Below, in pieces: positions 1 through 64,000 of a stretch of 64,000 nt of DNA. Position 1 is the stretch's first letter; every line of letters begins with the position of its first letter. Below the pieces are notes generated by a model. It saw nothing but the letters and a program-made list of their open reading frames with translations. It was not told the DNA's origin and searched no databases. This stretch comes from Candidatus Poseidoniales archaeon. Its GTDB lineage: Archaea; Thermoplasmatota; Poseidoniia; Poseidoniales; Thalassarchaeaceae. The translations under genes were made by a program, and so were the position numbers. The stretch spans positions 1-64,000 of the forward strand of contig JAPOFX010000004.1 of NCBI GenBank assembly GCA_028283505.1. The letters run 5' to 3'.

Positions 1-32
1 CCCAGCCCCTTTGACCACTCGGGTACCTCTGC
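1..32 (-). tRNA. 5' half of a class II tRNA (probably Leu), cut by the window edge
   Basis: Read on the minus strand from position 32, the sequence has the 5' end of a tRNA: a 7-nt acceptor strand (32-26, GCAGAGG), the TA linker, and a D-arm with CCC pairing to GGG around a loop containing GAGTGGTC. The 5' side of an anticodon stem (CTGGG, 5-1) follows. The anticodon and 3' half lie outside the window. The D-arm form suits tRNA-Leu or tRNA-Ser. Leu is an inference, because the anticodon cannot be seen. Confidence 0.7.
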
Positions 33-94
33 CTTGGGTCTGAGCGACAACCCAATCGTATTTCAGAATCCCGGCTGTAGCGATTAATCGGGCT

Positions 95-568
95 TCACGC
101 CTTTCGCAGGAATGCGGAATCGCCAACTGATACCGGCCCCTCTTCAATTACGAAAGCTGACCAGCGTGACCACCCTTCTCTCTTGTCATGGTCTACCCTT
201 GTGAAATTGTTGTCAGTGAAAGAGCCCCCAATTTTGCTACACGGTGCGCACGGCTCGCTCAATCTGATTTTGGCTCCTCCGATCTCAATAATCGTGTCGG
301 CCTCCAGAACAAGCCAGTCGATCCCCTCGATCGTGAAGTTCTCTCCCGCAGTTCCCACGTCAATGGGGTGACCCTCCCGCTGTAGCTGACGTATTCGCTC
401 AATTGAGAAAATACACACGGCCCTCCCTGGATCCCCATCTCTCCTTTCTGATCGGAATTTATTGTGGTCTCCCTCGACCCCCTCAAACCCGACGAAGGAC
501 GCTCTGACGGGTTGCTTCGGAACCCCCCCCGATCCACTGACATTTACCGAGTACACACTGCCTTCCAC
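95..568 (-). CDS. MOSC-domain protein (157 aa)
   Basis: This is a stand-alone MOSC domain, the fold found at the C-terminus of molybdenum cofactor sulfurases and in YiiM-like proteins. Visible landmarks are the N-terminal strand SVNVSGSGGVPK, the GTAGENFTIEGIDW segment and a conserved-Cys region (LSEPCAPCSKIGG, about residues 104-116), where family members carry the Cys thought to hold sulfur. It starts with GTG one base after the stop of the EamA transporter, so the two probably share a transcript. Moco genes mobA and moaA occur elsewhere in the window, so a link to cofactor handling is plausible. Its substrate cannot be read from the sequence. Confidence 0.85.
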   Translation of the reverse strand: MEGSVYSVNVSGSGGVPKQPVRASFVGFEGVEGDHNKFRSERRDGDPGRAVCIFSIERIRQLQREGHPIDVGTAGENFTIEGIDWLVLEADTIIEIGGAKIRLSEPCAPCSKIGGSFTDNNFTRVDHDKREGWSRWSAFVIEEGPVSVGDSAFLRKA

Positions 569-569
569 A

Positions 570-1535
570 CTACTCCCCCTCTGTTTTGGCGTTCAGGCCC
601 TCGAACTCAACAACCAGGTTCCCGATCAGAAGGGCCCCGGCCCCCAAGAAAAACCAAAACCCAATCTCATCATAACCCATTGCCAGACTGGCTATACCTG
701 CCCAAACCGGCTCAAAGGCATATATTATCGCAGCCCTAATTGGTGGCAAATCCCTTTGGAAGACATTCAGAACCAGTAGCGCCACTAGAGAACCTAGAGC
801 CGCACATAGGAATAGAGGAATGAAGAAGTCCAATGTCAACAACACCTCTTGGAAATCGCCGAGAATTGATGTTCCTTCAGAGCGGATTGGAAGTAGTACA
901 AGCATTGTCGCTCCAAGAATCATTATGGTCGCCATCATTGGTCCTGTAACCTCAATAGGGTCATTTTCTTTTGTAATTCTATCAGTCGCGATAATGTGCG
1001 CTCCGAACATGTAGGCACTGAAAATCGTCAAAAACTCTCCAAAACCAAGAGAAACCTGAGGAGGACCCCCTATCCACCCAGCACCAAAAGTCGCCAATAA
1101 AACGCCTATTACGGTGGACTTGGTTACGCTTTGCCTCCCCAATATTATTGCGATTAGGGCGGTGAAGACAACATACAGGCTAGTTAGGAAAGCAGAAACA
1201 CCAGGAGTTACGGTGGTGATTCCAATGTTCTGGCTGAGGTACCCCGCAGACAGGATTAGCCCAAGCCAAGCCCCCGCTCGTAATGAACCAGGATTAGAAA
1301 AGCCAGCTCTAGCTTTGGGAAGTAAGGCTAAAGTTAGGATTGTTGCGATCACAAATCTGGCAGAGAAGAAGAGAAAGGCAACCCAGTTCGCTTCAAGATC
1401 GGGAACGACATTCTCAGCAGCCTCTATTCCCTGTTTCATCCATATGAATGTCATCCCCCAGACAAACGAGACTGCGAAGATTGCCACGGCGGCCCGTCTT
1501 TCCTTCAGCACATACAATCGGAAACATGCCCGCAT
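570..1535 (-). CDS. EamA-family (DMT superfamily) transporter
   Basis: This predicted polytopic membrane protein of about 321 residues has the ten-helix, two-repeat layout of the drug/metabolite transporter superfamily. EamA-type signatures include FVWGMTFIWMKQG in the first helix, YLSQNIGITTVTPGVSAFL in the third and fourth, and the mirrored second-repeat motif AAIIYAFEPVWAGIASL. Members export or import small metabolites, and the substrate here is unknown. The reading frame stays open back to a GTG at 1568, but the ATG at 1535 leaves a 52-bp gap for the divergent aminotransferase promoter and still keeps helix 1. The MOSC gene follows after one base. Confidence 0.85.
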   Translation of the reverse strand: MRACFRLYVLKERRAAVAIFAVSFVWGMTFIWMKQGIEAAENVVPDLEANWVAFLFFSARFVIATILTLALLPKARAGFSNPGSLRAGAWLGLILSAGYLSQNIGITTVTPGVSAFLTSLYVVFTALIAIILGRQSVTKSTVIGVLLATFGAGWIGGPPQVSLGFGEFLTIFSAYMFGAHIIATDRITKENDPIEVTGPMMATIMILGATMLVLLPIRSEGTSILGDFQEVLLTLDFFIPLFLCAALGSLVALLVLNVFQRDLPPIRAAIIYAFEPVWAGIASLAMGYDEIGFWFFLGAGALLIGNLVVEFEGLNAKTEGE

Positions 1536-1587
1536 ATGGCCTAATCGGTGACTTGAATTGAAGTGCACGAACCTTTCGGGTTGGCAT

Positions 1588-2706
1588 ATGGCGCACCAAT
1601 GGACGAATCTCTCCTACGCGAACGTCGCTACGACCTCTCCAGTAGCACACAAGGCATCCAGAGCCTGGGAGGACTCTCTAGCTAGGGGAGGAGCGGCTGA
1701 ATTTGATGCCGATGCTGAGAAACTAGGTATGATGCCACTCAGGGAGGCGGCGGCGAAACTCCTTTCCTGCCATCTATCAGATGTTTTCTGTGGTTCCAGT
1801 GCCACTGCTATGATGAGCTCAGTCGCATGGGCTGTTATGCCTTCCGAAAGCCAGAATATAGTTTCATCAAGGGCAGCGTTTCCTTCCACTGTTTACCCAT
1901 GGTCCAGAGTCGCCCATGAAACAGGCGCTGAAGTTAGACTGGCGCCTTATGATGAAAACCACTACACTGACCCCAAGGACATTCTGGGGCTAATCGACAA
2001 CGACACATCAGTAGTTGTTATTTCACATGTCGAGTATGCCAACGGACAGAGATATAGCCTGAGAGAATTCTCCAAAGCAGCTCACTCGGTAGGGGCACTA
2101 CTTATTGTAGATGCGACCCAATCAATGGGAACGGTTCCTATAGATGCGATAGCATCAGGGGCAGATGTCATCATATCCTCTGGCTACAAGTGGCTAAGGG
2201 GGACTTATGGGACAGCAGTCGGCTACCTTTCTCCCGATGCTAAAAAGCTGGTCCCGGGGATAGTTGGTTTTAGGAGTCATGAGGATATTTGGAACATGAG
2301 GTCTGATAGAATGAATCTGCCCGAAGATGCTAGTAGATTTGAGTTCACGACTTTACACTTTGGAGCGTTAAGGGGATTGGCAGCGTCGATCGAGGAGATG
2401 TTGGAAATTGGCATTGAGAAAATCTGGGAGCATGACCTCTCCCTGGCTGATATGATTGTCGAACTCGCCAACAGGAGGGGGTTGGAGGTCACCTCTCCGA
2501 CGGATAGCGATCAGAGGAGCGCGATTGTGAGCATTCGCCCCCCTTCTGAACATAATAGTGCAGAGATAGTAAGGAGACTCCAAGACGAATTCGGAATTTT
2601 AGTTACTGATAGATCAGGGATGATAAGGGTGTCACCCCACATAGACAATGATCACAGCCAGATTGAGTTCTTGTTCGCCTCCCTCGACACAATACTGGCA
2701 AAGTAG
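1588..2706 (+). CDS. Class V aminotransferase / cysteine desulfurase-like PLP enzyme
   Basis: This PLP-dependent fold type I enzyme of about 372 residues belongs to the class V family, which includes SufS/IscS, isopenicillin N epimerase-like and serine-pyruvate enzymes. The PLP-aspartate region (LLIVDATQSMGTVPID) and the PLP-lysine region (IISSGYKWLRGTYGTAVGY) are both intact. No Cys-containing mobile loop typical of an IscS active site is obvious, so a true cysteine desulfurase is only one option. The ATG at 1588 was preferred to an upstream TTG at 1558 because homologous sequence begins near the later Met. A sulfotransferase follows 38 bp downstream, hinting at a sulfur or surface-polymer role, but that is inference. 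Confidence 0.8.
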   Translation: MAHQWTNLSYANVATTSPVAHKASRAWEDSLARGGAAEFDADAEKLGMMPLREAAAKLLSCHLSDVFCGSSATAMMSSVAWAVMPSESQNIVSSRAAFPSTVYPWSRVAHETGAEVRLAPYDENHYTDPKDILGLIDNDTSVVVISHVEYANGQRYSLREFSKAAHSVGALLIVDATQSMGTVPIDAIASGADVIISSGYKWLRGTYGTAVGYLSPDAKKLVPGIVGFRSHEDIWNMRSDRMNLPEDASRFEFTTLHFGALRGLAASIEEMLEIGIEKIWEHDLSLADMIVELANRRGLEVTSPTDSDQRSAIVSIRPPSEHNSAEIVRRLQDEFGILVTDRSGMIRVSPHIDNDHSQIEFLFASLDTILAK

Positions 2707-2744
2707 CCAGTTAGAACTTAACATAACGACCCCTACGCAACGCC

Positions 2745-3581
2745 ATGGCAAACCCCGTCGTAGTGGTGGGGATGCATAGAAGTGGTACAAGCCTCGTCTC
2801 CAGAATCCTGGACGATTGTGGGGTTATGATGGGCAAGGATCTCCAGGAGGATCACGAGTCAATATTCTTCATCAGTCTCAATGAGTGGATATACGGGAAC
2901 GCAGGAGCGAGTTGGGAGAGGCCCGGGGCCCTTTCTGAACTGACCAATCTTCCACCTGCCATGGAAGCCGTAGAGGAATATGTCCGCAAGAGGCTTTCGA
3001 GCAGATCCAGCAGAAAATACTCAGGCAAGCCTCTGAAGAATGGCCTCTTCGACATGGATGAAAGGTGGGGTTGGAAGGATCCCAGAAATGGCCCAACACT
3101 TCCGCTCTGGAGGTCTATTTGGCCTGACATGAAAGTGATACATGTAATCCGGCATGGCGTGGATGTGGCTGCTAGCCTAAAGACGAGAAACTCCGCCCAC
3201 TGGGAGGGTGATGTCAGCAGGTTCAAGAAGTGGCTTCCAACGTATTCTTGGAGATCTAGCAAATCTCCCATCATGAGGGGCCAGAGGTCCTCCACTCTGG
3301 AAGGGGGCCTCAGCTTCTGGTCTGAGCAGCTAGAGATTGAGTCCGAGATTCTTGCTCCCATAGAAGATAAACACGTCGTGAGGTATGAGGAGCTATTGTC
3401 GTCTCCTAGAGACTCAATTACTAAGATACTGGAATATATTTCCATCGAGATAACGGAGGAAAAGTTGACCCTAATTGAAGAAACAATAAACCCCTCCAGG
3501 GCCTTTGCTTTCATGAACAACCCTGAGTTACTCGAATTCGCTGAGAAGAATGCGGAAACCCTGGAGAAGCATGGTTACTGA
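2745..3581 (+). CDS. Sulfotransferase family protein
   Basis: The product (278 aa) has the PAPS-binding P-loop of sulfotransferases at residues 6-16 (VVGMHRSGTSL), near the N-terminus, and a later 3'-phosphate-binding segment (VIHVIRHGVDVAASL, about residues 129-143). PAPS-dependent sulfotransferases of this kind move sulfate onto glycans or small molecules. No signal peptide or membrane helix is seen, so it is probably cytoplasmic. It lies between a class V PLP enzyme and a group 4 glycosyltransferase in the same direction, which suggests a role in decorating a cell-surface glycan or glycolipid. The acceptor cannot be inferred. Confidence 0.85.
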   Translation: MANPVVVVGMHRSGTSLVSRILDDCGVMMGKDLQEDHESIFFISLNEWIYGNAGASWERPGALSELTNLPPAMEAVEEYVRKRLSSRSSRKYSGKPLKNGLFDMDERWGWKDPRNGPTLPLWRSIWPDMKVIHVIRHGVDVAASLKTRNSAHWEGDVSRFKKWLPTYSWRSSKSPIMRGQRSSTLEGGLSFWSEQLEIESEILAPIEDKHVVRYEELLSSPRDSITKILEYISIEITEEKLTLIEETINPSRAFAFMNNPELLEFAEKNAETLEKHGY

Positions 3582-3632
3582 CCCTGATGAGAATACTGCT
3601 ATAACTCAAGAGTCTTACAAACGTCCGATCAA

Positions 3633-4796
3633 ATGCACATTCTGGTCATGTCGAGGTCTACCTTATCCCATGGCTTCGGGGGATTTGAGAGACAGTGCGA
3701 AGACCTATGTGGGGGCTTTGTCAAGGCTGGGCACAAGGTCACTGTCTTAACTACCTCAAGGCAAGATGGGGTGGAGGAGGAGGAAAGATCGGGCTACAGG
3801 GTCAAATTCCTTTCTCCCTCGACGCCAATGAAGCTGTCCAGAACATGGTTCAACAGAGCATTGTCAGAAATACGCGAGATCCATAGAGTCGATCCAATCG
3901 ACGTCATCCACAGCAATGAGTTCGCGGCCAAGGGTACAATGGGATGGGCTAAGAAGAATGGCATACCAATCGCGATTGTGTGTCATGGTTCACTGAGAAC
4001 AGAACTCCTCTCATTCTTGTCGGCCGCCGACATGAGGCCTAGGTACTGGCACTGGCTAATCCTCACGCCCCTTCATTTGCTCAGGAGGTGCCTGTTGTGG
4101 GAGATGCCCATGAGGAGGGCCGCTAAATCCATTGTTCTGGTATCGCCAACTCTTTCGAAAGACTTCAAAATGTTCTCCGAGGGCAAAGTGAAGGTCATTG
4201 AGAACGGCATCGCTCTTCCAGAGAATTCCAGTGATGGATCGACTGGAGAGGAGATACGACTACTATGTACAGGCAGGGCGGATAAGCAGAAGGGCTTCCA
4301 GACGGCAATAAGAGCCGTATCAGAGATAGACGATATGCCACTACATCTGGATATAATCGGAACAGGTCCTTATCTCGAGGATCTGAAGAAAATATCCCGG
4401 AATCTGGGGACCGATGAAAGGGTCACATTCCACGGGAGAGTCACTGACGACGAACTCAATTTAGCTTACTCGTCCGCTGACATTTACCTAATCCCGACAA
4501 CCAGATACGAAGGCCTTCCGCTAGCTCTATTGGAGGCTATGTCGCATGGATTACCTACGATTTCATCGGAGATAGGGGGCAACTCTGATGTCATTACTCA
4601 CAATCACGATGGTATTTTCATAAGACCGGGTAATCTACCTGAGCTGATATCGGCGATTCGAAAGCTAGGTAATGATCAACAGGAGAGGAGAAGAATCTCC
4701 AAGGCCGCTAGAGCTACGACCGAGAGAAGGTTCAACAAGGAGAGGATGATTAATGAGACATTGCAGACTCTAGAGTCTTTAACCGATAAATCATAG
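3633..4796 (+). CDS. Glycosyltransferase family 4 protein
   Basis: This GT-B glycosyltransferase (387 aa) has an N-terminal acceptor domain beginning ILVMSRSTLSHGFGGFERQ, typical of GT4 enzymes. Its C-terminal Rossmann domain carries the donor-binding stretch LLCTGRADKQKGF (about residues 210-222) and the E-x7-E motif in YEGLPLALLEAMSHG (about residues 292-306). Family members use nucleotide-sugar donors and retain the anomeric configuration. It follows the sulfotransferase by 51 bp and probably belongs to the same surface-polysaccharide or glycolipid group. Donor and acceptor are not determinable. Confidence 0.88.
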   Translation: MHILVMSRSTLSHGFGGFERQCEDLCGGFVKAGHKVTVLTTSRQDGVEEEERSGYRVKFLSPSTPMKLSRTWFNRALSEIREIHRVDPIDVIHSNEFAAKGTMGWAKKNGIPIAIVCHGSLRTELLSFLSAADMRPRYWHWLILTPLHLLRRCLLWEMPMRRAAKSIVLVSPTLSKDFKMFSEGKVKVIENGIALPENSSDGSTGEEIRLLCTGRADKQKGFQTAIRAVSEIDDMPLHLDIIGTGPYLEDLKKISRNLGTDERVTFHGRVTDDELNLAYSSADIYLIPTTRYEGLPLALLEAMSHGLPTISSEIGGNSDVITHNHDGIFIRPGNLPELISAIRKLGNDQQERRRISKAARATTERRFNKERMINETLQTLESLTDKS

Positions 4797-4839
4797 CACC
4801 TCCGTTTAGTTGAATAATACATAGCCACTCGAACCTTCT

Positions 4840-5166
4840 ATGGTGGATATAGCTTCCTTGATACTTGGTGACTTCCAAGACTCACTAGTTGATGTATTCG
4901 GATCTTCCTTTGGCTGGCTGATTGGTCATCTGATCGTCCTCTCTGTGGTTACTTTGGCAATTCTATCAATCCGCAACAGGGATCACATAATCAATGAGTC
5001 AGGTTATGGTAGTCGTAACCTCGCCCAGGCGCTTGCAGTAGTGGGAATGACAGCCTTTCAGTACGTGGTTTACACCGGAAGCTTGGGATTTCCTCCTACC
5101 ACGTCCTTTATCCTGGGAATATTCGGTGCGTTATCTGCTCTCTGGATGATAAATGTCCTGGAGTGA
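4840..5166 (+). CDS. Small three-helix membrane protein, unknown
   Basis: This 108-residue protein has about three hydrophobic segments (WLIGHLIVLSVVTLAIL, ALAVVGMTAFQYVVYT and FILGIFGALSALWMINV). I do not recognise a family. An AT-rich TATA-like sequence (4813-4819) lies about 25 bp before the ATG, which fits a leaderless archaeal transcript. Its stop codon directly abuts the stop of the convergent surface protein (tga/tca at 5164-5169). Confidence 0.7.
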   Translation: MVDIASLILGDFQDSLVDVFGSSFGWLIGHLIVLSVVTLAILSIRNRDHIINESGYGSRNLAQALAVVGMTAFQYVVYTGSLGFPPTTSFILGIFGALSALWMINVLE

Positions 5167-6168
5167 TCAGTCTTCCTCCCACTCCTCATCGTAGGTGCTT
5201 GACCTTCTCCTGAGTATCAAAATCAAACAAAATAGGAGTACTAGGCCCCCCACTCCCCCGCCAAAAAGCTCCTTGTTGTCCATCAGAATCTCGCTCACCG
5301 AGCTATTTGTGTCCAAACCAATCGAGCCTAAGGAAAGCCCCTGAGGCTCTATATCTACTCCCAAAGACGGGTAATCGGTGCTGCATGAGGTAGGTGGGCT
5401 TGAGCCAGAACTATCCCCATCCCCATCATCATCAACGAGTACCACGCATCCACTCCAAGAGTTCGCCAAGTTGGAGGGTGTGGCAATCTGGAACTGGCAG
5501 TTACCCCCTCCCCCTGTCGCTTGAACTTGGAACTCACAAGGCGCACTCTGATCCACGAAGCCCGATGGCCAAATCGAGGACATAGTCCCCTCATCAATTA
5601 TCACCAAGCTGTAACCAATCGAGAACTCGGCATTTGCCACGCAGACGAAAGAAGCGGCAAAAACCACAGGATCACCCGCTTCTATTGCTCCTCCACCTTG
5701 CCCCATCATTACTTCGCAGGAACCATATTTCATGACCTCAAAGCTGACTGAGTCCTCCTCTGTTGAGGTGATCGCCGTAACATCGATACCATTCGCTTCG
5801 GTAACCTTAGCGGTTATATTGGCACTGTAAGTACCAGCTGCAAAGAGCTCAGGCACTCTAATTATGACTTGGATGTCTATCTCTTGGCCAGCTCCTATCG
5901 TCACAGTCTGAGGAGCGGCAAACTGGAATTCGGAATCCTCAGATTCAGTACCGATCTCTACAGATTCGCTATGTATCGACGGATTCTCGAGTGTGCAGTA
6001 AACAATAGTGGTTCTAGTAGCCCCCGGCCAGACCTCGACAGGTCCTGGGTCATCGCATGTTATCTCAACCGATGGAAGTATCCCAATCTGGGCCGATGAA
6101 ATGGGCCCCATTGACACCAACAAGACCAGAGAGACCATCATCGCGGACAGGGTGGTCCTCGATCTCAT
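5167..6168 (-). CDS. Secreted, C-terminally anchored surface protein, unknown
   Basis: The product is about 333 aa. It has a Sec-type signal (TTLSAMMVSLVLLVSMG then SSAQ), a large beta-rich extracellular part with several Cys residues, and a C-terminal hydrophobic helix (GGLVLLFCLILIL) followed by an RRR stop-transfer and an acidic tail. The middle contains a segment like the NEW3/CARDB-type domains common in archaeal surface proteins (TYSANITAKVTEANGIDV). The frame extends to 6342, but the ATG at 6168 starts exactly at the signal peptide. A TATA-like sequence at 6193-6201 on the minus strand supports this start. It is divergent from the thermosome gene. Confidence 0.78.
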   Translation of the reverse strand: MRSRTTLSAMMVSLVLLVSMGPISSAQIGILPSVEITCDDPGPVEVWPGATRTTIVYCTLENPSIHSESVEIGTESEDSEFQFAAPQTVTIGAGQEIDIQVIIRVPELFAAGTYSANITAKVTEANGIDVTAITSTEEDSVSFEVMKYGSCEVMMGQGGGAIEAGDPVVFAASFVCVANAEFSIGYSLVIIDEGTMSSIWPSGFVDQSAPCEFQVQATGGGGNCQFQIATPSNLANSWSGCVVLVDDDGDGDSSGSSPPTSCSTDYPSLGVDIEPQGLSLGSIGLDTNSSVSEILMDNKELFGGGVGGLVLLFCLILILRRRSSTYDEEWEED

Positions 6169-6274
6169 GTGTCCAACTACTCCCTCTAGCGAATAGATAT
6201 TATCACAGCTTGGACCAAAAAATGCATTTATCTCCCTCAAAGGTTTCTTGGCAGGTCCTTGTTTCGGGGGTGAT

Positions 6275-7843
6275 ATGGGCGAGGGTGCTGGCAAGCCTCC
6301 GGTGGTCATAGTCAAGGAGCAAACCAACGTCACTAGTGGCACTGATGTTCAAGAGAAGTTGATTTCAGCATCAGATGTATTCGCGAACCTTCTGAAGCCC
6401 ACATTCGGCCCTAAGGGATTAGACAAGATGATGTACAAGACGGATGGGAACACTGCGATTACCAACGATGGCGCGAAGATAGTGTCAGAGTTGTTGGTAA
6501 AGCACCCTGCGGCAAAGATGCTTGTATCCATGTGCCAGTCACAGGAGGAAGCGTGTGGTGATGGGGTCACCACAACTATGTTACTATGTGGGGCACTCCT
6601 TCAGGAGTCCCAAACACTCCTGAGGAAGGGGCTTCATCCACTTACGATAATCGGGGGCTATAGAAAATCCATGCATTCAGCTATCTCGATGCTGGATGAT
6701 ATTGCCACCCCACTCAGTGATGAAAGACTGATCGGTGTAGCCGAGACGGCAATGATAGGAAAAGGAGCCGAAGCCTCTCTGGAACTACTATCCCGAATAG
6801 TTGTCAAGACACTCAAAATAACCTCAGAAAATACTGATCGCCCGGCCGCGGAAAACGTTTCGATGTTCAAGTCAGGCAAAGGAACCTTGTCAGACTCAAG
6901 GATGATCAGTGGAGTTGCTTTCAGAAGGAGGGTACCTCTTGATGGACTACCCAATGATATCAGAGACGCAAAGATTGCGATAGTAGGAGGGGATCTGAAG
7001 ATAAGGTCTATGACCAGAGACGCACAAATTAAGATAGCCTCTCCCGAACAGCTAGATTCTTTCGTCGACGCCGAAAGAGAAAGGAAGGAGCAGATCGCAA
7101 ATGCCATACTGGGCACTGGAGCGAGCGTGGTACTCTGTGGTGGAGAAGTAGATAAGGACATACTACATTCTCTCGCTGATGAGGGCGTGGTTACAATATC
7201 GGAGCTGGATGAGATGGATCTCAGGAATACGGCAGAGGCCACTTCATCCACTGTAATCGACTCAATAATGGATGCTTCTGCGGATAATCTAGGGTCTTTC
7301 GGATCCTTTGTCTGGGAGAGGAACGAGTCCACTGAAATGGCAGAGGATATAATCAGAATAGATGACTGCCCATCCCCAGCATTAGTCACGATAGAGGTTG
7401 GAGGTGACGGGGAAGAGGCTACCGAAGAAGCCATTCGAGGGATTTACGACTCCCTTAGGGCGACATCTCTGGCCATGTCCGAGAAGACCGTCCTCCCAGG
7501 AGGTGGAGCGTCTCATTCTATGATCGCTCATCATGTAAGGACTGAGATGGAGTCAGAGCCTGGAAGGGAGAGGATCGCCATGGAGTCCTTTGCCAGAGCC
7601 ATGGAAACGATACCAGCCGTTCTCGCTGAGAACTCAGGGCAGAACCCTCTTGACAAAGTCCTGAAGCTTCGCTCAGAAGCTAGGAATGGGAATTGCATGG
7701 GGATCGACAGAGATGGTAAAATAACATCACCAGAGGGCGTTTGGCATCCCAAGTCGGTAATATCCGGATCCCTAGAGACAGCTACTGAGACAGCAATCAG
7801 TATGCTCAGAATAGACCAAGTCGTCTCTGCTAGAGGGGACTAA
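6275..7843 (+). CDS. Thermosome (group II chaperonin) subunit, divergent paralog
   Basis: This 522-residue group II chaperonin subunit forms part of the double-ring ATP-dependent folding complex of archaea. The equatorial nucleotide-binding motifs are recognisable: LKPTFGPKGLDKMM, AITNDGAKI and a phosphate loop ACGDGVTTTMLL. The usual GDGTTT is GDGVTTT here, and the C-terminal GGM-rich tail seen in many thermosomes is missing. The later LPGGGA and IPAVLAENSG motifs are conserved. These differences suggest a specialised or fast-evolving paralog. The frame extends to a TTG at 6248, but the ATG at 6275 has a GGGGG element 5-10 bp upstream. It is transcribed away from the surface protein. Confidence 0.9.
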   Translation: MGEGAGKPPVVIVKEQTNVTSGTDVQEKLISASDVFANLLKPTFGPKGLDKMMYKTDGNTAITNDGAKIVSELLVKHPAAKMLVSMCQSQEEACGDGVTTTMLLCGALLQESQTLLRKGLHPLTIIGGYRKSMHSAISMLDDIATPLSDERLIGVAETAMIGKGAEASLELLSRIVVKTLKITSENTDRPAAENVSMFKSGKGTLSDSRMISGVAFRRRVPLDGLPNDIRDAKIAIVGGDLKIRSMTRDAQIKIASPEQLDSFVDAERERKEQIANAILGTGASVVLCGGEVDKDILHSLADEGVVTISELDEMDLRNTAEATSSTVIDSIMDASADNLGSFGSFVWERNESTEMAEDIIRIDDCPSPALVTIEVGGDGEEATEEAIRGIYDSLRATSLAMSEKTVLPGGGASHSMIAHHVRTEMESEPGRERIAMESFARAMETIPAVLAENSGQNPLDKVLKLRSEARNGNCMGIDRDGKITSPEGVWHPKSVISGSLETATETAISMLRIDQVVSARGD

Positions 7844-7883
7844 GACATAGAATGCTTCAAGTCCCTCGCCCTCATGTCTCTTC

Positions 7884-9467
7884 ATGGAACCGCCCCGAGC
7901 ACTGATTAGCGTCTGGCACAAGGAAGGAGTAGAGGAACTCTCCAGCGCACTGTCCGCAATGGGATGGCAGATATTGTCCACAGGGGGAACTGCTAGGAAG
8001 CTTAGGTCAGCTGGTATCGAAGTCATCGATGTAAGCGAAGCAACGGGACATCCCGAGGTATTCGATGGAAGAGTCAAGACCCTCCACCCAGCAGTCCATG
8101 GGGGCATCCTCGCCAGGAGGCACAGGCTGGAAGATATGGAGACCTTGCAAGAGCTGGGTTATGGTCCGATTGACCTTGTGTGCGTAAACTTGTACCCCTT
8201 TGTCGAAACCGCGTCTAGACGCCCACCAGCAACAGACTCAGAACTAATTGAGATGATAGACATAGGGGGCCCCACAATGGTACGCTCGGCCGCCAAGAAC
8301 CACAAGGACGTCATAGTCCTGACATCACCTTCCCAATACGGAGACATCATCGCCAAACTAAGCGAAGCTGGAGGGGATCCCTCTGTAATTGGGGCCAGTG
8401 AAAGAGCCAAGCTTGCTTTGGAGTCCTTCCAGAGTACGGCCGCATACGATACAGCAGTTTCCAATGAGCTTGAGCGTAGGCTGGTGGACGAAGAAGTCCC
8501 TTCAATGATCAATCTCTCTACAAAGAGGGGATCCACATTGAGGTACGGGGAAAACCCACACCAACCCGCCTCCTTCTATCCCAATGGTGGCGAGCCTACT
8601 GGCTTGGGAGCGGCCATTCAACACGGCGGTAAACCCCTGTCCTACAATAACTATCTTGACTTAGATGGAGCGCTAAGACTGGCAGAGAATATCATCCACT
8701 CCTGCACGGATCATGAGCATGGGTGTGTGGTCGTCAAACACACGAACCCGTGTGGCGCGGCAGTGGGATCCAGCCAGTCCGATGCATGGAAGGATGCTCT
8801 TGCTAGTGATCATGAAAGTGCCTTTGGATGCGTCATTGCATTCACCAAGGAAGTTGAACTGGACACAGCGACTGCCATTGGAGATCACTTCTTTGAGTGT
8901 ATGATAGCTCCCGGATACCATCCTGAAGCCTTGGAACTATTGTCAGCGAAGAAGAATAGGAGGATGCTTTCGCTTCAGCAGATGGGGGCTAGGGAGTACA
9001 GCCTCTCCATGAGGCAGGTCAGCGGGGGCTGGCTTGCACAGATGCAAGGTGCACCTGGAATTGACTGGGAGAATGTGGAATGCGTGACTGAGAAGAGGAT
9101 GGAGGAGAAAGATCTCTCTCTCGCCAGATTCGGATGCGCCGTCCTCTCAGAGGTCAAGTCGAATGCCATAATCCTAGTTTCCGGAACTCCCACTGGACTC
9201 GCCACTGTGGGAATCGGACCGGGACAGACCAGTAGGGTTGAGGCAGTCAGAATAGCATCCAGGAGAGCGGGTAACAGAGCGAGGGGGGCAATGATGCTGT
9301 CTGATGCCTTTTTCCCATTCAGAGATGGAATAGACACGGCATATGAAATCGGGGTATCGAGTGTGGTTCAACCGGGCGGATCAGTGAGAGACCAGGAATC
9401 AATAGACGCAGCCAACGAACATGGAATCTCAATGCTCTTTACGGGGACTAGGATGTTCCTTCACTAA
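7884..9467 (+). CDS. purH: Bifunctional AICAR formyltransferase / IMP cyclohydrolase
   Basis: This is the last two steps of IMP synthesis in one 527-aa enzyme. The N-terminal IMP cyclohydrolase (MGS-like) domain shows ALISVWHKEGVEELSSAL, LSTGGTARKL and GRVKTLHPAVHGGILARR. The C-terminal AICAR transformylase has the catalytic KHTNPCGAA region (residues about 284-292) and the AFGCVIAF strand. Length equals that of bacterial PurH. Most archaea use PurP and PurO instead, so this is the bacterial type. It sits in the same region as purN (11464), and purM lies elsewhere at 50.3 kb. Transcription is in the same direction as the thermosome gene, 40 bp downstream. Confidence 0.96.
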   Translation: MEPPRALISVWHKEGVEELSSALSAMGWQILSTGGTARKLRSAGIEVIDVSEATGHPEVFDGRVKTLHPAVHGGILARRHRLEDMETLQELGYGPIDLVCVNLYPFVETASRRPPATDSELIEMIDIGGPTMVRSAAKNHKDVIVLTSPSQYGDIIAKLSEAGGDPSVIGASERAKLALESFQSTAAYDTAVSNELERRLVDEEVPSMINLSTKRGSTLRYGENPHQPASFYPNGGEPTGLGAAIQHGGKPLSYNNYLDLDGALRLAENIIHSCTDHEHGCVVVKHTNPCGAAVGSSQSDAWKDALASDHESAFGCVIAFTKEVELDTATAIGDHFFECMIAPGYHPEALELLSAKKNRRMLSLQQMGAREYSLSMRQVSGGWLAQMQGAPGIDWENVECVTEKRMEEKDLSLARFGCAVLSEVKSNAIILVSGTPTGLATVGIGPGQTSRVEAVRIASRRAGNRARGAMMLSDAFFPFRDGIDTAYEIGVSSVVQPGGSVRDQESIDAANEHGISMLFTGTRMFLH

Positions 9468-9499
9468 CCATTCTTATTTGGGACACAAACATCCCGCAC

Positions 9500-10531
9500 T
9501 CATTCCATGGTAGATATGAACCTAAATGGACTAGCCAACGTAGGAACCCCATTGTAATCTATCACGTTACCCCGAGATTTAGATTGCGGGTCTTCCAAAG
9601 CCTCTGATATCGTATTCACTGGTGCGCACGGCACCCCGTGAAGCAGTTCCTCCAACTCAGCTCTTGTGTATTCTACAATTGTACCTTGAACCAACCTTTC
9701 GACCTCTTCTCTCTTCTCTATCCTAACTCTATTTTCATTCCAAGACCTAGGTACGCTCAGTGAAAGTGCATCTACCATCTTCTCCCATTGGCCGCTCGTG
9801 CCAACGCCTATGGCAAACCAGCCATCGGACGCTCGAAACACCCTATATGGTACGAGATTTGGATGACGGCTACCCATCCGTCCCGTCTCCATCCCTGCTA
9901 GCGCATTGTGGCCCTGATTTACCAGGGACGAAACTGCAGTATCCCACAATGATATGTCTATCCTAGCCCCTCCCCCTCCCCTATCTCTCCTGAGCAGGCA
10001 GGCTAGTATCGAACTGACAGCATTCATCCCTGTCATTACGTCAATCCAGGCAACACCAACCTTAGCCGGAGGACCACCTTCCTCGCCTGTCACAGACATT
10101 ATTCCGCTCCTTGCTTGCATGGTTAAATCGAATGCTGGCTCATCTCTTCTAGGCCCCTCCTGGCCATAACCAGATATGCTACAAACAATTAGATCCGCGT
10201 TAACTGGTCCAAGAAGACGGTCGAAAGCTCCTGGCTTGAAATTCTCAATAACTACGTCCACTGTGTCCATCAAGCTCCGAACCCTTTCTCTTTCATTCTT
10301 TAGATTCGCGAAAACTATCTTCTTCCCCCTGTTACATGATAAGAAATACGAAGCAACCTCTGCTCCGTCGAACCCTTTTTGGAATGGTGGCCCCCATGTT
10401 CTGGAGTCGTCCCCCCAGGGGGCCTCAACTTTGATCACATCAGCACCCAAATCCGACAGAGATTGTGCCGCATGAGGTCCTGCCAGAATTCTTGAGAGGT
10501 CTAGGACCCTTATCCCCTCCAGAGGCATCAT
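9500..10531 (-). CDS. CaiB/BaiF family (class III) CoA-transferase
   Basis: The product (about 343 aa) is a family III CoA-transferase, which moves CoA between acyl-CoA and a free acid. Landmarks are the N-terminal GIRVLDLSRILAGPHAAQSL, KVEAPWGDDSR, the catalytic aspartate region AFDLTMQARSG (about residues 132-142) and GVAWIDVMTGMNAV. Such enzymes act on carnitine, bile acid, oxalate, mesaconate or aromatic CoA esters, and the substrate is open. An in-frame ATG at 10582 directly follows the stop of the upstream gene. The ATG at 10531 fits the family N-terminus better and has GTGA just upstream. Confidence 0.9.
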   Translation of the reverse strand: MMPLEGIRVLDLSRILAGPHAAQSLSDLGADVIKVEAPWGDDSRTWGPPFQKGFDGAEVASYFLSCNRGKKIVFANLKNERERVRSLMDTVDVVIENFKPGAFDRLLGPVNADLIVCSISGYGQEGPRRDEPAFDLTMQARSGIMSVTGEEGGPPAKVGVAWIDVMTGMNAVSSILACLLRRDRGGGGARIDISLWDTAVSSLVNQGHNALAGMETGRMGSRHPNLVPYRVFRASDGWFAIGVGTSGQWEKMVDALSLSVPRSWNENRVRIEKREEVERLVQGTIVEYTRAELEELLHGVPCAPVNTISEALEDPQSKSRGNVIDYNGVPTLASPFRFISTME

Positions 10532-10582
10532 GAAGTCACTATAACGACTAGCTAATTGAATATTGATGGAGGAGCCCCTCAT

Positions 10583-10906
10583 TCAGATGGGTGTCCAGAT
10601 ACCAATCGCTCTTGCCACACACCAGCCTGACCATCCTTCAAAGACACCTAGTGTTCCACCCGCTAGTAGACCTGCCGAGGCGTACCACAGATAAGGAGAA
10701 TCAACTAGGCCAAAGTATGCTACAGTGGCGACTCCAAGGCCTGTGATTACAGAAGCCATGCCTCCGAAGAGCCGGATAGCCTTCCCCCTAGCGTCGATAT
10801 TGCATTCTAATACCATGTGCCTAACTGGGCCCCAACCGGTAATAAACGCGTGTTTTGAGGGAAATACGCCTAATTCCTTGTGGGTACCCTGAAACCAACG
10901 TACCAT
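10583..10906 (-). CDS. Small membrane protein, DUF2892-like (tentative)
   Basis: This protein of about 107 residues has two or three hydrophobic helices. The C-terminal part (LRGGMASVITGLG-like helix, then GTLGVFEGWSGWCVARAIGI) resembles the DUF2892/YgaP inner-membrane family ending in a GWC motif, but the match is weak. The ATG at 10906 has a GGGG element just upstream and overlaps the 3' end of the preceding DUF454-like gene by 37 bp, which implies translational coupling. The frame itself is open up to 10969. Confidence 0.6.
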   Translation of the reverse strand: MVRWFQGTHKELGVFPSKHAFITGWGPVRHMVLECNIDARGKAIRLFGGMASVITGLGVATVAYFGLVDSPYLWYASAGLLAGGTLGVFEGWSGWCVARAIGIWTPI

Positions 10907-11355
10907 ACCCCAATTAATCCCACCAATAGAACAGTGGCTGCTCCGAATCCCGGATCGGCTCCGTCCCAAGAAGAGGGGTCGGACAGGGAGCCACTTCCCT
11001 TGGTCGAAACCGCCCAGACAAAGTAAGTAGAAAGCGAGGTCATTACTGTTATCAGCCCCACGACCCCATACTTCGCGTGCCTTGGAATGGTCTTCCCCGT
11101 TGCGTAGTAGTCGAAGACAGCAGGGCCAAAGTAATCGTTAGTCAGTGTCCACCTGAATAGCCCCTCGCTTGATATTGAGAAGAAATAGGCCGCTGGTACG
11201 GCCCAAGAAACGGTGGGCCACCCCGGAATCCAGATGCCAATTATTGCGAATACGACAAACATGGAGCCAAGTGCCGTGTAGAACCTACTCTTTGTCGGAC
11301 TGCTTGAAACGGAGTACTTCTCCACTATCTCATCCACTGATTCGAGCCTGGCCAT
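10870..11355 (-). CDS. DUF454 / YbaN-like inner-membrane protein
   Basis: The first half of this protein of about 161 residues carries the DUF454 pattern: a helix beginning GSMFVVFAIIGIWIPGWPTV, then PAAYFFSISSEGLFRWTL and a short KTIPRHAKYGVV cytosolic segment, then two further helices. The family is widespread and has no firm biochemical role. The frame can extend to a GTG at 11415. The ATG at 11355 was chosen because GGAGG and GGGG elements precede it. The gene overlaps the next small membrane protein, so the pair is probably one unit with the CoA-transferase downstream. Confidence 0.72.
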   Translation of the reverse strand: MARLESVDEIVEKYSVSSSPTKSRFYTALGSMFVVFAIIGIWIPGWPTVSWAVPAAYFFSISSEGLFRWTLTNDYFGPAVFDYYATGKTIPRHAKYGVVGLITVMTSLSTYFVWAVSTKGSGSLSDPSSWDGADPGFGAATVLLVGLIGVWYVGFRVPTRN

Positions 11356-11463
11356 ACTGACCCCGCCCTCCCCGAGAGGCTCGTACTTTAAGTCCAGTCC
11401 CTCTTGTAATGTCACGGAGGCCTACATCATTAACCTGAAACCCGAACTCTCCCTCAGGGGGGC

Positions 11464-12099
11464 ATGAGCGGAGATTACCTGCTCCCCAGGATAGCAACCC
11501 CAGAGGACCCCCTTAGGCTCGCGGTCCTGATATCAGGAGGCGGGTCCGGTTTGAAGGCCCTGCTGAGGCACCAATCTAATGGGCGCGTGAGCCATGTAAC
11601 CTCCCTCGTTATCTCTGATGTGGAATCAGCAGACGGCCTCAAACATGCATCCGCCTCATCTGTTAATCACCTCTCAATCCCACCTCCTGGTGGAATGAAG
11701 GGCATAAAGAGGAGACTGGAACACGAGAGGAGAATCATGGAAGCACTCGCCTCACATGACATTGAGATGGTCGTTCTCAGTGGATACATGAGAGTCCTTA
11801 CCCCGTCATTCGTTTCCAACTGGAAGGGTAGAATGGTAAACATCCACCCATCACTTCTACCTGCATTCCCAGGCGCACATGCTCAGAGAGACGCCATCGA
11901 CTCGGGGGCAAAGGAGACAGGTTGTACGGTTCACTTTGTCGACGAGGGCGTAGATACAGGGGCCATCATTCAACAAAAGAAGGTCCCTATCCTTCCCAAT
12001 GACACCTTAGAGACTCTGACAGCGAGGATAAAGGAGGAAGAGCACGACCTCTACCCGAAGGTATTGGATGACATATCCTCTGGTAAGATATCAGTCTAG
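11464..12099 (+). CDS. purN: Phosphoribosylglycinamide formyltransferase
   Basis: This is the folate-dependent GAR transformylase (211 aa), third step of purine synthesis. The glycine-rich N-terminus (LAVLISGGGSGLKALL), the catalytic region VLSGYMRVLTP, the signature VNIHPSLLPAFPGAHAQRDA containing the active-site Asn-His pair, and the downstream Asp (HFVDEGVDTGAIIQQ) are all present. The start ATG is preceded by a G-rich run (cagggggg). Its 3' end overlaps the convergent mobA by 9 bp. Together with PurH and PurM it shows a formyl-tetrahydrofolate-based, bacterial-type purine pathway. Confidence 0.95.
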   Translation: MSGDYLLPRIATPEDPLRLAVLISGGGSGLKALLRHQSNGRVSHVTSLVISDVESADGLKHASASSVNHLSIPPPGGMKGIKRRLEHERRIMEALASHDIEMVVLSGYMRVLTPSFVSNWKGRMVNIHPSLLPAFPGAHAQRDAIDSGAKETGCTVHFVDEGVDTGAIIQQKKVPILPNDTLETLTARIKEEEHDLYPKVLDDISSGKISV

Positions 12100-12642
12100 G
12101 TCCTCAGGACTGTTGATGTTCTTCACAGATCTCTCATCGACTTCAACTAGGACATGGCTGATTTCTGAAAACTGTTCCTTCAAGGGCCTCCTATCGGAAC
12201 CTACGGAATTGGCTACCATAGGCCTCACAAGGGAAAGAAGAGGGTGTAAAACACCCGAGCTAATTGGAATTGCAACCTCATTATCGCCTATTCTACTCTC
12301 AAGTTCCAAGAGGGTACTCATCTCCAGCCATGGAACATCAACTGGAGCTATTTGCAACGGATCATTGCAGAAGGGATCGGTCAAAGCCTCGAGAATAGCC
12401 TCAATAGGCCCAGCATTTGGAACGGAATCTATTACCCATTCAACTTGAAGGCTAGGGTCAATCACACTTCCATATTTCTCCATATGTTCCGGGGATGAAA
12501 CAGATATTCTGATTGGCTCCAAACCTGCTTCCGCCAAGGCCATTGCAACCCTCTGTATACATGCAACACCATCAATCTCTAACAAGCACTTGTCTCTTCC
12601 CATACGGGTAGACCTGCCTCCGGCCAGTATCAGTGAACGCAA
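12091..12642 (-). CDS. mobA: Molybdenum cofactor guanylyltransferase
   Basis: MobA (183 aa) attaches GMP to molybdopterin to give the dinucleotide cofactor. The nucleotide-binding signature LILAGGRSTRMGRDKCLLEI is at the N-terminus, with IDSVPNAGPIEAI and the metal-binding Asp region (APVDVPWLEM) downstream. A related function such as a MocA-type cytidylyltransferase is possible, but the length and motifs favour MobA. It follows a 77-residue unknown gene by 4 bp, and moaA lies at 47.9 kb, consistent with Moco synthesis in this organism. Confidence 0.88.
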   Translation of the reverse strand: MRSLILAGGRSTRMGRDKCLLEIDGVACIQRVAMALAEAGLEPIRISVSSPEHMEKYGSVIDPSLQVEWVIDSVPNAGPIEAILEALTDPFCNDPLQIAPVDVPWLEMSTLLELESRIGDNEVAIPISSGVLHPLLSLVRPMVANSVGSDRRPLKEQFSEISHVLVEVDERSVKNINSPEDLD

Positions 12643-12646
12643 ACTC

Positions 12647-12880
12647 TCACCTCAGCTCATCGAGCCTACTCAGGGCATACTGTATTTCATCCATCAAATC
12701 CAGAGCCCTACTCATGAATACAGCTCTCTCCTTCCTCCCCTCCGACTCCTCCATCCACACCATCAATTGCCTGATATCCCTAGAGTCTCTTTTGATGGTC
12801 CACTCCAGTACACTCTCTGCAATGGGGTCTTCTGATGGGAGGAGGCGTCCTGGCACAGTATACCCAGAGACAACACACAC
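12647..12880 (-). CDS. Small acidic/basic helical protein of unknown function
   Basis: This open frame of up to 77 residues lies immediately upstream of mobA with a 4-bp gap. Both its possible starts are GTG (12880 or 12856). The C-terminal 50 residues are strongly helical and charged (RQLMVWMEESEGRKERAVFM), with no membrane segment. I recognise no family. Position and spacing are the main support for it being translated. Confidence 0.5.
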   Translation of the reverse strand: MCVVSGYTVPGRLLPSEDPIAESVLEWTIKRDSRDIRQLMVWMEESEGRKERAVFMSRALDLMDEIQYALSRLDELR

Positions 12881-13032
12881 ATATTCGCTTCGCCTGCTTA
12901 CCGGGTTTCACGACCTTTAGGGGACGAGATACACGTACCCAACCTGCAGATACATCAGGAGCTTTCTTGAATGATGAAGTGGTCGGACATACCAAGCTTA
13001 GGCCTACTCGAGGGTGTAACCCACCCATCATC

Positions 13033-13046
13033 GCCGAAATTTCGGC
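13033..13046. promoter_or_regulatory. 14-bp perfect palindrome upstream of dnaG
   Basis: The sequence gccgaaatttcggc is a perfect dyad 53 bp before the chosen dnaG start. It sits in the 218-bp interval between the divergent small gene (12880) and dnaG, which otherwise holds no recognisable gene or RNA. It could be an operator or a chance palindrome. No second copy was seen nearby. Confidence 0.3.
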
Positions 13047-13098
13047 TACTGGAACGATGCCCCAAAAGTGGGCCAAACAGCGAAGGAGAAATGAAAAT

Positions 13099-14265
13099 AT
13101 GTCACAAGAAGGAAAGTATGTCATACACGCAACCATCCGGACGGATGGAAACGTCCAGAGGAAGGACGTGGTAGGTGCGATTTTCGGACAGACTGAGGGT
13201 CTGTTAGGGGAGTCGCTTCAACTCAGGAAACTACAGAGAACTGGTAGAATAGGGCACGTCGATGTAATTCTACATCAGAACAAAGGTAAGGTACAGGGGG
13301 AGATTCTAGTTTCTTCATCTCTAGATCAAGTCAGTACAGCTGTAATAGGCGCCGCTTTGGAAACGATAGATAGAATCGGACCGTGCAAGTCTGTAATTAA
13401 GGTTAAACTGATAGAGAACCAACAATCGTCAAAGAGAGATCACGTTATCGAGAGAGGAAAACAACTCTTGCTAAACATGGTGAATTCAGGAGTCGATGAC
13501 TCAAAGAATATCCTGGAGGAAGTCAGAGCGGTTCTTACGCTAGACAAGGAAACTGAGTATCACGGTATGACTGCAGGGCCCAACGTTACCGAGTCCGAGG
13601 CCATCATCATTGTCGAAGGAAGGAATGATGTCAGGAATCTATTAAAGTTCGGAATAAAGAATGCTATAGCGACAATGGGGTCTGGAATAAAGCCACAATT
13701 GGTCGAGCTTGCAAAAAGCAAGAAGGGCGTAACAGCCTTCATTGACGGAGATAGAGGAGGCAAGCTTCTGCTGATGGAAATTAACGGGCAACTAGGCAAG
13801 TCACTTACCCATGTTGCAATGGCGCCCCAGAGCAGAGAAGTAGAACACTTGGAAGGAAAGGTGATCACCAAGCACCTCCAGCAAAAAGAGGCGGCTAGCA
13901 AGGCCGTGTCTAGGATTCAATCCGAGCTCAATAAAGAGGACGACAAATCAGTCGGTAGGGGAAGCGAATCACTTGTAGCACCCGACCATGTAAAGGATTG
14001 GGCTCCATATCTGGACGGCCTAAAGAAGAATAACGCGGTAATCATCATGGAAGACGGATCTGGATCAGATCCAATCGGTGCCAGGGCATTGGCTGGAGCG
14101 ATGGCAGAATCAGAAGGTGCCACAGGATTGGTGTTCGCTGGAAAGATCAATGATAGAATATTTGAACTAGCTTCAGGAGCTGGGATAGAGAATGTTCTGG
14201 GGACATCGGTAGGTGGGGTTACTCGAAAAGGAAACGTTCAGGCTTACTCCGCAGAAGAGCTCTGA
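13099..14265 (+). CDS. dnaG: Archaeal DnaG-type primase / exosome-associated protein
   Basis: This is archaeal DnaG (about 388 aa): an N-terminal archaea-specific domain (residues 1-160) beginning YVIHATIRTDGNVQRKDVVG, then a Toprim domain. The Toprim glutamate motif is SEAIIIVEGRNDVRNLL, and the DxD metal motif is AFIDGDRGG (about residues 212-220). In archaea the protein has weak primase activity and is a core partner of the RNA exosome. The open frame runs upstream to 12835, but the homologous N-terminus begins at the ATG at 13099, with AGGAG 11-15 bp upstream. A short hairpin follows the stop, and the TPR gene is next in the same direction. Confidence 0.93.
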   Translation: MSQEGKYVIHATIRTDGNVQRKDVVGAIFGQTEGLLGESLQLRKLQRTGRIGHVDVILHQNKGKVQGEILVSSSLDQVSTAVIGAALETIDRIGPCKSVIKVKLIENQQSSKRDHVIERGKQLLLNMVNSGVDDSKNILEEVRAVLTLDKETEYHGMTAGPNVTESEAIIIVEGRNDVRNLLKFGIKNAIATMGSGIKPQLVELAKSKKGVTAFIDGDRGGKLLLMEINGQLGKSLTHVAMAPQSREVEHLEGKVITKHLQQKEAASKAVSRIQSELNKEDDKSVGRGSESLVAPDHVKDWAPYLDGLKKNNAVIIMEDGSGSDPIGARALAGAMAESEGATGLVFAGKINDRIFELASGAGIENVLGTSVGGVTRKGNVQAYSAEEL

Positions 14266-14279
14266 TGGTATGCTCCTCG

Positions 14280-14296
14280 GTGGGACGCAGTCCCAC
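14280..14296 (+). terminator. Short stem-loop after dnaG
   Basis: A perfect 7-bp stem (gtgggac/gtcccac) with a 3-nt loop lies 15 bp after the dnaG stop and before the TPR gene. It has no T-tract, so a terminator role is uncertain. It could instead affect the mRNA between the two genes. Confidence 0.35.
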
Positions 14297-14364
14297 ACAG
14301 AACCTGCCTTTGACCATGCATGCCAGCAGAAGGCATCAAAAGTCCAGCAGTTCCGCTTACTACG

Positions 14365-16662
14365 ATGGATCAGACCACGGCTGGTATCCTTGCCCTCTAC
14401 GGGATACTCGGAGTTACGGTTTTGGCACTGTGGCTGAGACATAGATCGGTCCTGAATCACAGAGACAGAATGATGAGTAGAATGGGGGCCCTGCAGTCGA
14501 ATCTGACTGACACAACCCAGAGATTGGACCTCCTTTCCAGAGGGGTCGACACAATTCTTGGTGAGACTCCCGAAGTTCGAAACCTATTAGCCGTCCATCG
14601 CAAACTCGAAAGTGCCGAGAATTTGCTCTTCGATCAAGGTGTAGCGGTCAGCTCAAGTGAGTCATGCGCAATAGCAACACATGCTGCTAAGGCCATAATC
14701 GAGAAGCATAACGGCATCTCCGTTGGTAGCGACTCCATTCTCCCCGGGTTGCTTCCATTAGTTGAAAGACTGGATGCTATACTTACAGAGGCGGAGATGA
14801 AGGCAGAAGATCTAGAACTCAATGGTAGTGAGCAAAGAATCCTAGGGGGCCTTTTCCATGCCTCTGCAAGGACATCAAGAGCCGCTGACTGCTACAGGAT
14901 GGCGAACTTGATAGATCCGGAGGACTCAACCTCCTTGCGCTCGCTTGCGAGGATTCAGAGGGAATCTGGGGAGCTAGACTCACTAGATAGAACCCTAGAA
15001 AGACTACTTGCGTCTGATCCAGACGATGTTGAGGCATTGGCAGAACAGGCAGCTATTCTCGTCGGCTCCGAAGATGGAAGGTACCTTAGGAACAAGACCA
15101 GATTAGTTGCACTGGGCCAGCCACTAGAAGAGACCGAAGACTCAGCAAAACTTTCTGAAATTGCAATGAGGGCGAAGGAATCGAGGATTACAGGACCAAC
15201 TTCCAATCTAGACCCATCTGATGCCCCTCTTCTGGTAGAGAGAGCGGCGAAGCTACTCCTTCTCGGAGAAGCTGGTGCGGCTATGGAAGCAATCACATCC
15301 GCGATAGAGTTGGATGATGAGAGCGGTCCAGCTTGGTTGCTTCACGCAAGGATACTTGCAGCAGGGGAGGGCAACTCAAAAGAGGCGATCAGAAGCATAA
15401 GGAGGGCCACTGCCTTAGGTGAGTATGGGGTTATAATTGAGGCCGAAGTGTTGGAAAATGAAGGAAGGCTAGATGCTGCTCGTGCAGTCTTGGAGGAGCA
15501 TATCGAGACTACCCCCGGGGATGCCGAAGCTAGAGCGAGACTCAGCTTAGTACTTCTAAAGGCCAACTCAATAGAGTGGGCGAAGGAAACCCTCAACGAA
15601 GCTCCTCCCGAGTGCTGGGATAGCGCCTGCATGCACGTGATGGAGGGCAGACTGCATCTACATGATGCAGAGCAATACAGAGATGACTATGGAACTCACG
15701 ATCAAATCCTTTTGATAGACGCCCTTATTTCATTTGATGCCGCAATAGACCATGATAGAGAAAGCGGACTTGCTTGGTTGGGAAGGTCTAGGGCGCTGAG
15801 GTATCAGGGATCATTAAATGAGGCTGAGGTCGCCTTAGTTAGGGCTAGGAGACTAATTCCGGAGCACACATCAATCCCTCTCGAGGAAGCACATCTATGC
15901 ATCGAACAGGGAAAACTAGACCAAGCCAATACACATGTTGCGGAAGCGGCAACCCACTTGCATGGCCACCCCGTGGTTCCATTCATCAGGGGCCTCATCG
16001 CGGCCAAGAAAGGAAGACTAACTGAGGCACAGACTCTTTTCTCAAAGGTACTGGACATGGACTCGAATCATATTCGAGCTAGGCTGAATAGGTGTTCTGC
16101 ATCTCTTCTGAAGGGTGATCTGGACTCTTCATTGGACGATGCCGATCATCTGATATCAACATCTCCATCGCTCCTAATTGCTCGCCAGAGAAGGGCAGAG
16201 GTACTGATGAATCTCGGAGACTGGAAAGAGGCCGAGGCCGAACTCAGGAGAATTCTGGATCGTAGAGATGAGCATGTCATGGCATTGGTCCATCTAGGGA
16301 CCTGTTTGATTGCCATGGACAAGGCGGAACAGGCAGAGAGGCCACTCAACTCAGCATTGAGAGTAGATCCCAATAATTCTGATGCATGGTATCAGAGGGG
16401 ACTCCTCTATCTCGACTTCGGGAGAGGGGAGGAAGCGCTATCTGACTTTGAGAGCGCATCTAGAAACGATCCGAAGCACGTAGATGCCAGGCTAATGATT
16501 GCCGCAATTTTACATGAACGAGGAGACACAAAAGAGGCGATTGATGGTTGGAGAAAGGTCTTGGATATTGACCCACAACACAGACTAGCTAGGAGAAGGC
16601 TGGAAGAATGTAAAGAAAAGATTGAGCCGCCATCATTTGGGGTCTTGCGGCCGGAGGATTGA
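14365..16662 (+). CDS. Membrane-anchored TPR-repeat protein
   Basis: The product (about 765 aa) has an N-terminal transmembrane helix (ILALYGILGVTVLALWL) followed by a long helical region made mostly of tetratricopeptide repeats. Clear TPR units include AWLGRSRALRYQGSLNEAEVA and the last units near the C-terminus (WYQRGLLYLDFGRGEEALSD, AAILHERGDTKEAIDGWRKV). TPR arrays are protein-binding scaffolds, and no catalytic domain is apparent. An upstream in-frame ATG at 14320 is possible, but the one at 14365 places the helix at the N-terminus. It lies between dnaG and a thioredoxin-like gene in the same direction. The partner is unknown. Confidence 0.85.
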   Translation: MDQTTAGILALYGILGVTVLALWLRHRSVLNHRDRMMSRMGALQSNLTDTTQRLDLLSRGVDTILGETPEVRNLLAVHRKLESAENLLFDQGVAVSSSESCAIATHAAKAIIEKHNGISVGSDSILPGLLPLVERLDAILTEAEMKAEDLELNGSEQRILGGLFHASARTSRAADCYRMANLIDPEDSTSLRSLARIQRESGELDSLDRTLERLLASDPDDVEALAEQAAILVGSEDGRYLRNKTRLVALGQPLEETEDSAKLSEIAMRAKESRITGPTSNLDPSDAPLLVERAAKLLLLGEAGAAMEAITSAIELDDESGPAWLLHARILAAGEGNSKEAIRSIRRATALGEYGVIIEAEVLENEGRLDAARAVLEEHIETTPGDAEARARLSLVLLKANSIEWAKETLNEAPPECWDSACMHVMEGRLHLHDAEQYRDDYGTHDQILLIDALISFDAAIDHDRESGLAWLGRSRALRYQGSLNEAEVALVRARRLIPEHTSIPLEEAHLCIEQGKLDQANTHVAEAATHLHGHPVVPFIRGLIAAKKGRLTEAQTLFSKVLDMDSNHIRARLNRCSASLLKGDLDSSLDDADHLISTSPSLLIARQRRAEVLMNLGDWKEAEAELRRILDRRDEHVMALVHLGTCLIAMDKAEQAERPLNSALRVDPNNSDAWYQRGLLYLDFGRGEEALSDFESASRNDPKHVDARLMIAAILHERGDTKEAIDGWRKVLDIDPQHRLARRRLEECKEKIEPPSFGVLRPED

Positions 16663-16675
16663 ATCACTTCCTCCC

Positions 16676-17236
16676 ATGCGCAGTAGCATGACCGAATCAA
16701 TCGAACCAGGAAACCACGCTCCAAAATTCAAACTCCCAAACGCCAATGAGGCCTCTGGTGAGGCACAAGTTTCCCTGTCTGAAGTATTAGGGGATAGGGG
16801 AGGAGTAGTAATGTTCACGTGCAACCACTGTCCATATGTTGTGGGTTCCGAAGGTAGAATAGAGGAAATTGCAGAGAAGGCCAGAAATAACGGGTTAGGA
16901 TTTGTTGGAATCAATTCCAATGATCCCGTGAAGTATGAGTCCGACTCTTGGGACAATATGGTTAAGAGATCCCAGAGAGGGATGACATATCCTTATCTCC
17001 ACGACGAAGATCAGATGGTAGCTACCTCTTATGGGGCAGAGAGAACCCCGGAGTTCTACCTCGTCTCATCAACCGGGGTGGTAGTTTACAGAGGGAGAAT
17101 GGACGACTCCCCAAGAGACCCTTCACATGCAACAACAAACGATCTTTCGGATGCCATCGATGACTATGTTTCTGGAAGAGAAGTTTCTAACCCCAGAACG
17201 GAGAGTATCGGATGTTCTGTGAAGTGGAAGGATTGA
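16676..17236 (+). CDS. Thioredoxin-like (AhpC/TSA, redoxin) family protein
   Basis: This thioredoxin-fold protein of about 186 residues has APKFKLPNA at the N-terminus, as in peroxiredoxin/TlpA-like proteins, and a CxxC active site in MFTCNHCPYV (about residues 46-55). The HDEDQMVATSYGAERTPEFY segment contains the cis-Pro region. CNHCPYV-type proteins are widespread and are usually annotated as thioredoxin-family redox proteins. Their substrates are mostly unknown. No signal peptide is seen, so it is probably cytosolic. An ATG 12 bp further on (16688) is equally possible. Its stop abuts that of the convergent Lrp gene exactly. Confidence 0.82.
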   Translation: MRSSMTESIEPGNHAPKFKLPNANEASGEAQVSLSEVLGDRGGVVMFTCNHCPYVVGSEGRIEEIAEKARNNGLGFVGINSNDPVKYESDSWDNMVKRSQRGMTYPYLHDEDQMVATSYGAERTPEFYLVSSTGVVVYRGRMDDSPRDPSHATTNDLSDAIDDYVSGREVSNPRTESIGCSVKWKD

Positions 17237-17656
17237 TCAATACTGCTCCAAGACCAACTCTGTTTGAGTTGAGCTAATCTCCGCAGGTGCCGTCAGCCAC
17301 ATCTTATCCAACATCTCTCTTAGCCCGACCGTGTCGTCCACATGTACCACAGCAATCAGATCTGCGTCTCCACTAATCTCATACACACTCTCCACACCAT
17401 CCCAACTAGCGAACTCTCCGGCAAGGGAACCGATCTCTGTTCCAGGGCCGACTTTCATCCTAATCAAAGCGGTAAGACCGATTCCAGTCTCTCTAATTGT
17501 GTAGCCCCTGATAACACCGTCCTCCTCCAATCTCTTCATTCTGGTTCTGATAGTTCTCTCAGTAACCCCGACTCTTTCCGCTATCTCAACAAAAGAAGCC
17601 CTACCCGAGTCTCTGAGCACGCCCAAAATTGATCTGTCTAGGGAATCAACTTTCAT
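17237..17656 (-). CDS. Lrp/AsnC family transcriptional regulator
   Basis: The product (139 aa) has an N-terminal winged helix-turn-helix (LDRSILGVLRDSGRASFVEIAERVGVTERTIRTRMKRL region, residues 5-42) and a C-terminal RAM ligand-binding domain with the EVxxVY-type strand GVESVYEISGDADL. Length is normal for archaeal Lrp-like regulators, which sense amino acids and often control their own gene. The promoter region 17657-17798 is very AT-rich and shared with a divergent gene, which suggests that gene and enolase may be targets. Confidence 0.92.
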   Translation of the reverse strand: MKVDSLDRSILGVLRDSGRASFVEIAERVGVTERTIRTRMKRLEEDGVIRGYTIRETGIGLTALIRMKVGPGTEIGSLAGEFASWDGVESVYEISGDADLIAVVHVDDTVGLREMLDKMWLTAPAEISSTQTELVLEQY

Positions 17657-17798
17657 GGTGTTTCTCCGTATTATGGATACTATTTGTACTTATTCTACTG
17701 ATATCGGAAAATTTATTGTAATATAATCCTATATTCGTACATTAACAAAATTAGTTAAATTGGGTGTATTCAAATGGGACCGCCTTGTTTGACGTTTT
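17657..17798. promoter_or_regulatory. AT-rich divergent promoter region between lrp-like gene and the Cys-rich gene
   Basis: This 142-bp gap is far richer in A+T than the genes around it. It contains several TATA-like stretches (for example taatataatccta around 17720-17733 and gttaaatt near 17753) and partial dyads such as gtattatggatactat. It must hold promoters for both divergent genes and is the natural place for autoregulatory Lrp sites. The exact sites cannot be assigned from sequence alone. Confidence 0.55.
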
Positions 17799-18233
17799 GT
17801 GACGAGCGAAGAGGCGGTGCACCTTCTTCGTAAACAAGAGTATCTAGATGAGGTATCCTCTCTTGGCCTCTCCCCCTCATATGCCACTTGGTACAATGTA
17901 GATGTCGCCACCTTGCTCAACAGAACGAGGATAGTGGGGCATGAAGTAGACAGTGAAACCGGCCAGTCACTGGTCTTCTTCGATAGAAGTGTGATGCTTT
18001 GCTGTCCCGCCTCTGGCAAGATGCACCACTATCCTAAACACCTCCTTCATTGCTTTGTAGACGACAATAGATGTGATTGCTCGGAGCACGATGGAGTGCT
18101 ATTCAGGGCTGAACTATTCTCCATCTCCCCGAAAGGCGAGCAACTATGTTGGGAGGCGTGCTGTAGGTCAGAAATGGAAGTCCCAGAAGTTCAGACCAAA
18201 GTATCCCGCTGGTTGAGCTGGTTGAACGAATAG
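17799..18233 (+). CDS. Cys/His-rich protein of unknown function
   Basis: This 144-residue protein starts with GTG. The first 55 residues look helical. The centre and C-terminus carry eight Cys residues and several His residues (MLCCPASGKMHHYPKHLLHC, NRCDCSEHD, LCWEACC), a layout that suggests metal binding or redox sensing. I do not recognise a family. It directly precedes enolase (the first possible eno ATG is 2 bp after its stop), so the two are likely co-transcribed from the promoter shared with the Lrp-type regulator. Confidence 0.65.
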   Translation: MTSEEAVHLLRKQEYLDEVSSLGLSPSYATWYNVDVATLLNRTRIVGHEVDSETGQSLVFFDRSVMLCCPASGKMHHYPKHLLHCFVDDNRCDCSEHDGVLFRAELFSISPKGEQLCWEACCRSEMEVPEVQTKVSRWLSWLNE

Positions 18234-18286
18234 TTATGATCAATCTCAAGGACAAAATTGAGAAGATGCCCCATAGTCCACGTTAC

Positions 18287-19537
18287 ATGGGAACACGCAT
18301 CTCCCGTATTTTTGGGAGAATGGTCCTCGATTCCAGGGGCAACCCGACCATTGAGGTGGATTGTCTAACAGAGGACGGAACAATAGGTCGAGCAATGGTT
18401 CCATCTGGAGCCAGCACGGGTCGACATGAAGCGGTGGAGTTACGAGATGGAGGAAACCGGTGGGGGGGCAAGGGCGTCGATAACGCGGTCTCCAATGTAA
18501 ATGGCCCGATCGCGGACGCCTTAGTAGGCCTAGACGCCAGCGACCAAGGAGTCGTGGATACAGCAATGATGACCATAGACTCAACTCCGAGCAAAGCCAA
18601 TTTAGGTGCGAATGCTATGCTGGGAGCCTCCATGGCCTGCCTAAGGGCTGCTGTAGGTGATGGAGAAATCTGGCAACATATCTCGGACGGCCAGACATCT
18701 ATACCCGTTCCACTGATGAATATCCTCAACGGAGGAGCTCATGCTAATTCGAACGTCGATGTTCAGGAATTTATGATTGTTCCACATGGGTTTGAATCAT
18801 ATCCCGAGTCACTTCGTGCCGGTGTCGAAATCTATCACTCACTTCGCGCTGTACTAAGGGATGCAGGATTACTGGGAGGGGTTGGTGATGAGGGAGGATT
18901 CGCCCCAGACCTGCCATGTAACGAGGACGGGTTAAGATACGTTGTGGACGCAATTATCAGCGCAGGATACCAACCAGGAAACCAGGTCTCTATCGCGTTA
19001 GATGTGGCAAGTCAAGAATTCTTGCACGATGATGGGTACCATATCGATGGAAAGGTAATGAATGGATCCGATTTAGGGCGCCTCTACTCCTCTTGGCTCG
19101 ATAGCTATCCGATAGTTTCCATTGAAGACCCATTCGGTGAAGACGACTGGGATTCTTGGACTGAATTCACCCTCAGGGAAGGCCATAGAGTTCAGGTCGT
19201 GGGCGACGATCTCTACGTTACTAATCCTGATCGACTCGCTAAGGGGATCGAGAAAAACGCTTCAAATGCGATTCTAATCAAACTCAACCAGATTGGAACA
19301 GTTACTGAAACACTCGTGGTCATAGGAATGGCAAAGGCTGCTGGATTTGGAACAATCATCAGCCACCGTTCCGGTGAAACAGCGGACTCGATTATCGCGG
19401 ACATTGCTGTTGGAACGAACGCAGGACAAATTAAAACTGGAGCTCCAGCCAGAAGCGATAGAACGTCAAAATACAATCAGTTATTGAGAATTTCTGAGAA
19501 ATGCGACAGCTACTCGAAGTTATTCCAGCATCGATAG
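18287..19537 (+). CDS. eno: Enolase (phosphopyruvate hydratase)
   Basis: Enolase interconverts 2-phosphoglycerate and phosphoenolpyruvate. The chosen start gives 416 aa, matching the family N-terminus (RISRIFGRMVLDSRGNPTIE). Substrate and metal motifs are intact: GASTGRHEAVELRD, PLMNILNGGAHANSNVDVQE, the proton-donor Glu in GGVGDEGGFAPDL, the metal ligand SIEDPFGEDDW, and the catalytic Lys and SHRSGE region (LIKLNQIGT...ISHRSGETAD). The frame continues to an ATG at 18236, 2 bp after the previous stop. Its 3' end overlaps deoxyhypusine synthase by 18 bp. In many euryarchaea eno lies beside rpoN and rps9, but here it is 18 kb away from them. Confidence 0.96.
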   Translation: MGTRISRIFGRMVLDSRGNPTIEVDCLTEDGTIGRAMVPSGASTGRHEAVELRDGGNRWGGKGVDNAVSNVNGPIADALVGLDASDQGVVDTAMMTIDSTPSKANLGANAMLGASMACLRAAVGDGEIWQHISDGQTSIPVPLMNILNGGAHANSNVDVQEFMIVPHGFESYPESLRAGVEIYHSLRAVLRDAGLLGGVGDEGGFAPDLPCNEDGLRYVVDAIISAGYQPGNQVSIALDVASQEFLHDDGYHIDGKVMNGSDLGRLYSSWLDSYPIVSIEDPFGEDDWDSWTEFTLREGHRVQVVGDDLYVTNPDRLAKGIEKNASNAILIKLNQIGTVTETLVVIGMAKAAGFGTIISHRSGETADSIIADIAVGTNAGQIKTGAPARSDRTSKYNQLLRISEKCDSYSKLFQHR

Positions 19538-20464
19538 TAAGATTGGGAGAACAATAGTAGCATCCGACTCAATGACAAACTTAGGAGTGGAAACATCTAG
19601 CTTATCCCAGCTTATCTTTTCGTTTGGAGGTGCACCAGAGTATCCTCCATAAGATGGCCTAGATTCTGAAATCTGGGCAAACCAAGCCCATCTTGGGACA
19701 TCTATCCCTACATCCTGTCTAAGCATAGGTACAACAGAGATTGCGAAATCCCCGGCAATCCCTCCTCCGACCTGAAGAATACCAGTGGGCGAATCATCTT
19801 CCCTGTACCAGTCAGCCAGAGCCTGCATTGCTTCCAAGCCTCCTTTAATTATCGAAGAGTCCTTTACAGTCCTATCAAGTATCCTAGCGGCCAGTATGTT
19901 TGCAAGAGTTGAGTCCTCCCAACCTGGAGTAAAAATGGGAAGATTGGCATCCGCCGCTGCAACTAACCAAGAGTTATCTGAAGATTCGTCAAAATCCAAG
20001 TCCCCATGGAGAATGATATCATACAGGTACTCATGCGGAAATCTGCTGTCGCCCGCAACTTCTGCGTCTTCCCAAAGAGAAGCCAGTTGCCCCTCAACAT
20101 CCCTGAAGACGTCCTCCGGAATAGCCACATCCGTGACTCTGTTCATGCCCCTATCTCTAAGCGACTTCTCATCCACAGGGCGAAGACTCCTCCAGTCTTG
20201 GATATCCTCATATTCAGATCTTGAAATAAGACTGAATAATTCCTCCTCCAGATTAGCCCCCGTGCAACATATTGCATGGATCTTTTGGGACCTTATCGCT
20301 GGCGCAAGACTCCTTCCAATCTGAGCAGTGGACATGGCTCCTGCCAACGTAACCATGAGCCTCCCGCCACTATCTAGAAACCCAATCAAAGAATTCCCAC
20401 ATCTTGCCAGCTCCCCAGCATTGAAATGGAAGAAATGCTCTGAGACAAACTCCTTGATACTCAT
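19520..20464 (-). CDS. dys: Deoxyhypusine synthase
   Basis: The enzyme (314 aa) transfers the aminobutyl group of spermidine to a lysine of translation factor aIF5A. Family motifs include VTLAGAMSTAQIG, ICCTGANLEEELF, FTPGWEDSTLANI, and the active-site segment SGAPPNEKISWDKL with the catalytic Lys at about residue 289. The YGGYSGAPPNEK form is that of the deoxyhypusine synthase-like subfamily, so a homospermidine synthase-like activity is an alternative. It lies 10 bp downstream of a SpeD-type gene whose product can feed spermidine synthesis, which supports a polyamine-hypusine function. Confidence 0.88.
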   Translation of the reverse strand: MSIKEFVSEHFFHFNAGELARCGNSLIGFLDSGGRLMVTLAGAMSTAQIGRSLAPAIRSQKIHAICCTGANLEEELFSLISRSEYEDIQDWRSLRPVDEKSLRDRGMNRVTDVAIPEDVFRDVEGQLASLWEDAEVAGDSRFPHEYLYDIILHGDLDFDESSDNSWLVAAADANLPIFTPGWEDSTLANILAARILDRTVKDSSIIKGGLEAMQALADWYREDDSPTGILQVGGGIAGDFAISVVPMLRQDVGIDVPRWAWFAQISESRPSYGGYSGAPPNEKISWDKLDVSTPKFVIESDATIVLPILLSMLE

Positions 20465-20474
20465 CCAACTCCCC

Positions 20475-20849
20475 CTAAAATCTGTCGACTCTTTGTCTCT
20501 TATCGAGAACTATACTTGCGTCCTCTGAGATCAATCTTTCATGTATCAGTTCTGCTACGCCATCAGGGTCATGATCCCCACAAGTGAAGACATCTATGGC
20601 GAGCAATCCGATTTCAGAATAGCAATGGGCAGTTACATGACTTTCGTCTATCAACACCACGGCAGCGAAACCAGGGGGGCTCAAGCCCCCGTCAAAAATC
20701 TCGACATGCGAATGGACCTCTCTAATACCAGACTCTCTAACACACTCCCTAATCAGACGTAGCATCCACCGCCCATCATTTTCTTCGGTCGATGAATAAT
20801 TCCTGTAATCAAGTAGGACATGGCTCCCCCGCGACTGTCCTCCTACCAT
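20475..20849 (-). CDS. speD: S-adenosylmethionine decarboxylase proenzyme (SpeD-type)
   Basis: This 124-residue pyruvoyl enzyme matches prokaryotic class 1b SpeD/SpeH in length. The self-cleavage site is in VLIDESHVTAHCYSEIG: the Ser after Glu would become the pyruvoyl group, leaving beta and alpha chains. The catalytic Cys of DVFTCGDHDP is present. Some archaeal SpeD homologs decarboxylate arginine rather than S-adenosylmethionine, and the sequence alone does not decide. The ATG at 20849 is preferred to a GTG 6 bp upstream. It lies directly upstream of deoxyhypusine synthase in the same direction. Confidence 0.88.
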   Translation of the reverse strand: MVGGQSRGSHVLLDYRNYSSTEENDGRWMLRLIRECVRESGIREVHSHVEIFDGGLSPPGFAAVVLIDESHVTAHCYSEIGLLAIDVFTCGDHDPDGVAELIHERLISEDASIVLDKRQRVDRF

Positions 20850-20885
20850 GCCCACTCGTGTGGATATGTGATTTCAAGCTCTCGA

Positions 20886-22016
20886 CTAGACAAGCCAAGA
20901 TTTCAATCTGCGAATCCCTTCATGTATCGACTCCTCATCAGTGGCATAAGATACCCTGATGAAGCCCTCCCCTCCAGTAATCAATGAGGCAGGAATAAGC
21001 TGGACCCCAGCCTCCAGAGCCCCATCAGCAAACTCTCTATCGGTCATTCCGGTTCCGGTGACGTCGGCGAATATGTAGAACGCCCCCTCAGGCTCGATTA
21101 CCCTGATTCCAGGTAGATCCGAAAGCCCCTTCTTCATTATCTCTCTTCTCTTTTCATATTCCGCGTTAAATTTCTCAACTGCCTCATCGCATCCAAGGGC
21201 AACTCTAGCGGCCTCCATCATGAAAGTTGGAACATGAGAGGCAGAATTCGCCTGACTTTTGATTGCCGCCTTAACCGCATTGGGTGGGCCCGTAATGAAA
21301 CCCAACCTCATGCCTGTCATTGCCCACGATTTGGACCATCCATTGACGACTATTGTCCTCTCACTTCCACCTGGAAGTGATGCAGGTGAAACATGGGGCC
21401 AATCCACCCAAACCATACGGGAGTAGATTTCATCTGAGACTATCCATAAGTCGTTCTCTGTGGCTATATCCAAGATTCCTTCAATTTCCTCAGGGGTGAA
21501 TACCGCTCCCGTTGGATTACATGGAGAGTTAATTAGAATCATCTTGGTCCTTTCTGTAATGGCATTCTTGATGGCATCTAGATCGGGGTGGAAATTATCT
21601 TTCCTAACCTGGACGTGAACTGGTTTGGCGCCGATAAACTCCAGCATGGGCTCGTAAGATGCCCAAGACGGAGCCAACAGGATGACCTCGTCTCCAGGCA
21701 TTGTCGTTATTAGGAACGAGTAAAGCATTGCTTGTTTGGCTCCCGGGGTCACCACTATGTCTTCAGCCGAGACATGGATATCATGATGCGCCATTAGATA
21801 TTCTGAAACTGCATTACAAAGCTCTAGTGAACCAGCACCCCTAGTATATTTTGTGTTACCAGACTCCAACTCAGCAATTGCGGCTGAAAGAATCTCCTCA
21901 GGGGTCGCGAAACCGGGTTCTCCAACTGTCCACCTAACTATTTCTGGTCCGGGGGGTTGCAGGTAAGGGGCGAAACCAACTCCCAGCCCCTCGAACCTCT
22001 TTGAGATGTCCGGCAT
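20886..22016 (-). CDS. Class I/II aminotransferase (aspartate aminotransferase-like)
   Basis: This PLP enzyme of about 376 residues (fold type I) has the N-terminal ISKRFEG and VGEPGFATPEEI segments typical of the AspC Ibeta/Igamma group. It also has the NSPCNPTGAVF substrate-binding Asn, the SDEIYSRM Asp region, the Schiff-base lysine in VNGWSKSWAMTGMRLGF, and a C-terminal arginine (GFIRVSYATD) that binds the alpha-carboxylate. Substrate preference among Asp, Tyr, Phe and others is unknown. The frame is open to a GTG at 22097, only 4 bp from the divergent tRNA-Cys. The ATG at 22016 matches the family N-terminus and leaves room for both promoters. Confidence 0.9.
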   Translation of the reverse strand: MPDISKRFEGLGVGFAPYLQPPGPEIVRWTVGEPGFATPEEILSAAIAELESGNTKYTRGAGSLELCNAVSEYLMAHHDIHVSAEDIVVTPGAKQAMLYSFLITTMPGDEVILLAPSWASYEPMLEFIGAKPVHVQVRKDNFHPDLDAIKNAITERTKMILINSPCNPTGAVFTPEEIEGILDIATENDLWIVSDEIYSRMVWVDWPHVSPASLPGGSERTIVVNGWSKSWAMTGMRLGFITGPPNAVKAAIKSQANSASHVPTFMMEAARVALGCDEAVEKFNAEYEKRREIMKKGLSDLPGIRVIEPEGAFYIFADVTGTGMTDREFADGALEAGVQLIPASLITGGEGFIRVSYATDEESIHEGIRRLKSWLV

Positions 22017-22100
22017 GTATCTGGGATGTATAGGACGACCATCAAGGTATGCCGAATCTCGGATAGCCTTCAAGAGAGGATGTCCTGTCCGAAACACACA

Positions 22101-22174
22101 GCACGGATGGCAGAGTAGCTATGCAAGGGATTGCAGATCCCTGGACCCGGGTGCAAATCCCGGTCCGTGCTCCA
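22101..22174 (+). tRNA. tRNA-Cys (GCA), CCA encoded
   Basis: The cloverleaf is complete: acceptor GCACGGA/TCCGTGC, anticodon stem AGGGA/TCCCT with loop TTGCAGA (anticodon GCA at 22133-22135), a 4-nt variable loop, and T-arm CCGGG/CCCGG with loop TGCAAAT. The discriminator base is U, as expected for tRNA-Cys, and CCA is encoded. It is divergent from the aminotransferase, and its 3' end is 7 bp from the stop of a convergent membrane-protein gene. Confidence 0.95.
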
Positions 22175-22181
22175 TCAATAT

Positions 22182-23213
22182 CTAAGAAAGCATCACGTTA
22201 GCGGTGAAAACCAGTCCGACTATCAGTGTGATAGTGATAACAAAGACGTTGAACGCGTTGGGTGTCATTTCCTCGATACCAGCTCCATAGCCGGTCATCC
22301 CGTCTTCAACTCCTTCATCCCTCATTCTGTAATAGGCATACAACACCAGTAACATCGCAACCGGACCTGCAACACTATCAATTACAGATTGATCAGAAAC
22401 CGGTCTTGTTATCTCCCCAAGATTGTCGACTAATGCCATGTATGTCGATATGGTAGCAGTGATTAGGAAGAAGATTCCTGGATGCAATATCGACCACTTT
22501 CCTTTGGGTCCGTCCAATACAACCATTGCGGTCCAGAGTGTGTATACCAGGAATAGCGAACCGCTCACGGCCACCGTCACTTCAGAAGGAGCTCCCAGAC
22601 CCGCATCAAGCATTTCCTGACTTGCCTCCCCTAAACCGAAGGCAGCTATTCTCTCCCCGGGCATGACGATGGACATGAAGCTGTACCAGACCCCCATTAG
22701 AACCACGATTAGCATAGCCACAAGTGAGGGCTTATCCTCTATGTTCAAGCCCATTCTAAATTCAGATAGCCCATCGTCTACCTCGTCCTCGGCCTTGAGC
22801 AGGTAGTAGGCCGCTATGTATACCACAGTGGTTATTGGAGCAACATATTTTGGCGTCTCGGATGAGTCCAGGTCCCCCCAATATGCCCACATTGTAACTG
22901 ACATTACAACGAAACCCAAGATTACTGGTATCATGATCTTCCACATTCCCTTTGCTCCCTCATTAAGTATCAGCATTGTTGACATGAAAACACCAAACAT
23001 CAGTACACCATTGAAGGCAGTTTCAGGCCCCCCATTTCCATAAGAGGCCATTCCAGCAGAGGTCTCATTGGAAAACCCGAGAGTGAAGCAGCCTTCCCCT
23101 CCGGTTACATAACAATCAGCAAATAGCATGAAGTTCAATGAGTAAACTATTGCTACGAGCGCACTAATAATAAGACAAATTTTTGCAGGCGTGGATTTGA
23201 TTCTATCAAACAT
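22182..23213 (-). CDS. Polytopic membrane protein of unknown function (343 aa)
   Basis: About nine hydrophobic segments are visible, beginning AKICLIISALVAIVYSLNFML and ending NVFVITITLIVGLVFTANVML. A short extracellular loop after helix 1 has two Cys residues (FADCYVTGGEGC). A charged cytosolic loop (AEDEVDDGLSEFRMG) lies after about helix 5. I recognise no transporter family. A weak internal symmetry (two sets of four helices, each followed by an acidic loop) is suggested but not proven. It stands alone between tRNA-Cys and a GNAT gene. Confidence 0.7.
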   Translation of the reverse strand: MFDRIKSTPAKICLIISALVAIVYSLNFMLFADCYVTGGEGCFTLGFSNETSAGMASYGNGGPETAFNGVLMFGVFMSTMLILNEGAKGMWKIMIPVILGFVVMSVTMWAYWGDLDSSETPKYVAPITTVVYIAAYYLLKAEDEVDDGLSEFRMGLNIEDKPSLVAMLIVVLMGVWYSFMSIVMPGERIAAFGLGEASQEMLDAGLGAPSEVTVAVSGSLFLVYTLWTAMVVLDGPKGKWSILHPGIFFLITATISTYMALVDNLGEITRPVSDQSVIDSVAGPVAMLLVLYAYYRMRDEGVEDGMTGYGAGIEEMTPNAFNVFVITITLIVGLVFTANVMLS

Positions 23214-23280
23214 TGCTCAAAACTTCAATCGAAGGCTAATAATTGTGACGATTGTATAATGATAAACAATATTATTATCT

Positions 23281-23712
23281 TTATTTCCATTCCATATCGT
23301 AATGTAATCCAATCCCTTCAATCTCAAAGACATCAGATACCTCTACGAATCCGCATCTCCTGTACATCGGTACAGCCCTTATTCTGGCGTTACACCATAT
23401 GCCACTGCTCTTACTCGAAGCATATTCCTGAAGCTCTTTGACGATACTAGAACCGACCCCCCTGTTCCTGTGTTCTGAACTAACCGCCATTCCTCTTATC
23501 CTGAACCTGCATCCCTCTCTTTCGTCTATCTGAAGTGTGGAGCACCCAATAAGCTCGCCTTTCTCATACGCACACAGAAATCTGGTTCTCGGGTCATTAT
23601 CAATTCCCGGGTAATGTTCAGTCCCGCGAGGAAGACCCACTCTCAGAACTCTGTGTCTAAGCTCCAAATGGGCATCATCGACAGAATCCTCCCAAACCAG
23701 TCCTTGCTTCAT
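23281..23712 (-). CDS. GNAT family N-acetyltransferase
   Basis: This 143-residue GNAT has the acetyl-CoA-binding motif A (IRGMAVSSEHRNRGVGSSIVKE, key residues R-x-x-G-x-G/S at about 84-89) and motif B ending MYRRCGFVEVSDVFEI. The N-terminus (ELRHRVLRVGLPRGTEHYPGI) resembles ElaA-like and YjcF-like members, which acetylate small amines or proteins. The substrate is unknown. It is separated by 20 bp from the divergent membrane-protein gene. Confidence 0.86.
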   Translation of the reverse strand: MKQGLVWEDSVDDAHLELRHRVLRVGLPRGTEHYPGIDNDPRTRFLCAYEKGELIGCSTLQIDEREGCRFRIRGMAVSSEHRNRGVGSSIVKELQEYASSKSSGIWCNARIRAVPMYRRCGFVEVSDVFEIEGIGLHYDMEWK

Positions 23713-23732
23713 TACTATACACGATGAGGTGA

Positions 23733-24197
23733 ATGAAAATAATCCTTAGTTTATTTGAAGCGCTAGAGCCCTTTGGATATACCATGGAGGAGGCTAGTGG
23801 GCCTGAATGGAGGATTCACGGATTAGTCGGTTTGGCCCTACTAATCAATGTAGTATTCCTGAAGCTATCGATTGGTGGGCCATGGGATTCAGAGACATTT
23901 ACTTTGGGCCTGATAGGCTCGATTTCCCTGGCCTTATTCTATGTGTCTTGGTATAGATTAACGTTCAGAAGGAGAGGACTAATTCCTTGGGTTGATCTCT
24001 GGAAGGAACCCTCTTCATCGGCTAAGAAGGTGCTATTATCCTCTCTCATAGTTCTCTCCATGGCTTGGCTTTCTGGTAATCACCTGCAGCACATACTTCC
24101 GACCCCCACAGGATTGGTCTTGTCCCTGATCGGTTTCCTGATGCTGACTCAGTCAGCATATGTACTGATGAGTATAGGACCTTTGTCAGATGACTAG
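23733..24197 (+). CDS. Four-helix membrane protein, unknown
   Basis: This 154-residue protein has four predicted membrane helices (LVGLALLINVVFLKLSI, LGLIGSISLALFYVSWY, VLLSSLIVLSMAWL, LVLSLIGFLMLTQSAYVL) and a basic, Trp-containing cytosolic loop. No family is recognised. Its stop overlaps that of the convergent DHH phosphoesterase by 4 bp. Confidence 0.65.
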   Translation: MKIILSLFEALEPFGYTMEEASGPEWRIHGLVGLALLINVVFLKLSIGGPWDSETFTLGLIGSISLALFYVSWYRLTFRRRGLIPWVDLWKEPSSSAKKVLLSSLIVLSMAWLSGNHLQHILPTPTGLVLSLIGFLMLTQSAYVLMSIGPLSDD

Positions 24198-25171
24198 CGT
24201 TCAGACCAAAGCTCAAGCCATTTTGTGATATTCCTCTCAACGTCTTCTTCAGACACTTCCCTGCTCTCAACAGAGCCGTCTGTAATCGCCTTGACCCTGC
24301 ATCCACATGCATTTGCGTGCCCTCCTCCGTCTGGATCAAAATAAGTCGCTAGCCGTGTTAAGTCGAAGATTCCTCCTTCTTTATGAAGGAACGAGTTCGT
24401 GTAGAATGAGGCCGAAACAGGATATCTCCCCTCTTCCCCGAAAGATGCTCCGATGTCGCCGTGAATCACGATACAAGCATCACATGAATCCCCCGCAAAA
24501 GCCGTAATATGGTACCCATTGGAACGCATCCCCAAACCATCTAGTCTGGCAATAGCCATTCGGTCCACAACATGGGTCCTTTCCGAGATAATGCCGGACA
24601 GAAGGGATCTCTGATTCCTTCTCTCCTCCAGCTTCAAAGAAATCATCGGGACTCTGAGGATGTCCTCTATTTGCATGCCTTCCTGAAGGGCCTCCAGGAC
24701 GGCCATCGCCGTACCTTCATTGACATCGATCACTCTACCTAGCCAAACCGCAGGCTCATCTGAGAGGTATTCTTCCCTTGAAATCCCCCCTCCGTCAAGC
24801 TTGTCTACCCACTCCAATAGTTCCTCAAGATCAGAGACATCAAGCCTCTCTTTCACCAGATCATATGCTATTCTCGCAGCTGAGGGCGTGGGCCTCCAAA
24901 CTGATACCACCCCATCTTCGCCGCCCGAAGGAATGTTAGATTGGTGATGATCTATACTCAAACCACAATTCGGATGTCTTGGCAGATCACAAACCGCCGT
25001 CTTTCTGTCAATCAAGTGGTCCAGGAGACCAGCCCTCAATTCGCCAGGGTGACCGAACACAATCTCACAATCAGGCCACCACCGCCTCAGGATTGCGGCA
25101 GTAACAACTCCGTCAAAGTCACTATCAGTGACTATCCTTTGGATGCACAGAGAAAGTGGGTCGGCATCCAT
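24194..25171 (-). CDS. DHH-family phosphoesterase
   Basis: The product (325 aa) belongs to the DHH/DHHA1 superfamily of Mn-dependent phosphoesterases, which includes RecJ-like nucleases, NrnA-type nanoRNases and c-di-AMP hydrolases. Motif I is VTDSDFDGVVTAAI, motif II a single Asp (VCDLPRHP), motif III the DHH signature SIDHHQSN, and the C-terminal DHHA1 motif is DGGGHANACGC. The DFDG form of motif I (rather than DxDA) and the short length point to a small-molecule or short-RNA phosphoesterase rather than a full RecJ. Exact substrate unknown. Confidence 0.85.
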   Translation of the reverse strand: MDADPLSLCIQRIVTDSDFDGVVTAAILRRWWPDCEIVFGHPGELRAGLLDHLIDRKTAVCDLPRHPNCGLSIDHHQSNIPSGGEDGVVSVWRPTPSAARIAYDLVKERLDVSDLEELLEWVDKLDGGGISREEYLSDEPAVWLGRVIDVNEGTAMAVLEALQEGMQIEDILRVPMISLKLEERRNQRSLLSGIISERTHVVDRMAIARLDGLGMRSNGYHITAFAGDSCDACIVIHGDIGASFGEEGRYPVSASFYTNSFLHKEGGIFDLTRLATYFDPDGGGHANACGCRVKAITDGSVESREVSEEDVERNITKWLELWSER

Positions 25172-25257
25172 GAATCGTCTCGGATACTATCTACTCAAAG
25201 GTGCTTTTGGTCTAAATTAATCAGTAATGTTTTGACTACACCCCTCCTACTGTGAGT

Positions 25258-25695
25258 ATGACTGCAACCACTCCAGGGCCCATGGAGACTTCCTGCGGTT
25301 TCATCTTGCTCAACTATGACTCTATCCTTCTCCTTCAATACCCTCAGGGCCATTGGAGCTTTCCCAAGGGCCACGTTGAACGAACTGACCTTTCGCGCCA
25401 TGAGACGGCAGCAAGAGAATTGAAGGAAGAAACCGGTATCGAGACGGTGGAGATTGACAACTATTGGGAATCAAGAACAGAGTATACCTTCAGGAAGAAA
25501 GGACGTAACACATCAAAGCAGGTCTATTGGTACATCGCAAGAACCGATGAGGTCGATGTCAAGCTGTCACAAGAGCATACGAGTTATTTGTGGCTTAACT
25601 ACAATGATGCGGAGTCTATGTTAACATTCGAACAAGAGAAGCAACTTCTCCGTTCAGCCATAATTCACATGAAGAAATCAGGAATGATTCCCTAG
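25258..25695 (+). CDS. Nudix hydrolase, Ap4A hydrolase-like
   Basis: This 145-residue protein begins with a strand typical of diadenosine tetraphosphate hydrolases (SCGFILLNYDSILLLQYP, then GHWSFPKGHVE). The Nudix box reads GHVERTDLSRHE...ARELKEETGIE: it keeps the REL-EE-G core but is one residue longer than the canonical spacing and has Asp at the first Glu position. It probably hydrolyses dinucleoside polyphosphates or capped RNA-like substrates. The ATG at 25258 was taken over a GTG 6 bp upstream. The 3' end overlaps the cobalamin adenosyltransferase gene by 18 bp. Confidence 0.86.
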   Translation: MTATTPGPMETSCGFILLNYDSILLLQYPQGHWSFPKGHVERTDLSRHETAARELKEETGIETVEIDNYWESRTEYTFRKKGRNTSKQVYWYIARTDEVDVKLSQEHTSYLWLNYNDAESMLTFEQEKQLLRSAIIHMKKSGMIP

Positions 25696-26304
25696 CTTCC
25701 TCTTTCCGAGAGGCGTCCAAAGTGATTCCCCCTCTCCTCCGGTAAGCCAACGTGCTAGTACAAAGCAATGGTCAGAAAGCCTATTTAGATAACTAATAAT
25801 GTCTAGTCTAATCTCCTCACGAAGGGCGCAGGCTTCCCTCTCTGCCCTCCGAACAATGGTACGGGCCATGTGTAGGTTTGCGACTACTGGATTTCCTGTT
25901 GGCAGTATGAATGATGACAATGGCTCTAGGTCTTCAAGCATGTAGTCCATTTCCTCAACCAGTCTCTCTCCCGCTTCTTTCCCGATTACGGACATCTGCT
26001 CGGGAACTCCTCCTGGTGGACATGCACACTCGGCTCCCACATCAAACAACTCCTGTTGAATTATCCCTAGCATATTGTCGGCCTCGATAAGACGACTACC
26101 CAAGGATTGGAGGGACTCGTCAGTGACCTCATGCCTCTGGAGCCTCGAAATCTCTGCCCGGACAATCCCTAGCGCTGAATTAGCCTCATCGATTGTACCG
26201 TAGACCCCAACTCTGGGACTCTCCTTCCCGACTCGCGTACCGTCTACGAGAGAGGTCTCCCCCCCATCACCCCCTCCAGTGTGAACCTTAGTTATCCGAA
26301 CCAT
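25678..26304 (-). CDS. PduO-type cob(I)alamin adenosyltransferase
   Basis: This ATP:cob(I)alamin adenosyltransferase (about 208 aa) makes adenosylcobalamin. The N-terminal ATP-binding motif VHTGGGDGGETSLVDG, the YGTIDEANSALG segment, the RTIVRRAEREA helix carrying the catalytic Arg/Glu pair, and the C-terminal YLNRLSDHCFVLARW are all as in PduO/MMAB. An extended first helix (ATG at 26355) would overlap the upstream gene by 4 bp. The ATG at 26304 fits the family start. It implies use of B12-dependent enzymes such as methylmalonyl-CoA mutase or ribonucleotide reductase elsewhere in the genome. Confidence 0.92.
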   Translation of the reverse strand: MVRITKVHTGGGDGGETSLVDGTRVGKESPRVGVYGTIDEANSALGIVRAEISRLQRHEVTDESLQSLGSRLIEADNMLGIIQQELFDVGAECACPPGGVPEQMSVIGKEAGERLVEEMDYMLEDLEPLSSFILPTGNPVVANLHMARTIVRRAEREACALREEIRLDIISYLNRLSDHCFVLARWLTGGEGESLWTPLGKRKLGNHS

Positions 26305-26351
26305 ACCATTAGCCCCGAGTCCGCCTAATCTTACAATCGTAACGTAAAACC

Positions 26352-27080
26352 TCACTCCTCTTCAACGATTACCGAGGCTTTCAAATGACGGAGCTCTGAA
26401 TCTATAGCCTCAATCCAAGTGCCATCAACAGCATCCAATCCTCCCAACTTTTCAAGCTCTATTTGGTGATATTCCTGCTCGTCTGTATTTCCGATGTGCT
26501 GGTGAATCATCATTAATGCCGCATGGCTCATTGCCGTTAGCCATTGATCTTCGGAATGCCAAGACTTTTCAAAATGAGACACTGCACCTCTAGGCCCCAC
26601 CAACAGCCCCCTCCTAACTTGCCTAAGGCCGGATTTAGACCAAGAGATTCCTTGTATGCCTATCACCAGACCCCTAAAGCAGAGATAGACCTCTAGCATA
26701 ACCAAAATTGAGGCTAGAGCGAAGGACACTATTTGCTCGGCTTGATCATATTCCCCCCATCTACCGGAAAGCAGGCTAATGGATCCTATGCATAGAAGTA
26801 TCCCGCCTAACGGGGCAACCACAACGTCGTGGTGTGTGATAGTCATATGCCTAACACCGAAAATGACACCGAGCCCTCCTATCAGAGATGCTACAATTGC
26901 TGGGACCTCTTCGGAGGTCTCCCTTGGAGCGGTACTCGACAGCCATAACAGCAAAGAAATCGTGAAGAGAAGGGCAGAAAAACGCCCACTGATCTCTGGA
27001 AATGGTTGGTGCCTACTGTACCACATACAGGTGATACCAACGCTGGCAAATGTTAGAATCCAAAACCACATAAAAACCAC
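26352..27080 (-). CDS. Membrane protein with cytosolic C-terminal domain, unknown
   Basis: This 242-residue protein starts with GTG overlapping the stop of the preceding gene (tagtg). It has five or so N-terminal membrane helices (for example FWILTFASVGITCMWY and LFTISLLLWLSSTA) and then a soluble helical domain of about 90 residues rich in His, Glu and Trp. No family is recognised. Tight coupling to the upstream 119-residue gene and the downstream adenosyltransferase suggests one operon. Confidence 0.65.
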   Translation of the reverse strand: MVFMWFWILTFASVGITCMWYSRHQPFPEISGRFSALLFTISLLLWLSSTAPRETSEEVPAIVASLIGGLGVIFGVRHMTITHHDVVVAPLGGILLCIGSISLLSGRWGEYDQAEQIVSFALASILVMLEVYLCFRGLVIGIQGISWSKSGLRQVRRGLLVGPRGAVSHFEKSWHSEDQWLTAMSHAALMMIHQHIGNTDEQEYHQIELEKLGGLDAVDGTWIEAIDSELRHLKASVIVEEE

Positions 27081-27439
27081 TAATTATCGAATCCACCTTT
27101 CCAGCCCGGTTTCCAAAACTCCTCATTATCAAGCCATAAAATCCACTCATCTGCATCGGCTCTTAGTAGTCTGAAAGCTCTCCTATCCAAGCCCTGTTTG
27201 AGTGAGTCATCCAGATCTCCTCTTTTGTTGGCATCGGTCCACTCAACCTGGATCTCACGAACCAAAGACTGGCCTGCTGATGGATTCTGATAGTTCTTCT
27301 CACAAATCTCCCTGAGATCTTGGAGCCACATCCGTGCACCCTTGATGTGTGGAGTGTCATTAACCTCCTTCTCATGCCGCTTTCCAAAGGGCCACCATCT
27401 CATGAATCTCAGTCGGACCAAAGGGCATTCTCTATTCAT
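27080..27439 (-). CDS. Small Trp-rich soluble protein, unknown
   Basis: This protein has 119 residues from the ATG at 27439, or 107 from an ATG at 27403. It is basic and Trp-rich at the N-terminus (RFMRWWPFGKRHEKEV) and ends with ADEWILWLDNEEFWKPGW. It has no membrane segment and no recognised domain. It is transcribed divergently from rlmH (ATG 27482), with 42-79 bp between them. The frame continues upstream into rlmH antisense, which is why the inner starts were preferred. Confidence 0.55.
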   Translation of the reverse strand: MNRECPLVRLRFMRWWPFGKRHEKEVNDTPHIKGARMWLQDLREICEKNYQNPSAGQSLVREIQVEWTDANKRGDLDDSLKQGLDRRAFRLLRADADEWILWLDNEEFWKPGWKGGFDN

Positions 27440-27481
27440 CGTTGCGAAGGACAAAAGTCCTACTTCTGCATCCCACTGGCC

Positions 27482-27913
27482 ATGGGTCGGGTATTGGTAC
27501 ACATCCACGGGAAGCCCAAGGGCCGAGGGACACGAATCATAATTGATGACTATGCAGGTAGAATTGCAACTGCTGGAATGGAATTGATAGTTCACAAAGA
27601 TAAGATTAGCCATTCCGACTACGAGGCAAAAATCGAGTCTGGTGGAGCCAACATCATTCTTCTGGACGAATCAGGGACCATGATAACTAGCATTGAACTG
27701 GCTGATATAATTTCAGAGACCACATTGTCAGACAGAAACACGATCTTTGCGATAGGTCCAGCAGACGGATTCAGCAATGAAATGAAAATCAGAAATAAGA
27801 AGATTTCAATTTCAATGATGACACTGACCCATGAAATGGCTACTACTATTCTCCTGGAGCAGCTCTACAGAGCATCCGAGATTAACAAGGGATCACAATA
27901 TCACAGATCGTGA
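27482..27913 (+). CDS. rlmH: RlmH-type 23S rRNA pseudouridine-1915 N3-methyltransferase (SPOUT)
   Basis: The product is about 143 aa, close to the usual 150-160. The C-terminal SPOUT knot matches Rlm[19 protein letters not shown], the SAM loop [33 protein letters not shown], and the terminal [15 protein letters not shown]. RlmH methylates a pseudouridine in helix 69 of large-subunit rRNA. The long upstream open frame is not used, because homology starts at the ATG at 27482. Its 3' end overlaps panD by 13 bp. Assignment of the exact target in archaea is by family only. Confidence 0.85.
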
Positions 27914-28263
27914 ACTTGTTGATTTTTGTCATCTACATGAACCACCTTTGGTTGATGTCCCTGAATCATACTTTCCTCAATGTTGGAATATGCGAGTATA
28001 ATCACCAAGTCACCAGGATTTATTAAATGCGCAGCGGCACCATTGATGCAAATTTCTCCCGATCCTCTGGGCCCCTCAATTACGTATGTCTCAAGGCGAT
28101 TCCCGTTTGTTATGTCAAGGACATGGACACCCTCCCACTCTACCAGTCCGGCCGCATCCATCAAGTCCCTGTCTATTGTTATTGATCCAACGTAGCTGAG
28201 GTCAGCACCAGTGACCGTAGCTCTGTGTATCTTCGAGCTAAGCATCCACCGCAACTTTACCAT
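27901..28263 (-). CDS. panD: Aspartate 1-decarboxylase proenzyme (PanD)
   Basis: This 120-residue pyruvoyl enzyme makes beta-alanine for pantothenate and coenzyme A. It carries the start [20 protein letters not shown], with the self-processing Gly-Ser site in YVGSITID (the Ser becomes pyruvoyl), and [20 protein letters not shown] near the end. It closely follows the bacterial PanD pattern. Many archaea instead use a PLP-dependent aspartate decarboxylase, so this is a likely bacterial acquisition. It is convergent with rlmH. Confidence 0.95.
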
Positions 28264-28359
28264 GACCCTCGGACCACATTGATGGATTTCAATACAAGGT
28301 TCTCATGTTTGATACTCATAGGCCCCATTGATACTAATTTTCCTAATCTGGGGTACCCG

Positions 28360-28398
28360 TTCATAAGTCAGATAGCATCTAACCATTGTACCGGGTGG
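28360..28398 (+). promoter_or_regulatory. Putative promoter and ribosome-binding site of the giant surface protein
   Basis: The 139-bp gap after panD contains a TATA-like ttcataagtc (28360-28369) and a GGGTGG element (28393-28398) 5 bp before the GTG start at 28403. Further upstream the octamer ttgatact occurs twice, 19 bp apart (28309 and 28328). Its role, if any, is unknown. Confidence 0.4.
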
Positions 28399-28402
28399 TA
28401 AC

Positions 28403-31400
28403 GTGTTAGGAGAGAAAGCAATTTGGGATTCAAGTTACAACAGTCGCAAAGCCCTCATTTCAGTCTTTATGGTTGGGATTATGTTATTCAGTACCCAGAT
28501 GTATTCCTTCCAAGATTTCGAGACATATGACGAGAAGCACAATGAGAAGCATACTTCCTCATTGACAGAATCCTCTGAAAGGGAAACGTATCAACAGGGA
28601 GGCCAAGCAACGTGGCCACAGTCCGACGCGGACCAAGGCCCACAGTCCCCCATCGACTTATTCAATCACCCCGCATTCAATGACCCATCCTATCACGACC
28701 CACTATCCTATTACGGAAAGGTAGCTGATCCTTCAGCTCTTGTTACGCAACCCGGGTACTCCTTCTTCTTGGAGGAGACAGATGCTGAAGACCACGACAA
28801 TGACGGAATTGGGGACCTAAGCGACCTTGACGACGACAACGACGGAATCAATGACCTAATTGAGATGTTTGATGGTTGCTACGGCACTCATCCATACGAT
28901 CATGACAACGATGGTGTACTGGACGAGTTCGATTGGGACGACGACAACGACGGAATCCTAGAAGGGCCGATAGACTACGACCAAGGAGCGGACCCAAGAA
29001 ATGTGTCCATGGACAGATACGTGGAACCTGCTTCTGTTCACCCATGGACAGGCACTCCTGTTGGGGTGGGTTACAGGGTAGATCAGAATCCACTAGATCA
29101 TGACAATGATGGCGTTACCGATGATGATACCGACGGTTCTGGACCGGACTCCTATGATGAGGACGACGACAACGACGGCAGGATAGATCAATTCGTTTGG
29201 CCCTGCGACTTCGACTCAGATGGCGTTCAGGATTACTTCGATGCGGACGATGACAGTGATGGCATAGAGGATCTCTGGGATTCCCACCCTTGGGACTCAA
29301 CGATTACCACTAACATCACCACCACTTCCTCACTCTGGGATACTGCCTCAGAGTGGGGGGTCACAGAGGTGATATCTGTCTCCATCGGGGAGAACGGCCT
29401 CAATCCAGATAGAATAACGATCGAAGAAGGAGATACTGTAATTTGGACAAATGAAGACTCAGAACCCCACAACGTGACCTCTAACGATGGAACTTTCGAC
29501 AGTGGCGAGATCAGCCCGGGTAGCACATTCACATTCACCTTTTCTACTCAAGGAACTTGGGAATACTCGGACCCATCTAACAGCAATACAAACTACGAGG
29601 GACGTGTCACTGCAGGCCCAGAAACGAGTCAGACCCTACCTGACGCATTTAATCTCAACGAGGATATCTACGGAACAGACAAGTTCAATTTTGTGACAAA
29701 GGAGAGGACGATCTGGCATCCTCGTGCCCAGGCATTTACTCAGGTGGTAGACGGAGATCTCGATGGTGATGGAATTCCGAATTTCGTCGATCCCGATAAT
29801 GACAACGATGGGACCCCAGACTCCGCCGACAACGATGACGACAACGACGGACTTCTGGATATGTGGGACGTAGACGATGATAACGATGGAATCCCCGACT
29901 CCTGTATGCAAGTAGATACCAATTCAGACGGGAATGGAGATCTTCCCAACTCCCATCCGATTGGAGTCCCCGGGATAGACTGCGAGCTGGACTATGACAG
30001 AGATTTGGATGATGATATCTACAGGCCAATAGACTCTGACTACGATCTAGTCTGGGATTGGAAGGACACAGATGTGGGAGGGGCGTTCCCCGCAGACAAT
30101 CTTCTTGGAAACCCAGGTAACGATCCGAATGACCTACCCTACGATCTGGATAACGATGGCATAGTTAACGAACTGGACCCATTCATGAATGCCACAGAGG
30201 ACGATGTACTATCTTGGGACTGCCCAAGTATAGACAATCCTAATCCGGTAAACCCTGACCCAAGGTGCACTACAGAAAGAAAGTCCTACACCGGTAATAA
30301 TGACTGGGATGGTGATGGATTCAACAACTGGGAAGACGTTGATGACGATAATGATGGAGTTCTAGACTGGCTGGACATAGACCCGAACTGTGACCTGGAC
30401 GATGATGCGGATTTGCACAATCTAAACGGATCAATGTTCAGAGATGATGGTGCCAACGACATAGACACAGACATCGACGGAGACGGACTTTCCAATGATC
30501 TAGACTGGGATGACGACAACGATGGAATCTCGGATCTGTATGACCCTGATGACGGGAACTGTGGTGTTGTGGACAGCGACTCCACCGACCAGTTCGACAA
30601 TTCTTACTCGCATCAGGACGGCGAAACGATTGACGGAAGTGATGACGGAACGACTTACACAATGCTACAACCTCTCAGGTGGGATCAGTTCTGGCACTTC
30701 AGCCCTTTCTTCGCCGATGACCACCACTTCATACTCCCCTACAACGGATATCAGGAGAGTGTTGACCCTGAGACGGGCTTAAGCATCATGGACTCCAATG
30801 GAGTTGTACCAGAGATGTACTGGCATGTTATGATGAAGTGGAGCCCATGGAATGGTAACAATTTCTTCGATATTGACATGGATGGCGACTCACTAATTAA
30901 CGGGATAGATGTTGACATGGACGCAGATGGAATGCCCGACTGGTGGGATCAGGATGAGGGGTCTGACGGTAGATTGGATGTAAATGATCCAGCATTCGGA
31001 GGCTCCCTAAATGATGGTGAATGCGATCTGTCTCTGTTCTACATGTTCTTTCAGATAGCATTCCGACCCATCGCTTGTGGTGTTGAGCTAGCATGGCTCT
31101 TTGGTTGGCCGGTTCTCAGTGCCACTCAAGTACAGGGCACCATCTACACAAACCCATACAGCACTAGACCCGACCCACAGTGGGACCAAGGCTCTTACAA
31201 CGGCAGTAACTCTAACGGCCAATGGACCTGCAATAAGAATTGCTTCTGGTTCGATTTCAATGGAAATCAGGACGTAGGCCCCAGCTCAGCCGTATCCTAT
31301 GTCGAAATCATCGATAATAGAGATCTCTGGATCGCGTTCGTGGGTGTTAATAGGGGACTATTCCAATGGGGGGCTGACTCAAACGCAAACATGTTTCCCG

Positions 31401-34400
31401 ATGAGGTAGCCGATCTTCTCAACAACGACGTCGACCCCGATGATGACTGCGGTGCGCCAGTAGCAGGAAATATGGAGCCCCAATGTATGTTCAATGATAC
31501 CGCAGATTTGGATGATGACTTCGATGGAATTTATGATCACTGGGATATAGATGATGATAATGACGGTATCTGGGACTACATGGAGGTCGACTCTAACGAC
31601 GATTTAGATGACGACTCTAACACTGAGCCACCTGGCTCCTTCTTCATAGGCACGAACTGTGAGGACAACGATGATGATGGAACAGACACCGACCCCGATA
31701 AGGATGGATGGTATCAGGCAGTGTGGGATAAGGGACTGTTGGGACAGGGTCTGTTGGCACCCAAGTACTATGACGTGGACAATGACAACGATGGAGTTCC
31801 AGACGGTGAGGATCCCGATGACGACAACAACGGAGTTCCCGATTCGATACAGGAGACCCTTGAGGGATGCTTCACTGGAGAAGAGCAGAGTCCGTGGGAC
31901 CATGATAACGACGGGACTCCAAACTGGGCTGACAATGATTGGGATGGAGACGGGTTGGTAAATGTGATCGAGCAATCTGGAGCGACCCCCTTCATAACTC
32001 CCTGGGACCATGACAACGACGGTATCAGAGACGATATCGATGACGATGATGATGCAGATGGAATGAAAGACGAGGATGAAGTAATGCTTTGGCCAACGAG
32101 GTTCGGTTCGGAGTCCACCAATCCATGGGACCATGATGACTTTGGAAACGGCTCTGGAATCGCGAACCCAACGGACCCTAGCACTGGACCTGATGCGATT
32201 GATAATGACGATGACGCAGACAATAGGACAGACGTTGACTGGGATCATCTCGAGGAAAACTGGAATGGAAGCTCAGATTGGGATCAGGACAATGACGGAA
32301 TACCCGACGAGGACGACAAGATACCAACTAGAATCACACTTTTCACAGAGCCGGTTCTCTGGCTGGACGCATTCTTCCCTGCTAAGTTCAATGGGAGTGT
32401 GGACTGGCTAGACCCGGATCGGGGCGTGTTTACCAGAGCGCCAAATATTCCCGTACAGGTCATAATCGAATGGGCCAACAATGGGACCATCGCACTTGAG
32501 ACAATAGACGTACTCACTGATGAATCTGGTGAGTTCGAAGTAGGCCAGTATCTCTTCCCCGAGGACCTAGAGGTTGGCCCATCTACGACTTACAATATAT
32601 TCGCCGAAGTGACAGAGATGTTCGTACACGATGGCGCCTCTACTGAGCCGATTCCGGTTGAGGTCAGAGCAAATACTACTGTGGATTACGTTGCTTGGAC
32701 ATATTTCAGAAGCGATGAGCAGCCACTGTTTGTCGACTTCAAAGTACACTATTCTGCCGACTGGGATAGAGGAATTTTCGACAACAGACTTCCTTATGCT
32801 CCCGTCTCTTTCAATGTCTCTGGCGGGCCATTCGGTAATACTAGCAATCCAACCGTCTTCGATGGTTATGGATATGGATACAGGGCCGACTCAGGTGGAT
32901 GGGTCTCATTGACATTTGTCCAGTCCTCTGGTAGTCAGGGTATTTGGAAGCAGGTGCAGTGGAACTCTACGATGGATAACGGGCCCGGTGCCATTCCAGG
33001 TGGTTATGAGGAAATAGTTTGGGACGACTTCTCAAAGTCCCACAATGTGATTGGCAGGTATAACTACACCTCAACTAGTCTTCCCATCGGCGATTATACA
33101 TTTACCGCTTACTCAAGACCAGACCTAGGTTCAGAGAGTCCCTGGCCATATTTAGAGGGGGACGAATCTGACTCGTTCAATATTAGGTCAATGCACAGGA
33201 TGTACGTTGAAGCTGACATCATTACCCCCTCGATAAGACCAGTGTACTTCTGGGACGCTACTCAGTTCACAGGCTCGAGCTTCGGGGCCTGGAGAGCGCT
33301 ATTCCACTCTCCTTCATTGGTCAACGCAAATATTGACTACCAGGATGCAAGCTTGGGTAAACCATACCCAATTCTCTGGGACGGCGATCCCCAATCACTT
33401 GCTGGAGAGGCCTCCAGATTGAGACCATTCCTTTCGTCAAATGGCACTCACTGGTTTATTGCTATGCAGAATGGAGGAGACTTCAACGTCCCACCATGCG
33501 GTCCTGTAGATCCTCTAGACCCGGATAGTGATGTCAGGTGTGAGATAGTTCCAGAGATGTTTACGGGCGAGACACTCAGGGTTGTTGGCTCCGTCTGGAA
33601 TCGAACGATGGTCCCATGGCCCCACGATCCGATGGCCCTTCAGGTCGACGTTGATGGAAATGGCGTATTTGCGGGATCCACAGAGACAGGATTCGCAAGA
33701 GTGCCCAGCATGGTGGATGGGGTCGCGCAGTTTGACTACAACTGGACATGGTATTCACAGTACTCAGCTGGAGTATTCGGCATAAGAGCGGATTTCACGA
33801 ACTCAAACTTCTATTTCACAGGAAATCAAACATCTGTTTTGGCCCCAACAGGAGCCTACGTTAATGTCTCAGTCATAGGTACCACTGACTTCCAATTCAG
33901 CTCAATACCCAGACTGTACAGGGGACAAAATGTGACGTTAGAAGCCAGATTGATTGACAATGCTTTCCAACCTGTACGGGACGCTCCTGTGAATTACACC
34001 TGGTCTGCCGATAATTCAGCCGGAGTGGCTATCACAGATAATAATGGAGTTTTGAAAATCAATCTAACAATTGACGAATTCCATGAACTAGGTAATTTCA
34101 CACTCGGTGTAACCTATCCGGGGGATCCGTTTAGACAAGGGAGCTCCGCAATGACCAGTCTATGGGTGGTTTCCAGAACATACTTGAGCATCCAAAGTAC
34201 GACGCCAAATCTCCTCCAGGCTGGAGATATTTGGGAATTCTCAGGGCAGGTAACTGATGATAACCGGACTGCTGTTGAGAAAGATCTTGGAGAGGCCTTG
34301 GACGGGTGTCTCGAGAATGGAGGAGAGGTCCTACTAATAATGGAGGGCACCGATTTCGAAGACAGGACACATAGGCAGATCATTGAAACACTATGCCCCA

Positions 34401-36439
34401 ACGCAGGGTCAATTTACCATCAGCTTCTGTTGAACCCTCAACTGTTGAAAGACGACCCCAACTCTTTCCTCCCAGATGGGTTTGGACCAGTCAACGTTAT
34501 TCTCAGATTCCAAGAGAATCTACCTCATGAGGGATGTGGCCCCTTGGAAGCAGACGCTCTCAGCACATCCGGAGCATGGGACCCCTGTGCCTTGGTAGTT
34601 AACAGCGATCACTACAGGAAGGTTATGCAGTTCCAAGTCGATGGATTCAGCCTCATCGGAAGAACACAGCTATCCGTGGACGACCAGATAGTGTATACCT
34701 CTGAAATTGATCCGAATACTGGACAGGCAATAGAGAAGCCGATGATCGTCACCGGCCAGTTGACGGATGAGCTCGGATCTAACCTTTCAAATCGGGCAAT
34801 TAGAATAACTTACGAGATGATTGACTCCTCTCTTGGAGTTATCTCCTGCCTCCCTGGAACAACCGACGCTGATGGATTCTTTGAGATAGTCTGCCCCCTA
34901 TCCGGTGTTACGGCAGGCCAGGCCAGGGTGAATATTCAGTTCAACTCCTATGAGAACAATGACAGATATAGGTATAGTAATTCATCCTCGACTAGGATAT
35001 TCCCAGTGTTCTCCAACTCCACAATGCAGATTATGGAGGTAGGGCCATTCCGTTCAGATGTAGATACCTACACATTCCAAAACGGATCTGAGTTCCCAGT
35101 TGTATACCTGAAGGAATCGTTCCACGTAGAGGCTCTACTCACACAAGTGAATGGAAACCCAATCGGAGGTAAATGCCTGAATCTCTACATCAACCCTGAG
35201 ACAAATACTAGGCCAATAGGCACTATGATCACCGAGGATGGAACAGGAACAGTCAAGTGGTTCTCCGGCGATCCGGAAGATAATCCGAGTAGAAGAGGCA
35301 TAGAACCAGATGGAGAATCGCTGGAGGGATTCCGAACTCTCAGAGTGGCTTATGAGCCCGACAGAGAGCTTCCAGGGGGGTGCAGAGCCGAAACCACACC
35401 TGTGGTAAACAGCTCATTCATGGACATAGAGGTCCTCGTCAGAAGCAGAGTGGATATACTTCTCAAGGAGCAGTGGTCCGATCCTATCGGATACAAGCCC
35501 GGAGATGATATCACAGGCTCGGTCGCCATCTTGAGGGATAGGTTAGATGTTGCCGTAGCAGGCGAGACTGTGATATTCAAGATTCAGTACTGGAATGGGA
35601 CTGGATGGGTCAATATTCCTCCTCAGTACGATGTAACCAATGAACAGGGGGAGGCCGAATTCAATTTCACCTATCTCGGTGAAAACGTACCATTCTCAGG
35701 GGAATGTGGTCAGTTAGACACGTTTGGTAATCCATGGCCATGTGCTGTCGACGGTCAATGGAGAGTGACGGTGCACTTCCAGGAATCTTCGTTCTATCAA
35801 GGGGAGGACTTGGAAAACACCCCATTGATCAGAATGGATACGACTCAGCCAGAGGGACAAGCCAGCTTCTTCACTGCACAAGTCACTGTCGTCCTCCTGA
35901 TAGCTTTGTCATTTGCGTTGCTGATCGGAGCCATAATGTACAGGAACTACGCTGAGAGAAGGAGAATAGAGATAATTCGGGGAATCTTAACTGACTCACT
36001 GATGTCACTGAAGGCCTCCAACGACTTCATCCAGACCATTTTCAATTGTTACAAGGATCTAGTCAGGTTCTTCAGGAAGAGAGGGGCGATGAAGAAGGTA
36101 TACGAGACAACGAGGGAGTTCGAGGATGCATTAAACTCAATGCTGGGCGGAATAGCACCACCGGAAGACTTGGATGAGTTCTTCGCGATTTTCGAGGAAG
36201 CTAGATATTCCAACCACGAGATCGGTGCAGAACAGAGAGATCGTGCTATCTCCACACTGCAGGCTATCATCAACCACATGACAGTCTCACTAGGAGACAG
36301 TGTCCTCGTGAGGACAACAGACAATGAGTCTTCAATGTACAATACCGTCACCAGGGCAGGGGAATTCATCGATTCCGACGGCCAAGTGAGACTTGCCGGG
36401 GTCGATGAGAATGATGCAGATTCTGGATTCAGAATTTGA
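28403..36439 (+). CDS. Giant Asp-rich repeat surface protein with cupredoxin-like domain and cytoplasmic tail (2678 aa)
   Basis: An N-terminal hydrophobic segment (residues about 16-32, ALISVFMVGIMLFSTQM) serves as signal or anchor. Residues about 130-1310 hold dozens of DxDxDG-type calcium-binding motifs like thrombospondin type 3 repeats (DHDNDGIGDLSDLDDDNDGI). Within them, residues about 323-405 form a plastocyanin-like domain (ITIEEGDTVIWTNEDSEPHN), but the usual Cys-x-x-His-Met copper ligands near its end are absent. Residues about 1310-2480 are beta-rich Ig-like modules. A single transmembrane helix (VTVVLLIALSFALLIGAIMY, near 2495-2514) is followed by a cytoplasmic domain of about 160 residues resembling DUF4129 (GGIAPPEDLDEFFAIFEEAR). 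It is probably a cell-surface adhesin or receptor-like protein. The start is GTG. Confidence 0.85.
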   Translation: MLGEKAIWDSSYNSRKALISVFMVGIMLFSTQMYSFQDFETYDEKHNEKHTSSLTESSERETYQQGGQATWPQSDADQGPQSPIDLFNHPAFNDPSYHDPLSYYGKVADPSALVTQPGYSFFLEETDAEDHDNDGIGDLSDLDDDNDGINDLIEMFDGCYGTHPYDHDNDGVLDEFDWDDDNDGILEGPIDYDQGADPRNVSMDRYVEPASVHPWTGTPVGVGYRVDQNPLDHDNDGVTDDDTDGSGPDSYDEDDDNDGRIDQFVWPCDFDSDGVQDYFDADDDSDGIEDLWDSHPWDSTITTNITTTSSLWDTASEWGVTEVISVSIGENGLNPDRITIEEGDTVIWTNEDSEPHNVTSNDGTFDSGEISPGSTFTFTFSTQGTWEYSDPSNSNTNYEGRVTAGPETSQTLPDAFNLNEDIYGTDKFNFVTKERTIWHPRAQAFTQVVDGDLDGDGIPNFVDPDNDNDGTPDSADNDDDNDGLLDMWDVDDDNDGIPDSCMQVDTNSDGNGDLPNSHPIGVPGIDCELDYDRDLDDDIYRPIDSDYDLVWDWKDTDVGGAFPADNLLGNPGNDPNDLPYDLDNDGIVNELDPFMNATEDDVLSWDCPSIDNPNPVNPDPRCTTERKSYTGNNDWDGDGFNNWEDVDDDNDGVLDWLDIDPNCDLDDDADLHNLNGSMFRDDGANDIDTDIDGDGLSNDLDWDDDNDGISDLYDPDDGNCGVVDSDSTDQFDNSYSHQDGETIDGSDDGTTYTMLQPLRWDQFWHFSPFFADDHHFILPYNGYQESVDPETGLSIMDSNGVVPEMYWHVMMKWSPWNGNNFFDIDMDGDSLINGIDVDMDADGMPDWWDQDEGSDGRLDVNDPAFGGSLNDGECDLSLFYMFFQIAFRPIACGVELAWLFGWPVLSATQVQGTIYTNPYSTRPDPQWDQGSYNGSNSNGQWTCNKNCFWFDFNGNQDVGPSSAVSYVEIIDNRDLWIAFVGVNRGLFQWGADSNANMFPDEVADLLNNDVDPDDDCGAPVAGNMEPQCMFNDTADLDDDFDGIYDHWDIDDDNDGIWDYMEVDSNDDLDDDSNTEPPGSFFIGTNCEDNDDDGTDTDPDKDGWYQAVWDKGLLGQGLLAPKYYDVDNDNDGVPDGEDPDDDNNGVPDSIQETLEGCFTGEEQSPWDHDNDGTPNWADNDWDGDGLVNVIEQSGATPFITPWDHDNDGIRDDIDDDDDADGMKDEDEVMLWPTRFGSESTNPWDHDDFGNGSGIANPTDPSTGPDAIDNDDDADNRTDVDWDHLEENWNGSSDWDQDNDGIPDEDDKIPTRITLFTEPVLWLDAFFPAKFNGSVDWLDPDRGVFTRAPNIPVQVIIEWANNGTIALETIDVLTDESGEFEVGQYLFPEDLEVGPSTTYNIFAEVTEMFVHDGASTEPIPVEVRANTTVDYVAWTYFRSDEQPLFVDFKVHYSADWDRGIFDNRLPYAPVSFNVSGGPFGNTSNPTVFDGYGYGYRADSGGWVSLTFVQSSGSQGIWKQVQWNSTMDNGPGAIPGGYEEIVWDDFSKSHNVIGRYNYTSTSLPIGDYTFTAYSRPDLGSESPWPYLEGDESDSFNIRSMHRMYVEADIITPSIRPVYFWDATQFTGSSFGAWRALFHSPSLVNANIDYQDASLGKPYPILWDGDPQSLAGEASRLRPFLSSNGTHWFIAMQNGGDFNVPPCGPVDPLDPDSDVRCEIVPEMFTGETLRVVGSVWNRTMVPWPHDPMALQVDVDGNGVFAGSTETGFARVPSMVDGVAQFDYNWTWYSQYSAGVFGIRADFTNSNFYFTGNQTSVLAPTGAYVNVSVIGTTDFQFSSIPRLYRGQNVTLEARLIDNAFQPVRDAPVNYTWSADNSAGVAITDNNGVLKINLTIDEFHELGNFTLGVTYPGDPFRQGSSAMTSLWVVSRTYLSIQSTTPNLLQAGDIWEFSGQVTDDNRTAVEKDLGEALDGCLENGGEVLLIMEGTDFEDRTHRQIIETLCPNAGSIYHQLLLNPQLLKDDPNSFLPDGFGPVNVILRFQENLPHEGCGPLEADALSTSGAWDPCALVVNSDHYRKVMQFQVDGFSLIGRTQLSVDDQIVYTSEIDPNTGQAIEKPMIVTGQLTDELGSNLSNRAIRITYEMIDSSLGVISCLPGTTDADGFFEIVCPLSGVTAGQARVNIQFNSYENNDRYRYSNSSSTRIFPVFSNSTMQIMEVGPFRSDVDTYTFQNGSEFPVVYLKESFHVEALLTQVNGNPIGGKCLNLYINPETNTRPIGTMITEDGTGTVKWFSGDPEDNPSRRGIEPDGESLEGFRTLRVAYEPDRELPGGCRAETTPVVNSSFMDIEVLVRSRVDILLKEQWSDPIGYKPGDDITGSVAILRDRLDVAVAGETVIFKIQYWNGTGWVNIPPQYDVTNEQGEAEFNFTYLGENVPFSGECGQLDTFGNPWPCAVDGQWRVTVHFQESSFYQGEDLENTPLIRMDTTQPEGQASFFTAQVTVVLLIALSFALLIGAIMYRNYAERRRIEIIRGILTDSLMSLKASNDFIQTIFNCYKDLVRFFRKRGAMKKVYETTREFEDALNSMLGGIAPPEDLDEFFAIFEEARYSNHEIGAEQRDRAISTLQAIINHMTVSLGDSVLVRTTDNESSMYNTVTRAGEFIDSDGQVRLAGVDENDADSGFRI

Positions 36440-36545
36440 TTAGAGTACGGTCAATTGAGTGGCAACCATGCCTCTCAACGAGCCCGTAGCATTCATAACA
36501 CGGCCTCAGGTGGCCGGCCTACCCAAGAAACGTCGAGGGAGTCAT

Positions 36546-36911
36546 ATGAGTAAGAAGAGCAGAAAGACCAACCAGTCCCTTATCGCTTTAATCGGCGATT
36601 TGAAGGAGCAAAGCAGGTCCACTGGCTCGGCACTGTGGCGAGACGTAGCATTAAGGCTTGAATCAAGCCGAAGTAACTGGGCTGAACCCAACCTAAGCCG
36701 ACTGTCAAGGCATGCTTCGAACGATGACATGGTACTCGTTCCTGGAAAGCTACTAGGCAGCGGAGATATCGAGGGTCAGCACAGCGTCGCCGCATACAGT
36801 GTCAGTGCCGGAGCTAGGACCAAGATCGAAGGCGCGGGCGGACGCGTGCTTACCATCAGGGAGCTGATGAAGGAAAATCCCGATGGAAAGGGGGTGAGGA
36901 TACTTGGATGA
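36546..36911 (+). CDS. rpl18e: Ribosomal protein L18e (eL18)
   Basis: This is an archaeal/eukaryotic large-subunit protein (121 aa), absent from bacteria. Motifs: SLIALIGDLKEQSRSTGSAL, WRDVALRLE, and the C-terminal VAAYSVSAGARTKIEGAGG. Homology starts at the ATG at 36546; the open frame upstream to 36459 is not part of the gene. It opens the L18e-L13-S9-RpoN cluster, a standard archaeal arrangement. The gene overlaps the start of L13 by 8 bp. Confidence 0.94.
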   Translation: MSKKSRKTNQSLIALIGDLKEQSRSTGSALWRDVALRLESSRSNWAEPNLSRLSRHASNDDMVLVPGKLLGSGDIEGQHSVAAYSVSAGARTKIEGAGGRVLTIRELMKENPDGKGVRILG

Positions 36912-37389
36912 TCATCAGACCCTAGTGTACGATGCTAGTGACAAAATACTCGGAAGACTAGCAAGCCATGTTGCATCTCAGATGCTTACAGCAAGAAAGG
37001 CAGGAACCCAGCAGAGAGTGATTATAGTCAATGCAGAAAAGGCCATAGTTTCTGGTCCTAAGAAGAGAGTATTCGGAAAATACAGGTCAAAATACGAACT
37101 CAACCATGCTCGAAAGGGGCCATTCTTCCCAAGAATGCCAGATCAAATCTTCAAGAGAACCGTTAGGGGAATGCTACCCTACCAGAAGAACAGCAGTGGA
37201 AGAAACTCGTTAAGAGATCTAAGGGTCATGATTGGGACCCCATCGAATCTCCGTGGAGATGAGTTACCCGATGGCCATCAGTGGGGAGACCTTACGGCTA
37301 TCGAAAAGCCACTCCCGCTCAAGTTTGTCAGGCTGGGGGACATCAGCGAGGCATTAGGAGTAGATTCTACAAGATGGAGTGCTGAATGA
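36904..37389 (+). CDS. rpl13: Ribosomal protein L13 (uL13)
   Basis: This large-subunit protein has 161 aa from a TTG start. The N-terminal [20 protein letters not shown] and the central [18 protein letters not shown] are diagnostic of archaeal L13. The TTG at 36904 overlaps the end of L18e and is preceded at 5-10 bp by GGTGAGG, the anti-SD-like motif used in this cluster. A GTG at 36925 would also give a plausible N-terminus. The gene is translationally coupled to L18e and S9. Confidence 0.93.
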
Positions 37390-37390
37390 T

Positions 37391-37831
37391 ATGGCTAGGA
37401 AAAAGAGCAAGAAAATTTCAGTCAACACCAGTGGCAAGAGAAAGACTGCAGTCGCTAGGGCCACTGTCCGCAAGGGAAAGGGTAGAGTAAGGGTGAACGG
37501 CGAGCCTATACACATAATGGGCCCCAGCCTAGCTCAGAGAAAGGCACTGGAACCAGTTCAGATAGCAGAAGCGATGAACAGACTCGGAGATGTAGATGTT
37601 CATGTGGATGTCGTGGGAGGTGGCCAGATGGGACAGGTTGATGCCATTCGTACCGCGATCGCAAGAGGGCTGGTAAAATGGAATGGTGGGGCTGAGGGAG
37701 ATGACGAGGAGCTCAGGGATGAGTACCTTAGATTTGATAGAAGCCTCCTAGTTAACGATCCTAGACGAAAGGAACCCAAACACCAAATGGGACGCGGTGC
37801 TAGGAAGAAATGGCAGAAGTCATACAGGTAG
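37391..37831 (+). CDS. rps9: Ribosomal protein S9 (uS9)
   Basis: Small-subunit protein of 146 aa. The landmarks are [20 protein letters not shown] at the N-terminus, [20 protein letters not shown] in the middle, and the C-terminal KKWQKSYR tail that reaches the decoding centre tRNA. The ATG at 37391 follows the L13 stop by 1 bp. A GTG at 37379 is in frame but lies inside L13. It belongs to the L18e-L13-S9-RpoN operon. Confidence 0.95.
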
Positions 37832-37839
37832 GTGAATGA

Positions 37840-38046
37840 ATGATAATTCCAGTTAGGTGTTGGAGCTGTGGCAAGGTTATTGCACACGCGTATGCAGATT
37901 ACAAAAAGGCCGTAGAATCAGGGGAAGATTCACACAAGGCTATGGACGACGCAGGCCTCGAGAGGTACTGTTGCAGGAGAATGTTCCTCTCACATGTTGA
38001 GCTTATCGATGAGGTTGCCCCCTTCAGTGTACCAAGAGAGGACTAA
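37840..38046 (+). CDS. rpoN: DNA-directed RNA polymerase subunit N (Rpb10)
   Basis: A 68-residue zinc-binding subunit of archaeal RNA polymerase. The N-terminal [14 protein letters not shown] and the [15 protein letters not shown] motif provide the CxxC...CC zinc ligands of the Rpb10 family. It follows S9 by 8 bp with GGTGA upstream. This RpoN is unrelated to bacterial sigma-54. The usual following genes rpoK, eno and rps2 are not here; a tRNA-Pro gene comes next. Confidence 0.97.
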
Positions 38047-38095
38047 TCCATCGATAGGGCTTTGACGAGCGTCTTGTACGCACCAATCCCAATAG

Positions 38096-38173
38096 GGGCC
38101 TGTAGGTTAGCTTGGCCTATACTTCGCGGCTGGGGGTCGCGCGACCCAGGTTCAAATCCTGGCAGGCCCACCA
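38096..38173 (+). tRNA. tRNA-Pro (GGG), CCA encoded
   Basis: Acceptor GGGCCTG/CAGGCCC, anticodon stem CGCGG/TCGCG with loop CTGGGGG (anticodon GGG at 38132-38134, G at position 37 as in tRNA-Pro), a 4-nt variable loop, and T-arm CCAGG/CCTGG with loop TTCAAAT. Discriminator A and CCA are encoded. The D-stem has about three pairs. It lies 49 bp after rpoN. Confidence 0.92.
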
Positions 38174-38251
38174 CAATGGTAATTGCCCAATCACTCCATG
38201 TTCCTCAAAGACAGAGAGTAGGTTGAAGGCACTCCCCCCGCCTCGTGGAGC

Positions 38252-40363
38252 ATGGCGGATGACTCTCATGATGAGAGGGACAGAGTCCTCAAAATAAACC
38301 AACTCGCGGAGCTTCTCGCATACCACTCAAACCTGTATTATAACGAAGCATCCCCCGAGATAACAGATTCAGAGTTTGATGCGCTGAGGGATCAGTTAGT
38401 GAATCTTGAGCCAGACCACCCTCAACTTTCCAGAGTCGGTTCAGACCCTCCACCGGGCTCAGTAAAGGTAGAACATCAATTCCCAATGAGGAGCTTGGAT
38501 AAGGCTAACAAAGAGGAGGAAGTGTATCATTTCGTATCCCAGACTACAGTGAGCGGGAGGAGGTTCGTCTGTCAGCCGAAGCTGGACGGATCCGCACTAT
38601 CCCTTGAGTACAGGAGAGGAAGACTAGTCAGAGCGGCAACTAGAGGTAACGGAACTAGAGGCGAAGACGTCACTGCAAATGTCAGAAGAATTCCGAATGT
38701 CCCAGAGTCAATATCCTGGGAAGGTGACTGTCATATCAGGGGCGAGGTTGTTATGCCCCTGTCGATATTTGAAGAAAAATACTCAAAAATCGCCCCTAAT
38801 CCGAGGAATTTGGCCGCCGGCTCTCTGAGGCAGAAAAGCTTTGATGCTGGAAAGGGACGAGCTGAGGACCTGTCCTTTCTTGCATATGGGCTAGAATTCC
38901 CGTCGGAATCTACGAGGCATCCAGATAGCCCTGCGCCCCCTTCATTCGTGTATGATTCCGAGATAATCACATGGCTTTCTTCAATTGGAATCGAGGTTGC
39001 TGGAAATGAGGTTATCTCAGGAAGGGATGATCAGGATACATCGGAAAAATTGATGCGAGTGGCAAAGAGGTGGACAGATAGTCGCCACTCCTCACCATGG
39101 GAGTTGGATGGTGTGGTCATCAAGCTGGACCGACTAGACAAGCGAGAACTACTAGGGATGACAGCCCACCATCCAAGGTGGGCACTGGCATGGAAATTCC
39201 CTCCACAGGAGGCGATAACAGTCCTTTTGGATGTGGAATGGCAGACAGGAAGGACTGGTAACGTCACCCCAGTTTCTCGCGTGGCCCCAGTTGTTGTTTC
39301 AGGAGTAACGGTAGAGAATACTACGCTGCACAACAAGGGCGAAGTTGAGAGATTGGGAATGATGATAGGAGACAGAGTAAGAATCGTTCGAAGGGGCGAC
39401 GTAATTCCCAAGATAATCGAGGTTCTGGGTAGAGCGACGGAACTAGATCTTCAAGGCAGGTCCCATTCTGATGGCTCCAGATTCATTCATAATCTTCCCG
39501 AACCCGCCAAAATAGTCGCTCCAACAGAATGCCCCAGTTGCGATATGTCACTCGTCCAGGAAGGCGCATTCATCAAGTGCAACAACATTCATTGCCCAGC
39601 TAGATTGGAAAGGAGGATACTATATTGGTGTAGAAAACTGGAAATGGATGGAATTGGAGAGAAATTAGCCGAACAGCTCTGCTCCTCAGGGCTGGTCTCT
39701 GATATTGCCGACCTGTACAGGCTTAAAGATAGGAAGACAGAACTTCTTTCATTGGAAAGAATGGCAGAAAAATCAGCAAATAACGTACTCGATGAGTTAG
39801 AGAATAGCAAGTCAATGACATTGGTCACATTCATTTCCGCACTAGGACTTCCTAGGATTGGGCCCGAGATCGCCACACTTGTATGCTCAGAAGTAAATTC
39901 GTTGGACGAATTAATTCAAATGTCGCTAAATAGAGAAGAGGCAATCGAGCGACTAGTCAAGATAGACAGGATAGGTGACGTTGTGGCCGGTCTCCTCCTA
40001 GACGGTATATCAAGCAGAAGGGAATCAATACTGGATTTGCATGCCCAGATTGATATTACTGAGAGTGAGAGGGTAAACAGACAGGGAATTTTGTCCGGTA
40101 AAACCCTCTGTATAACAGGAACATTGAGTAGGCCAAGAAAGGAAATTGCCCTTTCCATTAAGTCGGAGGGAGGAAAGGTTGTATCCTCGGTTTCTGCTAA
40201 TCTAGATTACTTGGTAGCTGGAGAGTCCTCTGGCTCTAAATTAGAAAAAGCCAGGGAATTGGAAGTAAAGGTACTAGATGAGTCGGAGCTGAATGAATTG
40301 ATTGGAGGAAGAATTCTCAGCGAAGTCCCAATTGAGAGACAGTCAACTCTAGGGGAGTTCTGA
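38252..40363 (+). CDS. ligA: NAD-dependent DNA ligase (LigA)
   Basis: A full-length bacterial-type NAD-dependent ligase (703 aa) that seals nicks in DNA. The adenylation domain starts after the Ia domain (YHSNLYYNEASPEITDSEFD) and carries the catalytic Lys in CQPKLDGSALSLEY (about residue 110). Domains that follow are GWALAWKFPP-like motif V, an OB fold, a Cys4 zinc finger (CPSCDMSL...CNNIHCP, residues about 428-450), a helix-hairpin-helix region and a C-terminal BRCT (GKTLCITGTLSRPRKEI, residues about 617-690). Archaea normally use an ATP-dependent ligase; LigA is known from some haloarchaea. The ATG is preceded by gtggag. It follows tRNA-Pro and abuts the convergent PAC2 gene. Confidence 0.97.
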   Translation: MADDSHDERDRVLKINQLAELLAYHSNLYYNEASPEITDSEFDALRDQLVNLEPDHPQLSRVGSDPPPGSVKVEHQFPMRSLDKANKEEEVYHFVSQTTVSGRRFVCQPKLDGSALSLEYRRGRLVRAATRGNGTRGEDVTANVRRIPNVPESISWEGDCHIRGEVVMPLSIFEEKYSKIAPNPRNLAAGSLRQKSFDAGKGRAEDLSFLAYGLEFPSESTRHPDSPAPPSFVYDSEIITWLSSIGIEVAGNEVISGRDDQDTSEKLMRVAKRWTDSRHSSPWELDGVVIKLDRLDKRELLGMTAHHPRWALAWKFPPQEAITVLLDVEWQTGRTGNVTPVSRVAPVVVSGVTVENTTLHNKGEVERLGMMIGDRVRIVRRGDVIPKIIEVLGRATELDLQGRSHSDGSRFIHNLPEPAKIVAPTECPSCDMSLVQEGAFIKCNNIHCPARLERRILYWCRKLEMDGIGEKLAEQLCSSGLVSDIADLYRLKDRKTELLSLERMAEKSANNVLDELENSKSMTLVTFISALGLPRIGPEIATLVCSEVNSLDELIQMSLNREEAIERLVKIDRIGDVVAGLLLDGISSRRESILDLHAQIDITESERVNRQGILSGKTLCITGTLSRPRKEIALSIKSEGGKVVSSVSANLDYLVAGESSGSKLEKARELEVKVLDESELNELIGGRILSEVPIERQSTLGEF

Positions 40364-41173
40364 CTAACCGTACATTGTACTGGGGGCGCTTACTACGTCC
40401 TGCTCTGAGTTTAGATGCATAGCCATCATTTCCCTTATTTGTCCCTCAATTCTCTTTGCCTCTTCCATCAGTGGCTCTGGGTCTAGCTTGACAGCGGGGA
40501 GTAGGCCATCAAGGCACTCTATGATTCGAGCCGCTGCCCTAGCATCCGGGATGCCCCCTCCACTAAACTCTCCGCCAGACTCAGCAATAATTGCCAGTGA
40601 GTCTACCTTCCTTCTCCTACTCTCTCCAAGCATTACTCCTGTCATACCACCCACAACACCCTGCTTCAGTAGATTCGCGCCAATTCCCTCCAAGATCTCC
40701 TTGGTCTTCTCAGTGGAGCCTATCCCTACTACTGTATCAGGACTTTTATCCTCGTCGAAGATAGAGTGTTTTTGCCCCTCACCATGAGCATATGAGTCTA
40801 TCATTATCGCCATTCCAGCTTCCTTTTGATCCATCCAATCAAGAACTTCACTGGCTATTGGAAGCTTCAAATCTGGGGATATTTGAATCTCAGAGGCAAT
40901 TAGAACAACCTTGTCGCACTTTTCTACATTACATATTGGGACCCCGCTGTACAGCCTTATTGGGGGAAGAGGACTACCATCCTGAACAAGACAGACGGGA
41001 GGCAATCGGGAATGTCTAATTCCTCCTACAAGCTCCAATCCAAGCCTGTCCACTAGGAAGTGGGCTACTATGCTACTCACGAAACCCTCTGATGGAAAAC
41101 AGCTGATAACTAACGAATCCCCGAACTCCGAACTATCCTCTACATCTATTACTGGCCTCTCACTCATGGCCAT
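40364..41173 (-). CDS. PAC2-family proteasome assembly chaperone-like protein (first copy)
   Basis: The product is about 269 aa. The PAC2 pattern is visible: LVISCFPSEGFVSSIVAHFLVDRLG at the N-terminus, then VVLIASEIQISPD, a central loop with VVGIGSTEKTKEILE, and GVVGGMTGVMLGESRRRKVDSLAII. Archaeal PAC2 proteins (PbaA and relatives) are related to chaperones for proteasome assembly but often form their own complexes. A second paralog lies at 46490. It is divergent from the PD-(D/E)XK nuclease gene. Confidence 0.85.
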   Translation of the reverse strand: MAMSERPVIDVEDSSEFGDSLVISCFPSEGFVSSIVAHFLVDRLGLELVGGIRHSRLPPVCLVQDGSPLPPIRLYSGVPICNVEKCDKVVLIASEIQISPDLKLPIASEVLDWMDQKEAGMAIMIDSYAHGEGQKHSIFDEDKSPDTVVGIGSTEKTKEILEGIGANLLKQGVVGGMTGVMLGESRRRKVDSLAIIAESGGEFSGGGIPDARAAARIIECLDGLLPAVKLDPEPLMEEAKRIEGQIREMMAMHLNSEQDVVSAPSTMYG

Positions 41174-41239
41174 CGATGAATGCAAGTGCTTCTAACAGTT
41201 AGCCTCTACGGAGTGCCAACGGGGAACAAGGTGAGCCAT

Positions 41240-42391
41240 ATGGAAGACGGATTTGTTGCACATCAATTGTCTCCATCATCATGGAGCAGATACGAGGACT
41301 GCCCCCGAAAATACTGGCTTTCCAGACAGAAACTTCCCCGGAAGGCGAGTATGCCTGCATCATTAGGTACGGCCGTTCACAATTCAGTGGAGGATCTCTG
41401 CAATCTAGATATCAACGACAGAGAACCGCGAGAAGTGGGATGGCTTCCCCCAACAGCAAAAGCCATCCTTGACAGACACTGGCAGATTGAGAAGGAAATA
41501 TTTCTTGAAACCCCCAGGCACCCTAGATGGAAGGACGAGATGATAACAAAGGCTCACGATGGATTGGTCGGCGCACTGAACATACTATTCGTAAAATCTG
41601 GCTTGGATAAGACCAGCCTCTCTGAAGTCACAATAGGGATGTGGGCTCAAGTCCAGTCAATAGTACTGGCAAATGAGGGAACACTAGTTTCCGAATGTGG
41701 TAGATTAATGGGGAGACTGGATTTACTAGTAGCAGACATAGATGAGAACGGCAAATCAAAGGGTTGGATAGTGGCAGATTTGAAGACCGGCAGGCCTCCA
41801 ACTGTAAATCTGAACGAGAAGGTAAGCAGACAATTGAGATTCTACAGAGACCTTCTAGTAGAGAATAACCCAGACCATCCCCCTCTCCACGCGGAGGGTT
41901 GGTATTCAGCAAATCAGAGCATTCACAGGGCAGAAGGACCATCTGTTCTGGAAGATGCCTTCAAGGCGTGGGAGGGAATGAGGCATAGTAACATACCATT
42001 CGAAGGATCCCCCAACTCAACTGTCTGTGGCTTCTGTGAATGGAAGGCGTGGTGTCCAACTTGGTGGGCCGCGAGAAGAGATGGGATACTGCCTCCAGGT
42101 AATGTATTCAGGGATGAGGTGGTACATATCATTCGTTTCGATGGTAATTCGGGAGCCACTCTATTCGAGAGGGCCCCCCCAGTTGGGGATGAGGGAGAGG
42201 TGGGGCGCTCAGAGAATAAATTCGGAGCAATTCTGAGGGATCAGGCCTTGTCTCAGATGAGGCAACTAGTAGACTCTGGATATCAGGGACCTGTTTTCCT
42301 TGGAAGTGCCAAAGCCGATGGCAAGATAATGCATCTAGGAGACTGGTCAGAGGTACTCCCTTGGTCACCAATCAATAAATCCCTAATCTAG
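41240..42391 (+). CDS. PD-(D/E)XK nuclease with predicted Fe-S cluster (RecB/Cas4-like)
   Basis: This 383-residue nuclease belongs to the RecB/AddB/Cas4 group. It begins with LSPSSWSRYEDCPRKYWLSR, containing the first Cys of the expected [4Fe-4S] cluster, and ends the core with CGFCEWKAWCP, giving the other three. The catalytic core is GRLDLLVADIDE then WIVADLKTGRPP, the D-(D/E)xK motif (Asp and Lys about residues 188-190). No helicase domain is fused. The ATG at 41240 has AAGGTGAG 6 bp upstream; the frame runs to 41180. It is convergent with a DEDDh exonuclease by a 9-bp overlap. No cas genes or CRISPR array are present, so a repair role is more likely. Confidence 0.85.
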   Translation: MEDGFVAHQLSPSSWSRYEDCPRKYWLSRQKLPRKASMPASLGTAVHNSVEDLCNLDINDREPREVGWLPPTAKAILDRHWQIEKEIFLETPRHPRWKDEMITKAHDGLVGALNILFVKSGLDKTSLSEVTIGMWAQVQSIVLANEGTLVSECGRLMGRLDLLVADIDENGKSKGWIVADLKTGRPPTVNLNEKVSRQLRFYRDLLVENNPDHPPLHAEGWYSANQSIHRAEGPSVLEDAFKAWEGMRHSNIPFEGSPNSTVCGFCEWKAWCPTWWAARRDGILPPGNVFRDEVVHIIRFDGNSGATLFERAPPVGDEGEVGRSENKFGAILRDQALSQMRQLVDSGYQGPVFLGSAKADGKIMHLGDWSEVLPWSPINKSLI

Positions 42392-42955
42392 GGTCTCTAA
42401 GATATCCTCGAGTGGCACACGAAAACTCTCAGGATACTCCTTCATGAACTTCCATAGTAGTATTAGGGAGGCACTAGCGTCTGCATCCGCCCTATGAGCC
42501 CGCTCTAAATTGATAGAGTATCTATCACACAAGTCCCCCAATCTATGCCTACCTGGAATACGCAGTTTCCTCGCAAGCTTCAATGTGTCAATAAAACCGC
42601 GTACTTTTGGCGTTTCAGATCCTGCCCTAAGATACTCCATATGCACAAAACCCCAATCAAAACCCATTACATTGTGACCAACGACTACGGCACCCCCCAC
42701 AATTTCAGAGAACTTATCCATATGTTCAGTGAACGTACCAGCCCCTCTAACATCCTCATTGGTTATTCCATGAATAGCCGTAGAATCAGAAGGAATCCTC
42801 CGTTCTGGATTTACCAGAGAACAAAGCCTGATATGACTCCCATCCGAATCGCTCCCCACCAGCGCGTACTCAACGATTCTCTCAGATCTTGAGTCAAACC
42901 CTGTGGTCTCCAAGTCAAGACCTACCACCTTCATACCTTCCAGTACCGCAATCAC
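42383..42955 (-). CDS. DEDDh 3'-5' exonuclease (DnaQ-like)
   Basis: This 190-residue exonuclease is of the DnaQ/PolC type. The Exo I motif is VVGLDLETTGFD, Exo II is VVGHNVMGFDWGFVH, and Exo III is HRADADASASLIL with HRLGDLCDRYSI just before, making the four acidic/His catalytic set (DEDDh). It may proofread or degrade single-stranded DNA or RNA. The start is a GTG at 42955 with GGAGGGGGT upstream; an ATG at 42934 is also possible. The frame is open to 43027. Confidence 0.88.
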   Translation of the reverse strand: MIAVLEGMKVVGLDLETTGFDSRSERIVEYALVGSDSDGSHIRLCSLVNPERRIPSDSTAIHGITNEDVRGAGTFTEHMDKFSEIVGGAVVVGHNVMGFDWGFVHMEYLRAGSETPKVRGFIDTLKLARKLRIPGRHRLGDLCDRYSINLERAHRADADASASLILLWKFMKEYPESFRVPLEDILETLD

Positions 42956-43044
42956 ACCCCCTCCACCACGGCGTCGCCAATGAACTATGCCAATCAATAA
43001 AACTAATTTGTTGATTCCAACACCCATATATTGTGAAACGTTAC

Positions 43045-44220
43045 ATGAGCATCATGGCAAGCAATCAGAAGCTTATTGCATCACTGGTTGTTATGTCTTT
43101 ACTTTCGGTTATTATGTCTGGGTGCACCGGCTTGGGGAGCAATGTCCCCAATGCAGATTTATCTGCAGATAGGACTGAGATAAATTTGGGAGAGACAGTA
43201 AACTTTGACGCCAGAGATTCATCAACACCCAGTCCGACAATCATAGACGAGTTCGTTTGGAAATTCGGAGATGGGAACTCCAAGACAACTAGACAAGGTA
43301 TCACTAGCCATACATTTCTCAATCCTGGATTTCATGAAGTCGAAGTGACCGTTCTTAACGATGAAGGTGAGGCTGACAGGGCGTCAATTTCGATTTTTGT
43401 TAATGCACCGCCGACCATTGTACTTGATATCCCAACCTACATCAAATCTGGAGATACAGCAACTATGGATGCTAGTGAATCATTCGATCCGGAAGGTGCC
43501 GGGATAGCAGTAATTTGGGATTTCAATATATTCTCTGACTCAAATAACGATGGAGACCCGGCTAACGATGCGGACTCAACAGAGCACACAGCAGATCTAA
43601 TGATAGATCAAGCAGGAAACAGAACAGGCTCTGTAACAGTGGTCGATGACAAAGGAGCAATATCTACCGCTAATTGGAATCTCGTAGTAGTATCAAGAAT
43701 CTTCAATATCGTCTGGGAGGAGAAGATAGTTGAGGCCAATTGGAATGGTTATCTGGAGCAGGGAGAGTCAATGATAATTGAGCATAGACCCAGCGAGGGA
43801 GGGAGAGCCGTCCAACTGAACTCTACACTTACTCTTTCCCGAGAGCTCATCCCATTGTTGCTTCCCGAGGATAACTTCACCCTCTCCTTGGATATGGAAA
43901 CTGGCTGGAGTACCTTCTCTTCGACATCCCAAGATAATGTTACCGAGAACACGACTGCTACTATCGATAGAGGTGATATGAATTCGTATCCAGAAAGCGG
44001 TTACACACTTTCTGCTGACTCTAAAGAAGCCCTGGAATCTCTCCTCCTTAACCAAGCAGGAGAGAGGTTCGGCCAAGGAGAGTGGACTTGGACAATTACT
44101 GCTGACCAGTGTGATCCAGATACCCCGGTAGACGGCGTAGATCCGGACCAAGGCAATGATTGGGAACTGTCCGTCACAGTGATTGTCATGATGCTGAGAA
44201 TAAGCGAAGTGGGACCGTGA
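43045..44220 (+). CDS. PKD-domain lipoprotein
   Basis: The product (about 391 aa) has a lipoprotein signal (LIASLVVMSLLSVIMSGC; Cys anchor in the lipobox) and an extracellular region with two PKD-like domains: residues about 35-110 (IIDEFVWKFGDGNSKTTRQG) and about 115-200 (MDASESFDPEGAGIAVIWDF). The remaining 190 residues are beta-rich and not recognised. PKD domains mediate protein-protein or carbohydrate contacts at the cell surface. Alternative starts are GTG 43033 and ATG 43054. A TATA-like atatatt (43026-43032) 22-28 bp before the ATG at 43054 favours a leaderless transcript. Confidence 0.82.
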   Translation: MSIMASNQKLIASLVVMSLLSVIMSGCTGLGSNVPNADLSADRTEINLGETVNFDARDSSTPSPTIIDEFVWKFGDGNSKTTRQGITSHTFLNPGFHEVEVTVLNDEGEADRASISIFVNAPPTIVLDIPTYIKSGDTATMDASESFDPEGAGIAVIWDFNIFSDSNNDGDPANDADSTEHTADLMIDQAGNRTGSVTVVDDKGAISTANWNLVVVSRIFNIVWEEKIVEANWNGYLEQGESMIIEHRPSEGGRAVQLNSTLTLSRELIPLLLPEDNFTLSLDMETGWSTFSSTSQDNVTENTTATIDRGDMNSYPESGYTLSADSKEALESLLLNQAGERFGQGEWTWTITADQCDPDTPVDGVDPDQGNDWELSVTVIVMMLRISEVGP

Positions 44221-44271
44221 TAGTGCTAGTCCCGTGCGAAGTGCTTTGAACTAATCTCGCTTGGGTTAGTC

Positions 44272-44628
44272 ATGGTCAAGTCGATGGAGATAACCAAGAT
44301 ATCCGTTAGGGAGAAGCTTGTAGTCGACTTGAGTGTGTGGATGAACGATCCAGAAGACTATGACTTTTCCCCACGGGCTTCAATAGAAGGGTCTACGATG
44401 AACCTGTTCAATGGAAATGTTGACACACCCTCGACTTCAATTGAGCTAGACGAAGAGCAGATTATCACGGCCGAAAGAGACAGGATGGTTGAGCTAAGAG
44501 TAAAATTCTCAGTTGAGGGAATGCACGGAATTCTGACAAACAAGACAAAGATCGTCAGGGACGGTCCCAACGCCAAGAAGCTCGCAGAGCCAAGATGGAA
44601 GACTCTAGTGCCTCTCAATGTGCAGTAA
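44272..44628 (+). CDS. Conserved-looking soluble protein of unknown function (118 aa)
   Basis: This 118-residue protein has an alternating beta pattern at the start (SMEITKISVREKLVVDLSVW) and a basic C-terminus (KIVRDGPNAKKLAEPRW). There is no signal or membrane segment. I do not recognise a family. It stands alone between the PKD lipoprotein and tRNA-Arg, each with its own gap. Confidence 0.6.
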   Translation: MVKSMEITKISVREKLVVDLSVWMNDPEDYDFSPRASIEGSTMNLFNGNVDTPSTSIELDEEQIITAERDRMVELRVKFSVEGMHGILTNKTKIVRDGPNAKKLAEPRWKTLVPLNVQ

Positions 44629-44672
44629 GAAACCGTCGGGGTTAAACCCAAGTAACCGGTCCAAAATACGCT

Positions 44673-44749
44673 GGACCCATAGTGTAGCCTGGATATCACA
44701 TGAGCTTGCGGAGCTTGTAACCCGTGTTCGAATCGCGGTGGGTCCGCCA
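44673..44749 (+). tRNA. tRNA-Arg (GCG), CCA encoded
   Basis: Acceptor GGACCCA/TGGGTCC, anticodon stem TGAGC/GCTTG (two wobble pairs) with loop TTGCGGA (anticodon GCG at 44708-44710), a 4-nt variable loop, and T-arm CCGTG/CGCGG with loop TTCGAAT. Discriminator G and CCA are encoded. GCG reads CGC/CGU codons in archaea. The minus-strand small membrane protein ends 2 bp beyond its 3' end. Confidence 0.93.
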
Positions 44750-44750
44750 C

Positions 44751-44924
44751 TTACTCACTTAATTTATCCAACTCTTGTGCGTACAGTATCAGTGTCGGTG
44801 CCCAAAGTCCAACGAAAATACCAAGCATTTCATCGCCGCCATTGTGTGAGAAATAAATGTAAATCGATGCTACGATAGAAATGCCACTTGCAGCCAAGCC
44901 AATTTTTGTCATTTGTCCAGTCAT
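44751..44924 (-). CDS. Small membrane protein, 57 aa
   Basis: A short open frame on the minus strand encodes 57 residues (begins MTGQMTKIGLAASGISIVAS). It has two hydrophobic segments (IGLAASGISIVASIYIYF and GIFVGLWAPTLILY) separated by a short HNGGDE turn, and an acidic-basic C-terminus. Its ATG is preceded at 6 bp by a clean GGAGG. Two-helix hairpin proteins of this size are usually regulators or accessory subunits, but no family is recognised. It is convergent with tRNA-Arg, with a gap of 1 bp. Support is the SD, the hydrophobic pattern and the fit of the frame between its neighbours. Confidence 0.65.
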   Translation of the reverse strand: MTGQMTKIGLAASGISIVASIYIYFSHNGGDEMLGIFVGLWAPTLILYAQELDKLSE

Positions 44925-44991
44925 GTCAATCCTCCAGTGTTACTAATTCGAACAGGGTAAAATACATTTGCCCAACACCATACCCTTTGTC

Positions 44992-45411
44992 ATGGCTTAT
45001 TCATCCTTCAGAAGAGTCGACTTTCCTATGGTGGATATGGCTAAAATAGTGTACTATCCAAGATTTTGGGATTTAGCCCATAGATTCTATGAAGAGTCAT
45101 GGGAATATTCCTGCAACAGGCACTACAACGATATCCTAAGCGACGAGGGGATTGGCTTCCCCTTGGTTCACAGTGTAGCAGAGTTTCATCACCCACTCTG
45201 TTATGGAGATACGGTCAATTGCGAAATCTCAGTAACAAATATCGGCACGTCCTCGATAACATGGAAGTATGAATTCCGAAATCAGTCTAAAGTGCTGTGC
45301 TGGTCATCGGAACAAGTCACAGTCTGTGTAAAGATGGACAAGATCAGATCAAAGATCCCAGTACCCGATTGGATGAGAGAGGCACTCACGGAGAAAATGT
45401 TGGCCAGCTAG
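44992..45411 (+). CDS. Acyl-CoA thioesterase (4HBT hot-dog family)
   Basis: This 139-residue hot-dog thioesterase has the N-terminal RVDFPMVDMAKIVYYPRFWD, in which Asp of VDMA sits where the catalytic Asp of 4-hydroxybenzoyl-CoA thioesterases is found, and the segment PLVHSVAEFHHPLCYGDTVN. These enzymes hydrolyse acyl-CoA to free acid and CoA; the substrate is unknown. A TATA-like taaaatac (44958-44965) lies about 27-34 bp before the ATG, consistent with a leaderless mRNA. Its stop abuts that of the convergent pentapeptide protein. Confidence 0.83.
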   Translation: MAYSSFRRVDFPMVDMAKIVYYPRFWDLAHRFYEESWEYSCNRHYNDILSDEGIGFPLVHSVAEFHHPLCYGDTVNCEISVTNIGTSSITWKYEFRNQSKVLCWSSEQVTVCVKMDKIRSKIPVPDWMREALTEKMLAS

Positions 45412-45804
45412 TCACTCATCTTCCCGTGGCCACTTCTTGGTCAGTACCTTTCTTAGATCGTCATTCATGCGAGCATCCCACCAGTTCGCATTTCTCCAGA
45501 TAGCATACCGCCCCCTTATCCCTCGAAGATCCGCTCGATCTAACTTGGTACCTTGGAAATTGGATAGGTTCATTTTCGCCTTCAGAAAAATTGCATCACG
45601 CATGTCTGCGTTATCGAATGAGGCCTTCATTAGATTTGCTCCCTTGAAGGACGCTCTCCTCAAATCTGCCCCAGAAAGATCTGCTCCTTCTAGGTCAGCC
45701 CTATCAAAAACAGCTCTCCTGAGATCAGCCCCGGAAAGGTCCACACCTCTGAGGTCTTCACCGATGTGAGAGGTATATGACCAGTCTTTGGTTTCTTCAG
45801 ACAT
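45412..45804 (-). CDS. Pentapeptide-repeat protein
   Basis: The product has 130 residues, and about two-thirds of it is tandem A(D/N)LxX pentapeptides, for example DLSGADLRRAVFDRADLEGA and ASFKGANLMKASFDNADM. Such repeats build a right-handed square beta-helix used for protein binding and, in some cases, mimicry of DNA. No signal peptide is present. The ATG at 45804 is 1 bp after the stop of the upstream gene, so the two are coupled. The frame extends to 45849 inside the upstream gene. Function is unknown. Confidence 0.85.
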   Translation of the reverse strand: MSEETKDWSYTSHIGEDLRGVDLSGADLRRAVFDRADLEGADLSGADLRRASFKGANLMKASFDNADMRDAIFLKAKMNLSNFQGTKLDRADLRGIRGRYAIWRNANWWDARMNDDLRKVLTKKWPREDE

Positions 45805-45805
45805 G

Positions 45806-46363
45806 TTACTCACCGATAGACAGGTCTTCGAGATAATCAAGCCCCGCATCGGTCAGAATGACGAATCTATTCTTCTCAGCAGAGTTCGCTGGATAGGTCA
45901 GGAGCGGGCCATTACCACGGCCAGTCGTCCCTCCTTCGATCATTCTGTTGATGTACAAGGAGAGGTTCCACTTCTCTACCTCTTCCTCCGTCCACCTTCC
46001 AGTCTGAGATATCAGCCTCCTTATCTCCCTAGGAGGAGTGTTGGACTCTCGTTCGACCGACCTAAGATAGTGAATGGATGCAAGTATGACATCCCCCGTC
46101 TTGTCGATACCGCATGAGTCTAGAAGGTGTCCGAATGAGGACCCCCTCTCTGGTATTTTCGCGTCTAAAGCAGATTTGGTAGCTGCATCTATTGCTGCGT
46201 CCCTTGCCTTTCTGATCTTTGAAAGAGAGGATTGCCAGGTATCCGTCTTGAGTATTTTACCCAGAGTTGATATAATCTCGTCGTCACTACCAGTAAGATC
46301 AATCTCCTCAGATCCAACCCGGATGAAAATGCGTCCCATCGGGCCTGAGTCTTGGACTCCCAT
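45806..46363 (-). CDS. Unknown protein (185 aa), possibly with a C-terminal winged-helix region
   Basis: The N-terminal 70 residues are helical and charged, and the central segment contains two conserved-looking helices. The C-terminus (LLTYPANSAEKNRFVILTDAGLDYLEDL) resembles the end of a winged-helix domain, which is weak evidence. It starts at ATG 46363 or 46339. A TATA-like sequence around 46383-46392 on the minus strand lies at the right distance for a leaderless start. It is divergent from the second PAC2 gene and coupled to the pentapeptide gene. I do not recognise a family. Confidence 0.65.
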   Translation of the reverse strand: MGVQDSGPMGRIFIRVGSEEIDLTGSDDEIISTLGKILKTDTWQSSLSKIRKARDAAIDAATKSALDAKIPERGSSFGHLLDSCGIDKTGDVILASIHYLRSVERESNTPPREIRRLISQTGRWTEEEVEKWNLSLYINRMIEGGTTGRGNGPLLTYPANSAEKNRFVILTDAGLDYLEDLSIGE

Positions 46364-46489
46364 GAGAAACCCTGATCAAGGGATTATTTTAAGTTATTTT
46401 TTCTTCTTATTCTCTAACATAAGTTGGTCACAGCGGATCTTGTATGGTTGAAACGAGATATTGAAATGCATCTACCCTGAGGGACTACT

Positions 46490-47257
46490 ATGTCCGGAGA
46501 GTCCAACAGTGCTTATCCTCTGGTTTTGCATACCGATGCCGACCCCTCAACCCTCGGGGGTATCGCTGTATGCGGATTCTCCACCGTTGGTTCGGTAGGA
46601 GTGATAGCATCGTCGCATCTCATCAGATCACTCGATTTGTCTCCAATGGGGACCGTAATGCACCCAAAATTTCCAGCAATAGCGTTGATCCACGATTCAG
46701 TACCAAAGCATCCCGTCAGAGTCTATCAGGGCGATGGACTGGGAGTATTCACTTCCGAGATTCAGTTTCCCCCAGAAAATGACGCCTATTTCGGTGAGAC
46801 TGTTCTGGAATGGTTCACCAAGGGGGGTTTTGAGAAGCTCTACGTAGTCGATGGAGTGATTAGTAATGATCTTGGAATAAAGGAGGATAGCGATCTCTGG
46901 GGCGTCTCTTCAAACCCATTAGGTCGTGAGGCCCTTGATAGTGCTGGGATACAAAGGATTCAGAATGGTATTGTTTCTGGCATAACCGGCTATCTGATAG
47001 CTGAAGGCGAAAGAAGAGGACTAGAGATAACTGCTCTTCTGGCAGAATGCAACCCGATGTATCCGGATGCCAGAGCGGCGCTGATAGCTATTGACGGATT
47101 GAGCGATCTAATGGATATGGAGATACCAGTGCAGGAGCTCCTCGAAGATGCCAAGGAAATAGAGCAGAAAGTAAGAGAGGCTTTCGAGAGAGCACAGTCA
47201 ACCGCTCTTCCAGCACCAGGTCCAGATGATGAAGACGATGTCCCAATGATGGTCTGA
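46490..47257 (+). CDS. PAC2-family proteasome assembly chaperone-like protein (second copy)
   Basis: The product (255 aa) shows the same PAC2 pattern as the 40364 gene: VAVCGFSTVGSVGVIASSHLIRSLD (N-terminus; IAVCGF in the actual start), central VYQGDGLGVFTSEIQ, LYVVDGVISNDLG, and GIVSGITGYLIAEGERRGLEI in the second half, ending with a C-terminal acidic tail (DDEDDVPMMV). A role in proteasome assembly or a related complex is inferred only from the family. It is divergent from the 185-residue unknown gene and abuts convergent nfuA. Confidence 0.87.
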   Translation: MSGESNSAYPLVLHTDADPSTLGGIAVCGFSTVGSVGVIASSHLIRSLDLSPMGTVMHPKFPAIALIHDSVPKHPVRVYQGDGLGVFTSEIQFPPENDAYFGETVLEWFTKGGFEKLYVVDGVISNDLGIKEDSDLWGVSSNPLGREALDSAGIQRIQNGIVSGITGYLIAEGERRGLEITALLAECNPMYPDARAALIAIDGLSDLMDMEIPVQELLEDAKEIEQKVREAFERAQSTALPAPGPDDEDDVPMMV

Positions 47258-47881
47258 TTAGTAGAAGGGATTCTCACCAGCGGCGTGATCAGTAGCGTCA
47301 ATTACTTCAGAGATTGATGGAACATTATCCTTAATCATGGTCTCAACGCCTTGCTTGAGGGTCACATCCGCCATCCCACATCCCTGACATCCCCCACCGA
47401 ATACAATAACCGCCTTCCCATCTTCTACTCCCATTAGCTCCACGTGCCCACCATGCGAGGCAACGGCGGGATTGACCTCACTTTCTATTATCTCCGCCAC
47501 AGCCTTGGATATATCATCCATCCATAGAGGATTAGGATTATCGAAACTGAAACCGCCACCCATTAGAGTCTCTTGGTAGTCAAGTGTAGTCCCATCAATG
47601 TACTTTGCACTTCGCGGATCAATAAACACACGCATTCCGTCAACATCGATTTCATGGTCGCCTTCCTTGGAATCCTTTCTCTCGATAAATTGCAAATCGT
47701 ACTGGAATCCATTGCGACTCCTTCCGGTAATCTCAACCCGAAGGCACACCTCATCAATGTCCTCAGCACCTTCAGCGAATTGATCAAGCATTTCCCTAGC
47801 CTTGGGACTGAAACTCAGCATATCTTTCAAGACCCGTAGCACTGGGTCATTATTCAAGGCTTGCTCAGGTACCACTATCAC
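47258..47881 (-). CDS. nfuA: NfuA-type Fe-S biogenesis protein
   Basis: The product (207 aa, GTG start) has two parts as in bacterial NfuA: an N-terminal A-type/HesB-like domain (residues about 25-115; LSFSPKAREMLDQFAEGAED) that lacks the three cluster-binding Cys, and a C-terminal NifU-like domain with a CxxC motif in GGGCQGCGMADVTL. NfuA carries [4Fe-4S] clusters to apo-proteins. The C-terminal domain is intact. The architecture is bacterial; a stand-alone Nfu domain is more common in archaea. Convergent with PAC2, divergent from moaA (21 bp between starts). Confidence 0.88.
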   Translation of the reverse strand: MIVVPEQALNNDPVLRVLKDMLSFSPKAREMLDQFAEGAEDIDEVCLRVEITGRSRNGFQYDLQFIERKDSKEGDHEIDVDGMRVFIDPRSAKYIDGTTLDYQETLMGGGFSFDNPNPLWMDDISKAVAEIIESEVNPAVASHGGHVELMGVEDGKAVIVFGGGCQGCGMADVTLKQGVETMIKDNVPSISEVIDATDHAAGENPFY

Positions 47882-47902
47882 TGAAACTCCCCTCGAAGTG
47901 TC

Positions 47903-48901
47903 GTGACAGCCGCAGATTTGAGGGATTCCTTCGGAAGACCATTGCGTGATCTTAGGATTTCAGTAACTGACAGATGCAATTTCAGATGCACGTACTGTAT
48001 GCCCAAGGAGATTTTCGGGAAGGACTTCCCATTCATGCCCAAAGGGAACATAATGACATTTGAGGAGATAGATAGATTAGCTGGAATTTTCATCTCTCTA
48101 GGGGTAAGGAAGATTCGATTGACAGGCGGAGAGCCTTTACTACGTAAGAATATCAATCAACTAATTTCAATGCTCTCTTTGAGAGACGTAGAGGTGGCAA
48201 TGACAACGAATGGTGTTCTTCTGCCCCGCTATGCCCCCTCCCTATCAGCTGCAGGATTGGATCGTGTCACTGTAAGCCTGGATGCGTTGGATGAATCCAC
48301 ATTTGCCGCAATAACCGATTCGGGTCACACAGTTGCTGCTGTTTTAGCTGGAATAGAAGCCGCAGAATCTGTCGGGCTTGGTCCAATCAAAATTAATACT
48401 GTAGTCAAGAGGAATACCAATGAGCAGGAGATTCTACAGTTGGTAGAAAGATTCTCTAACAGAGACATAGCAGTCCGATTTATTGAATACATGGACGTCG
48501 GAAACACCAATGGATGGAGTATGGATGACGTTGTTAGCGCCGAGGAGATAAGGGAGGAAATAGGCGAACTTAGTGTAATCCCTGCAAATAATCCAAGTGA
48601 CGTGGCCAAGAATTATCGCTTACCAAATGGAGGAGAGGTGGGGATAATATCAAGTGTAACTGAGCCATTCTGCAACGAGTGTGCACGAGCTAGGATAAGT
48701 TCAGACGGTAAGCTATTCACGTGTCTATTTTCCAATAGAGGCTTGGATATTCTGTCGCTGATGAGGGATGGCAAAGACGATGCTGAAATTTCTGACTCCA
48801 TAAAACAAACATGGGAATTAAGAGAAGACAGATACTCCGAAATCCGTAGCCAGAGATCATCCAATGCAGACAGAGTCGAGATGTCCTACATTGGTGGTTG
48901 A
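47903..48901 (+). CDS. moaA: GTP 3',8-cyclase (molybdenum cofactor biosynthesis)
   Basis: This radical SAM enzyme (332 aa) starts the Moco pathway, turning GTP into a cyclic nucleotide intermediate. The SAM cluster is in TDRCNFRCTYCMP (residues about 21-33), followed by VRKIRLTGGEPLLRKNI. The second cluster is in the C-terminal domain (SVTEPFCNECARARIS, LFTCLF). The essential C-terminal Gly-Gly is present (EMSYIGG). Start is GTG. It pairs functionally with mobA at 12.1 kb. Its 3' end overlaps trm1 by 16 bp. Confidence 0.96.
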   Translation: MTAADLRDSFGRPLRDLRISVTDRCNFRCTYCMPKEIFGKDFPFMPKGNIMTFEEIDRLAGIFISLGVRKIRLTGGEPLLRKNINQLISMLSLRDVEVAMTTNGVLLPRYAPSLSAAGLDRVTVSLDALDESTFAAITDSGHTVAAVLAGIEAAESVGLGPIKINTVVKRNTNEQEILQLVERFSNRDIAVRFIEYMDVGNTNGWSMDDVVSAEEIREEIGELSVIPANNPSDVAKNYRLPNGGEVGIISSVTEPFCNECARARISSDGKLFTCLFSNRGLDILSLMRDGKDDAEISDSIKQTWELREDRYSEIRSQRSSNADRVEMSYIGG

Positions 48902-50217
48902 TGTCCCAATGATATCTCTACGATATCGTCCCAGCTAGCATCTGTCCTGAATGAGGGCTTACCGTAGTGGGCCAAGGAGGCTCTGTGCCCAAGCTCCCTC
49001 AGCTCATTGACCATGAGTGTGGGACTGGGAGGAGACCCAATCCCCAACCAGCTGGATAGATCATCTACCAAGATATGGTGAGCAGCATCAATCACAGATC
49101 CCTCTGACTCAATATTTCTGACAGACCTTAGAACTCTACGCTTCTCCATCTCAAAGTCTCTCTTTGACCACCCTGCTATGTCCCCCTCTTCATACTCAGC
49201 AACGCACATCCTCATTGCCTTTTCCTCAGTCATTGAACACATCGCCCCCCGGTCCCCCAAGCTTCCAATCCAGAGTGGCCCAGAAATTCGTGGGTCTCTA
49301 CGACTAACAGGGAACGACAGCGGTAACAAACAAGTCATGGGGAGCCTGTCCATTGAAAGCTCCGGATGTAATCCGGATTCGACGGAGCACTCCACTTCTC
49401 CCTCAGTAGGGGAATGCACTCTCCACCCGAGGCGCTCCTCAATCAAAGTCGCCTCCTTCCTGCTCCTTACTACCCTAGACGAAACTCTTAGATGATGAGA
49501 GTCCCAAATGGAAAGTAATGGCTCTATGACACGATCATGCCTAGCCGCGGTCCTGGCAAGATTTCCCATCATTACCCTCAGTGCGGAGTCGTGTGCCAAT
49601 CCATCTGTCCTCACTCTAGAACCATATCTACGAAGCATGGCCCCCCTAGAAGATCCCGTCAGAGCGGCGGTATCCGTAGCGCTAACTTCGATGACTCCAC
49701 TTCTGGCAAGAGACTGTAGCGAAACGTCTAGAAACGGAAGAGGAGAACCGAAAGGATCGATATCCACCCAGTGACGACCGTGCGTCAAAACTACCTTCCT
49801 AAGGTCCCCTAATGAACTTGTTAGGGAACCCTTCCCATGTACCGGGGGAAACTCAACATGGCTCCTCATCGCCCAGCTAAGAGAATCCTCATCCATATCA
49901 GAAATTGCCACATCCAACCTCTCAGCCTTGTCAGAAGGGAGCTCATTTAGCCATCTTCTAGCCCTTATGCCAGATGCCGCTAAACCATCCAATGCATACA
50001 CAATTCCTTCCCCAAGCATCCCACTCTCCATAGCGTAGTCCAATAGAAGTACGCTTCTCGTTCTACTTCCTGACATTGCAGGATTCAAAAAAACGCCCCC
50101 TCCTCTTCGTGATACAGGCCCAGACCTACTTGAATCTGGAGCCATTGATACCCTAGTAAGAGTCCGGCCCTCTCTGTGAACGACACCCGGCCATCCGTCG
50201 GATCCCCCCTCCCTCAT
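48886..50217 (-). CDS. trm1: tRNA (guanine-26 N2,N2)-dimethyltransferase Trm1
   Basis: The product (about 443 aa) methylates G26 of many tRNAs. Family motifs include GGGVFLNPAM in the N-terminal region, a Rossmann SAM site (LLDYAMESGM then GIRARRWLNEL), the catalytic DIDPFGSPLPFLD, VSATDTAALTGSSRG, and C-terminal GPLWIGSLGDRGAM and RASLAHYGKPSFRTDA. Trm1 is universal in archaea. The ATG at 50217 was selected; a GTG at 50241 is in frame. It overlaps the convergent moaA by 16 bp. Confidence 0.94.
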   Translation of the reverse strand: MREGGSDGWPGVVHREGRTLTRVSMAPDSSRSGPVSRRGGGVFLNPAMSGSRTRSVLLLDYAMESGMLGEGIVYALDGLAASGIRARRWLNELPSDKAERLDVAISDMDEDSLSWAMRSHVEFPPVHGKGSLTSSLGDLRKVVLTHGRHWVDIDPFGSPLPFLDVSLQSLARSGVIEVSATDTAALTGSSRGAMLRRYGSRVRTDGLAHDSALRVMMGNLARTAARHDRVIEPLLSIWDSHHLRVSSRVVRSRKEATLIEERLGWRVHSPTEGEVECSVESGLHPELSMDRLPMTCLLPLSFPVSRRDPRISGPLWIGSLGDRGAMCSMTEEKAMRMCVAEYEEGDIAGWSKRDFEMEKRRVLRSVRNIESEGSVIDAAHHILVDDLSSWLGIGSPPSPTLMVNELRELGHRASLAHYGKPSFRTDASWDDIVEISLGHQPPM

Positions 50218-50258
50218 GCTAGTCGGAGGTACCCATAACACAAGGTATTGACTGCTAA

Positions 50259-51341
50259 TCAGTAGGTATCGAATCTTACAGCCGGATCCAAATGAGTTAC
50301 AACCCTGCCATTATCTGTAACTTTACCGACAATAGCCGAACCAGGGACTCTGGCAGAAACCCAATCCAAAACCAATCCAGAGACTTCCTCGGAAACTGCA
50401 ATGACCATTCCCATTCCCATGTTGAATGTACGGTACATTTCACTGATTTCTATCGAACCCATCTCCTGAATCCATGAGAACTCCTCCAAAACAGGGAGAG
50501 GAGAATCAATGTGCCAACCAAGAGAATCATGCAACCGTAACAGATTGGATAGCCCACCACCTGTGACATGACATATCGCATGAATGTGCGAAGCATCACA
50601 TGGCCCCCTCTGAATCAAATCAACTACTGGGTCACAATAGATTCGCGTAGGATTCAAGAACACCTCCCCGAGGGTCAAATCCCCTTGCGTGAATCTCTCG
50701 ACCCTCCCCTCCTCAACACTGAAAGGAGCGATATCATGCCATGAGGCTTCACAGTGATCTACAACACTGCGAACCAGGGAAAAGCCGTTGGAATGAACTC
50801 CAGAAGATGGTAATCCGATCAAAACATCTCCCTCCTGAAGATTTGCACCTGTGATTTCCGAACCCCTATCAAGCCACCCGAGGGCAGTACCCGACAGGTC
50901 AAGCTCATTCACGATACCAGGCAAACTCGCAGTCTCTCCCCCTGCCAGAGTCACCTTCGCTCTTCGACACGCCTCACTTAGACTTCTTCCGATAGCAGCG
51001 TGAACCTCTGGATCGGGCCTTGGAACGGCTATGTAATCCACGAAAGCAATCGGCTCTGCCCCCACGCATAGTAAATCATTGACGTTCATCGCCATACAAT
51101 CTATACCAACACCCGCCCAATGGCCAACCTGGTTGGCAACAGTCAACTTACTACCAACACCGTCGGTTGCCAAAGCCAGGTACTTGTCTCCGAACTCAAC
51201 CAAGCCACCGAAACCTCCAGGAAGATCGACAGGAGCACCTATGCTCCCTTTTGGCCTAGTCGAGAGACTCAATGCTCCCACTAGCGCCCCAACTGCTTCG
51301 CCTTCCAGATCGATATCTACCCCACTACTTGCATAGTCCAT
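50259..51341 (-). CDS. purM: Phosphoribosylformylglycinamidine cyclo-ligase
   Basis: AIR synthetase (about 360 aa), fifth step of purine synthesis. N-terminal YASSGVDIDLEGEAV, the ATP-binding TDGVGSKLTVANQVG, the VNDLLCVGAEPIAFVDYIAV core, LAGGETASLPGI, and VLIGLPSSGVHSNGFSLV are diagnostic. The ATG at 51341 is followed by the conserved MDYASSGVDI, so the 21 extra codons of the open frame upstream to 51404 are not needed. It is divergent from the ABC-transporter binding-protein gene. Confidence 0.95.
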   Translation of the reverse strand: MDYASSGVDIDLEGEAVGALVGALSLSTRPKGSIGAPVDLPGGFGGLVEFGDKYLALATDGVGSKLTVANQVGHWAGVGIDCMAMNVNDLLCVGAEPIAFVDYIAVPRPDPEVHAAIGRSLSEACRRAKVTLAGGETASLPGIVNELDLSGTALGWLDRGSEITGANLQEGDVLIGLPSSGVHSNGFSLVRSVVDHCEASWHDIAPFSVEEGRVERFTQGDLTLGEVFLNPTRIYCDPVVDLIQRGPCDASHIHAICHVTGGGLSNLLRLHDSLGWHIDSPLPVLEEFSWIQEMGSIEISEMYRTFNMGMGMVIAVSEEVSGLVLDWVSARVPGSAIVGKVTDNGRVVTHLDPAVRFDTY

Positions 51342-51452
51342 GGGCCTTGCACTCACAACCCTGCCACAGCTCCCCAGTTCATGATTTTCTTGGTCACATT
51401 GCAATCACTCAATCCTTGCAAATAAAAAATAAGATTAAGAGCCGTTTTCCTA

Positions 51453-51468
51453 AAAAACGCGTTTTTTT
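51453..51468. promoter_or_regulatory. 16-bp A/T palindrome in the purM / transporter divergent region
   Basis: The sequence aaaaaacgcgtttttt is a perfect palindrome, followed by a T and a second run of eight T (51473-51480). It lies 66 bp before the transporter start and about 110 bp from purM, so it could be an operator for either gene or a T-rich element that blocks read-through. The AT-rich leader around it (51420-51480) fits a promoter region. Confidence 0.4.
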
Positions 51469-51493
51469 GACTTTTTTTTGAGAATCTCTATAA

Positions 51494-51501
51494 CATATAT
51501 A
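51494..51501 (+). promoter_or_regulatory. TATA-like box of the binding-protein gene
   Basis: The sequence catatata within ataacatatatactg lies 34-41 bp before the ATG at 51535. That predicts transcription starting near 51524 with a leader of about 10 nt. A GTGAG element (51526-51530) 4 bp before the ATG could act as the ribosome-binding site. Confidence 0.5.
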
Positions 51502-51534
51502 CTGCGTCGTGGAGGCACTGGAACGTGAGTTTCT

Positions 51535-54500
51535 ATGAAGAACAACAAGATGATTGCAATGATGCTTACCATGAGCATGCTGGCGGCAGCTTTCGCCGGA
51601 TGCCTTGGTGGGGACGACGAAGATGACACACCCGACTGGTCCATTTCGATGGCCAGTGACGTTAGTGTCGACTTCGTGGAGTCCGCTTGGGACCCCATAA
51701 TCCCCAACCTGAATGCCGGCGATATGTGCGACGCCATCATATCGGCGATGACGAAGACTGACGAGCGAGAGCAAGCTGTCGACTTCACCAGGGCCTACTA
51801 CACAAGTAGCCAGGGTGTGATCGGCGGATCTGGCGCCGCTTCCATCAGTAATGTCGCAGACCTGAACGCAGAGGGCACCACAATTGGTGTACAGTCCGGG
51901 ACCACCTCGGATTTGTATGCCCAGGATAACCTAGGTGCAGCTACGATCAGTGCGTATGACGACTTCCCTTCGGTAATTGCCGCTTTGAACAACGGCGACG
52001 TACACTACGCAATGGGCGACGCGCCTGTTCTGTCGCTAGAGGGAACCCTGATGGTTACCTTCTCCGATGAGAACTTCGGTATAGCTGTCCAAGGAGATTC
52101 CTCTGGGGAGCTATTGGGCGCGCTCAACATGGCTATTGGAGCAATGGTCGACTCTGGTGAATACGACCTGATTTATGGAGCTCACTTCGATGGAGCTGTA
52201 ACTCTAGCCGATGACACCACAATGGATACTGCCACTTCCTACCCAGTACCATCTGAGGGAAGCGACCTTACAGCAGTTCTTGAGTCTGGAAGCCTGAGGC
52301 TTTGCACAGACCCGTTCTACCCTCCATTCGAGAGTTACGATGAGTCTGGTGTTGTTGTAGGCTTTGACGCTGACATAGCTCACGCCGTGGCAGACGAAAT
52401 CGCAGCCCACTACATGGGAACAGAGAACCCAATGTTCGTTGCCCCAGAAGACCCAGCTGTCACAATAAAGCTAGGTTTCCTGAATGATGCAACGGGGCCA
52501 ATCGCTCAGTTCGCGGCACCGTTCACCTTCGCATGGGGAGCCGCAATGGATGACCTAAACGCAATGGGAGACAACTATGTCTTCGAGATTATTGAGGCAG
52601 ACTCGGGATGTGACGGTACAATGGCTGGTACAGCAGCCCAGTCCCTAGTGGATGCTGGTGTTGTAGCAGTAGCCGGTGCAGCATGCTCCGGTGCCTCAAT
52701 AGGTGCTAACGCTATTCTTTCAGCAGCAGGAATCCCAATGATCTCATACGCTAGCACATCTCCAGCCCTCAGCGACGCAACCGCCTACCCTCACTTCTAC
52801 AGGATTGTACCAAGCGACGCACTACAGGGCCAAGCAGCAGCTGACATGATTGCAGCAAGCGGCGTTTCAAACACCGCTGTCGTTCACATGACAAACAGCT
52901 ACGGAGCAGGTCTAGCTGACTCTGTCGCACTCAATCTAGGTGAGGACGCTGTTTGCTTACAGGCAGGATACGAGGAGACAACAACCGACTTCCAGGGCGC
53001 TGTTCAGGCGGTAATGGATGCAGGATGCGACTCAGTCTTCCTCGGCTCTTATGCCTCTGATGGTGCAATGATCGTCGAGACCATGGCAGCCATGGGCGCT
53101 ACCATACCAATTTTCAGCGCTGATGGAATGGCTGGCTCGGCAGCACTTGAGGAATACACCTACCCAGCTGTAGCAAACGGAATCGAGGTCACAAGGCCAA
53201 GAGCCGCTGCAGCAGGTGCAGGTGTTTTCGCAGCAGCTTGTGCAGCTGACTCAGTCTGCCAGACTGGAATCTTCACCTCCGAAGCATACGACGCAGTAAT
53301 GATGATCGGTCACGCAGCAATGATGGAGGACGGAGCTAACATGGGCATGCATGTGCCAATGGTAGGTGTTGATTACGCTGGAGACAGCGGCACTCACACG
53401 TTCCTAGACAACGGTGACGTTGGAGGATCCGGATATGATGTTTGTACCTTCCACCACGTCCCAACATTTGGAGAGTACTTCAACTGTGATAGGATGTGGG
53501 AAGCTGGAGGCGACGGAGTCGTTGACGCACCTTGGACCGGAGCTACAATCAAGATCGGATTCTTGAATGACGCTACTGGCCCAATTGCAGTTTACGCAGA
53601 CGGATTCGTGGCTGCTTCGCAGATCACGCTAGGTCTCGCCAACACACTGGCATACAGTCAGGGAGTTCAGTTCGAGATAGTCTACGCAGACTCAGGTTGT
53701 GATGGTACGATGGCTGCATCCGCAGCTCAGACCCTTGTTGATGCAGGCGTTTGGGGAGTAGTCGGAGCAGCTTGCTCCGGAGCTTCCATGGCAGCCAACG
53801 CGGTACTTTCCGCCGCTGGAATCCCGCAGGTGTCCTACGCAAGCACGAGCCCAGCGCTCTCCGATGCAACAGCGTACCCATCCTTCTACCGTGTCGTTCC
53901 AAGCGATGCGTTCCAGGGTTCGGTTGTGGCTGAAGTTATGACAGCAGACATGCAGGACAATGTCGCAGTTATCCACATGACGAACGCATACGGATCTGGA
54001 CTCGCTGACGCATTCGTCGGTAGCATGGACGCAGCCAACATTTGCACACAGATCGGATACGAGGAGACAGCTACTGACTTCACTTCCATTGTGAGCACAG
54101 TGGTTAGCGAGGGATGTACCTCAGCCATGCTCGTGTCCTATGCAGCAGATGGAGCAGCTCTGATTGAGGAGATGGCACTGCAAGGATTCACAGGCGCTAT
54201 CTACGGTGCAGACGGAATTGCAGAGGAAGGACTAGCAGCCGACATGGCCGACAAGTCCCTAGTGGACGGCGTTATCGCCACAAAGCCATCAGCTGGTGGC
54301 GCAATGTCGACAGTGGGCATGGTCTTCGCTGCACAGTGTGCTGCTAACCCTGCTTGCGCCGGCGGCATCTACACCGCTGAGGCATTCGATGCTGTTTACA
54401 TCACAGCATTCGCTGCCTTCACGGCTCTAGCAACCCCAGGTATTACCAAGGATATGGCAATAATGGGGACCGGCAATGGTCTGGAAGGGGCTAGCGGAGC

Positions 54501-54633
54501 AATCACATTCTTGTCGAATGGTGATGTTCCTGCAGCCGGCTTCTGCGTCGGTGAGTTCTCTCACGATGCAACCACTGACACAGTCTCATACGACTGTGCT
54601 AGAAACTGGGACCCAGTCAACGGAATCGTTTGA
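51535..54633 (+). CDS. Multidomain ABC-transporter substrate-binding lipoprotein (permuted SBP3 + two LivJ-type domains)
   Basis: The product is 1032 aa with a lipobox signal (MMLTMSMLAAAFAGCLGG, Cys about residue 22). Residues about 34-221 match a type 3 solute-binding domain (SBP_bac_3) from its second strand to its C-terminus: WDPIIPNLNAGD, ISAMTKTDEREQAVDFT, GTTIGVQSGTTSD, YAMGDAPVLS. The missing first strand and helix appear afterwards, at about residues 248-290 (SGSLRLCTDPFYPPFESY, GFDADIAHAVADEIA), so the domain looks circularly permuted. Two tandem periplasmic-binding type 1 (LivJ-like) domains follow, about 309-660 and 671-1032, both with GFLNDATGPIA and ACSGAS.. ISYASTSPALSDATAYP motifs. 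They are highly similar in protein but not in codon use. It feeds the Liv-type permease and ATPases downstream. Confidence 0.88.
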   Translation: MKNNKMIAMMLTMSMLAAAFAGCLGGDDEDDTPDWSISMASDVSVDFVESAWDPIIPNLNAGDMCDAIISAMTKTDEREQAVDFTRAYYTSSQGVIGGSGAASISNVADLNAEGTTIGVQSGTTSDLYAQDNLGAATISAYDDFPSVIAALNNGDVHYAMGDAPVLSLEGTLMVTFSDENFGIAVQGDSSGELLGALNMAIGAMVDSGEYDLIYGAHFDGAVTLADDTTMDTATSYPVPSEGSDLTAVLESGSLRLCTDPFYPPFESYDESGVVVGFDADIAHAVADEIAAHYMGTENPMFVAPEDPAVTIKLGFLNDATGPIAQFAAPFTFAWGAAMDDLNAMGDNYVFEIIEADSGCDGTMAGTAAQSLVDAGVVAVAGAACSGASIGANAILSAAGIPMISYASTSPALSDATAYPHFYRIVPSDALQGQAAADMIAASGVSNTAVVHMTNSYGAGLADSVALNLGEDAVCLQAGYEETTTDFQGAVQAVMDAGCDSVFLGSYASDGAMIVETMAAMGATIPIFSADGMAGSAALEEYTYPAVANGIEVTRPRAAAAGAGVFAAACAADSVCQTGIFTSEAYDAVMMIGHAAMMEDGANMGMHVPMVGVDYAGDSGTHTFLDNGDVGGSGYDVCTFHHVPTFGEYFNCDRMWEAGGDGVVDAPWTGATIKIGFLNDATGPIAVYADGFVAASQITLGLANTLAYSQGVQFEIVYADSGCDGTMAASAAQTLVDAGVWGVVGAACSGASMAANAVLSAAGIPQVSYASTSPALSDATAYPSFYRVVPSDAFQGSVVAEVMTADMQDNVAVIHMTNAYGSGLADAFVGSMDAANICTQIGYEETATDFTSIVSTVVSEGCTSAMLVSYAADGAALIEEMALQGFTGAIYGADGIAEEGLAADMADKSLVDGVIATKPSAGGAMSTVGMVFAAQCAANPACAGGIYTAEAFDAVYITAFAAFTALATPGITKDMAIMGTGNGLEGASGAITFLSNGDVPAAGFCVGEFSHDATTDTVSYDCARNWDPVNGIV

Positions 54634-54646
54634 TTGGTAACGTAAA

Positions 54647-54677
54647 GCAGTGTGGCGGGCTTGTCCCGCCACACTGC
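54647..54677 (+). terminator. Stem-loop between binding-protein and permease genes
   Basis: A perfect 13-bp stem (gcagtgtggcggg / cccgccacactgc) with a 5-nt loop (cttgt) lies in the 85-bp gap after the lipoprotein stop. The stem is GC-rich and very stable, but no T-run follows it. Such structures between a binding protein and its permease usually protect the upstream mRNA or partly terminate transcription, so that receptor exceeds permease. The role here is inferred. Confidence 0.7.
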
Positions 54678-54718
54678 CCCAACACTCCGATTTCAAATGG
54701 TAAAGGTACGTGTAGTAA

Positions 54719-57700
54719 ATGCTGCATGAAGCTCGTGAAAAGTTCTCAAGCCTTCCAAGAGGGATACAGAGAACAATTTTCGCCATACTTCTATTCATCG
54801 ACTCAAACCTTCTAGGTACATCAAACAGGTTAGGTGTTCTGAATCTCCTAGATATCCTCGTTGGAGGTGGCCTTCCAGATGACTTAGTTTGGCTCCTACA
54901 GATTGTTGAGTCGATTACTGCTGGCTTCATACTTGTGAAAGTGCTATTCGACGATGTTCCAAGCAGCAAGGTCAGAACCGTAGGATTGATACTGTCCCCT
55001 GTCTTCATGATCATTGTCACATTTGTTACATTGGACATCCTACTTCGGGGGCTGGATACTGGAGCTTCCTTCACTCTTGATACGGTTTCAATAATCACTG
55101 GAACATTGACGTGGTCATCTACATACCTGGCCATAGCCATCGGGCTGACACTGACCTACAAGGTACAGAGGTATGGAAACTTCGCCCAATCTGAATTATT
55201 CATGATTGGAATGTACCTCTCAATGATAATGATATGGACTGACCATTTCTTTCCTATGTCGAGTTTAAGCACTACGAAGGACGGAGTTCTTACTTGGTCC
55301 GTACTTATATTCACGCTAGTTTTGGCGTTCATACTTACTGGTCTAGCTGGTATTATAATCGATAGGCTGGTATACAGAGGATTCCGAAAGAACAAAGCTA
55401 CCCCACAAGTAATGATGATTGCATCACTGGGTGTTGCTCTTATTCTACGAGCTCTAACCTACCTGAGATTCGGATCATCGAGAAATATGTTTGAGCCCGA
55501 GGGAGATTGGAGAATGCCTAGCTTGAGATGGGAGATACCAACAACCAAACTCAGACTCAATCTGGGCGATAGGACTTTGGAGGATGGAAGAACGTACACT
55601 TCATGGACATGCGAGGAAACCGGCATAGACGAATCCGGAGAGCCCATCCTGTCTAGAATCGTAAATGAGGCATCCAAACCAGCTTACGAGCTATACGACA
55701 CCACAGCAGACTGCGTTACCCAAGCTACCACCAATTACGCATACTACAAGGGAGCAGTTCCCTTCGTCATATTCTCTGCCGTGTTTATTCTGTTGCTTCT
55801 TCTCAACAAGACAAGACTTGGCAGAAGAATGAGAGCTGTTGCAGACAACCCCGAACTCGCGGCTAGTAGTGGCATCAACGTTGAGAGAGTCCACCTGTCC
55901 AGCGCATTCCTTTCGGCCGGAATCTCAGGAATGGGTGGCGCCATTTTCGCCATGACTCTCAGGTTCAGTCCTGAAACCGCATTTACACTATTACTTCCCT
56001 CCTTCGCTATAATCGTGCTTGGGACAATCGGTTCTATACCAGGCGCCATCGTTGGATCAATCATAGTTGGATTCGTAAGGGCATTGTCCTCACCAGTACT
56101 AATAGGAGTAGGGTTGCCGCTGGGCAGGTCAAATTACTCCGCTTTAGACGGGGTAATGCCCTACATCTTCCTCGTTGCCATTCTAATGATCATGCCAGAG
56201 GGAATCGGAGATGCCTATGAGAAGTGGAAAATTGACAGGCTCAGAAAAAAGAGGGAAGCATCCGTCAGGGATGACAAAATCGCGACCGGACTGGCTTTCC
56301 TCCCCACTGGAATTTTTGGTCTCCATCACTGGTGGAGAGGCAGGCCTCACAAAGCACAAGCTTTCACCGCGATAGCAGTTGCCTCCTATGTTTATCACAG
56401 GTTTAGCGACTTCGTGGGCAGGAACTCCTTCGCAGACGGGGCATGTTCGGACGCGTGTCTGAACAATGAGTTTGCTGAATCCAACCTCTATCTACTGACA
56501 GGAAGGAATGACGGGGAGATACTCCTGTCCGACTCCCCCCTAACTCAAGAGCATCTTTTGGAACAGACCAGGGCCCCCAGCGACCTAACTCCTTTCGAAG
56601 CCGAGCAGTGGATTCCGGGAGCTGTGTCAGATATGCAGGAATCATGGCTAAGTCAGATGAAAATGGAAGTTGACATTGTAAACTTCATAGTTGACACTGG
56701 AGATTTGATTTGGCCATTGGCAATAGCCTGTCTCTGGGGATATTCGATTTATGAGGGGATTAAGATGGCCTCCGGGAATGAGGAAAAGAACTCACAATCA
56801 AGCCTTTCTCTGGCCCTGAAGGCGGGTTTACAAGCTGTCTGTGTCCCATTCGAATCTATTGGTCAGAGATGGTCTAAACTTGACAGATATCACGAGACAA
56901 TGGTGCGATCCCAGAAACATAAGTTACAGAATTTACTATCGAGATATGGAAACAAACTCAACATATCGAATCGAATGAGCGAACTGCTGGGCTGGCTGAT
57001 GGACAAACTGAAAGTACCTAAAAACAGCAAAAAAGATTTGCAACTGTACGGCAGACAAAGCCATCTTGGTTCAAATATGCTATTCTACGGCCTCCTACTG
57101 GTCCTAATTTTATTCCTCGCGTGGCTTCCCATTGCAGAATCAGACACATTTGCATTCAAGAAAACACTCCAGGTATCAAATGTCCTCCTCACACTTTCAA
57201 TATTCATTCTGATGTCCTTCTCACTAAACCTACACACTGGATATACTGGGATGGTAAATTTTGGAGTTATCTTCTTTGTCGCTGTAGGTGCGATAACTGT
57301 GTCCATTCTAACGGCACCGGAGAGAGTACATGGATATGATTGGGGCATTCTGGAAGCTACACTTGTTGGGATGGCATTAGCCGCTGTTTTTGGCTGGCTA
57401 CTCGCCTATCCAACTGCGCGTCTCAGAACAGACTACTTCGCCATAGTTACAATTTCGCTTGGGGAGATTGTCAGGGTCCTACTGGCGGGAGAGCCACTTT
57501 TGAGAGCAGGACCTGTCGCTTCGGCAATAGGAATCTCTGGATATCCACTTCCGATGGAGGATTGGTGGTTCTGTGGCTCTGAGAAATCTGGACCAGACAC
57601 TCAGTGGGCCAGTCCGGATGCATGTAGGGACGATCTATTACTAGATAGTACCCCTGCTTATCAGATCGGAGAGATACTCAACCTTGGCGAACCAGCGCCA

Positions 57701-58459
57701 TACTTGCTGATGCTGATGATTATTTCTGTGCTTTCTGTGGCTGTAGTGTGGCTCATTCTTTCCAGACTTCTGGCCTCCCCGTGGGGAAGGATCCTAAAGG
57801 CAATAAGGGAAGATGAGGACGTGGCTCAACACCATGGTCATGACATTCTGACCTACAAGGCTGCCAGTCTAGCTCTGGGTGCAGCAATTGCCGCGTTAGC
57901 AGGTGCTCTATGGGCATGGAAGCTGACAGGATTCGATGCCAGCTTCATGTCTCCCGCAAGGTCAACATTCCTTGTTTGGGCCGCATTCATCATTGGTGGA
58001 ACCTCAAATAACAGGGGCATGGTAATCGGTGCATTCATTATCGTCCTAATGGAATTTGTATTCAACGTGCTCGTGGCGGCTCAGGGATCATCAGATCTAC
58101 CTCTGCACACTACAGCGGACCGAATAGACACTCTATTCGAATGGATATTGACAAATCAGTGGGACGTATTCACAATATTCCTGACTTTGGCACTATTTGG
58201 GATGGTAACCAGATCATCCAGGCTTCTCGATATCGGAGCATCGGGAGCATCAATCTTCTTCTTTGCAACAATACTGCTAGACCAACGCTCTATCGACGAG
58301 TCATTCTTCGGCGGGGTGATTAATGCAGATATGGTATACATCAAACTGATGTTGATTGGTTGTCTGATGCTGTTCTCTCTCAAGTTCAACTCCAAGGGAC
58401 TCCTCCCCGAAGTACCATCGAGGCCGACTCGACCATTAGGAGGTCAACCCCATGAGTAA
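54719..58459 (+). CDS. Fused LivH-LivM branched-chain amino acid-type ABC permease (1246 aa)
   Basis: One polypeptide holds both permease halves. Residues about 125-500 are LivH-like (TYKVQRYGNFAQSELFMIG, TRLGRRMRAVADNPELAASS, FAIIVLGTIGSIPGAIVGSI), with an extra external loop at about residues 255-345. A TM2-like hydrophobic hairpin and linker follow at about residues 515-760 (FLPTGIFGLHHWWRGRPHKA). Residues about 800-1230 are LivM-like (SFSLNLHTGYTGMVNFGVIF, YFAIVTISLGEIVRVLL, ASPWGRILKAIREDEDVAQ, FIIGGTSNNRGMVIG). Fusing the two fixes a 1:1 ratio. Its stop overlaps livG by 8 bp. The substrate could be a branched-chain amino acid, another amino acid, or urea-like compound; it is not determinable. 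Confidence 0.88.
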   Translation: MLHEAREKFSSLPRGIQRTIFAILLFIDSNLLGTSNRLGVLNLLDILVGGGLPDDLVWLLQIVESITAGFILVKVLFDDVPSSKVRTVGLILSPVFMIIVTFVTLDILLRGLDTGASFTLDTVSIITGTLTWSSTYLAIAIGLTLTYKVQRYGNFAQSELFMIGMYLSMIMIWTDHFFPMSSLSTTKDGVLTWSVLIFTLVLAFILTGLAGIIIDRLVYRGFRKNKATPQVMMIASLGVALILRALTYLRFGSSRNMFEPEGDWRMPSLRWEIPTTKLRLNLGDRTLEDGRTYTSWTCEETGIDESGEPILSRIVNEASKPAYELYDTTADCVTQATTNYAYYKGAVPFVIFSAVFILLLLLNKTRLGRRMRAVADNPELAASSGINVERVHLSSAFLSAGISGMGGAIFAMTLRFSPETAFTLLLPSFAIIVLGTIGSIPGAIVGSIIVGFVRALSSPVLIGVGLPLGRSNYSALDGVMPYIFLVAILMIMPEGIGDAYEKWKIDRLRKKREASVRDDKIATGLAFLPTGIFGLHHWWRGRPHKAQAFTAIAVASYVYHRFSDFVGRNSFADGACSDACLNNEFAESNLYLLTGRNDGEILLSDSPLTQEHLLEQTRAPSDLTPFEAEQWIPGAVSDMQESWLSQMKMEVDIVNFIVDTGDLIWPLAIACLWGYSIYEGIKMASGNEEKNSQSSLSLALKAGLQAVCVPFESIGQRWSKLDRYHETMVRSQKHKLQNLLSRYGNKLNISNRMSELLGWLMDKLKVPKNSKKDLQLYGRQSHLGSNMLFYGLLLVLILFLAWLPIAESDTFAFKKTLQVSNVLLTLSIFILMSFSLNLHTGYTGMVNFGVIFFVAVGAITVSILTAPERVHGYDWGILEATLVGMALAAVFGWLLAYPTARLRTDYFAIVTISLGEIVRVLLAGEPLLRAGPVASAIGISGYPLPMEDWWFCGSEKSGPDTQWASPDACRDDLLLDSTPAYQIGEILNLGEPAPYLLMLMIISVLSVAVVWLILSRLLASPWGRILKAIREDEDVAQHHGHDILTYKAASLALGAAIAALAGALWAWKLTGFDASFMSPARSTFLVWAAFIIGGTSNNRGMVIGAFIIVLMEFVFNVLVAAQGSSDLPLHTTADRIDTLFEWILTNQWDVFTIFLTLALFGMVTRSSRLLDIGASGASIFFFATILLDQRSIDESFFGGVINADMVYIKLMLIGCLMLFSLKFNSKGLLPEVPSRPTRPLGGQPHE

Positions 58460-59246
58460 ATCAGTCTTGAAGGTGAACAGCCTTCGGAAGGAGTTCGGTG
58501 GGCTTGTAGCCGTTAAAGACGTTTCATTCGAGGTTGGGGAAGGAGAGTTTGTGGGCCTAATTGGCCCTAATGGTTGCGGTAAATCCACAACTTTCAATTG
58601 CATTAGCGGATTACTACAGCAGACTTCAGGAAAAATAGAGATGTTCGGGGAGGATATCTCAAACCTTAGGCCAGATCAAATACAGAATAAAGGCATGACT
58701 AGGACTTTCCAGCATACAAACCTGTGGAGAGAGATGACTGTAATAGAGAATCTTATGGTCCCACCAAGGAATCAATTCGGGTCATCCCCCTTCGAATTCA
58801 TAAAATCCCTTTTCACTACGAAAAATGAGTCTGAGAAAGAAAGATTACTCATGGCCTATGAGGCATTGGACCAACTAGAAGTCCCACACATGGCCCACAA
58901 TCTTGCTAGTGAGCTATCTGGTGGGCAGTCAAAGCTCGTCGATATAGGGAGATCGATGATGGGAAGTCCAAAGCTTCTACTTCTTGACGAGCCTGTTGCT
59001 GGCGTAGCTGGACCTTTGGCAATGAAGATATTCAATAACCTTAGAAGGATAGTTGACGAAACAGGAATTTCAATCCTGATCATTGAACATAACATGGATT
59101 TCATTCTACGACAAGGAGTCGACAGAATAGTCGTCATGAACGAGGGCGAGGTTCTAATGCAAGGAACTCCCGATGAGGTTAGGGCGAATAAGGATGTTAT
59201 CGAGGCGTATCTTGGGACTGCGGCAACTCCACCGGAGAGTGAGTAA
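58452..59246 (+). CDS. livG: ABC transporter ATPase LivG-type
   Basis: Cytoplasmic ATPase (264 aa) of a Liv-type importer. Walker A is LIGPNGCGKSTTFN (about residues 36-49), the signature LSGGQSKLVDIGRSM, Walker B LLLLDEPVAGVAG, and the switch His in ILIIEHNMDFIL. The C-terminal extension (VRANKDVIEAYLGTAA) is typical of LivG. Its start overlaps the permease 3' end and it is followed 2 bp later by livF. It energises the fused permease together with LivF. Confidence 0.95.
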   Translation: MSKSVLKVNSLRKEFGGLVAVKDVSFEVGEGEFVGLIGPNGCGKSTTFNCISGLLQQTSGKIEMFGEDISNLRPDQIQNKGMTRTFQHTNLWREMTVIENLMVPPRNQFGSSPFEFIKSLFTTKNESEKERLLMAYEALDQLEVPHMAHNLASELSGGQSKLVDIGRSMMGSPKLLLLDEPVAGVAGPLAMKIFNNLRRIVDETGISILIIEHNMDFILRQGVDRIVVMNEGEVLMQGTPDEVRANKDVIEAYLGTAATPPESE

Positions 59247-59248
59247 AT

Positions 59249-59968
59249 ATGAGTAGAGTATTGGATATCAAAGGTCTGGAGGGGGGCTACGGTTCGGTAC
59301 AGATTCTGTATGGAATCGATATGTACGTAGATGAGGGAGAGTTCGTCACAATAATCGGGCCAAATGGGTGTGGAAAATCAACCCTGATTAAGACAATTTT
59401 CGGGATCGCCACATACTATTCTGGAGAGGTATCATACAGAGGGAATGATGTTTCTGGATGGAGGACAGATCAGCTTGTCAATCAGGGCATAGCATATGTT
59501 CCACAGGTAGACAACGTATTCCCTTCTCTCTCAGTATTGGAGAACCTCCAGATGGGTGGTAACAGCCTCCCAAGCATTACTCTAGCGGAGAGGATAGAGA
59601 GTGCATTGGGCATGTTTCCTGATCTCAAAGACAGGGTCCACGACCTAGCCGCCTCGCTCTCGGGAGGAGAAAGACAGATGCTAGCAATTTCAAGGGCATT
59701 GATATCAGACCCCAAATTCTTACTTTTGGATGAGCCCACAGCGGCCCTATCTCCGTTGTACCAACAGCAGATTATCGAAAGGATAGATTCTCTTAGGGAT
59801 CAAGGGATTACAGTTCTAATAGTCGAGCAGAATGCTCGGCTATCCCTAGCCAGATCGGACAGGGGGTACATCGTATCCAATGGAAAGATTGTACACACCG
59901 GAGATGCGGACAAAATACTATCTGACCCCGAGATAGGCGAATACTTCCTAGGCTCAACTGGACACTAG
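59249..59968 (+). CDS. livF: ABC transporter ATPase LivF-type
   Basis: Second ATPase (239 aa) of the importer. Walker A is IIGPNGCGKSTLIKTIFG (about residues 32-49), the Q-loop region IAYVPQVDNVFPSLSV, the signature LSGGERQMLAISRAL, Walker B FLLLDEPTAALSP, and His-to-Gln at the switch position (VLIVEQNARLSL), as in LivF proteins. It ends by overlapping the convergent alpha/beta hydrolase gene by 15 bp. Confidence 0.95.
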   Translation: MSRVLDIKGLEGGYGSVQILYGIDMYVDEGEFVTIIGPNGCGKSTLIKTIFGIATYYSGEVSYRGNDVSGWRTDQLVNQGIAYVPQVDNVFPSLSVLENLQMGGNSLPSITLAERIESALGMFPDLKDRVHDLAASLSGGERQMLAISRALISDPKFLLLDEPTAALSPLYQQQIIERIDSLRDQGITVLIVEQNARLSLARSDRGYIVSNGKIVHTGDADKILSDPEIGEYFLGSTGH

Positions 59969-60553
59969 TGAGGATGCTACATCGGAAAGGTACGAAAGAG
60001 ACCTCTTCATTCTATGGCCATCATCGATTACGATTAGATCAACTAACTCAGAATCCTCTGAAACCGTTTGCGATACTTCCAATGGCACAATGTCATCCTT
60101 TGAACCATGAATTATCGTAGTCTGATGTCTAATTGTGGGCCATGACATCTCCCTAGCATCCTCCATAAAGTCCCATCCCAGATCGATTTCTAAGTCAAAC
60201 CCTCTGTATCTTCTCACTCCCATTCTCTCCCAACTATCCAATTCCTCGTCTCTTAGGTTCTCCCAACTGTCAGATAGCCCAAATGCAGGAGCGATTAGTA
60301 GTAATTTGAAGTCTGATTTCTCCCTCAAGCTCGAAGCATTTGCTGCCGCCAATCCTCCCATGGATGACCCAATCACAAGATCGTACTGGTATTCATCAAT
60401 GTGCCTCAAAAGGACCTCCGTCTGATTCCTTATGGTCCAACCCAGATCTGACATCACTGGAGAGGTCACATCCCAACCAAGAACCTCCCTCATGTATGTC
60501 GGCTTGGAGCCTCCAGGGCCACCCTCAAAACCATGTGCGAATAGAACTCTCAT
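59954..60553 (-). CDS. Alpha/beta hydrolase, YqiA/UPF0227-like esterase
   Basis: This hydrolase of about 199 residues has VLFAHGFEGGPGGSKPTYM at the N-terminus, a nucleophile Ser in the GSSMGG elbow (VIGSSMGGLAAAN, about residues 62-74), an acid in IIHGSKDDIVPLEV and a catalytic His in VIDDGHRMKRS. The layout is that of the small YqiA-like esterases. Substrate unknown. An upstream ATG at 60577 overlaps the preceding PPC gene by 8 bp; the ATG at 60553 was used because the conserved strand starts there. Confidence 0.84.
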   Translation of the reverse strand: MRVLFAHGFEGGPGGSKPTYMREVLGWDVTSPVMSDLGWTIRNQTEVLLRHIDEYQYDLVIGSSMGGLAAANASSLREKSDFKLLLIAPAFGLSDSWENLRDEELDSWERMGVRRYRGFDLEIDLGWDFMEDAREMSWPTIRHQTTIIHGSKDDIVPLEVSQTVSEDSELVDLIVIDDGHRMKRSLSYLSDVASSLVSS

Positions 60554-60569
60554 GCAATTAGCCCCCGGC

Positions 60570-60998
60570 CTATTCAAAACTCAACCCCAACAGCTCAAGC
60601 TCGGCAAGAGGGCACCTTGTCATCGTAGCATGGTCCATTACTCTGATGTGTATCTCAGCTACGACATGAACTGTTGACTCGAACATATGGCCAGCGTGAA
60701 CACCGTTGTCATCATCAGACCAACAGCAGTGTATGTGGGTGAATGCCTCCCCGCTCTCGGTCCGTGCAATATTTCCCGATAGACTAACTAATTCAGAGGG
60801 GGGGTCCAGAGGCCTTCTTTTGTAGACTCCTTCGGAATTCATGTAGCCATACTGATTCTGACGAGTCCTCCCGATGCCACTAGTAATGGCCGCTGCGTCA
60901 AACCCCAAATCATCTGCTAGTTTCTTCAACGATGAATGAATCTCTTCTCCGGGGTCCAATCTTACCAATATGTCGCTACCGGAACGCGTGTGTTCCAT
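60570..60998 (-). CDS. PPC/DUF296-domain protein
   Basis: A 142-residue PPC (plants and prokaryotes conserved) domain. The landmarks are RSGSDILVRLDPGEEIHSSL, the AAAITSGIGRTRQ strand, and the His-rich segment TRTESGEAFTHIHCCWSD-like (EAFTHIHCC then GVHAGHMFESTVHV), in which the His residues bind metal in bacterial structures. Prokaryotic members form trimers and their role is unclear; they are not proven DNA-binding proteins. It is upstream of, and coupled to, the alpha/beta hydrolase. A gene-free stretch of 208 bp follows before mcm. Confidence 0.85.
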   Translation of the reverse strand: MEHTRSGSDILVRLDPGEEIHSSLKKLADDLGFDAAAITSGIGRTRQNQYGYMNSEGVYKRRPLDPPSELVSLSGNIARTESGEAFTHIHCCWSDDDNGVHAGHMFESTVHVVAEIHIRVMDHATMTRCPLAELELLGLSFE

Positions 60999-61206
60999 GA
61001 CTCTCGAACCCCAACCATTGATTTCAACCTCTCTAAGGAATTTTACATATTGGCGAAAAATAATAACTATTCCAGTGGAAGAAGGATGATCGATCTAAGA
61101 CTTCTGAACAAAAGAAAAAGCTCCACTGGAAAGGCAGGGGTCCTAACCTCCATCCAGTTGGGTTATAGACCGTGACTTTCCGTATCGAACGCCCGGCGGT
61201 TACAAC

Positions 61207-63384
61207 ATGGCAATGGCAACTCATGATTCTGGAGCTAGGTGGAAGACTTTCCTCTCTGAGGCCAAGGAGCAAGAGATAACCCTATTACTTTCCGGACAAA
61301 CCGCTAGCCCTGTCATTGACGTATCATTTCATGAGCTAACAGGGTTCGATCCAGAGTTTGCTGAAGACATACTAATTAGCCCAAGATTGATCATTTCCAG
61401 TGGCCATAAAACCTTGAGTGAAATATGCAGAGATAGGGGTGTCGACCTAGATGCTATGATTCGACTTTCAGACCTCCCAAAGGACACAATGCGACCTTTG
61501 AGGGAAATCGGATCCAGGGACATCGACAAGCTGAGAAGCCTGGATGTCATTGTAACCAAGATGTCCCAGCTCAAGCCAAGGATTCATCTCGCAGTTTTCC
61601 AATGCGAGAATTGTGGGGAGACTCAGCAAATTGATCAAACCAACGAAAGCGAACTGGTTGAGCCAATAAGGTGCCCTCCAGATACAGGATGCGGGGCCTC
61701 AATCAGAGGAACCGACTCAACTAGATTCAACCTTGTGATGAATATATCTAGGATGATTAACAACCAGTGGCTGGAAATCCAGGAGCTTCCGGAGAATGTC
61801 CCTAGTGGGGCCCAGCCATCAAGGGCACAAGTACTCCTGGAGGGAGATTTAGTGAACAAGCATCTCCCGGGACAAAGGATAACAGCGAACGTAATTCCAG
61901 TTGTCAGATCAGAGATAAAGAAGAATAAGAAAACCCCTATGTTCGATATAATCTATCACATGGTGAGCTCTACCCACGAGAGTGTACCCTTCACCGAAAT
62001 CAAAATTAGTGACGAGGAAAGAACTCAGATTGAGGATGTCGCTGATACGGATAACCTGTTGCAATTAATGGGAAACTCGATAGCTCCATCTATATTTGCT
62101 AACGACAAACTCAGGCTAATCAAAAGATCACTCGCACTCCAGTTATTCGGAGGGGTCAGAAGGAAGACTTCCGATGACAACTATCTCAGAGGGGATATCC
62201 ACATATTGCTGATGGGTGATCCAGGGGTTGCAAAATCACAGTTGTTGAGCTACATGTCAAACATTTCACCAAGGGGTAAATTCGCAACCGGTGGCGGTAC
62301 AACAGGTGCAGGATTGACGGCAGCAGCGATTAGGGATACATTTGGAGATGGTAGATTTGCCCTAGAGGCGGGGGTACTCCCCCTTTCAGACAGAGGCCTT
62401 GCGGCAATTGACGAGTTCGACAAGATATCCAACGAGGACAAAGGAAGCATGCACCCTGCTATGGAACAACAGAGGATTTACGTAGCAAAGGGAGGAATAA
62501 CAGCGACGCTTCCAGCGAGATGCGCAATACTAGCAGCGGCGAATCCGAAAGGTGGACGATTCACGAATAGAAATGAAAACTCCAGCATCATGACGTCATT
62601 CGAGGAGACCGGTCTACCTTATCCCCTAGCCTCAAGATTTGATTTATTATGGCTAATTAGGGATGAAACTGAGACCAATACTGATACCAAGATAGCTCGC
62701 CATATTCTGGATATCAGGACCTCATCAGTCAACGAAAACAGCTCACTGGATATCGATTTTGAAAGTGAGCAAGAAAAAGAGGACTCTATATTCTCTCTTG
62801 GCGTAGATGGGAAAAGGCATCTTACAATGGAGTTCCTGAGAAAATACGTCGCTTTCGCTAAGAGGAATTATTTTCCCAATCTAAACGAGAAGGCGAAGCT
62901 CGCAATAGAGGAATACTACGTAAATGTGAGAAATGACACTGCCAAACAAGATCGTTCGGCCGGAGCATTCGAGAATGAAGGTGAAAAGGACAGGGTTATC
63001 CCTATCACAGCAAGAGCAATTGAGGCTCTAATCAGACTTACTGAGGCACACGCAAGGATGCACCTAAAGCACGTAGCTGATGAAACTGATGCCAATGTGG
63101 CACTCGCTGTCTACAAACATTGGAGGGACGACTCCAGGATCGAAGACGAGTCAGAGCTCCAATCTGGCATTTCAGCATCCAAGAGAAATATCAACCAAAG
63201 CATTCGAAAGATTATCAGGGGGATTTGTGAGGAGAGAGGAGGGGAAGCAGAAATCACTCTGATATACAATCGTGCTAGAGACTTTGGATTAGTCGAGTCA
63301 CAGGTTGATGATGTTATATCTTCTATGAGTATTAATGGAGAAATCTACACTCCACGAGGTGGAACATACCGATTTGCCCGTTGA
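61207..63384 (+). CDS. mcm: MCM replicative DNA helicase
   Basis: The archaeal replicative helicase (725 aa) forms a hexamer that unwinds DNA ahead of the fork. The N-terminal domain includes a Cys4 zinc-binding motif (FQCENCGETQQ...RCPPDTGCG, residues about 134-162) and an OB fold. The AAA+ domain has Walker A GDPGVAKSQLL (about residue 336), Walker B LAAIDEFDKIS (about 399) and the arginine finger LASRFDLLW. A C-terminal winged helix begins near residue 650. No intein is seen. The 208-bp gap upstream contains only a 29-codon frame with weak support. GatE follows after 4 bp. Confidence 0.97.
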   Translation: MAMATHDSGARWKTFLSEAKEQEITLLLSGQTASPVIDVSFHELTGFDPEFAEDILISPRLIISSGHKTLSEICRDRGVDLDAMIRLSDLPKDTMRPLREIGSRDIDKLRSLDVIVTKMSQLKPRIHLAVFQCENCGETQQIDQTNESELVEPIRCPPDTGCGASIRGTDSTRFNLVMNISRMINNQWLEIQELPENVPSGAQPSRAQVLLEGDLVNKHLPGQRITANVIPVVRSEIKKNKKTPMFDIIYHMVSSTHESVPFTEIKISDEERTQIEDVADTDNLLQLMGNSIAPSIFANDKLRLIKRSLALQLFGGVRRKTSDDNYLRGDIHILLMGDPGVAKSQLLSYMSNISPRGKFATGGGTTGAGLTAAAIRDTFGDGRFALEAGVLPLSDRGLAAIDEFDKISNEDKGSMHPAMEQQRIYVAKGGITATLPARCAILAAANPKGGRFTNRNENSSIMTSFEETGLPYPLASRFDLLWLIRDETETNTDTKIARHILDIRTSSVNENSSLDIDFESEQEKEDSIFSLGVDGKRHLTMEFLRKYVAFAKRNYFPNLNEKAKLAIEEYYVNVRNDTAKQDRSAGAFENEGEKDRVIPITARAIEALIRLTEAHARMHLKHVADETDANVALAVYKHWRDDSRIEDESELQSGISASKRNINQSIRKIIRGICEERGGEAEITLIYNRARDFGLVESQVDDVISSMSINGEIYTPRGGTYRFAR

Positions 63385-63388
63385 CCCT

Positions 63389-64000
63389 ATGAAAGAGAGC
63401 CCGCCCGTTATTCACATGGAGCCCATGGGGGACGTCTCTAGACCCTCATCACTAGATGCTGATGCTCTTGGTTTCATGTGCGGATTGGAGATCCACCAGC
63501 AACTTGCCACTGGCAAGTTACATTCTCGAATGCCGAGCCAACTCTATGAGTTTGGAATTGAAGACATTCCAGAACAATGGAGGCTTTCGGAGAGAAGACT
63601 AAGGGCATCCCAAGGAGAGAGCGGCGAAATTGACGTCGCAGCAAGATTCGAACAGAGAAGAAATAGGACATTCGTTTATGTCCAGACCCCAAACGCTGGA
63701 CTCATTGAGTTGGACGAGGCTCCACCTTTACCCCATGATTCAGAGGCCGTAGACGTTGTGTTAATGATTTCAGCGATGCTAGAAGCGAAGCCAGCTCCCT
63801 CTCTCCAGCCCATGAGAAAGACAGTTGTGGATGGGTCAAACACCAGTGGTTTCCAGAGAACAACGCTGGTATCTACAAATGGAAATCTGAGAACTGAAGG
63901 GGGAGATGTTGGAATCTCGGTAATATGCCTCGAAGAGGACTCAGCTAGAAAACTGCAGTCCAAATCTACATCAGAGGGAGAAATCGTTACTTACACATTA
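63389..64000 (+). CDS. gatE: Glutamyl-tRNA(Gln) amidotransferase subunit E, 5' part
   Basis: The open frame runs from the ATG at 63389 to the window end (204 codons), without a stop. It shows the GatB/GatE catalytic core: MCGLEIHQQLATGKLHSRMP, SQGESGEIDVAARFEQ, LIELDEAPPLPHDSEAVDV, MRKTVVDGSNTSGFQRTTLV and VICLEEDSARK. The extra archaea-specific form of the GLEIHQQL and SNTSGFQRT motifs identifies GatE, which works with GatD to make Gln-tRNA(Gln). It is 4 bp downstream of mcm. The remaining two-thirds, including the AspRS-like insertion and C-terminal domain, lie outside. Confidence 0.93.
   Translation, partial: MKESPPVIHMEPMGDVSRPSSLDADALGFMCGLEIHQQLATGKLHSRMPSQLYEFGIEDIPEQWRLSERRLRASQGESGEIDVAARFEQRRNRTFVYVQTPNAGLIELDEAPPLPHDSEAVDVVLMISAMLEAKPAPSLQPMRKTVVDGSNTSGFQRTTLVSTNGNLRTEGGDVGISVICLEEDSARKLQSKSTSEGEIVTYTL

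Follow-up and report, generated by a model that had tools for sequence, protein, structure and literature searches.

The window, that is, the whole stretch of 64,000 nucleotides of Candidatus Poseidoniales DNA that was analysed, encodes a receptor lipoprotein in which the first strand and helix of a family-3 solute-binding (SBP3) domain stand after its last helix, raising the question of whether this domain is a functional, naturally rearranged binding domain or a damaged one. The features of the locus were as follows:

51535..54633, plus strand: receptor lipoprotein, 1032 aa (ORF), with lipobox, acidic tether, circularly permuted SBP3 domain, and two ANF/Peripla_BP_6 domains
51535..51603, plus strand: signal peptide and lipobox (..LAAAFAGC, Cys23), read directly and kept in relatives
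51652..52185, plus strand: first part of the SBP3 domain (PF00497 profile 37–130, DSSP, and residue mapping to E. coli ArgT)
52186..52263, plus strand: linker that bridges the former C- and N-termini (..TLADDTTMDTATSYPVPSEGSD..), from the junction alignment of permuted types A, B, and C
52264..52416, plus strand: late segment of the SBP3 domain (PF00497 profile 1–37, E=3.8e-7; pLDDT 95–98)
52465..53529, plus strand: first ANF/LivJ-like domain (nearest solved sequences, Leu/Ile/Val-binding protein 1z15, E=6e-20)
53530..54630, plus strand: second ANF/LivJ-like domain (Pfam Peripla_BP_6, 671–921)
54719..58459, plus strand: permease, with LivH and LivM as a single fusion polypeptide of 1246 aa (BPD_transp_2, two stretches)
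58452..59246, plus strand: LivG-type ABC ATPase (ORF whose ABC ATPase motifs were read directly)
59249..59968, plus strand: LivF-type ABC ATPase (ORF whose ABC ATPase motifs were read directly)

In the Pfam search, the 1032-aa receptor matched ANF_receptor (E=1.1e-60), Peripla_BP_6 (E=1.4e-47), and SBP_bac_3 (E=2.4e-23). The completeness of the SBP3 domain, its permuted order, its conservation, its intact ligand set, its confident predicted fold, and its place in one permuted clade (together with two canonical-order proteins, L031 and L153) are shown below. The domain is likely a functional, naturally permuted family-3 solute-binding domain with the ordinary two-lobed amino-acid-trap fold; its function is inferred, and there are no ligand data.

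Residues 40–294 of the receptor hold the whole of an SBP_bac_3 (PF00497) domain, but its order is circularly permuted: it runs from beta2 to the C-terminal helix, then through a linker of approximately 26 residues, and then into beta1-alpha1. The first part comprises beta2 (residues ~44–49), the remainder of lobe 1, lobe 2, and the C-terminal helices, and the late segment comprises an N-terminal helix, beta1 (residues 253–258), a YPPFE loop, and alpha1 (residues 277–294). The PF00497 profile was matched in two stretches whose order was reversed along the protein, with profile positions 37–130 at residues 42–218 (nt 51658–52188, E=3.3e-16) and positions 1–37 at nt 52294–52404. The domain departs from the canonical SBP_bac_3 order, which opens with beta1 and closes with the C-terminal helix; here, beta1-alpha1 come after the C-terminal helix. 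The sequence was rotated to canonical order by placing residues 236–294 ahead of residue 40. The rotated sequence gave a single PF00497 stretch over profile 1–130 at 95.1 bits, compared with 88.1 bits for the native domain, which itself passed the gathering cut-off of 26.4 bits. In the PDB alignments, the native order matched canonical proteins only from approximately residue 50, whereas the rotated sequence matched them from near their start (for 5t0w, the aligned range changed from 62–244 to 14–244) and spanned solved amino-acid-binding proteins end to end. No piece of the SBP3 domain is absent from the receptor.

The earlier note, made from sequence alone, had claimed a permuted type 3 solute-binding domain in a three-domain receptor lipoprotein, and this claim held on the reversed Pfam order, the rotation, and the relatives. 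The missing strand 1/helix 1 of about 40 residues, said to reappear late, was confirmed as beta1-alpha1, and the proposed spacing of about 25 residues between the normal C-terminus and the late segment was about right. The proposed domain entry near WDPIIPN held only in part; the native start lies slightly earlier, just before beta2 (residue ~44). The ionotropic glutamate receptor ligand-binding domain (PF10613) was rejected as an identity at 22.9 bits against a gathering cut-off of 30, and it was also excluded by the lack of a transmembrane pore inside the SBP3 domain. The tail after alpha1 (GTENPMFVAPEDP) resembles a second beta2, as an overlap relic might, but shuffles gave a median p of about 0.3, and the relic was dropped as unsupported.

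An AlphaFold2 model of residues 27–310 was computed from an alignment of 78 homologous rows, some of them homologous slices, and had a mean pLDDT of 91.6 and a pTM of 0.87; an earlier, shallower model from 14 close relatives reached a pLDDT of only 66.5. The late segment (model residues 218–270) had a pLDDT of approximately 95–98, and DSSP assigned strands to both beta2 (model 18–23) and beta1 (227–232). This confidence in the late segment and the strand state of beta1 favour permutation. In type II SBPs, beta2 is an edge strand and its neighbour is beta1; therefore, the predicted strands imply that beta2 pairs with the late segment. This beta1-beta2 pairing is a prediction of the model, inferred from DSSP and topology and not measured on coordinates. 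Foldseek, which aligns in sequence order only, superposed approximately 175 residues on canonical amino-acid SBPs (prob 1.00; rmsd of 1.5–2 Å for the best), which is what a permuted fold should give, as only part of it follows the canonical sequence order. The pTM and the Foldseek matches identify the predicted fold as a type II two-lobed one; the best listed structure and sequence matches were all type II amino-acid SBPs, and the type I (cluster B) sugar-binding fold was not supported.

Permuted domains cut like that of the window, between alpha1 and beta2, are referred to as type A. E. coli ArgT (locus L279) was aligned to type A sequences as the ligand-site reference; the alpha-amino-acid ligand positions of LAO are ArgT D11, Y14, S69, S72, R77, T121, and D161. 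ArgT D11, Y14, F52, S69, S72, R77, T121, and D161 mapped to D259, Y262, W52, S70, T73, R78, T124, and D162 of the receptor, and all eight positions were invariant in 26/26 type A sequences spanning genera, so that the earlier claim of intact ligand motifs held. W52, S70, T73, R78, T124, and D162 lie in the first part and D259 and Y262 in the late segment; therefore, both SBP3 pieces build one ligand site. It is likely that the SBP3 domain binds amino acids, with both binding and delivery inferred from sequence and model in the absence of ligand data. Under the opposite explanation, the SBP3 part no longer binds ligand and is a degenerating spacer that separates the lipid from the ANF domains. 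In its favour, the type B relatives from MGIIb described below show that permuted SBP3s can lose ligand residues, and LIV receptors without an SBP3 domain occur in relatives. However, the invariant ligand set across genera, which includes both late-segment residues, the short branches, and the conservation of the whole domain make this explanation highly improbable.

The permuted order was the same in approximately 65 Thalassarchaeaceae (MGIIb) loci with 57–97% identity, which came from independent assemblies, single-cell genomes among them, and had a single open frame in nearly all cases; it is therefore the result of neither chance nor misassembly. A strict pattern yielded 54 non-identical complete type A domains. 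Type A was present in 6 of the 11 sampled genera of family f1, and the phylum search added one member in g5. An artefact of assembly or annotation could be suspected, or a deletion that happened recently in a single genome, as the assemblies are drafts and one relative (L149) has its signal peptide and domain in different frames, but the recurrence of this order across the independent loci leaves almost no room for it. The relatives shared the permuted order and contained no full extra SBP3 copy, which favours permutation. The alternative raised by the earlier note, tandem SBP3 domains each truncated, is not a true rival, since duplication and truncation is the usual route to circular permutation. 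Tandem SBP3s exist in relatives, with canonical units in L182 and permuted units in L159; no duplication intermediate was found next to the receptor gene. L182 (G151:C68) is a single Asgard protein of 652 aa in which a full canonical SBP3 is duplicated.

The receptor is of the LIV type, as its LivJ-like ANF domain is encoded beside LivH, LivM, LivG, and LivF. livHM followed the type A receptor in 49 of 64 loci, and the other 15 were short stretches, most of them at contig ends. The LivH-LivM fusion is likely the cognate permease of the receptor; the extra stretch between its halves resembles a TM2-type motif (GIFGLHHWWRGRPHKAQAF). In G034 and the MGIIa genome G044, the same LIV operon encodes a lipobox-ANF receptor without an SBP3 domain; therefore, the SBP3 domain was most likely inserted between the tether and the ANF domain. 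MGIIb livK is reported to be highly transcribed (PMC9723583), and we infer that this livK encodes the receptor of the window. The system resembles LivJ/LivK with LivHMGF importers in its LivJ-like ANF domains and its livHM-livG-livF operon, and differs in the added N-terminal permuted SBP3, the duplicated ANF domain, and the fused LivH-LivM. Like the tandem SBDs of GlnPQ (6h30), it serves one importer with multiple amino-acid traps that share an anchor; however, GlnPQ has two canonical SBP3s fused to the permease, whereas the window has one permuted SBP3 and two ANF domains on a separate lipoprotein.

Beyond what the earlier note had proposed, Asgards and other archaea share the permutation, with cut points that differ. 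Type B is cut at the lobe boundary and consists of a signal peptide, lobe 2, linker, lobe 1, and a C-terminal TM. It was found in Asgard archaea, Heimdallarchaeota and Kariarchaeota included (L159, L163, L164, and L180, with two type B units in tandem in L159), and in family f3 of the window's class (L232–L235 and L273), which we take to be, in all likelihood, Marine Group III. Type C, cut before the C-terminal helix, was found in one genome of the Asgard phylum set (L181 in G099). The permease and ATPase of G099 resemble the f3 versions more than other Asgard ones, and a transfer or a mis-binned contig is therefore possible. In the junction alignment, the linker DD..T..YP.P..G..L..IL was recognisable in all three types. 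MGIIb type B relatives lack nearly all ligand residues, and amino-acid binding is thus not expected of every permuted member. No type B was found in the genome of the window (G000, 89% complete), and the bacterial plasmids searched gave half-matches to canonical SBP3s only and no permuted SBP3.

In Asgards, f3, and MGIIb, the neighbour of types B and C is a HisM permease whose N-terminus carries a YCF48-like propeller, and a HisP ATPase is also alongside in most stretches examined. The tandem L159 is an exception, with the propeller-permease and HisP on a different contig. The propeller-permease of L235 matched PSII_BNR (E=4.1e-18) and BPD_transp_1 (E=2.1e-18) in Pfam, and a scan of Asgards with the propeller domain only returned, besides the expected loci, mostly weak, partial matches. 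Examples of this permease are L235:897–2735 (minus strand), L240, L241, L243, and L089. The MGIIb type B proteins (~333 aa with a C-terminal TM; L083, L084, L037, L089, L028, L073, L237, and L239) keep the propeller-permease neighbour, and several adjoin a purC-like gene.

Trees were built from rotated sequences with the linker columns removed; the canonical rows were few and were gathered with queries from the permuted family, which limits the test. All permuted forms, MGIIb type B included, were separated together with L031 and L153 from canonical Asgard SBP3s by a branch with support of 100/96, and when the long-branched MGIIb type B rows were left out, the permuted forms and L031/L153 were again together against Asgard and bacterial SBP3s (99/99). 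L031 and L153, which are canonical-order MGIIb proteins, grouped with type A (100/99 in the tree with the bacterial outgroup). The AU test rejected a clade of permuted forms without them (p-AU 0.0002 and 0.002). It did not reject a clade made up of type A only (p-AU 0.17–0.21), which allows L031/L153 to be sisters of type A. Before beta1, both carry YP.P.EGSSL or FP.P.EGSSL, the right half of the shared linker, whereas in the canonical Asgard proteins examined the signal peptide runs almost straight into beta1 without this half. L031 (G035:C19) and L153 are large, apparently secreted proteins with LDL-receptor-A-like repeats (CDNGEEIPASWVNDGEADCYDGSDE).

The canonical order of L031/L153 is likely a reversal from the permuted state, although independent permutations remain possible. 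According to the latter explanation, types A, B, and C arose separately from canonical SBP3s, and L031/L153 are unpermuted survivors. This is supported by the fact that L031/L153 are canonical yet nearest type A, with sisterhood to all type A not rejected, and by the existence of a tandem canonical SBP3 (L182). It is opposed by the linker common to the three types, by the single clade separated from canonical Asgard and bacterial SBP3s in both trees, and by the linker half in L031/L153. On balance, we consider independent origins the weaker explanation, by a modest margin. In the history that we favour, the domain was closed once, its termini moved, and L031/L153 went back to canonical order in a single event. 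A bolder reading, which may equally well prove right or wrong, is that the ends were closed once by the linker and the termini then moved at least three times in archaea, the L031/L153 return included, with the lobe boundary, the alpha1/beta2 loop, and the C-terminal helix as the three positions.

In the favoured history, the ends would have been joined once in an archaeal ancestor. The protein concerned would have bound substrate for a HisM/HisP-type amino-acid importer with a YCF48-like propeller on its permease, and the ancestral form would have been type B, cut at the lobe boundary. That type B came first rests on distribution and operon context, as the branching inside the permuted clade is unresolved. 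Later duplication and truncation may have shifted the cut to between alpha1 and beta2, and the resulting type A unit, its ends close together, would have entered a LIV receptor in Thalassarchaeaceae, where it came to separate the lipid tether from the ANF domain. In the present domain, the conserved linker joins the old C-terminus to the old N-terminus, and the late beta1-alpha1 is predicted to complete lobe 1 beside beta2 and to supply two ligand residues. The receptor would most likely hold three ligand traps on a single lipid anchor and so raise the local concentration of amino acids at LivHM-LivGF, with the assignment of traps to permease undetermined.

The domain resembles SBP family 3 (PF00497; HisJ, ArgT/LAO, GlnH, TmArgBP, and the GlnPQ SBDs) in sequence family, predicted fold, ligand residues, and completeness, and differs in its permuted order, its new termini between alpha1 and beta2, and its conserved linker across the old termini. 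No natural permuted SBP family 3 protein was found in the literature searched, most subscription journals being outside the search. The only natural permuted ABC binding protein found documented there was MglB-2 (Tp0684) of T. pallidum, a circularly permuted type I binding protein ('Type Ic') that binds glucose (PMC4990184). Both are natural permutations of a lipid-anchored ABC binding protein, and MglB-2 keeps binding; however, MglB-2 is bacterial with a type I (cluster B) sugar fold, whereas the window family is archaeal with a type II SBP3 fold and at least three cut points. Circular permutation is routine in protein engineering. In this conserved family, which is cut at several points and encoded next to intact importers, the change of termini can be tested with real relatives. 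The family amounts to a natural experiment in rearranging a protein, with a linker of natural origin and cut points chosen by natural selection.

Some minor observations were also made. A short module, GC.D..A.NYN..A..DDGSC, flanks the permuted SBP3, on its N-side or its C-side depending on the genome (L020, L021, L018, and L019). Elsewhere in the genome of the window, an SBP3 of 404 aa (L077:612–1823, on G000:C20) was suspected of being permuted and was rejected, as its order reads canonical and AapJ-like. One type A receptor (L270:3819–7709, in G516) has no lipobox; in its stead, the protein has a zinc-ribbon-like N-terminal segment, one probable TM, and calcium-repeat-like segments.
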